Source: Salipiger bermudensis HTCC2601 | GTDB taxonomy: Bacteria; Pseudomonadota; Alphaproteobacteria; Rhodobacterales; Rhodobacteraceae | Direction of reading: 5' to 3' | Assembly: GCF_000153725.1 (NCBI RefSeq) | Contig: NZ_DS022276.1 | Coordinates: forward strand, 2,390,538-2,424,486 | Length of the DNA stretch: 33,949 bases | Shown here: one piece after another, positions 1 through 33,949 of the stretch | Layout of the letters: the number at the start of each line of letters is the position of its first letter | Position numbering within the stretch: position 1 is the first letter of the stretch | Notes under the pieces: model-generated | What the model was told of the DNA's origin: nothing | Seen by the model: only the letters and a program-made list of their open reading frames with translations | The model's database searches: none | Made by a program: the position numbers and the translations under genes

Positions 1-2
1 TC

Positions 3-275
3 GCCGAGCGCACCTGGCAGGCCTATCGCCCGGGGGTGCCGATGACCGCCGAAGGCGCGATCTTCGCCGGAAGCGGGTTTGTCAGCGGCTGGCTTGCGGT
101 GGCGTTCCTGCTGTCCCTGCTGAGCCTGCCATTCCGCCGCAGGCCTCGCGGGAGAGGGCGGCGGGTCGAGCCGGTGCTGCACCGCCCCACCCAGGCACCG
201 CGCGGACACGGCCTTCGTGCCGTCAGGGGCGCTGCCCCTGCGCGCGCCGGGGCGCGCTTACCCCGGGATATTTAG
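3..275 (+). CDS. C-terminal part of a DUF2937-like membrane protein (partial)
   Basis: The frame is open from the window edge, so the true start lies upstream. The first readable residues (ERTWQAYRPGVP, then an EGAIFAGSGF stretch) resemble the C-terminal end of DUF2937-type roseobacter membrane proteins as I remember them. One hydrophobic segment follows (FVSGWLAVAFLLSLLSLPF), then a basic cluster. The last roughly 17 to 45 residues are Arg/Ala/Gly/Pro-rich, and the final part (from about 225) is encoded by the dispersed repeat described below, so the tail may be an artefact of a lost stop or a frameshift. The gene converges on glmM. The family call is tentative. Confidence 0.45.
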   Translation, partial: AERTWQAYRPGVPMTAEGAIFAGSGFVSGWLAVAFLLSLLSLPFRRRPRGRGRRVEPVLHRPTQAPRGHGLRAVRGAAPARAGARLPRDI

Positions 276-350
276 AGCCAGAAGAAGACAGGGGCGTCTT
301 CCCGGCTTCTTCTGGCCAAAAAATATCCCCGCCGGAGGCTGCCGGCGGGG
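225..350. repeat. Dispersed modular hairpin repeat, copy 1
   Basis: In order: hairpin A (aggggc-gct-gcccct, 225-239), hairpin B (gcgcgc pairs at 242-247 and 252-257), box C with an A/T run (ccccgggatattt, 260-272), and an agaagacag arm near 281-289. Then an inverted arm (cttcttctgg, aaaaaatat, ccccgccggaggc) to about 339. The right end also forms a ccccgccgg/ccggcgggg stem (327-335 and 342-350). Copies 2 and 3 share this order. It lies between convergent genes, so a bidirectional terminator role is plausible. Confidence 0.75.
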
Positions 351-445
351 GACGCTCTTGTTTCGCCGGAGGGATGCGTCATGCTCGAGCCGCGATCAGG
401 AAACCTGTGTGCGCTTGCGCACGCCGCTTGATGAGAGGGGGCGGA

Positions 446-1789
446 TCAGACCGCGGCCTTGACCTCGGCGACGATGCCTTCGACCACCCGGCTCAGCAGC
501 GCCTCGTCCTCGCATTCCGCCATCACCCGGATCAGCGGCTCGGTGCCGGATTTGCGGATCAGCAGCCGGCCTTTGCCCGACAGCGTCGCCTCGGCCTCGG
601 CGATGGCGCCCTGCACGCGGGCCGCCTCGAGCGGCGTCTGGCCGGCGGCGAAACGGACATTCTGCAGCAGTTGCGGCACCGGCTCGAAGCGGCGCGCCAG
701 GCGCGAGGCGGGCTGGCCGGTGCGCACCATCTCGGCGAGGAACTGCATCCCCGCCATCAGCCCGTCGCCTGTGGTGGCGTAATCGGTCATCACGATATGG
801 CCGGATTGCTCGCCGCCGAGGTTCCAGCCCTTCGCGCGCATCGCCTCGACCACGTAGCGGTCGCCCACCTTGGTGCGCTCGAGCCGCAGGCCGCGGCCGG
901 TCAGGAAGCGCTCGAGCCCGAGATTCGACATCACCGTGGCCACCAGCGTGCCATCGACAAGCCGGTCTTCCTCGGCCCAGCGGGCCGCCATCAGCGCCAT
1001 GATCTGGTCGCCGTCGGCAATGGTGCCGGTCTCGTCGATCAGCAGGATCCTGTCGGCATCGCCGTCAAGGCAGATGCCCACGTCGGCGCCGTGCGCCACG
1101 ACCGCTTCGGCCGCGGCCTGAGGCTTGGTCGAGCCGCAATTGTCATTGATGTTCAGCCCGTTCGGAGAGGTGCCGAGCGGGATCACGTCGGCGCCGAGCT
1201 CCCAGAGCACCTCGGGCGCGGTCTTGTAGGCGGCGCCATTGGCGCAGTCGACCACCACCTTCATGCCGTCGAGCCGCATGCCGTGGGGCAGGGTGCCCTT
1301 GAGCCGCTCCTGATAGCGGAAGCGGCCATCGTCGATGCGCTTGGCACGGCCGATATTGCCGGCCTGTGCCGGGGCCACGCCGGCCTCGACCAGCGCCTCG
1401 ATCTCGGCCTCGGCCTCGTCGGAGAGCTTGAAGCCGTCTGGGCCGAAGAACTTGATGCCGTTGTCATCCGCCGGGTTGTGGCTGGCCGAGATCATGATGC
1501 CGAGATCGGCGCGCATGGACGGCGTCAAAAGCCCCACCGCCGGGGTCGGGACCGGGCCCAGCAGCAGCACGTTCATGCCGGTCGAGGTGAGGCCCGCGGT
1601 CAGGGCGTTCTCGAACATGTAGCCCGAGAGCCGCGTGTCCTTGCCGATCACCACCCGGTGCACCCCGCCCTGTTCGCGGCGGAAATAGCGCCCTGCGGCG
1701 GCGCCGATCATCAGCGCCATCTCGGCGGTCATCGGGAAGGTGTTGGCGGTGCCGCGCACCCCGTCGGTTCCGAATAGCTTACGCGTCAT
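446..1789 (-). CDS. glmM: Phosphoglucosamine mutase GlmM
   Basis: Interconverts glucosamine-6-phosphate and glucosamine-1-phosphate in the cytoplasm, on the route to UDP-GlcNAc for peptidoglycan and LPS. The 447-residue product matches the usual length of about 445. Seen: N-terminal [10 protein letters not shown]; the phosphoserine loop [12 protein letters not shown] with the catalytic Ser at about residue 103; the Mg-binding loop DGDADR at about 242-247; the sugar-binding GGEQSGH; and the C-terminal phosphate-binding [12 protein letters not shown]. The frame is open to 2002, but MTRKLFG at 1789 is the family start and has AGGGAG upstream. The start overlaps the folP end by 11 bp, indicating translational coupling in folB-folP-glmM. 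Confidence 0.97.
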
Positions 1790-2789
1790 GGCCTGCTCCC
1801 TGTTCGACTGCCTGCCACAGCGCGATGGCCTGGCGAGTTTCCGCGACATCGTGGACCCGGAAGATCTGCACCCCCTGCGCGATCCCGGCGAGCGCCACGG
1901 CGATCGAGCCGGGCGCGCGTTTTTTCGGATCGGGCGCGTCGCCGATGCGGCCGACGAAACCCTTGCGCGACACGCCCAGCAGGATCGGGCAGCCGAGCCC
2001 ATGGAACAGGGCCAGCCCGTTCAGCAGCGCGAGGTTGTGCGCCTGCGTCTTTCCGAAGCCGATGCCCGGATCGACCACGATCTTGTCGCGCGAGAGCCCC
2101 TTGGCCTCGAGCATCTCGACCTGTTCCTCGAGGAAATCGTAGACGTCGAGCAGCACGTCGTCGTAGCGCGGCGCGTCCTGCATGGTCTGCGGATCGCCTT
2201 GGCTGTGCATGATGCAGACCGGCAGGGCGTTCTCGACGCAGAAATCGGCCAGAGCGGGGTCATGGGTGAGCCCCGAGACGTCGTTGACCAGTGCCGCGCC
2301 GGCGCGGATCGCCGCCTTCGCCACCGCCATCTTGCGGGTGTCGATCGAGATCGGCACGCCGGCCAGCGCCCGGATCACCGGCTCGGTGCGCGAAATCTCC
2401 TCCCCCGGGGCCACGTCTTCGGCGCCGGGGCGGGTGCTCTCGCCGCCGATGTCCAGAAGGTCGGCGCCGTCGGTCATCAGCCGCCGCCCGCGCAGCGCGG
2501 CCTCGGTGCTGGAGCCGTCGAGCCCGCCATCGGAGAAGCTGTCGGGCGTGACGTTGAGGATCGCCATGATCTGCGGCTGGCGCATGTCGAGCCCGAGAAG
2601 CGGCGCGCGCGGCGTGGTCAGGCGGGCCAGAGCGGCCTCCGGGATCTCGGAGGCGTGGATCCGCGTGACGCTGCCGTCGCGGCGATGCCGGGCGACATGG
2701 GAGAACCAGCGCGGGCCGCCGGCCAGCGGCAGGGCATCCTTGGGGCGGGGGGCGTCGGAGCGGACGAGGGGGCGGTAATAATCTCGCAT
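1779..2789 (-). CDS. folP: Dihydropteroate synthase FolP
   Basis: Condenses 7,8-dihydropterin pyrophosphate with p-aminobenzoate to give dihydropteroate (folate pathway; the sulfonamide target). 336 residues. The TIM-barrel signatures are [11 protein letters not shown] at 79-89, [10 protein letters not shown] near 113, a VNDVSG segment and DPGIGFGK. An N-terminal stretch of about 70 residues precedes the first signature, making it longer than the E. coli enzyme (about 282 residues); I believe this is common in alphaproteobacteria. It lies 56 bp downstream of folB and overlaps glmM by 11 bp, so the three are probably one transcript. Confidence 0.96.
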
Positions 2790-2845
2790 GACCGGGTTGT
2801 GACGCCGCGCGCCGGGATTGGCAAGCAGCGGCGTCGCCGGCTGTT

Positions 2846-3757
2846 TCAGACTGTGACAGCGCGCGCCGGGACGGTGACGTCCTCGGGCAGGGATTCGCCG
2901 ATCACCACCAGCTCGGAGGCTTCCATGTGCTCGGCGAACCAGCCCGCCAGCGCCACCGAGTCGCGTGGCCGCGAGGCCGGGCCTTGGGTGGCGTCGAGCA
3001 CGATCTTGGAGGGCGCCCAGACGCAGATCTGGCCATTCTTCATCGCCCAGTCGAGCTCGGTGCGGGTCGAGACCACCTTGCAGCGCGGATCGCGCGCCGC
3101 CAGCATCCAGCCGTTCTGCTCGATGGCGAGCAGATCGACGCGGCGCTGCGCCAGAGGGTGGCCCGCCTGCGGTCGGTCCAGATCCGGCAGCCCGACGCAG
3201 AGGATCAGCGGGGCCGTCTCGGCGGCGAAGCCGTCGATCCAGCCGACGAGCGCGTCCGAGGCGATGGCGGCATTCGAAAGATAGACGATGCGCGGATGCG
3301 GGCGGGGCTGTGCCACCTCGTTGAGGTGGGCACCGAAATCGCGCTTCGTGCGGACGATCTCGACCCCGAGCGCGCCGGGGCCGCGGTCGAGCTTCTCGAT
3401 GCGGACGAAGGCGCGCATGGCCTGCGGCTCGAGCAGGATGCGCTCGGCGATGCGCTCGGCGAGCGTTTCCAGCAGGTTGAGACGCTCGGCCTCGAGCTCG
3501 GTGCTGATCGCCTCGGTGACGCGGTCGTAACTCAGGATGCGGTCGACATCGTCATCGAGCGGCCCGCCCGAGGGCGTGACCTCGACCACCACGTCGAAGC
3601 GGATGCGCTGGGTGTGGCCGCGCTCGGCCTGAAAGGCGCCAATCTCGACCTCGCGCACATGCTCGCGCAGCGAGATGCGGTCGCGCGGCGCCTCGCCCTC
3701 GGTGGCGATGGCGCGCTCGGAGGGGTGCGCAAAGGCAAGGCGGATTTCGTCGGCCAT
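2846..3757 (-). CDS. folB: Dihydroneopterin aldolase FolB with an amino-acid-kinase-like C-terminal domain
   Basis: FolB cleaves 7,8-dihydroneopterin to 6-hydroxymethyl-dihydropterin. The aldolase domain occupies about residues 25-137: GAFQAERGHTQ (Glu45), LSYDRV (Tyr78), LLETLAERIA (Glu97) and VRIEKLDRGPGALGVEI (Lys122), matching the usual Glu/Tyr/Lys active site. The protein is 303 residues, against about 120 for typical FolB. Residues about 155-292 resemble the C-terminal half of MfnE-like amino-acid kinases (a GHPLAQRRVDLLAIEQNG stretch, then ICVWAPSKIVL, then RPRDSVALAGWFAEHMEAS), without the glycine-rich nucleotide loop. MADEI at 3757 was chosen because GAGGG lies 6 nt upstream; a start at 3772 adds five residues. 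First gene of folB-folP-glmM. Confidence 0.9.
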   Translation of the reverse strand: MADEIRLAFAHPSERAIATEGEAPRDRISLREHVREVEIGAFQAERGHTQRIRFDVVVEVTPSGGPLDDDVDRILSYDRVTEAISTELEAERLNLLETLAERIAERILLEPQAMRAFVRIEKLDRGPGALGVEIVRTKRDFGAHLNEVAQPRPHPRIVYLSNAAIASDALVGWIDGFAAETAPLILCVGLPDLDRPQAGHPLAQRRVDLLAIEQNGWMLAARDPRCKVVSTRTELDWAMKNGQICVWAPSKIVLDATQGPASRPRDSVALAGWFAEHMEASELVVIGESLPEDVTVPARAVTV

Positions 3758-3907
3758 GAGGGGCCCTCGCATGTGGTCTTCAGGGGGCCGCCGCAGCACT
3801 TCTCTCGCGAGAGGGTTACAGGAGGCGCGATCCCCTCCTGAAGGGGAGGGCCGGGCGGGTTGCCCGATATCCTATCGCAGCGAATGGCCGGGCGCGAGGG
3901 CCGGAAA

Positions 3908-3924
3908 GCGGCGCTTTGCGCCGC
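3908..3924 (-). terminator. Possible terminator hairpin after the cell-wall hydrolase gene
   Basis: A 7-bp GC stem (gcggcgc/gcgccgc) with a 3-nt loop begins 7 bp past the stop of the minus-strand hydrolase gene. On that strand it is followed only by a short TTTC, so it is a weak intrinsic-terminator candidate. Confidence 0.4.
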
Positions 3925-3931
3925 GCCCGCG

Positions 3932-4561
3932 TCAGTTGCTGCTGATGCGGTAATCCGGGCGGTAGAACTGGTGCACGCCGATCGCGGCGGTCTGGTTGAA
4001 CTTGCGCGACCAGGACGGGTTCACCGCGGTGGTGTGGTAGTAGGTCGCGCCGCCGGTCAGTGCGCGCGGGGCGCCCGAGAGCATGATCTTGGCAACCTTG
4101 CCGACGCGCTCCCAGGCGCGGGGCTCGTTGATGTGCTCGGGGTTGCCGTCGCAGGTATAGGTGAACTGGCAGGCGTATTTCCGGCCGGTGCCCTGGCGGA
4201 TCACGCTACAGACCGAATCCGGGAACTTTGCGCTGTCGACGCGGTTGAGAATGACCTCGGCCACGGCAAACTGGCCTTTCACGGTCTCGCCGCGAGCCTC
4301 GAAGTACAGCGCCTCGGCAAGGCACTCCCACTGGGCGCCGCCGCTGGCCTTGGGCTGGCTTTCGAGCCACGTGCGGTCGTAGGAAAATCCGCCCGGACGC
4401 GTTTCGGGCGAGACTAGCGCGTTGAAATGTGCTTTGGTCGCGGTATTGAGCCCGCGCTGTTCGAGCTTCACCAGACGGCGGATATTGTCCTGCTTCACTT
4501 CGGCAGCAAGCGGAGCGGCCGTCGCCAGCAGCGCCAGCGCGGTAAACATAGCCTTGATCAT
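3932..4561 (-). CDS. Exported SleB-type cell wall hydrolase
   Basis: 209 residues. An N-terminal signal peptide (MIKAMFTALALLATAAPLAAE) implies export to the periplasm. The mature part matches the SleB/Hydrolase_2 family: ECLAEALYFEARGE, whose second Glu is the presumed catalytic residue, then VAEVILNRVDS, SVCSVIRQG, CQFTYTCDGN, GATYYHT and a C-terminal IGVHQFYRP. Family members act on peptidoglycan as lytic transglycosylase or amidase; which one is not clear from sequence. The RBS is agaggga just before the ATG. It is the last gene of the minus-strand run starting at glyQ, with 171 bp separating it from the PPDK-like gene, so it may have its own promoter. Confidence 0.88.
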   Translation of the reverse strand: MIKAMFTALALLATAAPLAAEVKQDNIRRLVKLEQRGLNTATKAHFNALVSPETRPGGFSYDRTWLESQPKASGGAQWECLAEALYFEARGETVKGQFAVAEVILNRVDSAKFPDSVCSVIRQGTGRKYACQFTYTCDGNPEHINEPRAWERVGKVAKIMLSGAPRALTGGATYYHTTAVNPSWSRKFNQTAAIGVHQFYRPDYRISSN

Positions 4562-4732
4562 CTGTCCCTCTTTACGTCACGTCCCAGGTGGCGATTTCCC
4601 CAAAATCGCTCAAAATCGCGGCGTAATTAGTAAAATTGTTCCGAGCGGTCCAGCGCCCGGGACCGAAATGGGCGGATTCCGGCCCAAATACATCGTTAAG
4701 TTTACATATGTTGTGGCGCGGCAGCTGCGCGC

Positions 4733-7318
4733 CTACCCGATCTTGTCTCTAATTGCGAGTTGAGCGGCTGCTAGCCGTGCAACCGGAACGCGAAACGGGG
4801 AGCAACTCACGTAGTCGATGCCCGCGTTTCGGCAGAAGGCAATCGATTCGGGGTTGCCGCCATGCTCGCCGCAGACCGACAACATGACGCCGCCATTGCC
4901 CTTGCGCCCGCGTTCCACGCCCACCCGGATCAGTTCGCCGACGCCCTCGGCGTCGAGCCGGTGGAACGGATCTTCTGGGAACACGCCTTGCTGCACATAA
5001 TGCGACATGAAGCGTCCGGCATCGTCGCGCGAGAGGCCGTAAGTCATCTGCGTGAGGTCGTTGGTGCCGAAGCTGAGGAAATGCGCGTGCTGGGCGATCT
5101 CGTCGGCACGCAGGCAGGCGCGCGGGGTCTCGACCATGACGCCGAGAGAATAGTCGAAATCGCGGCCGCGCTCGTTGCGCACCGCCGCCGCCACTGCGTC
5201 GATGCGGTTGCGCACCAGCTCGACCTCGCGGCAGGCCGAGACCAGGGGCAGCATGATCTCGGGCACCACCGGCGCGCCCTCCTTGGAGGCCTCGAGCGTC
5301 GCCTCGAAGATGGCCCGGGCCTGCATATCGTAGATCTCGGGCACCGCGATGCCGAGCCGCACGCCGCGCATCCCGAGCATGGGGTTGTATTCGCCCATGC
5401 TCTCGACCCGGCGGGTCACGTCCGAGACCGGCAGGTCGAGCGCCTCGGCCAGATCGCGCAGACCGGCGCGGTCGGAGGGCAGGAACTCGTGCAGCGGCGG
5501 ATCGAAGAGGCGGATGCAGACCGGCATCCCCTCCATGATGCGGAACAGTTCGATGAAATCGGCGCGCTGCATCGGCAGCAGCCGGGCGAGGGCGGTCTTC
5601 CGGTCGTCGGGGCTGTCGGCGAAGATCATCTCGCGCATCGGTGTGATGCGCTCGGCCTCGAAGAACATGTGCTCGGTGCGGCACAGCCCGATACCCTGCG
5701 CCGCGAAATTGCGCGCCGTGGTGGCGTCGGCCGGGGTGTCGGCATTGGCGCGGATGCCGATGTCGCGCTCGGCATCGGCCCAGGACATGAAGACGTGGAA
5801 GGTCTCGTCGAGCGCCGCCTCGATCATCTTCGGCGCACCGGCAAGCACCTGGCCCGAGCTGCCGTCGACGGTGAGGGTGTCGCCCTCGCGGAAGCGGCGG
5901 CCATCCTCGGCCAGCAGCGTCTTGTCGTTGAGGCGGAAGCCCATGCGCGCCGCGCCCACGACGCAGGGCAGGCCGAGGCCGCGGCCGATCACCGCCGCGT
6001 GGCTGGTCATGCCGCCGCGTTCGGTCAGCACCGCCACAGCGGCGTGCATGCCGCGCACGTCCTCTGGCGAGGTCTCGCGCCGGACGAGGATGCAGGGCTC
6101 GCCGCGCGCCGCGCTGGCCTGCGCCTCGGAGGAGGAGAACACGATCTTGCCGGTCGCCGCCCCGGGAGAGGCCGCCACGCCGCGCCCGATGGCGTCGCGC
6201 TCGGCCTCGGGGTCGATCTGCCGGTGCAGCAGCTCGGACAGGCCACGCGGTTCGACCCGCATCAGCGCTTCCTGTTGCGAGATGATGCCGTCATTGGCCA
6301 GCCGCACCGCGATCTGCAGCGCCGCGCGCGAGCTGCGCTTGACCCGTATGGCGTCGAGGATGTGCACCGCGCCATTTTCGAGCGTGAACTCGATCTGCAT
6401 CTCTACCCGCAGCTTGCAGCGCACCAGCGCGGCGTAGTCCTTCAGCGTCTCGAAGGCCCCGGGCGCCAGCTCTTCCAGCGAGGGGCCGCGCGGATCGCGC
6501 TCGAGATAGAGCGAGCTCTGCTCGCACTGCAGCGCCTCGCGGCCCTGGCTCTGGCTCATGTAACGGCCGGTGATCTGCGGCTGCCCGGTCTCGGAATTGA
6601 CCAGCTGCAGCACGCCCGAGCCGCATTCGCCCATGCCGAGCCCCAGCGCCATCTCTTGCACGATGAGCCCCAGCCCGGCATCGACCGGCGCGCCCTTGGC
6701 CTGTCGCAGCAGCCGCGCGGTGGTGCCCTCCCAGGCGCGCGCCATCGAGCGCAGCACCTCGGCCAGCTGCACGGCGGGATCCTGCGGGAAGGGCTCCTCG
6801 GCCTCATCCTCGTAGCAGCGCAGCACGTCGCTCAGGCCTTCCTCGCCGGGGCTGTCGATCTCTTCGAAGACATCCGGATCGAGCCTCGCCACGTGGATGG
6901 CATAGGCCGTGACGAAGCGTTTGTAGAGATCCGAGGCAAGCTCGGGGCCCATGCGCTCGGAATACTCGACGAAGGCGGCGTCGTTCATGCCGATATTGAG
7001 CACCGAGCCGGGCCCGCCCCAATCGGGATCCTCCGAGGAGGGGCGCACACAGAGCAGCGCGCCGGGGGCGAACTCGCCGAGAATCGCGACCACGTCGGGC
7101 ATTTCGCCCGCGGCGATGCGGTGCACGGTGTCGAAGCTCAGCGCCACGGTGCGCGGCACCGGCAGATCGAGCCGCACGAGCCGCTGCAGGCACTTGGCAC
7201 GCCCCCCGTGGCTCGGCGTCGAGATCGGCGCCGATGGGGTGATGAGCGTGACCCGCGGGTCCTGGTCCTGTCGCAGCGTGTCGGGCACGGGAGATCCTGT
7301 TTTTCCGCAGTGCAGCAT
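4733..7318 (-). CDS. PPDK-family PEP/pyruvate protein with degenerate ATP-grasp domain
   Basis: 861 residues (PPDK is about 880). Order: ATP-grasp-like region (about 37-350), phospho-His swivelling domain (about 370-490), PEP/pyruvate TIM barrel (about 510-861). The His loop GGMTSHAAVIGRGLGLPC is intact (His440), as are GIGLCRTEHMFF, FGTNDLTQMTYG, and VCGEHGGNP with the catalytic Cys at 816. The ATP-grasp part diverges: the family's DIEFT and LQTRNGKR motifs read QIEFT (307-312) and LDAIRVKR, which replaces the Asp, Gln and Arg remembered as D321, Q335 and R337 of the Clostridium symbiosum enzyme; the NAQGEDVVAG-type loop is SQSQGREALQ. Glu310 remains. The start is uncertain: no clear SD precedes the ATG. 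Many databases would call this ppdK; ATP-dependent dikinase activity is doubtful. Confidence 0.88.
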   Translation of the reverse strand: MLHCGKTGSPVPDTLRQDQDPRVTLITPSAPISTPSHGGRAKCLQRLVRLDLPVPRTVALSFDTVHRIAAGEMPDVVAILGEFAPGALLCVRPSSEDPDWGGPGSVLNIGMNDAAFVEYSERMGPELASDLYKRFVTAYAIHVARLDPDVFEEIDSPGEEGLSDVLRCYEDEAEEPFPQDPAVQLAEVLRSMARAWEGTTARLLRQAKGAPVDAGLGLIVQEMALGLGMGECGSGVLQLVNSETGQPQITGRYMSQSQGREALQCEQSSLYLERDPRGPSLEELAPGAFETLKDYAALVRCKLRVEMQIEFTLENGAVHILDAIRVKRSSRAALQIAVRLANDGIISQQEALMRVEPRGLSELLHRQIDPEAERDAIGRGVAASPGAATGKIVFSSSEAQASAARGEPCILVRRETSPEDVRGMHAAVAVLTERGGMTSHAAVIGRGLGLPCVVGAARMGFRLNDKTLLAEDGRRFREGDTLTVDGSSGQVLAGAPKMIEAALDETFHVFMSWADAERDIGIRANADTPADATTARNFAAQGIGLCRTEHMFFEAERITPMREMIFADSPDDRKTALARLLPMQRADFIELFRIMEGMPVCIRLFDPPLHEFLPSDRAGLRDLAEALDLPVSDVTRRVESMGEYNPMLGMRGVRLGIAVPEIYDMQARAIFEATLEASKEGAPVVPEIMLPLVSACREVELVRNRIDAVAAAVRNERGRDFDYSLGVMVETPRACLRADEIAQHAHFLSFGTNDLTQMTYGLSRDDAGRFMSHYVQQGVFPEDPFHRLDAEGVGELIRVGVERGRKGNGGVMLSVCGEHGGNPESIAFCRNAGIDYVSCSPFRVPVARLAAAQLAIRDKIG

Positions 7319-7473
7319 AACCCGGATCAGGGCAACCGCACCATCACCTTTTCAGGAGTACGTAAGGTTAAGACGCTGCGCCAAAGATGCCACCGCCGGG
7401 CGGGCGCGTGCAAGAAATCTCGGCACGCGCGCCGCAAGTCTTTGGTGCGGAAGGGCTTTCGGGCAACGCCCGC

Positions 7474-9699
7474 TCAGCCCTCGAGGCGGTTCAGATCGGC
7501 CACCTGAAGGCAGCTTGTGCGGATGCGCGACAGCAGGTTGAGGCGGTTGCGGCGCACCACCGGGCTCTCGGAATTGACCTGCACCGCCTCGAAAAAGGCG
7601 TCGATCGGCGCGCGCAGACCGGCCATGGCGGTCATGGCAGCGGCGAAATCTTCCTTTTCCAGCGCGGGCTTGATCTCGGCATCGGCGGCATCGAGCGCGG
7701 CGAACAGCGCCTTTTCCTCGTCGACCTCGGCAAACTTGGGGTCGGCGCCGAAGCTGTACTCGACCCCGTCCTTGTCCTCGGCCTGGGTGAGGATGTTGTT
7801 GGCGCGCTTGAAGCCCTGGACGAGGTTTGCGCCGTCCTCGGTGCCCAGCACCTCGCCGAGCGCCGTGGCGCGGCGCACCACCTGAGCGAGGTCGTCATTG
7901 CCGGGCATCGCCAGCACTGCATCAATCACGTCATGCCGCACGCCTTCGCCCTTGAGGTGCACCTTGAGGCGGTCGTGGAAGAAGGCGAGCAGATCGTCGC
8001 TGAGATCGGGGCGGTGGTTGGTGACCTCTTTGACCCACTCGGCCGCGTCGCCCTCAATCTCGTCGATCACGGCCTTGACCGAGGAGCCGAAGACGCCGTG
8101 TTGCGCGATCTCGCGCAGCAGCGCATCGCGCAGCTCCTGCTGGTCGCTATCAACGCCGGCTTCGATCTTGTGGCGCAGGATCTGCGCGTCGAAGAGGCGG
8201 TCGAGATGCAGGCGCAGCCCATTGACCAGCACCAGCCGGATCACGCCAAGCGCGGCGCGGCGCAGCGCATAGGGGTCCTTGGAGCCGGTTGGTTTCTCGT
8301 CGATCGCCCAGAAGCCGGTCAGCGTGTCGAGCTTGTCGGCCAGCGCCACGGTGACCGAGACCGGCGCGGTGGGCACGGCGTCGGACGGCCCGAGCGGCGA
8401 GTAATGCTCCTCGCAGGCCACGGCGACCTCTGTCGGCAGGCCGGCGGCCTCGGCGTAATAACGGCCCATAAGCCCCTGAAGCTCGGGGAATTCATAGACC
8501 ATCTCCGAGCTCAGGTCGGCCTTGGCCACGCGCGCCGCCTGCTCGGCCAGCGCTGCGTCCGCGCCGACCATCGGTGCGATCTCGCGCGCCAGTGCCGCGA
8601 TGCGCTCGATGCGGTCGCGCTGCGAGCCAAGCTTGTTGTGGAAGGTCACGTTGCCGAGCCGCTCGGTCCAGGCTTCCAGGCCCTCGTTCTTTGCGACACG
8701 CAGATCGTTCTCCCAGAAGAACTTGGCGTCGGACAGCCGGGCCGAAAGCACCTTGTTGTTGCCTGCGAGGATGGTCGCGCCGTCATCCGGCGTTTCCACA
8801 TTTGCAACCGTGACAAAGCCTTCAATGCGGCTGGTGGCCGGATTCTTGACCGAAAAGAACTTCTGGTGCTCTTTCATCGAGGTCTGGAGCACTTCCGGCG
8901 GCAGCTCGAGGAACTGCGCGTCGATCTTGCCCATCAGCACCACCGGCCACTCGACCAGACCCGCCACCTCGGCCAGCAGCCCGCGGTCCTCGACCACTTC
9001 GAGGCCTTGGGCGAAGGCGCGGTTTGTCGCGTCATGCCAGATGGTTTCAGCGCGTTCCTCAGCCGAGAGGATGACCTTCGCGCGCTTCAGCCGGGTTTCG
9101 TAATCGGCAAAGGAGGTCACTTCGAAGGCGCCGTCGCCCATGAAGCGGTGGCCCTCGGTGGTCTGGCCCGCCTCGATGCCATCGATTTCCAAGGGCACGA
9201 CCGCGTCGCCGGCCTCGGAGCTCAGGACGCACATGATGCGGTGCAGCGGGCGGACCCAGCGCAACGTGCCTGCGCCCCAGCGCATCGACTTGGGCCAGGG
9301 GAAGTTGCGGATCGCCGCTTCGAGCACCTCGGCCACGATCTCGGCCGCCGGGCGGCCCGGCTTCTCGATCACCGCGTAGAGAAAGGTGCCCTTCTTGTCC
9401 TCGCGCGCTTCGCATTGCTCGCGGCTGACGCCGGCACCGCGCAGGAAGCCCTCGATGGCCTTCTCCGGCGCGTCGACCTTGGGGCCGCGGCGCTCTTCGC
9501 GGGTGGCGGGGGAGGCGTCGAGCAGACCGCTCACGGTGAGGGTCAGCCGGCGCGGCGTCGAGAAGGCCGCGGCGCCGGCATAGGTCAGACCGTTCTCCAC
9601 CAGACCGTCGGTGACGAGTTTCTTCAGATCCTCCGCGGCACGCGTCTGCATGCGGGCGGGGATTTCCTCGGAAAAGAGTTCGATCAGAAGGTCGGGCAT
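7474..9699 (-). CDS. glyS: Glycyl-tRNA synthetase beta subunit GlyS
   Basis: Beta subunit of the alpha2beta2 glycyl-tRNA synthetase; it binds tRNA and completes the enzyme with GlyQ. 741 residues, somewhat longer than E. coli GlyS (689). The N-terminus [18 protein letters not shown] is diagnostic, followed by [42 protein letters not shown] and the HD-type central region ([17 protein letters not shown], then [12 protein letters not shown]). A GGTGAG SD precedes the ATG. It lies downstream of glyQ on the same strand but is separated from it by two membrane-protein genes and repeat copy 2. Confidence 0.97.
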
Positions 9700-9763
9700 A
9701 GTCTCACCAAAGCATCCGCCCGCGCCGGGATCGGCACGGGCTGTTGTTCGCTTCGGTGGATAA

Positions 9764-9778
9764 CGGCCCCAAGGGCCG
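9764..9778 (-). terminator. Weak hairpin after the DUF1206 gene
   Basis: The cggccc-caa-gggccg stem lies between DUF1206 and glyS and is followed on the minus strand by TTATCC. It is short, and could give partial termination or simply be GC-rich noise. Confidence 0.3.
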
Positions 9779-9796
9779 AGGTCCAGCGGTTAGCCG

Positions 9797-10657
9797 TCAG
9801 GCGGTGGCCTCTTGCAGCTTGCCCTCGGCCTTGAGCTTGGCACGGCGCGCCAGCGTCATCACGTCGTCGCCCGAGCGGCGCGGCACGATGCGGTAGGCGG
9901 CCTCGATGAAGTTCTCCACTGCAAAGCCGATCAGGCCGATCGCGACGACGCCCAGAAGGATGCGGCCATAGGCCACCGAGCGGATCTGGTCGAGCGCGGT
10001 GCCGACACCGCCGGCCTCTTGGGGATTGACGGTCATGCCGGCATAGAAGATGGACGCGCCGATAATGCCGATCACCACGCCCTCGGCGATGAGGCCGAAC
10101 TTCATCACCGGATCGAGCTTGCGCGCGAGCGGGGTGACGCGGATGTCGCGCTTGTATTTCTCCTTGAGGCCCTTGTGTGCGTAGTAGATCCCTGCGCCGA
10201 TGGTCACGAGCCCGACGGCCATCACCAGCCACGGCCCCCAAGGCATCGACATCAGCTTCTGTGTGGCGGTTTGCGCGCCACCTCCGCCACCGTTGCCGCC
10301 GCCCATCGCGGTGGTCGCCACCGACACGCCGATGGCGCCATGGATCACGCCGGTGATCGCCTGGCCGGCGCGGGCCACCATGCCCTTGGCATCGGTGCCC
10401 TCGCATTCGAGATCCATCCAGGCGTCGATCAGCCGCCAGATCATGTAGGCGATGAGGCCGATGGCAATCGCCCAGAGCAGCGCCACGCCCCATGGCACGC
10501 TTCGCAGCTCGGCGAGCGCATCTGTGGTGCCCTCGGCTTGGCCGCCTCTCCAGGCGGCCAGCAATGCAAGCCCCCCGACGACGGTATAAACGGCACCGCG
10601 CGCGGCATATCCGGCGCGCATTACGGGAACAACCCAGGCGGGCGCTTTGTCTGACAT
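9797..10657 (-). CDS. DUF1206 family integral membrane protein
   Basis: 286 residues with about six hydrophobic segments arranged as three repeats of a two-helix unit. Each unit begins with an amphipathic stretch containing an aromatic or Gly-rich AGY/ARxGY/GL motif: RAGYAARGAVYTVVGGLALLA near residue 15, ARAGQAITGVIHGAIGVS near 90, and MKFGLIAEGVVIGIIGASIF near 190. This triple pattern defines DUF1206, whose function is unknown. A Gly/Asn-rich linker (GGGNGGGGG) lies between units. The ATG at 10657 was preferred over the adjacent in-frame GTG at 10660 because GAGGAG lies 7 nt upstream. It sits between DUF6446 and glyS. Confidence 0.85.
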   Translation of the reverse strand: MSDKAPAWVVPVMRAGYAARGAVYTVVGGLALLAAWRGGQAEGTTDALAELRSVPWGVALLWAIAIGLIAYMIWRLIDAWMDLECEGTDAKGMVARAGQAITGVIHGAIGVSVATTAMGGGNGGGGGAQTATQKLMSMPWGPWLVMAVGLVTIGAGIYYAHKGLKEKYKRDIRVTPLARKLDPVMKFGLIAEGVVIGIIGASIFYAGMTVNPQEAGGVGTALDQIRSVAYGRILLGVVAIGLIGFAVENFIEAAYRIVPRRSGDDVMTLARRAKLKAEGKLQEATA

Positions 10658-10737
10658 CACTGATCTCCTCGATTGAGGAGACAGCGCCCGGACCCCGCAA
10701 AAGGTTCCGTCCCATCGTTCGACAGGCGCGCAACCCC

Positions 10738-10804
10738 CTGTCTTCTCTGGTTCAAAATTACCTCGGGGGAATCGCAGCCCTGCTGCGATGGGGGCAGCGC
10801 CCCC
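10738..10804. repeat. Dispersed modular hairpin repeat, copy 2 (inverted)
   Basis: Read on the minus strand: hairpin A (gggggc-gct-gccccc, 10804-10790), hairpin B (atcgcagc-agg-gctgcgat, 10789-10771), box C (tcccccgaggtaatttt), then gaaccagagaagacag ending at 10738. The last part matches copy 3 closely. Here it lies between two same-strand genes (DUF6446 upstream, DUF1206 downstream), so it could attenuate transcription inside the glyQ-glyS run. Confidence 0.8.
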
Positions 10805-10863
10805 GCTTGTCGCCTCGGTTCAAACCCGACGCGACGGCAGGCAGGCCTCGGACCCTTCCGGCC

Positions 10864-11379
10864 TCACTCCCGCGGCGGGCAGTCCTCGCCGAGCGGCGTG
10901 CCGTCATAGGCCTTGTCGCCGCAATCGTTGATCTCTTCCCAGATATAGCCGCGGCCGTCCTCGGTCACCGCGACCACCCGGTCGATGCCGTATTCGATAT
11001 TGCGCTGCGCGGTATAGACATGCGCCTCGCCGGTCTCGACAAGCGTCCCGATCGCCTCGGCGTCGAAGCAGTCGAACCAGAACGGCGCATTGCGCGGCTC
11101 CGCGCCGTCGTAGTGCTCGAAGCGCGCGTCGAGAGCCTGCGGGCGCTCTGGCGTGGTGAAGCAGCCGCGGAAGCGGATCGGCGAGCTGGTGGCGTCGATG
11201 CCCTCGAAATCGCCATAGGGGATGTGTTCGGGCGCGCCGCCGTCGAGCGGCGTCAGGAAGACCTGCCCGGCATCGTCCTCGACACGCTCGTAGTAGTGGA
11301 ACACCTGGAAATAGTAGACCCCGGCGCCGAAGAGCAGGGCGGTCACGATGATGGCGATGCCGAGGATCTTGCCGCTCAT
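10864..11379 (-). CDS. DUF6446 family membrane-anchored protein
   Basis: 171 residues. One N-terminal membrane anchor (residues about 5-25: ILGIAIIVTALLFGAGVYYF) and an extracytoplasmic domain carrying IDATSSPIRFRGCFTTP, PFWFDCFDAEAIG and GIDRVVAVTEDGRGYIWEEIN with four Cys, the last in EDCPPRE. These match the DUF6446 pattern I recall from Rhodobacteraceae; the function is unknown. The frame is open further upstream into glyQ, but MSGKIL at 11379 has GGAG 7 nt upstream and begins the anchor. It follows glyQ by 47 bp, so co-transcription is likely. Confidence 0.85.
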   Translation of the reverse strand: MSGKILGIAIIVTALLFGAGVYYFQVFHYYERVEDDAGQVFLTPLDGGAPEHIPYGDFEGIDATSSPIRFRGCFTTPERPQALDARFEHYDGAEPRNAPFWFDCFDAEAIGTLVETGEAHVYTAQRNIEYGIDRVVAVTEDGRGYIWEEINDCGDKAYDGTPLGEDCPPRE

Positions 11380-11426
11380 GTCTGCGCTCCGGTCTGGGTC
11401 TGTCTCTGGATGTCGGGCCGCGCGGC

Positions 11427-12356
11427 TCAGGCCGCGTGGCCGCCGGCCTCGGTCATCACGAAGCGTCGGCGCAGCGCTTGGCCAGCGCCCGGACCCGGGC
11501 CGATATAGGCCTGGCGCTCGGTGACCGAGATCACGCCGCGCGCGTCGAGCAGGTTGAACAGGTGGCTGGCCTTGATGCACTGGTCATAGGCCGGGTGGGC
11601 CATGACGATGCGCTTGCCGGTCTTGGGATCCACTGCCTCGGCCTCGAGCGCGCGCTGGCACTCGGCTTCGGCATCCTCGAAATGCTTCAGCAGCGTCTCG
11701 GTGTCGGCCACGTCGAAGTTCCAGCGCGAGTATTCCTCCTCGGTCTGGCGGAACACGTCGCCATAGAGCAGCGGCTGCGGCGATTGCGGGTCGTTGAACG
11801 GCATCTCCATGACGTGGTCGATGCCCAGCACGTACATGGCGAGGCGTTCGAGCCCGTAGGTCAGCTCGCCCGAGACCGGGGTGCAGTCATGCCCGCCGAC
11901 CTGCTGGAAATAGGTGAACTGCGACACTTCCATGCCGTCGCACCAGACCTCCCAGCCCAGGCCCCAGGCGCCCAGCGTCGGGCTTTCCCAGTCGTCCTCG
12001 ACGAAGCGCACGTCATGCATCGACATGTCGATGCCGATGGCCTCGAGCGAACCGAGATAGAGCGCCTGCAGGTCCGGCGGCGACGGTTTGATCAGCACCT
12101 GGAACTGGTAGTAATGCTGCAGCCGGTTCGGGTTCTCGCCGTAGCGCCCGTCGGTCGGGCGGCGCGAGGGCTGCACATAGGCCGCAGCCCAGGGCTTGGA
12201 GCCGAGCGCGCGCAGCGTGGTGGCCGGGTGGAAGGTGCCGGCACCGACTTCCATGTCGTAGGGCTGCAGCACGGCGCAGCCCTTGGCGGCCCAATAGGTC
12301 TGCAGTCGCAGGATGATCTCCTGGAAGCTCCGCGGTTTGGTGCTGGTGTCGGTCAT
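11427..12356 (-). CDS. glyQ: Glycyl-tRNA synthetase alpha subunit GlyQ
   Basis: Catalytic class II alpha subunit that activates glycine with ATP; it works as an alpha2beta2 tetramer with GlyS. 309 residues (E. coli 303). Diagnostic stretches: [88 protein letters not shown] and [14 protein letters not shown]. The start at 12356 was preferred over the upstream in-frame ATG at 12407 because a promoter lies between them (-10 at 12386-12391), so the longer form would begin upstream of the transcript. First gene of the long minus-strand run. Confidence 0.97.
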
Positions 12357-12385
12357 CGCATCGGCCCTGTCTGAGAGTTGCGGAC

Positions 12386-12414
12386 TGATTATGCGCCACA
12401 GGCGCAAGGGTCAA
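12386..12414 (-). promoter_or_regulatory. Sigma70-type promoter of glyQ
   Basis: On the minus strand, TTGACC (12414-12409), a 17-bp spacer and TAATCA (12391-12386), 30 nt before the glyQ ATG. The spacer contains the dyad gcgcc-tgt-ggcgc. Predicted start near 12379. Confidence 0.55.
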
Positions 12415-12514
12415 TTGCGGGGCTGACCATATTTTGAGGTGACGGCCCGACCCGCTCTGGTAAACACGAGGACAGAGCAAAATAAGATTTCCGACGCAAG
12501 GGACAGATACAGGG

Positions 12515-14272
12515 ATGTTGAGGTCAATACTGATGGCGGGCGCGACAACCGTGCTGGTCGCGCAGGCTGCCATCGCGCAGGAGCGGGTGTTCATCCAGAT
12601 CGAGGCGCAGCCGAGCCTCGCGCAGGCCGAAGCGGCGCTGCGCGGCTATGCCAGCCGGCTCGACAACGTCAACGGCTTCTCGCTGGGCGGCGGCTGGTAC
12701 GGCATCGCGCTTGGCCCCTACAGCCCCGACGACGCCGGACAGTTGCTGCGCAACCTGCGCGCCAACGGCGTGATCCCGCGCGACAGCTACCTCGCGGCGA
12801 CCTCGGAGTACCGCGACCAGTTCTGGCCGGTGGGGGCAGGGCTCGCCACCGAAGCGCCGGTGCAGCCGGCGCCGCAGCCCGAGGCCGCAGAGCCGCCATC
12901 CGAGACGCCGGTGGTCGAGGCCGCGCCCGAGCCCGAGCCGCAGCCGGTGATCGACGAGACCCCGCGCGAGGCCCGTGCCAGCGAGGCGCTGCTCAACCGC
13001 GCGCAGCGCGAGCAGCTGCAAATCGCCCTGCGCTGGGCCGGGGTCTATGACGCCGGCATCGACGGTGCCTTCGGTCGCGGCACCCGCGGCGCGATGGCAG
13101 CGTGGCAGTCGCAGAACGGCTTTGACGCGACCGGCATCCTGACCACCGGGCAGCGTGCCGCGCTGATGGGGCAGTACAACGCCGTGCTCGACGGGCTCGA
13201 CATGCGCATGGTGCGCGACGAGCGCGCCGGCATCCGCATCGAGATGCCCACCGCCGCCGTCGGCTTTGACCGCTACGAGGCGCCCTTCGCGCTCTACGAG
13301 CCGACCGGAGACCTGCCGGCGCGGGTGCTGCTGATCAGCCAGCCCGGCGACCGCCAGAGCATGGGCGGGCTCTACGAGATCATGCAGACCCTCGAGATCG
13401 TGCCGCTCGAGGGCCCGCGTGAGCGCAACCGCGACGGCTTCAGCCTGACAGGCGCCAACAGCCGCATCGTCAGCCACACCGAGGTCAGCCTGCGCGACGG
13501 GCATATCAAGGGCTTCACCCTGATCTGGCCCGCCGGCGACGAAGAGCGCCGCGAGCGCGTGCTCGGCCTGATGCAGACCAGCTTTGCCACCACCGACGCG
13601 GTGCTCGACCCGGCCGAGGTCAGCGACGCCGGCCAGTCGGTCGACCTCGTCTCCGGGCTCGAGATCCGCAAGCCCATCGCCACGGTCTCGGGCTTCTTCG
13701 TCGATTCCGGCGGCGCGGTGGTGACCTCGGCCGAGGCGGTGGCCTCCTGCGGGCGCATCACCCTCGACGATGTTTACGAGGCCACGGTGGCGGCGCGCGA
13801 TCCGGCCCTCGGCGTCGCCGTGCTGCGCCCCGAGACGGCGCTGGCGCCGCGTTCGGTGGCAAGCTTCCGGCAGGACACGCCGCGGATCAATTCCGAGGTT
13901 GCCGTCGCGGGCTACCCGTTTGGCGGCGTGCTGAGCGCGCCCACCCTGACCTTCGGCGCGCTCGAGGATATCCGCGGCCTGCGCGGTGAAGAGCAGTTCG
14001 AGCGGCTTGCGCTGGCGGCGCAGCCCGGCGATGCCGGTGGTCCGGTGGTGGATGCAGGCGGTGCGGTGCTGGGAATGCTGCTGCCCAAGGCGCAGAACGG
14101 CCAGTCGCTGCCCGAGGATGTCGCCTTTGCAGCCGATGCCTCGGCCCTTCAGGCCTTCCTGACCGGCGCCGGGCTGCGCAGCTCGGTGGCGCAGGGCGAG
14201 GCCGCCATGGCGCCCGAGGATCTGACCGCCGCCGCCGGCGCGATGACCGTCAAGGTCAGCTGCTGGGAGTGA
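12515..14272 (+). CDS. Exported SPOR / peptidoglycan-binding / trypsin-fold protein with altered catalytic triad
   Basis: 585 residues. Signal peptide (1-22, ending VAQAAIAQ); SPOR-like domain (about 24-95, FIQIEAQPSLAQAEA to GIALGPYS); Pro/Glu/Ala-rich linker (about 112-150); peptidoglycan-binding_1 domain (about 162-218, LQIALRWAGVYDAGIDGAFG); an unassigned alpha/beta region; and a C-terminal trypsin-like fold (about 375-550). The catalytic positions are changed. The T-x-A-H-V-type motif reads TSAEAV (Glu407, codon 13733-13735); the D-L-A-V-L-type motif reads LGVAVL (Gly433, 13811-13813); GDSGGP reads GDAGGP (Ala507, 14033-14035). It is likely a periplasmic cell-wall-associated pseudoprotease. 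It is transcribed divergently from glyQ. Confidence 0.88.
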   Translation: MLRSILMAGATTVLVAQAAIAQERVFIQIEAQPSLAQAEAALRGYASRLDNVNGFSLGGGWYGIALGPYSPDDAGQLLRNLRANGVIPRDSYLAATSEYRDQFWPVGAGLATEAPVQPAPQPEAAEPPSETPVVEAAPEPEPQPVIDETPREARASEALLNRAQREQLQIALRWAGVYDAGIDGAFGRGTRGAMAAWQSQNGFDATGILTTGQRAALMGQYNAVLDGLDMRMVRDERAGIRIEMPTAAVGFDRYEAPFALYEPTGDLPARVLLISQPGDRQSMGGLYEIMQTLEIVPLEGPRERNRDGFSLTGANSRIVSHTEVSLRDGHIKGFTLIWPAGDEERRERVLGLMQTSFATTDAVLDPAEVSDAGQSVDLVSGLEIRKPIATVSGFFVDSGGAVVTSAEAVASCGRITLDDVYEATVAARDPALGVAVLRPETALAPRSVASFRQDTPRINSEVAVAGYPFGGVLSAPTLTFGALEDIRGLRGEEQFERLALAAQPGDAGGPVVDAGGAVLGMLLPKAQNGQSLPEDVAFAADASALQAFLTGAGLRSSVAQGEAAMAPEDLTAAAGAMTVKVSCWE

Positions 14273-14294
14273 TCCCGGCGCGGCCCGCGACCGC

Positions 14295-14356
14295 ATAACC
14301 GCTTGATCCGCACCGCCCTTGGGCGGTTATCCTTCGGGGGAGGTTTCCCCCGGAGG
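14295..14356 (+). promoter_or_regulatory. Structured leader with SD-sequestering hairpin upstream of lrgA
   Basis: Two back-to-back structures. First, ataaccgc (14295-14302) pairs with gcggttat (14323-14330); an alternative inner stem is accgcc (14312-14317) with ggcggt (14322-14327), which might also terminate the upstream gene. Second, CCTTCGGGGGA (14331-14341), loop GGTT, TCCCCCGGAGG (14346-14356): 11 bp with one G-U pair. Its 3' arm is the lrgA ribosome-binding site (CGGAGG, 5 nt before the ATG). The pairing is seen; control is inferred. Confidence 0.6.
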
Positions 14357-14361
14357 TGCAT

Positions 14362-14712
14362 ATGCTTGGCTATCTCACCCTGATCTTCGTCTGCCAGCTT
14401 GCCGGCGAGCTGGTGGTCGGCACGCTGGCCATGCCGGTGCCCGGGCCGGTGGTCGGCATGGTGCTGCTGTTCCTCTACCTCGCGCTGCGCCGCACGGTGC
14501 CCGAGGGGCTGGGGCAGGCGGCGGGCGGGCTGCAACGCGCCATGTCGCTGCTCTTCGTGCCGGCGGGCGCCGGGATGATGCTGCATTTCCATCTGCTGGC
14601 CGAGGCGGCGCTGCCGCTCGGGCTGGGGCTGCTGGTGAGCACCATCGCCACCATCGCCGTCACCGGCCTGCTGATGAGCTGGCTCGGGCGCGGGGCGCGC
14701 GACGATGGATAA
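14362..14712 (+). CDS. lrgA: CidA/LrgA family holin-like membrane protein
   Basis: 116 residues, nearly all hydrophobic, with four predicted membrane helices. Family marks are LTLIFVCQLAGELVVG, PVPGPVVGMVLLFLYL, and MSLLFVPAGAGMMLH. LrgA/CidA proteins partner with LrgB/CidB; the pair was described as holin/antiholin-like and, in several bacteria, as pyruvate or short organic-acid transport systems, while the plant homologue PLGG1 carries glycolate/glycerate. The ATG at 14362 was preferred over an in-frame GTG at 14356 because the GTG overlaps the SD CGGAGG. The end overlaps lrgB by 8 bp. Confidence 0.9.
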   Translation: MLGYLTLIFVCQLAGELVVGTLAMPVPGPVVGMVLLFLYLALRRTVPEGLGQAAGGLQRAMSLLFVPAGAGMMLHFHLLAEAALPLGLGLLVSTIATIAVTGLLMSWLGRGARDDG

Positions 14713-15430
14713 CCTCGACAATCTCGCCGAGACCTGGGTCTATCTCAGCGCCTCGCCGCTGTTCCACCTGACACTGACGCTGGTGGCCTTTCAGGGCGCA
14801 TCGTGGCTGTTCGAGAAGGGCGGGCGCAACCCGCTGCTGAACCCGGTGCTCGGGGCGGTGATCGTGGTGGTGGCGCTGCTGCTCGCCACGGGCACCGACT
14901 ACGCCACCTATTTCGAGGGCGCGCAGTTCGTGCATTTCCTGCTTGGCCCGGCGACGGTCTCGCTGGCGGTGCCGCTCTATCGTCAATGGGCGCTGGTGCG
15001 ACGTTCTGCGCTGGCGATCACCGTGAGCCTGCTCTGCGGCTCGCTGACCGCGATCCTCACGGCGGTGGGCGTGGCCTCGCTGGCAGGTGGCGGCAGCGAG
15101 GTGCTGGCCTCGATCGCGCCCAAGTCGGTCACCGCGCCGGTCGCCATGGCCATCGCCGAGGAACTTGGCGGGGTGCCCTCGCTGACCGCGGTGCTGGTGA
15201 TCGTGACCGGCATCCTCGGCGCCATGCTCGGCCCGCTGGTGCTGACCCTCGTGGGGGTGACGGGCTGGAGCGCCCGCGGCCTTGCCATCGGCACCGCCAG
15301 CCACGGCATCGGCACCGCCCGCGCGCTGCAGGTCAACGAGACCGCCGGCGCCTTTGCGGGGCTTGCCATGGGGCTCAACGCGCTCGCCACGGCGCTCTTG
15401 CTGCCGATCCTCTGGGGGCTGCTTTTCTGA
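14705..15430 (+). CDS. lrgB: LrgB/CidB family membrane transporter subunit
   Basis: 241 residues with several membrane helices. The LrgB signature is clear: FLLGPATVSLAVPLY, IAPKSVTAPVAMAIAEELGG, GILGAMLGPLVL, RGLAIGTASHGIGTARAL and a final helix with NALATALLLPILW. It is the integral-membrane partner of LrgA. The 8-bp overlap with lrgA indicates coupled translation. The substrate cannot be read from sequence; pyruvate, glycolate or glycerate are the family-based candidates. Confidence 0.93.
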   Translation: MDNLDNLAETWVYLSASPLFHLTLTLVAFQGASWLFEKGGRNPLLNPVLGAVIVVVALLLATGTDYATYFEGAQFVHFLLGPATVSLAVPLYRQWALVRRSALAITVSLLCGSLTAILTAVGVASLAGGGSEVLASIAPKSVTAPVAMAIAEELGGVPSLTAVLVIVTGILGAMLGPLVLTLVGVTGWSARGLAIGTASHGIGTARALQVNETAGAFAGLAMGLNALATALLLPILWGLLF

Positions 15431-15493
15431 CGTGAAGTCAAGGTGGTGAAGTTTCCGTGACGGTGCTGGTCCTCGTCACTCATGCGGGCTAGG

Positions 15494-15519
15494 TCCCCTC
15501 TCGATACAACTGGAGGGGA
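15494..15519 (+). promoter_or_regulatory. SD-sequestering hairpin upstream of gntP-type gene
   Basis: TCCCCTC (15494-15500) is perfectly complementary to GAGGGGA (15513-15519) across a 12-nt loop. The 3' arm is the ribosome-binding site of the permease, whose ATG is at 15527. A further 6-bp stem (gtgacg/cgtcac, 15457-15479) lies upstream. Confidence 0.5.
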
Positions 15520-15526
15520 ATCTCAT

Positions 15527-16912
15527 ATGGGTCTTTTCGGAATCATCCTGTCACTCGGGCTGCTGATGTACCTCGCCTATCGCGGGATCAACGTGCTGAT
15601 CCTTGCGCCGCTGCTCTCGGCGCTCGCGGTGCTGATGTCCGGCGGTCTGCCGGTGCTGGCGACCTATACGCAGGTCTTCATGGAGAGCCTCGGCGGCTAC
15701 GTCATCACCTATTTCCCGCTGTTCCTGCTGGGCGCGATCTTCGGCAAGGTGATGGCCGATGGCGGCGCGGCGCGCACCATCGCAGAGCGCATCGTCGACT
15801 GGGTCGGGCCGGGGCAGGCGATCCTTGCCGTGGTGCTGGCCTGCGGCGTGCTGACCTTCGGCGGCGTCTCGCTCTTCGTGGTGGCCTTCGCGATCTATCC
15901 CATCGCCAACGCGTTGTTCCGCCGCGCCGACGTGCCCAAGCGGCTGTTGCCGGCGGCCATCGCGCTGGGCTCCTTCACCTTCACCATGACCGCCTTTCCC
16001 GGCACCCCGGCGATCCAGAACGCCATCCCGATCCCGTTCTTCGGTACCAACGTCTTCGCCGCGCCGCTCTTCGGCACGCTGGCGGGGATCATCATGCTGG
16101 GCGGCGGCACGCTGTGGCTGAACCGCCGCCGGGCCAGCGCGCAGGGCCGGGGCGAGGGCTATGGCGAGCACGACAGCACCGGCGCCGACAGCACGCTGCC
16201 GTCCGATGTGAAACTGCCGAATTTTGCCGTGGCGATCGCTCCGGTGGTGGCGGTGATCGGGCTCAACGCGCTGTTCACCTACGTGCTGATCCCGATGATG
16301 TCGGCCGACTACCTCGCCGAGCCGCAATATGGCGAGACCTCGCTGAGCTCGGTCGCCGGCATCTGGGCCATCATCGTGTCGCTGACCCTGTCGATCCTGC
16401 TCGCCATCGGGCTCAACTGGGGGCGTTTCAAGGACGTGTTGGAGACCGTCAACACCGGCACGATGGGCTCGCTCCTGCCGGTGTTCAATACCGCTTCCGA
16501 GGTCGGCTACGGCGCGGTGATCGCCTCGCTGCCGGCCTTCGGTTTGATCCGCGACGCGGTGCTGGGGCTGTTCCCGAACAACCCCGTGGCCTCCCTTGCG
16601 GTGGCGGTGAACGTTCTGGCCGGCATCACGGGCTCTGCCTCGGGCGGCATGTCGATCGCGCTGAACGCGCTCGGCGAGCAGTTTGCCGAGATGGGGCAGG
16701 CGCAGGGCGTGAGCATGGAGTTGATGCACCGGGTCACCGCGCTGAGCTCTGGCGGGTTCGACGCGCTGCCGCACAATGGCGCTGTCATCACCCTGCTGGC
16801 GATCACCGGGCTGACCCACAAGAAGAGCTATGGCGACATCTTCATGGTCGCGGTGGCGATCCCGGTTCTGGCCACGGTCACGGTGATCGTACTGGGCTCG
16901 CTGGGCCTCTGA
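15527..16912 (+). CDS. GntP family permease (gluconate / hydroxy-acid:H+ symporter)
   Basis: 461 residues with about 12 hydrophobic segments. GntP family features: an N-terminal YRGINVLILAPLLSALAVL segment, YFPLFLLGAIFGKVM, TFGGVSLFVVAFAIYPIA, TMTAFPGTPAIQNAIPI, GSASGGMSIAL and the C-terminal FDALPHNGAVITLLAITGLTH. The last stretch resembles family members annotated as D-beta-hydroxybutyrate permeases more than classical gluconate carriers, but substrate is not certain. The ATG at 15527 was chosen for its GGAGGGG SD; the frame opens at 15482 without one. It starts 96 bp after lrgB and may be on the same transcript. Confidence 0.9.
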   Translation: MGLFGIILSLGLLMYLAYRGINVLILAPLLSALAVLMSGGLPVLATYTQVFMESLGGYVITYFPLFLLGAIFGKVMADGGAARTIAERIVDWVGPGQAILAVVLACGVLTFGGVSLFVVAFAIYPIANALFRRADVPKRLLPAAIALGSFTFTMTAFPGTPAIQNAIPIPFFGTNVFAAPLFGTLAGIIMLGGGTLWLNRRRASAQGRGEGYGEHDSTGADSTLPSDVKLPNFAVAIAPVVAVIGLNALFTYVLIPMMSADYLAEPQYGETSLSSVAGIWAIIVSLTLSILLAIGLNWGRFKDVLETVNTGTMGSLLPVFNTASEVGYGAVIASLPAFGLIRDAVLGLFPNNPVASLAVAVNVLAGITGSASGGMSIALNALGEQFAEMGQAQGVSMELMHRVTALSSGGFDALPHNGAVITLLAITGLTHKKSYGDIFMVAVAIPVLATVTVIVLGSLGL

Positions 16913-16966
16913 GGGGCAAAGCTGCCGTTTTTTTGAGCGGTTTGCGCTGGCCATTGCGGAAAGACG

Positions 16967-16999
16967 GAGGGCCGATGCTGCATTGCAGCGTCGGCCCTC
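16967..16999. repeat. Long near-perfect intergenic palindrome
   Basis: gagggccgatgctgca faces tgcagcgtcggccctc around one central base, 16 bp with a single G-T pair. It is not followed by a T-run on either strand, so it does not look like a simple terminator. It lies between the GntP gene and a small ORF. Confidence 0.6.
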
Positions 17000-17071
17000 T
17001 CGATTTACGCGATCTTCGGTTAGGGTGAAAGAGGGAGGACCGGACCAACGCCAATTGAAGGACCTCTCCCC

Positions 17072-17266
17072 ATGTGCCTGACCGCTGAAGCGCTCTTCCT
17101 CTTCCTGTCCGTGCTGCCACCCGAGATCGTCGAGACCACGGAATCCCGCATCACCGTCGCAGCCGAGACCCGTGACGCGGTCTGGCTCGCCAAGGGGGAC
17201 GAGTGGTGCACCTCTGCGCCTCAGATCGACGCCGCGATCCGGCTGAAGCGCGGCGAGGCGCTCTGA
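17072..17266 (+). CDS. Small hypothetical protein
   Basis: 64 residues, unrecognised. It has a hydrophobic N-terminal segment (about 5-18, AEALFLFLSVLPPE) without an early basic residue, then a soluble part with TESRITVAAETRDAVWLAKGDEW and two Cys in total. AAGGA lies 9 nt before the ATG. The ilvC terminator begins 15 bp past the stop, on the opposite strand. It could be a real short gene or chance; only conservation would decide. Confidence 0.4.
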   Translation: MCLTAEALFLFLSVLPPEIVETTESRITVAAETRDAVWLAKGDEWCTSAPQIDAAIRLKRGEAL

Positions 17267-17281
17267 TCGCAGCCGCAACGC

Positions 17282-17333
17282 AAAAGCCCGCGCCGGTGAG
17301 GGCGCGGGCCTGATCCGGCCAGAGCGGCCGGAT
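17282..17333 (-). terminator. ilvC terminator (tandem hairpins)
   Basis: Read on the minus strand after the ilvC stop: stem atccggcc/ggccggat (17333-17313), then a 9-bp stem gcccgcgcc/ggcgcgggc (17309-17286) followed at once by TTTT (17285-17282). The second is a typical intrinsic terminator. Confidence 0.85.
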
Positions 17334-17347
17334 GGATCAGCGAGCGA

Positions 17348-18517
<1,170 letters not shown>

Positions 18518-18973
18518 ATGCTCGACGATACCGACCGGCGCATCCTGCGCCAGTATCAAGCGGCGCCCGAGATGCCGTCGGCCGAGCTGGCCGAGCGTGC
18601 CGGCGTCACGCCCTCGACGCTGGCGCGGCGGCTGGCCGCCATGCGCGAGGGCGGCGTGCTGCGCGGCGTGCGCGGCGTGGTGCACTGGCCGGCGCTGGGC
18701 TACGACATCGAAGTGATGCTGCGGGTGACGCTGGAAAAGACCCATCCGCGCGCCTTCGACGAGTTTCTCGCCGGCGCCCGCTTGGTGCCGGAGGTGACCG
18801 AGATCCAGACCTTCCTCGGCTCGGTCGACATCCGCCTCGTGGTGATCGCCCGCGATCTCGCGCATTATCAGGTGCTCTACCGCGAGAAGCTGCTCACCCT
18901 GCCGCATATCGCCGACATCGAGGCGCTGATGCATGTCTCGCTGGTGAAATCCGACGAAACGGTGCCGCTGTGA
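18518..18973 (+). CDS. Lrp/AsnC family regulator, first of tandem pair
   Basis: 151 residues. N-terminal winged HTH (LDDTDRRILRQYQ, then SAELAERAGVTPSTLARRLAAMREGGVLRGV) and a C-terminal RAM-type ligand domain (VMLRVTLEKTHPRAFDEFLAG, VPEVTEIQTFLGSVDIRLVV, LPHIADIEALMHVSLVK). Such proteins sense amino acids and regulate their metabolism. The ATG at 18518 follows GGGGA; an earlier in-frame start (18458) lies in the promoter region. Divergent from ilvC and overlapping the next regulator by 4 bp, so a hetero-oligomeric pair is possible. Confidence 0.93.
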   Translation: MLDDTDRRILRQYQAAPEMPSAELAERAGVTPSTLARRLAAMREGGVLRGVRGVVHWPALGYDIEVMLRVTLEKTHPRAFDEFLAGARLVPEVTEIQTFLGSVDIRLVVIARDLAHYQVLYREKLLTLPHIADIEALMHVSLVKSDETVPL

Positions 18974-19434
18974 GCGCCCTTGAGGATCTCGACGAGATCG
19001 ACCGCGCCCTGATCCGGGCGCTGGCCGAGGATGCCAATGCCAGCGCCGGGGCGCTGGGGCGCCGGCTCGGCCTGTCGCAGCCGGCCTGCTGGCGCCGTAT
19101 CCAGCGGCTGCGGGCGGCGGGCGTGTTCCGCGGCGCGCGGCTTGATCTCGATCTCGAGCGGCTGGGCTTCGGGGTGACCGTGTTCCTCGGCATCAAGCTC
19201 GCCACCAAGGGCCGGGTCAGCCTCGAGGATTTCGAGCGCGCTGTGCGGGCGATCCCGGAGGTGCAGGTGGTCGATCACGTGCTTGGCGCCTTCGATTACC
19301 GGCTGAGGGTGGTGGCGCGTGACCTGCCGGATTTCGAACGCGTGCTGCGGCGGCGCATCATGACGCTGCCCGGCGTCGGCAATGTCGAGGCCAACGTGAT
19401 GCTGAGCGAAGAGCGCCGCCCCGGCCCGGTCTAG
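18970..19434 (+). CDS. Lrp/AsnC family regulator, second of tandem pair
   Basis: 154 residues starting with GTG inside a GTGA overlap with the preceding stop, the classic sign of coupled translation. HTH: LDEIDRALIRALAEDANAS, then GALGRRLGLSQPACWRRIQRLRAAGVFRGA. Ligand domain: GVTVFLGIKLATKGRVSLEDFERAV, IPEVQVVDHVLGAFDYRLRVV, LPGVGNVEANVMLSE. The WRRIQRL recognition helix differs from that of its neighbour, so the two subunits may read different half-sites. ilvC is the likely target by position only. Confidence 0.93.
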   Translation: MSALEDLDEIDRALIRALAEDANASAGALGRRLGLSQPACWRRIQRLRAAGVFRGARLDLDLERLGFGVTVFLGIKLATKGRVSLEDFERAVRAIPEVQVVDHVLGAFDYRLRVVARDLPDFERVLRRRIMTLPGVGNVEANVMLSEERRPGPV

Positions 19435-19563
19435 CCGTCGGGAGGCGGGACGGCGCTCGCCTGCGGCAATCGCCCCGCCCGCCATCCCGCGATGCCGCCC
19501 TTCGGAGGCGTTGCGTTTGCCGCGCGATGGGGTATCGAAGGGGCAAACAGACAGGAGCTTGCC

Positions 19564-20688
19564 ATGCCGCTGCGCGATGATGTCGACCCGAACGGGCTCG
19601 AGGAATTCTCGGTCGTCTTCACCGACCGCTCGCTGAACCACATGTCCGCCGATTTCCAGCAGGTGATGCGTGACATCTCCTCGATGCTGCGCGAGGTCTA
19701 CGGCGCCGAGGGCGTGGCGCTGGTGCCGGGCGGTGGCACCTTCGGCATGGAGGCCGTGGCGCGCCAGTTCGGCCAGGGCGCCAAGGCGCTGGTGGTGCGC
19801 AACGGGTGGTTCTCGTTCCGCTGGTCGCAGATCTTCGACGCCGGGGCTTTCGGCGGCGAGGTGACTGTGATGAAGGCGCGCCAGACCGGCAACGAGCCCG
19901 TCGCGCCCTTCGCGCCGGCCCCGATCGAGGAGGTGGTCGCGGCGATCCGCGACGAGGCGCCGCAGATCGTCTTTGCCCCGCACGTGGAGACCAGCGCCGG
20001 CATCATCCTGCCCGACGATTACATCCGCGCCATGGCCGAGGCCGCGCACGAGGTCGGCGCGCTGATGGTGCTCGACTGCATCGCGTCGGGCTGTATCTGG
20101 GTCGACATGGCCGCCACCGGCGTCGATGTGCTGATCTCGGCGCCGCAGAAGGGTTGGTCGGCGACGCCCTGCGCCGGACTGGTGATGCTGTCGCAGCGGG
20201 CTCTGGCGCGGATGGAGGAGACATCGTCGAACTCCTTCGCCATGGATCTCAAGAAATGGCGCGAGATCATGGCGGCCTACGAGGCGGGCGGCCACGCCTA
20301 TCACGCCACGATGCCGACCGATGGTCTGAAGATGTTCCGCGACGCAATGATCGAAACCCGCGAGATGGGCTTCGACACCGCCAAGGCCGCGCAGTGGGAT
20401 CTGGGCGACAAGGTGCGCGCGATGCTTGCGGCACGGGGCATCAGGTCGGTGGCGGCCGAGGGCTTCGGCGCGCCCGGCGTGGTGGTGAGCTACACAGACG
20501 ATCCCGAAATCAAGACCGGCCGCGCGTTTGCCGCGAAGGGCACCCAGATCGCCGCCGGCGTGCCGCTGCAATGCGACGAGCCGGCCGGCTTCTCGACCTT
20601 CCGGCTCGGTCTCTTCGGGCTCGACAAGCTGGCGGATGTCGATGGCACGGTGGCGCGGCTCGAGACGGTGCTTGACCAGGTGGTCTGA
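19564..20688 (+). CDS. Class V PLP-dependent aminotransferase
   Basis: 374 residues, of the serine/alanine-glyoxylate aminotransferase type. Seen: the Gly-rich loop GGGTFGMEAVARQF, PHVETSAGIILPDDY, the PLP-binding Asp in LMVLDCIASGC, and the Schiff-base Lys in ISAPQKGWSATPCAG. A C-terminal Arg in STFRLGLFGL is the likely carboxylate anchor. Exact substrates are not certain. The ATG at 19564 follows AGGAG (acaggagcttgcc); the frame is open from 19492 but without an SD. It lies 129 bp after the Lrp pair on the same strand. Confidence 0.88.
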   Translation: MPLRDDVDPNGLEEFSVVFTDRSLNHMSADFQQVMRDISSMLREVYGAEGVALVPGGGTFGMEAVARQFGQGAKALVVRNGWFSFRWSQIFDAGAFGGEVTVMKARQTGNEPVAPFAPAPIEEVVAAIRDEAPQIVFAPHVETSAGIILPDDYIRAMAEAAHEVGALMVLDCIASGCIWVDMAATGVDVLISAPQKGWSATPCAGLVMLSQRALARMEETSSNSFAMDLKKWREIMAAYEAGGHAYHATMPTDGLKMFRDAMIETREMGFDTAKAAQWDLGDKVRAMLAARGIRSVAAEGFGAPGVVVSYTDDPEIKTGRAFAAKGTQIAAGVPLQCDEPAGFSTFRLGLFGLDKLADVDGTVARLETVLDQVV

Positions 20689-20702
20689 GCGGCGCAATCG
20701 CC

Positions 20703-20830
20703 GGGGGGAGGGGGCCAGCCCCCTCTTGGCGCAAGCGCCAATTCACCCCCGAGGTGTTTCGAAACCAGAGAAGACAGGAGCGGCGCGCCCCTGTCTTCTC
20801 TTCGTCAAAAATACTCCCGCCGGAGGCAGG
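20703..20830. repeat. Dispersed modular hairpin repeat, copy 3
   Basis: In order: hairpin A (gaggggg-ccag-ccccctc, 20708-20725), hairpin B (ttggcgcaagcgccaa, 20726-20741), box C (cacccccgaggtgttt, 20745-20759), then an inverted pair agagaagacagg (20767-20778) and cctgtcttctct (20790-20801), followed by aaaaata and ctcccgccggaggc. It fills the gap between the convergent aminotransferase and UbiH-like genes, consistent with a bidirectional terminator. Confidence 0.8.
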
Positions 20831-20897
20831 CCGGACCGTGCCGCCCGCGCGACGTCGGGCACGGGCACCACGCTGGACGGAGGCGCCTTCCTCACGC

Positions 20898-22091
20898 TCA
20901 GGTTCTGGTGCCGAGACCCAGTTGCATCAGCGTGCGGCGCACCGGGGCGATGCCGTAGAACGCGTCGAGCGCTTTGGCGCGGGCATCGCGCAGCGGCGGA
21001 GCGGAGAGCATCGACGTCCGGTTGAGCAGCGTGATGCCCGCGACCCGGGCGCGGATGTCGACGATGCGCTGGCGGTGATAGCTTGCGAGCATCTGGCGGT
21101 CGCCGAGCCGGTCTGGGGCCCGGATCGCCAGTTCGTGAAGTGCGCGCAGGTCGTTCAGGGACATGTTGAGCCCCTGCGCGCCGATTGGCGGCACCACGTG
21201 GGCCGCCTCGGCGACCAGAGCCAGTCGCTCGCCGGAGAGGCGTTCCGCGTGCTGCGCGATGATCGGCCAGAGCGTGCGCTGCGAGGCGAGTTTCAGCGGC
21301 CCCAGGATATGACACGAGCGTTCGGACATGGCGGTCTCGAGGTCGGGCGTGTCGAGCTTGAACAGCGCCTCCGCCTTCGGGCCTTCCTCCATCCAGACCA
21401 CCGCCGAGGAGGGCTGGCCATCCAGATCCGGCAGAGGCACGAGGGTGAAGGGGCCGCCGGTGCGGTGGACCTCGGTCGAGACATTGCCATGCGGGATCGG
21501 ATGGGTCACCGCGAAGGCAAGCGCCTTCTGGCCGAAGCGCGTGGTCTTCACTCCGATCCCGGCGGCGCGGCGCATCGGCGAGTTGCGCCCGTCGGCGGCG
21601 ATCACCAGCCGCACGGTGGCGTGGCTGCCATCCGACAGCCCGACCCGCGCCGAGGCCTCGCGGGTGAAGAGCGTGGTCGTGCCGGTGCCGGGGCGAAAAT
21701 CCACCCCCGGCATCTCGTGCAGATGGGCGGAGATCTCCCGCCGCAGCAGCCAGTTGGGCAGGTTCCAGCCAAACGGCCGCTCCGAGATATCCTCGGCGTC
21801 GAAATCCCGCGTCACGCGCGGCTCGGGCCGCTCACCGCCGGCATCGATGATGCGCATCACCTGGAGCGGCATGGCGTGGCCGTCGAGCCGAGCCCAGATA
21901 CCGCACTGGTCGAGGAAATCCCGCGCGGGCTGCAGGAAGGCGGTGCTGCGCAGATCCGCTCCGGCCGCCTCTCGGTCGGTCACCGGAGGGGCAGGGTCGA
22001 CGCAGAGCACCGAGAACCCGGCAGAGCCGAAGGCGGCGGCCGCGGTCAGACCCGCGATGCCGCCGCCCGAGATGAGAATGTCGTAATCCAT
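20898..22091 (-). CDS. UbiH/UbiF/VisC family FAD-dependent hydroxylase
   Basis: 397 residues, a flavoprotein monooxygenase of the ubiquinone-ring hydroxylase family acting at the inner membrane face. Dinucleotide-binding ILISGGGIAGLTAAAAFG at the N-terminus; RSTAFLQPARDFL; the second FAD motif VIAADGRNSPMRRAAGI; and LVAEAAHVVPPIGAQGLNMSLNDL. In the last motif the usual Gly-Asp reads Ala-Glu, a change I believe occurs in roseobacter homologues. Which ring position it hydroxylates cannot be told. The start MDYDILISGGG leaves the normal short N-terminus. Confidence 0.92.
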   Translation of the reverse strand: MDYDILISGGGIAGLTAAAAFGSAGFSVLCVDPAPPVTDREAAGADLRSTAFLQPARDFLDQCGIWARLDGHAMPLQVMRIIDAGGERPEPRVTRDFDAEDISERPFGWNLPNWLLRREISAHLHEMPGVDFRPGTGTTTLFTREASARVGLSDGSHATVRLVIAADGRNSPMRRAAGIGVKTTRFGQKALAFAVTHPIPHGNVSTEVHRTGGPFTLVPLPDLDGQPSSAVVWMEEGPKAEALFKLDTPDLETAMSERSCHILGPLKLASQRTLWPIIAQHAERLSGERLALVAEAAHVVPPIGAQGLNMSLNDLRALHELAIRAPDRLGDRQMLASYHRQRIVDIRARVAGITLLNRTSMLSAPPLRDARAKALDAFYGIAPVRRTLMQLGLGTRT

Positions 22092-22147
22092 GACCGCTCT
22101 CCTTTGCCTCTCTATCTAGGGCAGGCGCGGGTAAGAGGCCATGCCGC

Positions 22148-22363
22148 TTACTTGCCGACCGTGATCAGAAGGATCCCGGCATAGCAGAAAGGCACGCAGG
22201 CCAGAGCCGACATGGCAAGACCCACGGGACCCCAGATCACCGTGGCGGTGACGACCAGCGCGAGAAACAGCGCGATGCCAGCGAAGAGCTTGGCTTCGAT
22301 GCTGATGCCGCCCGAACGGGTCTCGGTGGGGGTGGCGTAGTCTGCGGTCTGGGTCATGGCCAT
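22148..22363 (-). CDS. Small two-helix membrane protein, unknown function
   Basis: 71 residues. A polar N-terminus (MAMTQTADYATPTETRSGG) is followed by two hydrophobic segments: LFAGIALFLALVVTATVIWG and GLAMSALACVPFCYAGILLITVG. GGAG lies 8 nt before the ATG at 22363; a second ATG at 22357 is less well spaced. I do not recognise a family. It lies just upstream of the ubiH-like gene on the same strand (56 bp). Confidence 0.7.
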   Translation of the reverse strand: MAMTQTADYATPTETRSGGISIEAKLFAGIALFLALVVTATVIWGPVGLAMSALACVPFCYAGILLITVGK

Positions 22364-22496
22364 TCGGGGATCTCCTTCGAAACTGTCTGGCGGCCGCGCG
22401 GAGCGGCGGTTCCGGACCGGAGATAATGATGCACGCGGCGCATATCATCTGTCAGAATTGCCGCAGGCACGAAATGTCGCAGTCTGTCGCGCAGGC

Positions 22497-23141
22497 TCAG
22501 CGCAGCCCGCGCAGAAAGGCCGTGAGATCATCGGTATGGTGCTCGATGTGATCGCCCTCGCCACGCTCGGGCGCCACGTGCACGGTGCGCATGCCCATGG
22601 CGTGCGGCGCCGTCAGGTTGCGCGGGTCGTCCTCGAACATCGCGGCCTGCGCGGGATCTGTGCCGTCGAGTGCAAAGACAGCGCGGAAGGCGCCTTCCTC
22701 GGGCTTGGGGCGGTAGCCCGCGTGCTCGACTCCATAGATCGCGTCGAAGGCTGCATCCAGCCCACGCGCCTGCAGCACCTGCGCCGCATAGGGCGCGCTG
22801 CCATTGGTGTAGACGATCTTGCGCCCGGGCAGCGCGGTGATCAGTTCGGCCAGGTGCGGGTCGGGGGTGAGCGCGTCGAAGGTGATGTCGTGCACTTCCT
22901 CGAGATAGGCGTCGGGATCGATGTGATGCTCGGCCATCAGTCCTGCCAGCGTGGTGCCATGCAGGTGCCAGTAGGTCTTGCGCAGGGCGTCGGCCTCGCC
23001 GTGGTCGGCGCCGGTGACGCGCATGACGAAATCGGTCATCTTGCGCTCGATCTGGTCGAAGAGACGGGCGGCGGGCGGATAGAGCGTGTTGTCGAGGTCG
23101 AAGACCCAGTGACGCACGTGTGAGAAATGCTGTTTCACCAT
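22497..23141 (-). CDS. HAD pyrimidine 5'-nucleotidase-like phosphatase
   Basis: 214 residues. HAD motifs in order: VFDLDNTLYP (nucleophile Asp), YTNGSAPYA (motif II), KPEEGAF (motif III Lys), MFEDDPRNL (motif IV acids). The helical cap and the DLDNTLYP form match the SDT1/pyrimidine 5'-nucleotidase subgroup that dephosphorylates UMP/CMP; substrate remains inferred. The start is MVKQHFSHVRHW. No SD precedes it, but a promoter ends 7 nt upstream, suggesting a leaderless message. Divergent from the GntR gene. Confidence 0.9.
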   Translation of the reverse strand: MVKQHFSHVRHWVFDLDNTLYPPAARLFDQIERKMTDFVMRVTGADHGEADALRKTYWHLHGTTLAGLMAEHHIDPDAYLEEVHDITFDALTPDPHLAELITALPGRKIVYTNGSAPYAAQVLQARGLDAAFDAIYGVEHAGYRPKPEEGAFRAVFALDGTDPAQAAMFEDDPRNLTAPHAMGMRTVHVAPERGEGDHIEHHTDDLTAFLRGLR

Positions 23142-23148
23142 GGCGGCG

Positions 23149-23177
23149 ACCCTAGTCCCGGCGCGGCAGCGCGGCAA
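23149..23177 (-). promoter_or_regulatory. Promoter of the HAD gene, leaderless geometry
   Basis: On the minus strand TTGCCG (23177-23172), 17-bp spacer, TAGGGT (23154-23149), then 7 nt to the ATG. Transcription would begin at or next to the start codon. Confidence 0.5.
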
Positions 23178-23185
23178 TGGGCGCA

Positions 23186-23215
23186 TTGATCCCGGTGGCG
23201 TGATGGCGCTATCGT
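23186..23215 (+). promoter_or_regulatory. Promoter of the GntR gene
   Basis: TTGATC (23186-23191), 18-bp spacer, TATCGT (23210-23215), 25 nt before the ATG, leaving room for the GAGGAG SD. Back-to-back with the HAD promoter, within 99 bp. Confidence 0.4.
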
Positions 23216-23240
23216 CGCGCAATCGCCCGAGGAGACACGC

Positions 23241-23885
23241 ATGAACCAGATCCGCACCCCCAACAAGGACGCCTACACGCTGATCCTCGAGGCCATCGAT
23301 TCCGGCGTCTACCGCCCCGGGGACCGTCTGGTCGAAAGCGAGCTGGCCGAGCGCTTCGGGGTGTCGCGCACACCGATCCGCGAGGCGCTGCAGCGCCTCG
23401 AGACGCAGTCGCTGCTGGCTCGCGACGGGCGCTCGCTGATCGTCGCCTCGCTCGATCACAACCAGATGGCCGAGCTCTACGTGGTGCGCACCGAGCTCGA
23501 GGGGCTGGCGGCGCGGCTGGCGGCGCGTCATGCCACCGAGGAAGAGATCCAGGTGATGCGCGACATGGTCAGCGAGGACCGGGTGCTGCTCGACGATCCC
23601 TCGGCGCTGGCCCGCGCCAACCGGCGCTTTCACAAGATGATCCACCTCGCCTCGCACAACCGTTTCCTCGTGCAGCAGCTTGATCTGGTGCATCGCTCCA
23701 TGGCGCTGATGGCCACAACGTCGCTCGCGGCGCAGGGACGGGGCGAGATCGCGCTGGCCGAACACAAGGCGATCGTCGACGCGATCTCGCGGCGCGACGA
23801 GGATGCCGCCTACAAGGCGCTGCGCGACCATATCTCGGTGGCCTTCGTGACGCGGCTCAAGCTCGACAGTCACAAGATCGACTGA
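23241..23885 (+). CDS. GntR family (FadR/FCD subfamily) transcriptional regulator
   Basis: 214 residues. Winged HTH at about 10-70 (AYTLILEAIDSGVYRPGDRL, SELAERFGVSRTPIREALQRLE, GRSLIVASL), followed by an all-helical FCD ligand-binding domain (VRTELEGLAARLAARHAT, ANRRFHKMIHLASHNRFL, AEHKAIVDAISRRDEDAA) with His residues placed as in metal-binding FCD domains. Such regulators usually control sugar-acid, amino-acid or organic-acid catabolism; the target is not evident here. GAGGAG precedes the ATG. The end overlaps the convergent glycosyltransferase by 16 bp. Confidence 0.93.
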   Translation: MNQIRTPNKDAYTLILEAIDSGVYRPGDRLVESELAERFGVSRTPIREALQRLETQSLLARDGRSLIVASLDHNQMAELYVVRTELEGLAARLAARHATEEEIQVMRDMVSEDRVLLDDPSALARANRRFHKMIHLASHNRFLVQQLDLVHRSMALMATTSLAAQGRGEIALAEHKAIVDAISRRDEDAAYKALRDHISVAFVTRLKLDSHKID

Positions 23886-25720
23886 GCCGTGCCCTGTGCG
23901 GGGCGCTCCGGCAGGTCGGCGCCTTCGTGGTCGGGCGCAGAGTGGCCGTGCATCGTCTTGTCCCAGAAGAACGGACGGGTGACCAGCTCGAGCAACGCCT
24001 TGTAGATCGCCACGGTGGCGAGGGGAAAGTAGAGAAACAGCGTCGGAACCCAGGGCAGCAGGCCCTGGTGCGGGCTCCGCGCGACCGCGGCGACGCTGAC
24101 CATCAGCGAGATCGCCTCGGCGACGAGGAAGCCTCCGAACAGCAGCTGTTTCTGTGCCTCGGTGAGGATGGCGAGGGCGGCGGGCTGCCAGCCAAGCAGC
24201 AGCAGCCAGAAGCTCCAGAGCGCGGGGGCGAGCAGGAACTGCAGGATCGTGGTGAGAAACAGGACCTGCATCCCGACGAACCGCCACGCTCCGAGATCGC
24301 GCAGCAGCGTGAGCGGTCGGCGGGAGTGCACCAGCCAAGTGACCATGTAGCCCTTGAGCCAGCGCGACCTCTGCCGGATCCACGGCCAGGTGCGGTTGTT
24401 GGCTTCTTCCCGGGTCACAAGAGGGACGAGTTCGGTGACATAGCCAAAGCGGGCGAGGCGGATGCCGAGGTCGGCGTCCTCGGTCACATTGTGCGCGTCC
24501 CAGCCGCCAACCCGGTCGAGCGCCTCGCGACGGAAGAACACGGTGGTGCCGCCGAGCGGAATCGGAAAGCCCAACCGGGCAAGCCCGGGCAGCACGAGGC
24601 GGAACCACGTGGCGTATTCGATGGTGAAACAGCGCGACAGCCAGTTGGCATGGGGGTTGTAGAAATCGAGGATGCCCTGAAGGCAGGCGGTTTCGGGCGG
24701 GGCGCGGCAGAAATGCCCGGCGACCTTGAGAAGCTGGTCGGGGGCAGGCGAGTCCTCGGCATCGTAGATCCCGACAATGTCGCCCTGGGCGAAGGTCAGC
24801 CCGTAGTTCAGCGCCCGCGGCTTGGTGGCGATCGGGCCGCCTGGGACCTCGATCACCCGCAGCCAGGGCGGCAGGCGGGTTGCCGCCAGCGCGGCGCGGG
24901 TGGTGTCGTCGCTGGCCTCGAGCAGCAGCAGCACTTCGAGCCGGTTGCGTGGGTAGTCGAGGCGCGACAGCCGGTCGAGCAGCGCCGCGGCGATACGCTC
25001 CTCGCGGAACAACGGCACCAGCAGCGAGATCCGGGGAAGTCGCACGGGGCCGACTGGTGCGTCCGGCACCGAGCGCCGGCTGGCAAGGAGGGCGGCAAGC
25101 CGGGTGATCTGGGCGAGGATCAGAACCGCGATGGCAAGCGATGCAGCCGCCAGAAAGAACGCCGCGGGTGCGAGCGCGAGGGTGGTCAGCGCGGCCAGCG
25201 CAAAGCCCCCGGCGGCAAGCGCCCGTCGCGGCGTGAGCCGGTTCAGGTCGCGGCAGCTCAGCTCGGGGCGCAGGCGGGTTTCGGCGTCGCGGGCCAGTGC
25301 CGGGCCGTGGCGGGCGGCGATCTCGGCGTGGATGTCGGCCATCGAGGCGGTCGCCATGACCACGTCGTCGCAGCCGGGAGGCAACGCGGCGCGCGCCGCG
25401 TCGAACCTCTCGGGCCGGGCGGTGGCCAGAAGCAGGGTGTTGCCAACCTGCCGCCACGGCAGGGCCGCATAGCGCAGGCAGGTCTCGGGCGGCAGCAGGG
25501 GCGCTAGGGCAGGATCCGGCGGACGTTGGTTGCGCTCAAGATGCAGCACCGGGCCGCGCCAGAGTGGCGCCGGGGCCTCGGCGAACTGCAAGCTGCGCAC
25601 GGGCGCCACGGCAAACGGCCGCGATGGCTTTGGCGCGGGGATCTTCGGGGCGGCTGACTCTGCGGCGCTGGCGCCACGCGCCGGGCGCGTCGAGCGGAAG
25701 ACCGGTCTGCTCTCTGGCAT
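23870..25720 (-). CDS. Membrane GT2 glycosyltransferase with MshEN/GspE-N-like N-terminal domain
   Basis: 616 residues. Residues about 75-150 (CLRYAALPWRQVGNTLLLAT, then VVMATASMADIHAEIAARHG) resemble half of a GspE-N/MshEN domain; two helices follow (about 166-210). The GT-A catalytic domain (about 230-460) has ISLLVPLFREE, YDAED (319-323), TEDADLG (413-419) and the processive-synthase QRSRW (450-454). Further helices lie at about 480-575. This layout is like cellulose/hyaluronan-synthase-type enzymes that make and export a polysaccharide; the product is unknown. The SD aggagggg precedes the ATG. It overlaps the GntR gene end by 16 bp. Confidence 0.88.
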   Translation of the reverse strand: MPESRPVFRSTRPARGASAAESAAPKIPAPKPSRPFAVAPVRSLQFAEAPAPLWRGPVLHLERNQRPPDPALAPLLPPETCLRYAALPWRQVGNTLLLATARPERFDAARAALPPGCDDVVMATASMADIHAEIAARHGPALARDAETRLRPELSCRDLNRLTPRRALAAGGFALAALTTLALAPAAFFLAAASLAIAVLILAQITRLAALLASRRSVPDAPVGPVRLPRISLLVPLFREERIAAALLDRLSRLDYPRNRLEVLLLLEASDDTTRAALAATRLPPWLRVIEVPGGPIATKPRALNYGLTFAQGDIVGIYDAEDSPAPDQLLKVAGHFCRAPPETACLQGILDFYNPHANWLSRCFTIEYATWFRLVLPGLARLGFPIPLGGTTVFFRREALDRVGGWDAHNVTEDADLGIRLARFGYVTELVPLVTREEANNRTWPWIRQRSRWLKGYMVTWLVHSRRPLTLLRDLGAWRFVGMQVLFLTTILQFLLAPALWSFWLLLLGWQPAALAILTEAQKQLLFGGFLVAEAISLMVSVAAVARSPHQGLLPWVPTLFLYFPLATVAIYKALLELVTRPFFWDKTMHGHSAPDHEGADLPERPAQGTAQSIL

Positions 25721-25778
25721 GATCCCCTCCTGTACCGGGACAGGAAGGGTTCTGGAGGCTTATGGTAAAGCGTTCGTT

Positions 25779-25803
25779 AATTTCGGCGGGTCGCGCCGAA
25801 ATT
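25779..25803 (-). terminator. Strong hairpin after carA
   Basis: A perfect 10-bp stem, aatttcggcg (25779-25788) with cgccgaaatt (25794-25803), and a 5-nt loop, 9 bp past the carA stop. There is no long T-run, but the stem base is A/T. It could also lie in the leader of the downstream glycosyltransferase gene. Confidence 0.55.
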
Positions 25804-25812
25804 TCGCCGCAA

Positions 25813-26952
25813 TTACATCGCCTGGACGAAACGCTCGAACAGGTAGAAGCTGTCCTGCGGGCCGGGGCTCGCCTCGGGGTGATGCTGGACCGAGAACACC
25901 GGGCGGTCGCTCATGCGGATGCCGCAATTCGAGCCGTCGAAGAGCGAGACATGGGTCTCGACCACGCCTTCGGGCAGCGACTGGCCGTCGACCGCGAAGC
26001 CGTGGTTCATCGAGGTGATCTCGACCTTGCCGGTATCGAGCTCCTTGACCGGGTGGTTGGCACCGTGGTGGCCGTGGTTCATCTTGACGGTCTTGCCGCC
26101 AAGCGCCAGCGCCAGCATCTGGTGGCCAAGGCAGATCCCGAAGACCGGCAGCTTGGTGTCGTCGAGGATGCCCTTGATCATCGGCACGGCGTAGGCGCCG
26201 GTCGCGGCCGGGTCGCCGGGGCCGTTCGACAGGAACACGCCGTCGGGTTTGTGCGCCAGCACGTCCTCCTTGGTCGCGGTGGCGGGCAGCACGGTGACGT
26301 CGCAGCCGGCAGAGGCGAGGCAGCGCAGGATGTTGCGCTTGGCGCCGTAGTCGATGGCGACCACCTTCTTCTTGGGCGCGGTCTGCGGCGCGTAGCCCTC
26401 GGGCCAGGCCCACCGCATCTCGTCCCAGCGGTAGCTCTGGGCGCAGGTCACGCCCTTGGCGAGGTCGACACCGGTCAGACCCGGGAAGGCGCGTGCCGCC
26501 TTGACCAGAGCCTCGACGTCGAAATTCCCCTCGGGATCATGCGCAAGTGCCACGTGCGGTGCACCGGACTGCCGGATGGCGCGGGTCAGACGCCGCGTGT
26601 CGATGCCGCCGATGGCGATGCGCCCGCGCGAGGCCAGCCATTCGGACAGCTCCTGCACCGCGCGCCAGTTCGAGCTTTGCGTCGGCATCCACTTGACCAC
26701 CATGCCAGCGGCGACCGGATCCTGGGTTTCGTCATCCTCGGGGTTCACGCCGACATTGCCGATATGCGGGAAGGTGAAGGTCACGATCTGCCCGGCATAG
26801 GACGGGTCGGTCATGATCTCCTGGTAGCCGCTCATGGCGGTGTTGAAGCAGAGCTCGGCCTCGGTCTGGCCGGTGGCGCCGAACCCCTGTCCGTAGAACA
26901 GCGTGCCATCGGCGAGGGCGAGGCAGGCAGTAGGTTTGGCGATCGGCGGCAT
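25813..26952 (-). CDS. carA: Carbamoyl-phosphate synthase small subunit CarA
   Basis: Glutaminase subunit that supplies ammonia to CarB for carbamoyl phosphate, used in pyrimidine and arginine synthesis. 379 residues. N-terminal domain: LADGTLFYGQGFGA, FNTAMSGYQEIMTDPSYAGQ. C-terminal class I amidotransferase: FLSNGPGDPAA, FGICLGHQML with nucleophile Cys274, and VQHHPEASPGP with His358 and Glu360. The SD ggag lies 7 nt before the ATG. carB is not in the window. Divergent from yqeY. Confidence 0.97.
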   Translation of the reverse strand: MPPIAKPTACLALADGTLFYGQGFGATGQTEAELCFNTAMSGYQEIMTDPSYAGQIVTFTFPHIGNVGVNPEDDETQDPVAAGMVVKWMPTQSSNWRAVQELSEWLASRGRIAIGGIDTRRLTRAIRQSGAPHVALAHDPEGNFDVEALVKAARAFPGLTGVDLAKGVTCAQSYRWDEMRWAWPEGYAPQTAPKKKVVAIDYGAKRNILRCLASAGCDVTVLPATATKEDVLAHKPDGVFLSNGPGDPAATGAYAVPMIKGILDDTKLPVFGICLGHQMLALALGGKTVKMNHGHHGANHPVKELDTGKVEITSMNHGFAVDGQSLPEGVVETHVSLFDGSNCGIRMSDRPVFSVQHHPEASPGPQDSFYLFERFVQAM

Positions 26953-26995
26953 GGCGCGACTCCTTTTGGCAGCTGGCAGACGGCAAATTGCGCCT

Positions 26996-27024
26996 TAGGT
27001 AAGGTGCGCGGGACTTGGGGTCAA
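26996..27024 (-). promoter_or_regulatory. Candidate carA promoter
   Basis: On the minus strand TTGACC (27024-27019), 17-bp spacer, TACCTA (27001-26996), 43 nt before the ATG. The -35 is identical to that of glyQ; the -10 is poor. Confidence 0.4.
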
Positions 27025-27111
27025 GTGCTATCCTGAAAACGGAATGTATTTGAAATCAATGCTTTAGCGGGCGGGCGCGCAGAGTTGCGCCGCGCCGGGG
27101 CTTTCGGTAGG

Positions 27112-27141
27112 TTGGGCGCTTGAAACGTCAACGGGGATAAT
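27112..27141 (+). promoter_or_regulatory. Promoter of yqeY, leaderless geometry
   Basis: TTGGGC (27112-27117), 18-bp spacer, GATAAT (27136-27141), then 7 nt to the ATG with no SD between. Confidence 0.45.
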
Positions 27142-27148
27142 CGTTTCC

Positions 27149-27616
27149 ATGCAATTGCGAGAACGCATCTCGGCTGCGACCAAGCAGGCGATGAAGGACC
27201 GGGCCACCGACAGGCTGTCGACGCTGCGGCTGATCAACGCCACGTTCAAGGATCGCGACATCGCGGCTCGGAGCGCGGATGGCGAGACCAAGGTCGACGA
27301 GGCCGAATTGCTGGCGCTGCTGGTGAAGATGGTCAAGCAGCGCAAGGAAAGCGCGCGGACCTACGAGGAGGGCGGCCGGCTCGACCTCGCGGAACAGGAA
27401 CTGGCCGAGGTCGAGGTGATCGAGGAATTCCTGCCAAAGCCCATGAGCGACGCGGAAATCTCGCAGGCGGTCGACGATGCAATGACCGAGGTCGGCGCCA
27501 GCTCAATCCGCGACATGGGCAGGGTGATGGGGGTGCTCAAAGGGCGCTACCAAGGCCGCATGGACTTTGGTGCCGTGGGGCCGATGGTCAAGGACCGGCT
27601 CGCCGCGGCGGGCTGA
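27149..27616 (+). CDS. yqeY: GatB/YqeY domain protein
   Basis: 155 residues, helical, matching the YqeY family related to the tail domain of GatB amidotransferase. Seen: LRERISAATKQAMKDRATDRLSTLRLI, LLVKMVKQRKESARTYEEGGR, LAEQELAEVEVIEEFLPKPMS and the C-terminal DMGRVMGVLKGRYQGRMDFG. The exact role is not established; tRNA-related activity is suspected from the GatB relationship. The ATG lacks an SD and sits 7 nt after a good -10, so the message is probably leaderless. Confidence 0.93.
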   Translation: MQLRERISAATKQAMKDRATDRLSTLRLINATFKDRDIAARSADGETKVDEAELLALLVKMVKQRKESARTYEEGGRLDLAEQELAEVEVIEEFLPKPMSDAEISQAVDDAMTEVGASSIRDMGRVMGVLKGRYQGRMDFGAVGPMVKDRLAAAG

Positions 27617-27630
27617 GGCCCGGGGTTTTT
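27609..27630 (+). terminator. yqeY terminator
   Basis: A cgggc-tgag-gcccg stem (27609-27622) overlaps the stop codon and is followed by GGG and five T's. Short but of intrinsic-terminator form, between convergent genes. Confidence 0.6.
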
Positions 27631-27661
27631 CCCAACAGGCAGGTGTCGGCGGGACCGCCGC

Positions 27662-28558
27662 TCAGGGCTCGGGAAATTGCTTCCGGGCCGCTTCCCAGTC
27701 CTTTGGGTCGACGGGGAATCGCTGCACGAAACGGGTCTTGAACCCGACCCGTCCGCGGCGCGCACCGAAGTTCTCGCCGTGATTGAGCACGTAGAGCACC
27801 GACGGCCGGCGCAGCGCCGAAAGACCGCGTCCGGCGAGCCCTGCCAGATAGGGGAACATGCGGTGCTCATGCGCGGTCATCTCGCGCAGGAAGGCGGCGC
27901 TCTCGGGCAACTCGGGATCGTGCAGCAGCGCGGTGCAGGAGCCGCAGAGCTTCCAGAACGGCTTGCGCAGCGGCTTGGTGAGGCGGCGCGGCCCGGCCAG
28001 CGCCACGTCGCCGGTGGCATGATCCATCACGTAGCCGGTTTCGACGAGGTAGCCGGCCTCCTGCCGCTCCAGCATCTCGGAAACCGTGCCGTCGCGCAGC
28101 AGGTCGTCGGCATCGAAGCTCATGACATAGGCGGGGCCACGCGACTCAGCGGCGAGGTGATCGCAGAGTGCGGCCAGCTTGCGCCACTTGTCGTTGCCCG
28201 GGGTCGGATCGTAGAAAGGTAGCCAGCTGATGCGCGGATCGTCGGGCAGGGGCGGGCGCTCCTGGCAGCAGATCACCGCCTGCCACGCGCCGTCCTGCCG
28301 GCGAAAGCTCTCGACGGTCTGCTGCAGCCGCTCGGTCACCGCTTGCCAATCGCCAACGTGATGCGGCCCGACCAGCGGCACGAGGAAGATCACCTTCTCG
28401 GCCCGGGGGCGGGGCCTTCCTCGAGCCGCAGCGCGCAACGCCAGCGCCGCCTGTTCCGATGGCGCGGGCGAAAGCCGCTCAGCCAGGGACGGCGCGAGGC
28501 TGGCGGCGGCGCGCAGGGCGAGGCGTTTCAGCTTGGGCGTGGCGGGGGCCTGGGCCAT
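27662..28558 (-). CDS. Putative glycosyltransferase (GT-A fold)
   Basis: 298 residues. A basic/Ala-rich N-terminal stretch precedes a GT-A-like core: VIFLVPLVGPHHVGDW, QAVICCQERPPLP, and a DXD-like acidic motif in YVMSFDADDLL (about residue 153-158). GYLVETGYVMDH and FGARRGRVGFKTRFVQRFP follow. No clear membrane segment. It resembles family 2 transferases but I cannot name the substrate. AAGGA precedes the ATG. It lies 29 bp after the DUF2244 gene on the same strand. Confidence 0.65.
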   Translation of the reverse strand: MAQAPATPKLKRLALRAAASLAPSLAERLSPAPSEQAALALRAAARGRPRPRAEKVIFLVPLVGPHHVGDWQAVTERLQQTVESFRRQDGAWQAVICCQERPPLPDDPRISWLPFYDPTPGNDKWRKLAALCDHLAAESRGPAYVMSFDADDLLRDGTVSEMLERQEAGYLVETGYVMDHATGDVALAGPRRLTKPLRKPFWKLCGSCTALLHDPELPESAAFLREMTAHEHRMFPYLAGLAGRGLSALRRPSVLYVLNHGENFGARRGRVGFKTRFVQRFPVDPKDWEAARKQFPEP

Positions 28559-28587
28559 GGGAAATCCTTGCGGGGACCGGGGTGGCG

Positions 28588-29085
28588 TCAGGGGCTGGCG
28601 AGCACGCGCACCCGGTCGCTCAGCTCGGCGAAAAGGGTCTTGCGTTCGTCTTCGCTCAGAAACGCGCCGATCTCAACCTCTCGCCCGCTGCCCTGCAGCG
28701 TCACGTAATAGGGCACCGGGCCGCCGCGCTCGTGCATCGCGACCTTGACCCAGTAGGGGTTGCCCTCCCAGTCCTGATCGGGGCCGCGCGGGTTGTGCCG
28801 CACGAGGCGCAGGGTCTCATGGTCGATGGTGAGAATCTCGAGGATCTGCCGGTCTCGGTTGTTGCGTCGGATCGCGAACCAGATGCCGCCCACCGCCAGC
28901 AGCATGAAGGGCAGCAGACCCCAGAGCAGCACCGTGCCGATCAGCCCGAAGAACGGGATCAGCGCCAGCAGGAAAAAGCTCAGGATGAAGATCGAGAAGC
29001 CCTCGGCCGAAAGTGACTGGTGCGGCCAGAGATGCAGCTCTGCCCGGTCGGACGGTGTCTCGGTCTGTTCCCAACGATATGGCAT
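28588..29085 (-). CDS. DUF2244 family membrane protein
   Basis: 165 residues. Two adjacent helices (about 30-72: FSIFILSFFLLALIPFFGLIG, LLPFMLLAVGGIWFAI) are followed by a basic RRNNRDRQI turn and a soluble beta-rich domain (LTIDHETLRLVRHNP, WVKVAMHERGG, GREVEIGAFLSEDERKTL). This is the DUF2244 pattern; the function is unknown. The family often occurs near cytochrome oxidase genes, and ctaD lies about 1 kb upstream here. No SD is close to the ATG; a TAGATT lies 9 nt upstream. Confidence 0.85.
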   Translation of the reverse strand: MPYRWEQTETPSDRAELHLWPHQSLSAEGFSIFILSFFLLALIPFFGLIGTVLLWGLLPFMLLAVGGIWFAIRRNNRDRQILEILTIDHETLRLVRHNPRGPDQDWEGNPYWVKVAMHERGGPVPYYVTLQGSGREVEIGAFLSEDERKTLFAELSDRVRVLASP

Positions 29086-29169
29086 GACGGGCGAAATCTA
29101 ACACCTCCCGCGCGCCGGTCGACAAGAAAGATGTCGCTGGTCTGCTGCTGTGGCGAGGGGGCGCGGGGC

Positions 29170-29919
29170 TCAGGCCGAGAGCCAGCCGGTCTCGAGCGCG
29201 CGGGCCCATTCGTCTCGGCCGCGCGCTCGGGCAAGGGCGGCCATGCGGCGGCTGTCATAGGGCACGTGGCGGTGGCTGACCTGCCAGCTCTCGCCCTCGC
29301 GCGTCAGCACCGCATAGCAGGCATCCGGTGTGCCGGTCTCGACCACGTGCGGCACCGGGTGGATGTCGTCGTAGCCGGGGCAGCCGACGCTGCCGGGATT
29401 GACGATGAGCTGCCCGTTCAGGCGCACGGCGCGGGGCAGGTGGGTGTGGGCGCAGAGGATCAGAGGCCTGGTCACGCCCCCGAGCCGCGCGGCAACGGTG
29501 GCCTGCGGGGCAGGGTGCACGATGCCCTCGGGGCTGACCTCGTCGAGCCAGTAGACCTGATCACTGCCGGGCGTGGCGTGGCAGAGGAAGGCATTGCCCA
29601 GCTCCAGCACCATCGGCAGGCTGCGCAGCCAGCCCATCGCCCTTTCCGGGAGCTCGTCACGGGCGACCCGGTCCGAGGCCATAAGCTCGTGCGGAAGATG
29701 CTCGATCAGGTGCCGGTCATGGTTGCCGCGCACCGTGGGGAAGGCGCGCTGGTGCAGGATCTCCCAGGTTTCGGAGGCGGCGAGCGGGCCGCTGAACACG
29801 TCGCCCAGATTGATCACCGTGCTGATGCCGAGCCGGTCGATATCGGCCAGCACCGCCCGCAGGGCGTCGGCGTTGCCGTGGATGTCAGCGATGGCGGCGA
29901 AGCGGTTGGGCAGGGTCAT
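29170..29919 (-). CDS. Calcineurin-like metallophosphoesterase
   Basis: 249 residues. The five metal-binding blocks are present in order: FAAIADIHGNADAL, VINLGDVFSGP, VRGNHDRHL, AFLCHATP and LILCAHTHLPR, then NPGSVGCPGY. This matches small two-metal phosphodiesterases of the YfcE/MJ0936 group; the substrate is unknown. The start MTLPNRF places the first motif at the usual position; the frame is open to 29970 but without an SD. It follows the ctaD terminator, so it is transcribed independently of ctaD. Confidence 0.9.
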   Translation of the reverse strand: MTLPNRFAAIADIHGNADALRAVLADIDRLGISTVINLGDVFSGPLAASETWEILHQRAFPTVRGNHDRHLIEHLPHELMASDRVARDELPERAMGWLRSLPMVLELGNAFLCHATPGSDQVYWLDEVSPEGIVHPAPQATVAARLGGVTRPLILCAHTHLPRAVRLNGQLIVNPGSVGCPGYDDIHPVPHVVETGTPDACYAVLTREGESWQVSHRHVPYDSRRMAALARARGRDEWARALETGWLSA

Positions 29920-29981
29920 GCGACAACTGCAGCCGGTTTTGCGCGCTTGCGCAAGGAGGCAGATCAACACCGCGCCAAAGA

Positions 29982-30013
29982 AGAAGGCCCCGGAGCGTGC
30001 TCCGGGGCCTTCT
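29982..30013 (-). terminator. ctaD terminator
   Basis: A perfect 14-bp stem, agaaggccccggag with ctccggggccttct, and a 4-nt loop. It starts 24 bp past the ctaD stop and is followed on the minus strand by TTCTTT. Confidence 0.9.
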
Positions 30014-30037
30014 GGTCTGTCGGGATCAGCGTGGCGC

Positions 30038-31711
30038 TCAGTGCGCGTGTTGCTTGTCCCAGTCCTCGCGCTTCGGCAGCTGCTCGAAGGTGTGCTCCGG
30101 CGGCGGCGAGGGCAGGGTCCACTCGAGCGTGTCCGCGTACTCGTTCCACGGGTTGCGCTCGGTCGCCGGTGCGCCCTTGCGGATCGTGTAGATCACGATG
30201 CCGAAGAACAGCAGGAACGAGGCGAAGGACAGGAGCGCACCCCAGCTCGACACGAAGTTCCAGGTGGCGAAGGCCTCCGGGTAGTCGATGTAGCGGCGCG
30301 GCATGCCCTGGCGGCCCAGGAAGTGCTGTGGGAAGAAGGTCAGGTTCACGCCGACGAAGAACATCCAGAAGTGAATCTTGCCCAGCGTCTCGTTGTACAT
30401 CTTGCCGGTCATCTTCGGCAGGTAGAAGTAGACCCCCGCGAAGATGGTGAAGGCCGCGCCCATCGACATGGTGTAGTGGAAGTGCGCCACGACATAGTAG
30501 GTGTCGTGATAGGCGCGGTCCACGCCAGCCTGGCTCAGCACGATGCCGGTCACGCCGCCGATGGTGAACAGGATCAGGAAGCCGAGGGCGAAGAGCATCG
30601 GCGTCTTGAACTCGATCGAGCCGCCCCACATCGTCGCGATCCACGAGAAGATCTTAACGCCGGTGGGCACCGCGATCACCATGGTGGCGAGCATGAAGTA
30701 GCTCTGCTGACGCAGCGACATGCCGACGGTGTACATGTGGTGGGCCCACACGACGAAGCCGAGCGCGCCGATCGCGATGATCGCCCAGACCATCGGCAGG
30801 TAGCCGAAGACCGGCTTGCGCGAGAAGGTGGCGATCACGTGGGATGCGATGCCGAAGCCCGGCAGAATCACGATGTACACTTCCGGGTGGCCGAAGAACC
30901 ACAGGATGTGCTGGTAGAGGATCGGATCACCGCCACCTGCGGGGTCGAAGAAGGTGGTGCCGAAGTTGCGGTCGGTCAGCAGCATGGTGATGGCGCCGGC
31001 CAGAACGGGAAGGGCCAGCAGGATCAGCCATGCGGTGACGAAGATCGACCACGCGAAGAGCGGCACCTTGAACAGCGACATGCCCGGGGCACGCATGTTC
31101 AGGAAGGTGGTGATGATGTTGATCGCGCCGAGGATCGACGAGGCGCCCGAGACGTGCACCGCGAAGATCGCGAGGTCGGTCGACATGCCTGCCTCGGTGG
31201 TCGAGAGCGGCGGGTAGAGCACCCAGCCGATGCCCGAGCCGAGCTGGCCGTTGCCGCCGGGCGAGAACACCGAGCAGACCGCCAGCGTGGTGCCGGCAGC
31301 ATAGAGCCAGAAGGACAGGTTGTTCATGCGCGGGAACGCCATGTCCGGCGCGCCGATCTGCAGCGGCATGAAATAGTTGCCGAAGCCGCCGAAGAGCGCC
31401 GGAATCACCACGAAGAACATCATCAGGATGCCGTGGCCGGTGATCATCACGTTCCAGAGGTGGCCGTTGGGCGTGCAGTTTTCGGTCGCGGTCGGAATCA
31501 GACGCGCCCCTTCCATGCACATGAATTGAACGCCCGGCTCCATGAGCTCGAGTCGCATGTATACGGTGAAGCACACCGAAATGAGGCCCACGATCGCCGA
31601 GGTGATCAGGTACAGAATCCCGATATCCTTGTGATTCGTAGACATGAACCAGCGGGTGAAGAACCCCCGGTCATCCTCATGTTCGTGGCCGTGAATGGCG
31701 GCGTCTGCCAT
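30038..31711 (-). CDS. ctaD: Cytochrome c oxidase subunit I (aa3 type)
   Basis: Catalytic heme-copper subunit of the proton-pumping aa3 oxidase. 557 residues, 12 expected helices. Seen: heme a ligand in [11 protein letters not shown] (His93); D-channel motif [12 protein letters not shown] (Asp123, Asn130); HPEVY with the CuB His, the Glu and the cross-linked Tyr; WAHHMYTVG with two CuB His; K-channel TGVKIFSW; and VAHFHYTM with heme ligands. Positions run about one behind Paracoccus denitrificans numbering as I recall it. An AGGAGG SD supports the start at 31711. No ctaC, ctaE or assembly genes are in the window, so ctaD is a monocistronic unit with its own terminator and an FNR box upstream. 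Confidence 0.98.
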
Positions 31712-31781
31712 TGTCTGCCTCCTGTTGGTCCGTCCCTGGCGGCTGCTTGAGAACCACAACCCACCTCTCTTTCAAGTCTCT

Positions 31782-31810
31782 CTTTTAGAATGTCCCTAAG
31801 GACGCGGCAA
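31782..31810 (-). promoter_or_regulatory. Candidate ctaD promoter
   Basis: On the minus strand TTGCCG (31810-31805), 17-bp spacer, TAAAAG (31787-31782); predicted start near 31775, about 64 nt before the ATG. The -35 is the same as in the HAD promoter. Confidence 0.45.
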
Positions 31811-31819
31811 TATTGGGGT

Positions 31820-31833
31820 TTGATCTGGATCAA
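31820..31833. promoter_or_regulatory. FNR/FnrL-type binding site
   Basis: TTGATCTGGATCAA is a perfect match to the FNR consensus TTGAT-N4-ATCAA, and the palindrome extends to GTTTGATC...GATCAAAC (31818-31835). It lies just upstream of the candidate ctaD -35, centred about 51 bp before the predicted start, so oxygen-responsive control of ctaD is likely; the sign is not evident. Confidence 0.8.
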
Positions 31834-31998
31834 ACTTTATTGTCGCACCTCCCTTGCGACGGGCATGCATCCTTCCAATAGGGGGGATGAGCGCGATCTG
31901 GTTCTACCTTTCTGCGATCGGCGCTTTCCAGCGCAACCAAGGGGCGTGCGCACATGTGACTTGACGCGAGCATGCGCGACACGTCAGGTTTTCCAGAC

Positions 31999-32027
31999 CT
32001 GTCAGCACCGCTGTTTTGTGCTAGGGT
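31999..32027 (+). promoter_or_regulatory. Candidate promoter of the DUF1127 gene
   Basis: CTGTCA (31999-32004), 17-bp spacer, TAGGGT (32022-32027), 47 nt before the ATG. The -10 is the same as in the HAD promoter. Confidence 0.4.
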
Positions 32028-32074
32028 GAAGACATTAATACCAAGTTTCTTTGTTTTGAGTGGAGAAGCCCGCG

Positions 32075-32269
32075 ATGGCTTATTTTGAGCACACGGTATT
32101 CGAGTCCGTTTGGCGGACATTCTGGCGCTGGGTATCAGCGCCGTTCTGCAGCCGCAGGAAGCAGGTTCTCGAGCAGCGCGCGACGCTGCGAACGATGTCT
32201 GATGACGAACTCCGGCAGATCGGGCTGACCCGCGAAGACCTCCGAGACGAGATGTTCCGCACGCCCTGA
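32075..32269 (+). CDS. DUF1127 (YjiS-like) small protein
   Basis: 64 residues. The C-terminal half carries the DUF1127 pattern LRTMSDDELRQIGLTREDLRDEM after an aromatic amphipathic N-terminus (FESVWRTFWRWVSAPF) and a basic CSRRKQ. Small DUF1127 proteins of Rhodobacter and relatives are arginine-rich and have been linked to RNA binding, stress and phosphate or carbon regulation; this one is inferred only by family. ATG at 32075 with GGAG 9 nt upstream; an earlier in-frame ATG at 32060 lacks an SD. Confidence 0.88.
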   Translation: MAYFEHTVFESVWRTFWRWVSAPFCSRRKQVLEQRATLRTMSDDELRQIGLTREDLRDEMFRTP

Positions 32270-32363
32270 CCGGGCGCTGCCGAGCAGAGACCTCACCTTG
32301 CCCGACCCCAGTCTGCAAGGTGCGTGCCTGTCGGTGTTGTTCCCCACCGTGACAGGCTAGGCT

Positions 32364-32402
32364 GACCGGAGCGGCTCTCTCCCCAGATCCGCCGCTCCGG
32401 TC
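32364..32402. repeat. Inverted repeat ahead of the GNAT gene
   Basis: gaccggagcgg (32364-32374) and ccgctccggtc (32392-32402) are perfectly complementary over 11 bp around a 17-nt loop, ending 21 nt before the GNAT ATG. There is no T-run. It could end the DUF1127 message or form part of the GNAT leader. Confidence 0.5.
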
Positions 32403-32423
32403 AATTCCCGTGAGGAACCCTTG

Positions 32424-32885
32424 ATGAACGATCCGCTGCCCGAGACCGCGATTGCCGGGATCTCCGACCTTCCGGAGATCGAGGCGATCGTCGAGGCGGC
32501 CTACCGTCCCTACGTGGCGCGCATGGGTCTGTTGCCGGGGCCGATGCGCGACGATTACGCCGCCCATGTCGCCGCCGGACGGCTGCGGGTGCTGCGCGAT
32601 GGGCAGGGGCTGGCGGGGCTTCTGGTGCTGATCCCGGAAGCGACCCACATGCTGCTCGACAATATCGCCATCGCGCCGCGGGCGCAGGGTCGGGGCTATG
32701 GCCGCCTGCTGCTCGACTGTGCCGAGGCCGAGGCGCGGCGGCAGGGCTTCGGCGTGATCCGCCTCTACACCCACGTGACCATGGTCGAGAACGTCGCGAT
32801 CTACCGCAAACGCGGCTATGCCGAGACCCACCGCGCAGAGGTGAACGGACTTCAGCGCGTCTACATGGAGAAGCCGCTGCCCTGA
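32424..32885 (+). CDS. GNAT family N-acetyltransferase
   Basis: 153 residues. The acetyl-CoA loop is clear: LLDNIAIAPRAQGRGYGRLLLDCAEAEA, containing QGRGYG. The motif B end is NVAIYRKRGYAETHR, as in single-domain GNAT proteins. The acceptor is unknown. The ATG at 32424 has GAGGA about 9 nt upstream; an in-frame TTG precedes it. It ends 5 bp before the convergent lipB stop. Confidence 0.92.
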   Translation: MNDPLPETAIAGISDLPEIEAIVEAAYRPYVARMGLLPGPMRDDYAAHVAAGRLRVLRDGQGLAGLLVLIPEATHMLLDNIAIAPRAQGRGYGRLLLDCAEAEARRQGFGVIRLYTHVTMVENVAIYRKRGYAETHRAEVNGLQRVYMEKPLP

Positions 32886-32890
32886 GCGGC

Positions 32891-33541
32891 TCAGTTGCCG
32901 AAGACCTCGTCGAAGCTGCGCTTCAGCGCCACGTCGAGGTCTGCCATGCAGACCGGCAGGCCGAGATCGACAAGGCTGGTGACGCCGAACTCGGTGATGC
33001 CGCAGGGCACGATGCCTTCGAAATGCGACAGCTCCGGTTCGACATTGATCGAGATGCCGTGGAAGCTCACCCATTTGCGCAGGCGGATGCCGATGGCGGC
33101 GATCTTGTCCTCGGCCATGCGGCCGTCGGGCAGGCGCGGCCGGTCGGGGCGCTCGACCCAGACACCGACCCGGCCCTCTCGGATATGGCCGGTGACGTTG
33201 AACTCCGCGAGCGCCGCGATCACCCAGGCCTCGAGCTGCTGCACGAAGCGACGGATATCGCGCCCGCGCCGGTTGAGGTCGAGCATGACGTAGATCACCC
33301 GCTGGCCGGGGCCATGATAGGTGTACTGCCCGCCGCGCTTGCTGTCGTAGACCGGGAAGCGGCCGGGCTCGCGCAGATCCTCGGCCCGGGCCGAAGTCCC
33401 GGCGGTGTAGAGCGGCGGGTGCTCGAGCAGCCAGATCGCCTCGTCGGCCTCGCCCGCGGCGATGGCGGCGGCGCGCGCCTCCATGAAGGCCACCGCCTCT
33501 TCATAGCCCGTCAGGCCATCGGATGTGATCCACTCGGTCAT
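32891..33541 (-). CDS. lipB: Octanoyltransferase LipB
   Basis: Transfers octanoyl from acyl carrier protein to lipoyl-domain lysines, the first step of lipoate synthesis. 216 residues. Signatures: [31 protein letters not shown], the catalytic Lys146 in [19 protein letters not shown], and the acyl-binding Cys180 in [17 protein letters not shown] at 33541 is the family start; the frame is open to 33577 but that would include promoter sequence. No SD; a promoter ends 7 nt upstream of the ATG, so the message may be leaderless. Confidence 0.97.
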
Positions 33542-33548
33542 GGCGGAT

Positions 33549-33577
33549 CGGCTAGGCCCAGTCGGGCAGGGCGTCAA
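33549..33577 (-). promoter_or_regulatory. Promoter of lipB, leaderless geometry
   Basis: On the minus strand TTGACG (33577-33572), 17-bp spacer, TAGCCG (33554-33549), then 7 nt to the ATG. Strong -35, weak -10. Confidence 0.4.
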
Positions 33578-33763
33578 GAGCGCACCGCACCCGGTTTGGA
33601 AGCCTGTCCGTCAAGGTTGAGGCATTTTTGCATCGCTCATTCATTGACAGAATCGTGAATGCGACCGAACCTGACGTGATAGCACGTCGACTTTTCGCCC
33701 TATATCGCGCGGCCGCGGCATCAATTCATTCGCGGTTCGCTCCATTTTTTCAGGAGATTGACT

Positions 33764-33949
33764 GTGAAACGCCATGTCATCGCCGGCCTTCTTACCTCAA
33801 GCATCGCCCTCACACCGCTGCCCGCGCTGGCCGACAACGCCTTTGTCGGGGGCCTCGTGGGGGGCATGATCGGCAGCGCCATCGCCAACCAGCCGAAAAA
33901 ACAGCGGGTCTACCGCGCGCCGGCCAAGAAGACCTATACCAGCCGCAGC
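33764..33949 (+). CDS. Exported glycine-zipper protein (partial, runs off the window)
   Basis: The first 62 codons are present. It starts with GTG (33764) after a GGAG SD at 7 nt. A basic N-terminus and hydrophobic core (KRHVIAGLLTSSIALTPLPALA) form a signal peptide ending at ALA-D. A glycine-zipper stretch (FVGGLVGGMIGSAIAN) follows, then a Lys/Arg/Tyr-rich segment. Such proteins often continue into a peptidoglycan-binding or caspase-like domain; that part lies outside the window. Confidence 0.75.
   Translation, partial: MKRHVIAGLLTSSIALTPLPALADNAFVGGLVGGMIGSAIANQPKKQRVYRAPAKKTYTSRS

Follow-up and report, generated by a model that had tools for sequence, protein, structure and literature searches.

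A PPDK-like protein of Salipiger bermudensis and other Rhodobacteraceae with a conserved PEP site and replaced ATP-site residues

The window, which is the whole stretch of 33,949 nucleotides of Salipiger bermudensis HTCC2601 DNA that was analysed, encodes a protein resembling pyruvate, phosphate dikinase (PPDK). Across its family, the Rhodobacteraceae, the ATP-site and domain-docking residues of this protein are replaced and seven tested residues of the phospho-histidine (His) and PEP domains are retained, in a gene that has descended vertically and is still under selection. The protein would best be read, at a probability of roughly 0.6, as a PEP-charged phospho-histidine protein without dikinase activity, derived from a glyS-linked alphaproteobacterial PPDK. 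An earlier note, made from the sequence of this DNA, had proposed that the PEP half still works and the ATP-grasp half does not, and this proposal is strongly supported by the family comparison, by the finding of no second PPDK in the genome and, less directly, by published flux data. Coordinates of all features are collected in Table 1.

Table 1. Features of the PPDK-like gene and its neighbours (window positions; residue numbers of the window protein, with C. symbiosum equivalents where given)
Feature	Position	Strand	Basis or remark
PPDK-like protein, 861 aa	4733..7318	minus	ORF 7318..4733; start possibly GTG 7288
Former nucleotide-binding (ATP-grasp) domain, residues ~20-342	6293..7261	minus	AF2 fold intact
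Predicted beta hairpin, residues 308-324	6347..6397	minus	carries Q308 (D321), E310 (E323), D322 (Q335), I324 (R337)
R40 for K22	7199..7201	minus	residue alignment
T200 for docking residue R219	6719..6721	minus	alignment; docking role from PDB 2R82 title and the literature
R252 for docking residue E271	6563..6565	minus	alignment; identical substitution in 2R82
R260 for E279 (GEDVVAG loop)	6539..6541	minus	alignment
Phospho-histidine (mobile) domain PF00391, residues 407-489	5852..6100	minus	Pfam
Catalytic His440 in GGMTSHAAV	5999..6001	minus	alignment
PEP/pyruvate-binding domain PF02896, residues 506-854	4757..5803	minus	Pfam; R547, R603, E730, N753, C816 intact
glyS, upstream neighbour	7474..9699	minus	conserved synteny
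DUF6446 (PF20044), between glyQ and glyS, upstream of glyS	10864..11580	minus	family-specific; candidate partner only
Cell wall hydrolase (PF07486), directly downstream	3932..4561	minus	relative within 5 kb downstream in 54/56 family loci

The gene coordinates in the earlier note were correct, and the strand is minus. The true start may not be ATG 7318 but, more likely, GTG 7288 (residue 11), which an AGGA precedes by six bases. No PPDK_N domain was matched by Pfam in the 861-aa protein even at E ≤ 1. Against the NCBIfam PPDK model TIGR01828 the protein scored 834.5 bits, below the equivalog cut-off of 843.45, and two canonical PPDKs scored 1385.9 and 1377.3 bits; one of ten non-canonical family proteins tested, nine of which were scored on the matched region only, exceeded the cut-off (L074, 847.8). 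Scores against the PEP synthase model TIGR01418 (163.9 bits, cut-off 739.75) and the PTS Enzyme I model TIGR01417 (124.5 bits, cut-off 341.7) were likewise below threshold, and the top phmmer match aligned residues 77-859 to a solved PPDK.

Residues are numbered by the C. symbiosum PPDK chain, in which D321, E323, Q335, R337, H455, R561, R617, E745, N768 and C831 were confirmed at their expected positions. The phospho-His loop, PEP site and catalytic Cys, described earlier as intact, are indeed so (H455 is H440 in the window protein, R561 is R547, R617 is R603, E745 is E730, N768 is N753, and C831 is C816), and the replacement of D321, Q335 and R337 by Gln308, Asp322 and Ile324 was reproduced, as was the loss of the GEDVVAG loop, which reads QGREALQ. 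These assignments had been said to rest on an ungapped alignment, and the key strands were gap-free in two separate alignments, with 29 canonical sequences sharing the same columns. Beyond the residues named in the note, K22, E279, R219 and E271 are replaced (Table 1), D280 is Glu261, and the P-G-M-M loop reads W-G-G-P; R92 (R92), R135 (R134), Q240 (Q221) and E323 (E310) are retained. Two of the five ATP-grasp ligands K22, R92, D321, E323 and Q335, which are reportedly essential by mutagenesis, are thus kept, and R135 alone is kept among R337, E279, D280 and R135, presumably the Pi-site residues. Where canonical enzymes have D321..Q335 the window protein has Q308..D322, a reciprocal swap between neighbouring strands of the predicted hairpin.

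For the family-wide comparison, 200 sequences of at least 700 aa were used; 10 shorter ones were excluded from the residue counts. Sequences carrying the quartet D321/E323/Q335/R337 were defined as canonical (29 sequences, which therefore score 29/29 on those residues by construction); 171 were without it, 154 of them distinct, including the window's. The canonical group comprised 28 sequences from outside the family and that of genome G097, and all 154 non-canonical sequences came from the family, so that among distinct full-length sequences the quartet was present in 28/28 outside the family vs 1/155 within it (G097). Non-canonical sequences were divided into a main clade (135) and divergent family sequences (19) by a split that the analyst set at 63% identity. 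Compared in this way, K22 was Lys in 29/29 canonical vs 7/154 non-canonical sequences, R219 was Arg in 29/29 vs 3/154 (Thr/Ser in 150/154), E271 was Glu in 29/29 vs 2/154 (Arg in 148/154), and E279 was Glu in 29/29 vs 4/154, whereas R92 was Arg in 29/29 vs 153/154. Position 449 of the His domain, which we take to be the docking partner of 271, was Arg or Lys in 153/154 non-canonical sequences. The seven residues H455, R561, R617, E745, N768, D769 and C831 were all present in 29/29 canonical, 135/135 main-clade and 19/19 divergent sequences.

At the five ATP-site residues (K22/R92/D321/E323/Q335), main-clade sequences retained two (132) or one (3), and divergent sequences one (8), two (8) or three (3). 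The main clade carries a Q/E-E-D triad in 132/135 sequences, together with R92 (135/135), R135 (131/135) and Q240 (135/135); E323 was retained in 8 and R135 in 10 of the divergent 19. The alignment with PPDKs and family homologues that the earlier note had proposed thus places the replacements family-wide, in 154 distinct sequences, and since these losses recur letter for letter in most of the 135 main-clade sequences, the substitutions in the window protein are far from chance. The 65 named family loci, which include Leisingera, Roseovarius, Tritonibacter, Marivita and Shimia, contained no canonical sequence where the site was covered.

In the family sample, a match at E ≤ 1e-100 was found in 188/198 genomes, including the canonical copy of G097. 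Copies of 98 of the 188 matching genomes were inspected, five in part, and the remaining family sequences came from further genomes of the window's genus and from the 65 named loci, which were assigned to the family by similarity. No match at 1e-100 was obtained in 10/198 family genomes, 6 of them not of good quality, and since 4/174 good-quality genomes had none, the gene is not indispensable. The small genome G214 (2.1 Mb, L159) retains it with the PEP half intact. In-frame stops noted in some orthologues accompany open frames of ~855 aa or more and were not counted as broken copies. A search of the window's own genome for a second, canonical ppdK, also suggested earlier, found none: the other matches all fell in a single 784-aa frame, which is 26-29% identical to the window protein across the His and PEP regions, and no PPDK_N domain was matched in that genome, which has pyruvate kinase and ATP-PEPCK. 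PF01326 matched 58/198 family genomes, many matches being of PEP-synthase-like length, and, where both positions were listed, coincided with the PPDK-like match only in G097 (L155). G097 (L155, L321) held the sole canonical PPDK among the inspected family genomes, together with PDRP (PF03618) and a divergent DUF6446, and is useful for tracing the change.

A survey of the class gave matches in 150/192 genomes (152 matches), of which 89 copies besides the window's were inspected (2 from the family and 87 from outside it, some from genomes already sampled). Both family copies were non-canonical, and 86/87 outside copies retained D321, E323, Q335 and R337. The exception, L301 (G253; the same gene as L317:7826-10507), has K22, D321, E323 and Q335 changed and E271 replaced by Arg, with R337 and R219 kept; it is glyQ-glyS-linked, has an intact PEP half and scores 1030.3 against TIGR01828, above the cut-off, and a canonical copy (L302) lies elsewhere in G253. 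In a tree built from the His and PEP domains, which included 15/154 non-canonical family sequences, L301 fell next to canonical sequences from other families (SH-aLRT 80, short of the starred level) and apart from Rhodobacteraceae. A second, independent origin of a changed ATP site in another alphaproteobacterial family is likely on this placement, though only moderately supported. In the first tree, which included 35/135 main-clade sequences, the Rhodobacteraceae proteins, including canonical G097, formed one clade (99) and the main clade one group (97); the ATP site may have been lost once or more often within the family (two changes counted), and long branches were flagged by the tool for L156 and L159. 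As side observations, one copy of G312 (L299; locus L319) keeps the quartet at a glyQ-glyS locus and has R561 changed to Ser and N768 to Asp in the PEP half, the second G312 copy (L300) retaining both residue sets; and PPDK-like genes 77% and 73% identical to the window's occur in L072 (titled Enemella evansiae TN21-6) and L104 (titled Nocardioides marinus DP1N28-1), respectively, which are probably mislabelled or contaminated assemblies.

The nucleotide-binding domain (NBD) had been called degraded, which holds in part: in the main clade the domain remains under purifying selection, with a new conserved residue set that includes the D321..Q335 swap. Among positions invariant in canonical sequences, the main clade retained 33/94 in the NBD, 30/35 in the His domain and 89/95 in the PEP domain, and of the NBD positions 32 now carry a different residue that ≥90% of the 135 sequences share and 29 varied. 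At a PEP-domain identity of 0.60-0.65, mean NBD identity was 68% in canonical pairs vs 34% in non-canonical pairs, a gap that was smaller at 0.70-0.75 (72% vs 61%). Invariant columns made up 27% of the NBD and 50% of the PEP domain in the main clade, 31% and 26% in canonical sequences, and 0.6% and 25.5% in divergent family sequences. NBD dN/dS was 0.05-0.33 in ten non-canonical pairs (seven of which share the window's gene, and some with high dS values), 1.6-6.3 times that of the PEP domain, and the corresponding ratio was 0.7-1.2 in three canonical pairs. The main-clade NBD, with its purifying selection and new residue set, therefore looks rewired and not rotting, and the conservation contrast between divergent and main-clade sequences suggests that the ATP site could be given up in some lineages, and that in the main clade it carries new residues that are themselves conserved.

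Modelling of the ATP-grasp domain, as the note had advised, was performed with AF2, giving an intact three-domain fold (pLDDT 86) in which residues 308-324 form a hairpin. The highest TM-score of this model was to 5jvl_C (0.87, PEP-facing), and in the comparison of poses 2r82 (0.78, also PEP-facing) was matched better than 1kbl (0.67, NBD-facing). L123, chosen as the canonical control and modelled on an alignment that drew on the same 30 loci (the structure alignments excluded L075, L101 and L110), scored 0.90 to 1vbg, 0.87 to 2r82 and 0.66 to 1kbl, and since the control takes the same PEP-facing pose, this pose was rejected as evidence for a parked conformation. The engineered PPDK 2R82 combines mutations at R219, E271 and S262, and its central domain is described at the PEP side in PMC5371819.

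glyS was found upstream on the same strand in 168/170 loci where it was found, canonical loci included, and on the opposite strand in 2; it was absent from the fetched DNA at 40 loci. With 5-kb flanks, it lay upstream in 55/56 family loci (52 on the same strand) and was detected in 14/15 outside-family loci, one of which (L130) is not alphaproteobacterial by title. This conserved linkage makes the window protein a vertical descendant of an ordinary alphaproteobacterial ppdK. A relative of the PF07486 gene lay within 5 kb downstream in 54/56 family loci.

No dedicated partner of the PPDK-like protein was found in the genomic comparison. A DUF6446 relative lay upstream in 48/56 full-flank family loci (45 on the same strand) vs 1/15 outside the family, and DUF6446 was present in 185/198 family genomes vs 0/14 control genomes; as it also neighbours the canonical copy of G097 and is present in G136 and G169, two genomes without a PPDK-like match, it was kept as a lead only. 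HPr, near-universal at 189/198 family genomes, was uninformative as a candidate partner. PDRP, a regulator of PPDK, was found in 8/198 family genomes and not in the window's own; the carriers are G097, with its canonical PPDK, and seven genomes whose copies are non-canonical and divergent, sharing 50-60% identity with that of the window (one is a partial sequence). PDRP was absent from all main-clade genomes of the sample. It was rejected as a marker of function.

PEP-from-pyruvate flux was 0 in D. shibae and P. gallaeciensis despite an annotated ppdK, according to the 13C work of PMC2761930, and R. denitrificans showed weak pyruvate-to-PEP flux with low ppdK expression in PMC2749216. These data fit, and do not prove, a protein unable to make PEP from pyruvate, the genes of those three species lying outside the residue comparison; zero or weak flux may instead reflect low ppdK expression or growth conditions. 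A role of ppdK in roseobacter mixotrophic CO2 assimilation, through pyruvate-to-PEP conversion, has been proposed, and PMC2761930 cites this proposal and reports no flux of this kind. In PMC4334477, SPO1359 of Ruegeria pomeroyi appears as a pyruvate, phosphate dikinase. The literature searched, which left most subscription journals out of reach, yielded no account of a Rhodobacteraceae PPDK whose ATP site has been lost.

Were the protein an ordinary PPDK, its substitutions would have to be an alignment artefact. The TIGR01828 score near the cut-off might invite that reading, but the key strands are gap-free in both alignments and the 29 canonical sequences fit the same columns, which refutes it at the sequence level and leaves it almost no probability. 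A functionless relic in slow decay would accord with an NBD evolving faster than the rest of the protein and with the ten family genomes, six not of good quality, in which no match was obtained at 1e-100; against this, the seven His- and PEP-domain catalytic residues are present in 154/154 sequences, dN/dS is low and 188/198 genomes have a match, and we regard a relic as very improbable.

Two further alternatives, about equal and both unlikely, give the former ATP-grasp pocket a chemical role. In one, Q308, E310 and D322 with R40, R92 and R134 would bind nucleotide in a rewired active site, as a dikinase or as a water-dependent or differently specific kinase. The swap of D321 and Q335 on adjacent hairpin strands would allow a remodelled metal or phosphate site, and a changed nucleotide or phosphate site would be possible in the main clade, where E323, R92, R135 and Q240 are kept, K22 is Arg, and D321 and Q335 are exchanged rather than simply lost; the conserved triad, the modelled hairpin and a top structural match to a PPDK entry titled 'nucleotide binding domain with bound ATP analogue' point the same way. 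However, the QxR motif, the GEDVVAG loop and the docking pair are gone, and the divergent 19 lose even E323 and R135 in part. The D321 and Q335 mutants of the Ye 2001 mutagenesis were reportedly inactive. The in vivo flux reported for related genera is zero or weak (PMC2761930, PMC2749216). In the other alternative, a PEP:metabolite phosphotransferase, the pocket would bind a small molecule as acceptor of the His440 phosphoryl group. The 32 NBD positions switched to new near-invariant residues and the fold retained in the AF2 model suit this, and PPDK relatives apply the three-domain plan to other substrates (e.g., rifampin phosphotransferase, with weak structure matches here), but an Arg in place of E271 should make it harder for the His domain to dock on the NBD, short of a rebuilt interface, constraint on the NBD is nearly absent in divergent family sequences, and the genome offers no hint of a substrate.

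In the preferred reading of a PEP-charged phospho-histidine protein, PEP would bind the C-terminal site and phosphorylate His440, yielding pyruvate reversibly, as full conservation of the site suggests. The ATP-grasp step (ATP + Pi to AMP + PPi) would be lost, because other residues stand in place of the presumed Mg ligands, the gamma-phosphate loop, the presumed Pi-site residues and the pair on which the His domain docks. With the dikinase activity presumably absent, His440~P would serve as a phosphoryl donor or sensor poised between PEP and pyruvate, and the former nucleotide domain, in a new role, may read the His440~P state or bind a partner. The more specific proposal that the former ATP-grasp domain now docks a partner or acts as an effector domain, making the protein a second PEP-driven phosphorelay or a PEP/pyruvate sensor beside the PTS in Rhodobacteraceae, is tentative and put at slightly less than even odds. 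If the family-wide reading is true, roseobacter models of pyruvate-to-PEP conversion and CO2 assimilation that include ppdK contain a nonexistent reaction, and the ppdK label conceals, across a large bacterial family, a PEP-dependent phospho-histidine protein still to be explored.

Among known systems, PEP synthase (pyruvate, water dikinase) shares the His and PEP domains, with the window protein far below its TIGR01418 cut-off. PTS Enzyme I shares the PEP-binding domain and, by homology, probably the PEP-to-His chemistry, but the His of the window protein is on a PPDK-type mobile domain, and the HPr-binding N-domain of Enzyme I had no Pfam match in it at E ≤ 1. Canonical PPDK (C. symbiosum, maize; TIGR01828) is alike in domain order, fold (TM 0.87 to 5jvl_C), His loop, PEP site and a glyS-linked locus, which most outside-family relatives also have, and unlike in its ATP/Mg ligands, GEDVVAG loop and NBD-His docking pair, all replaced here; the window protein thus has the His loop and PEP site of PPDK, lacks its ATP-grasp, Pi-site and docking residues, and scores just below TIGR01828. 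The 2R82 triple mutant R219E/E271R/S262D is said to retain the PEP half-reaction alone. Charged residues were introduced in it, according to PMC5371819; its E271 to Arg change is identical in the window protein, which has also lost R219, but the window protein is natural, has further Mg and Pi-site losses and is known here from sequence, not from a solved conformation. VadK (Rv1127c, M. tuberculosis) is likewise a PPDK-derived histidine phosphoprotein turned from central metabolism, without PPDK flux in vivo according to PMC13400623, and is the mirror image of the window protein, keeping the ATP and His halves without a PEP domain according to the same paper; that combination of a functional ATP half and no PEP domain was not found in the window protein. 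If the present reading is true, this protein and VadK together would show PPDK cut down to one half in one lineage and to the other half in another.
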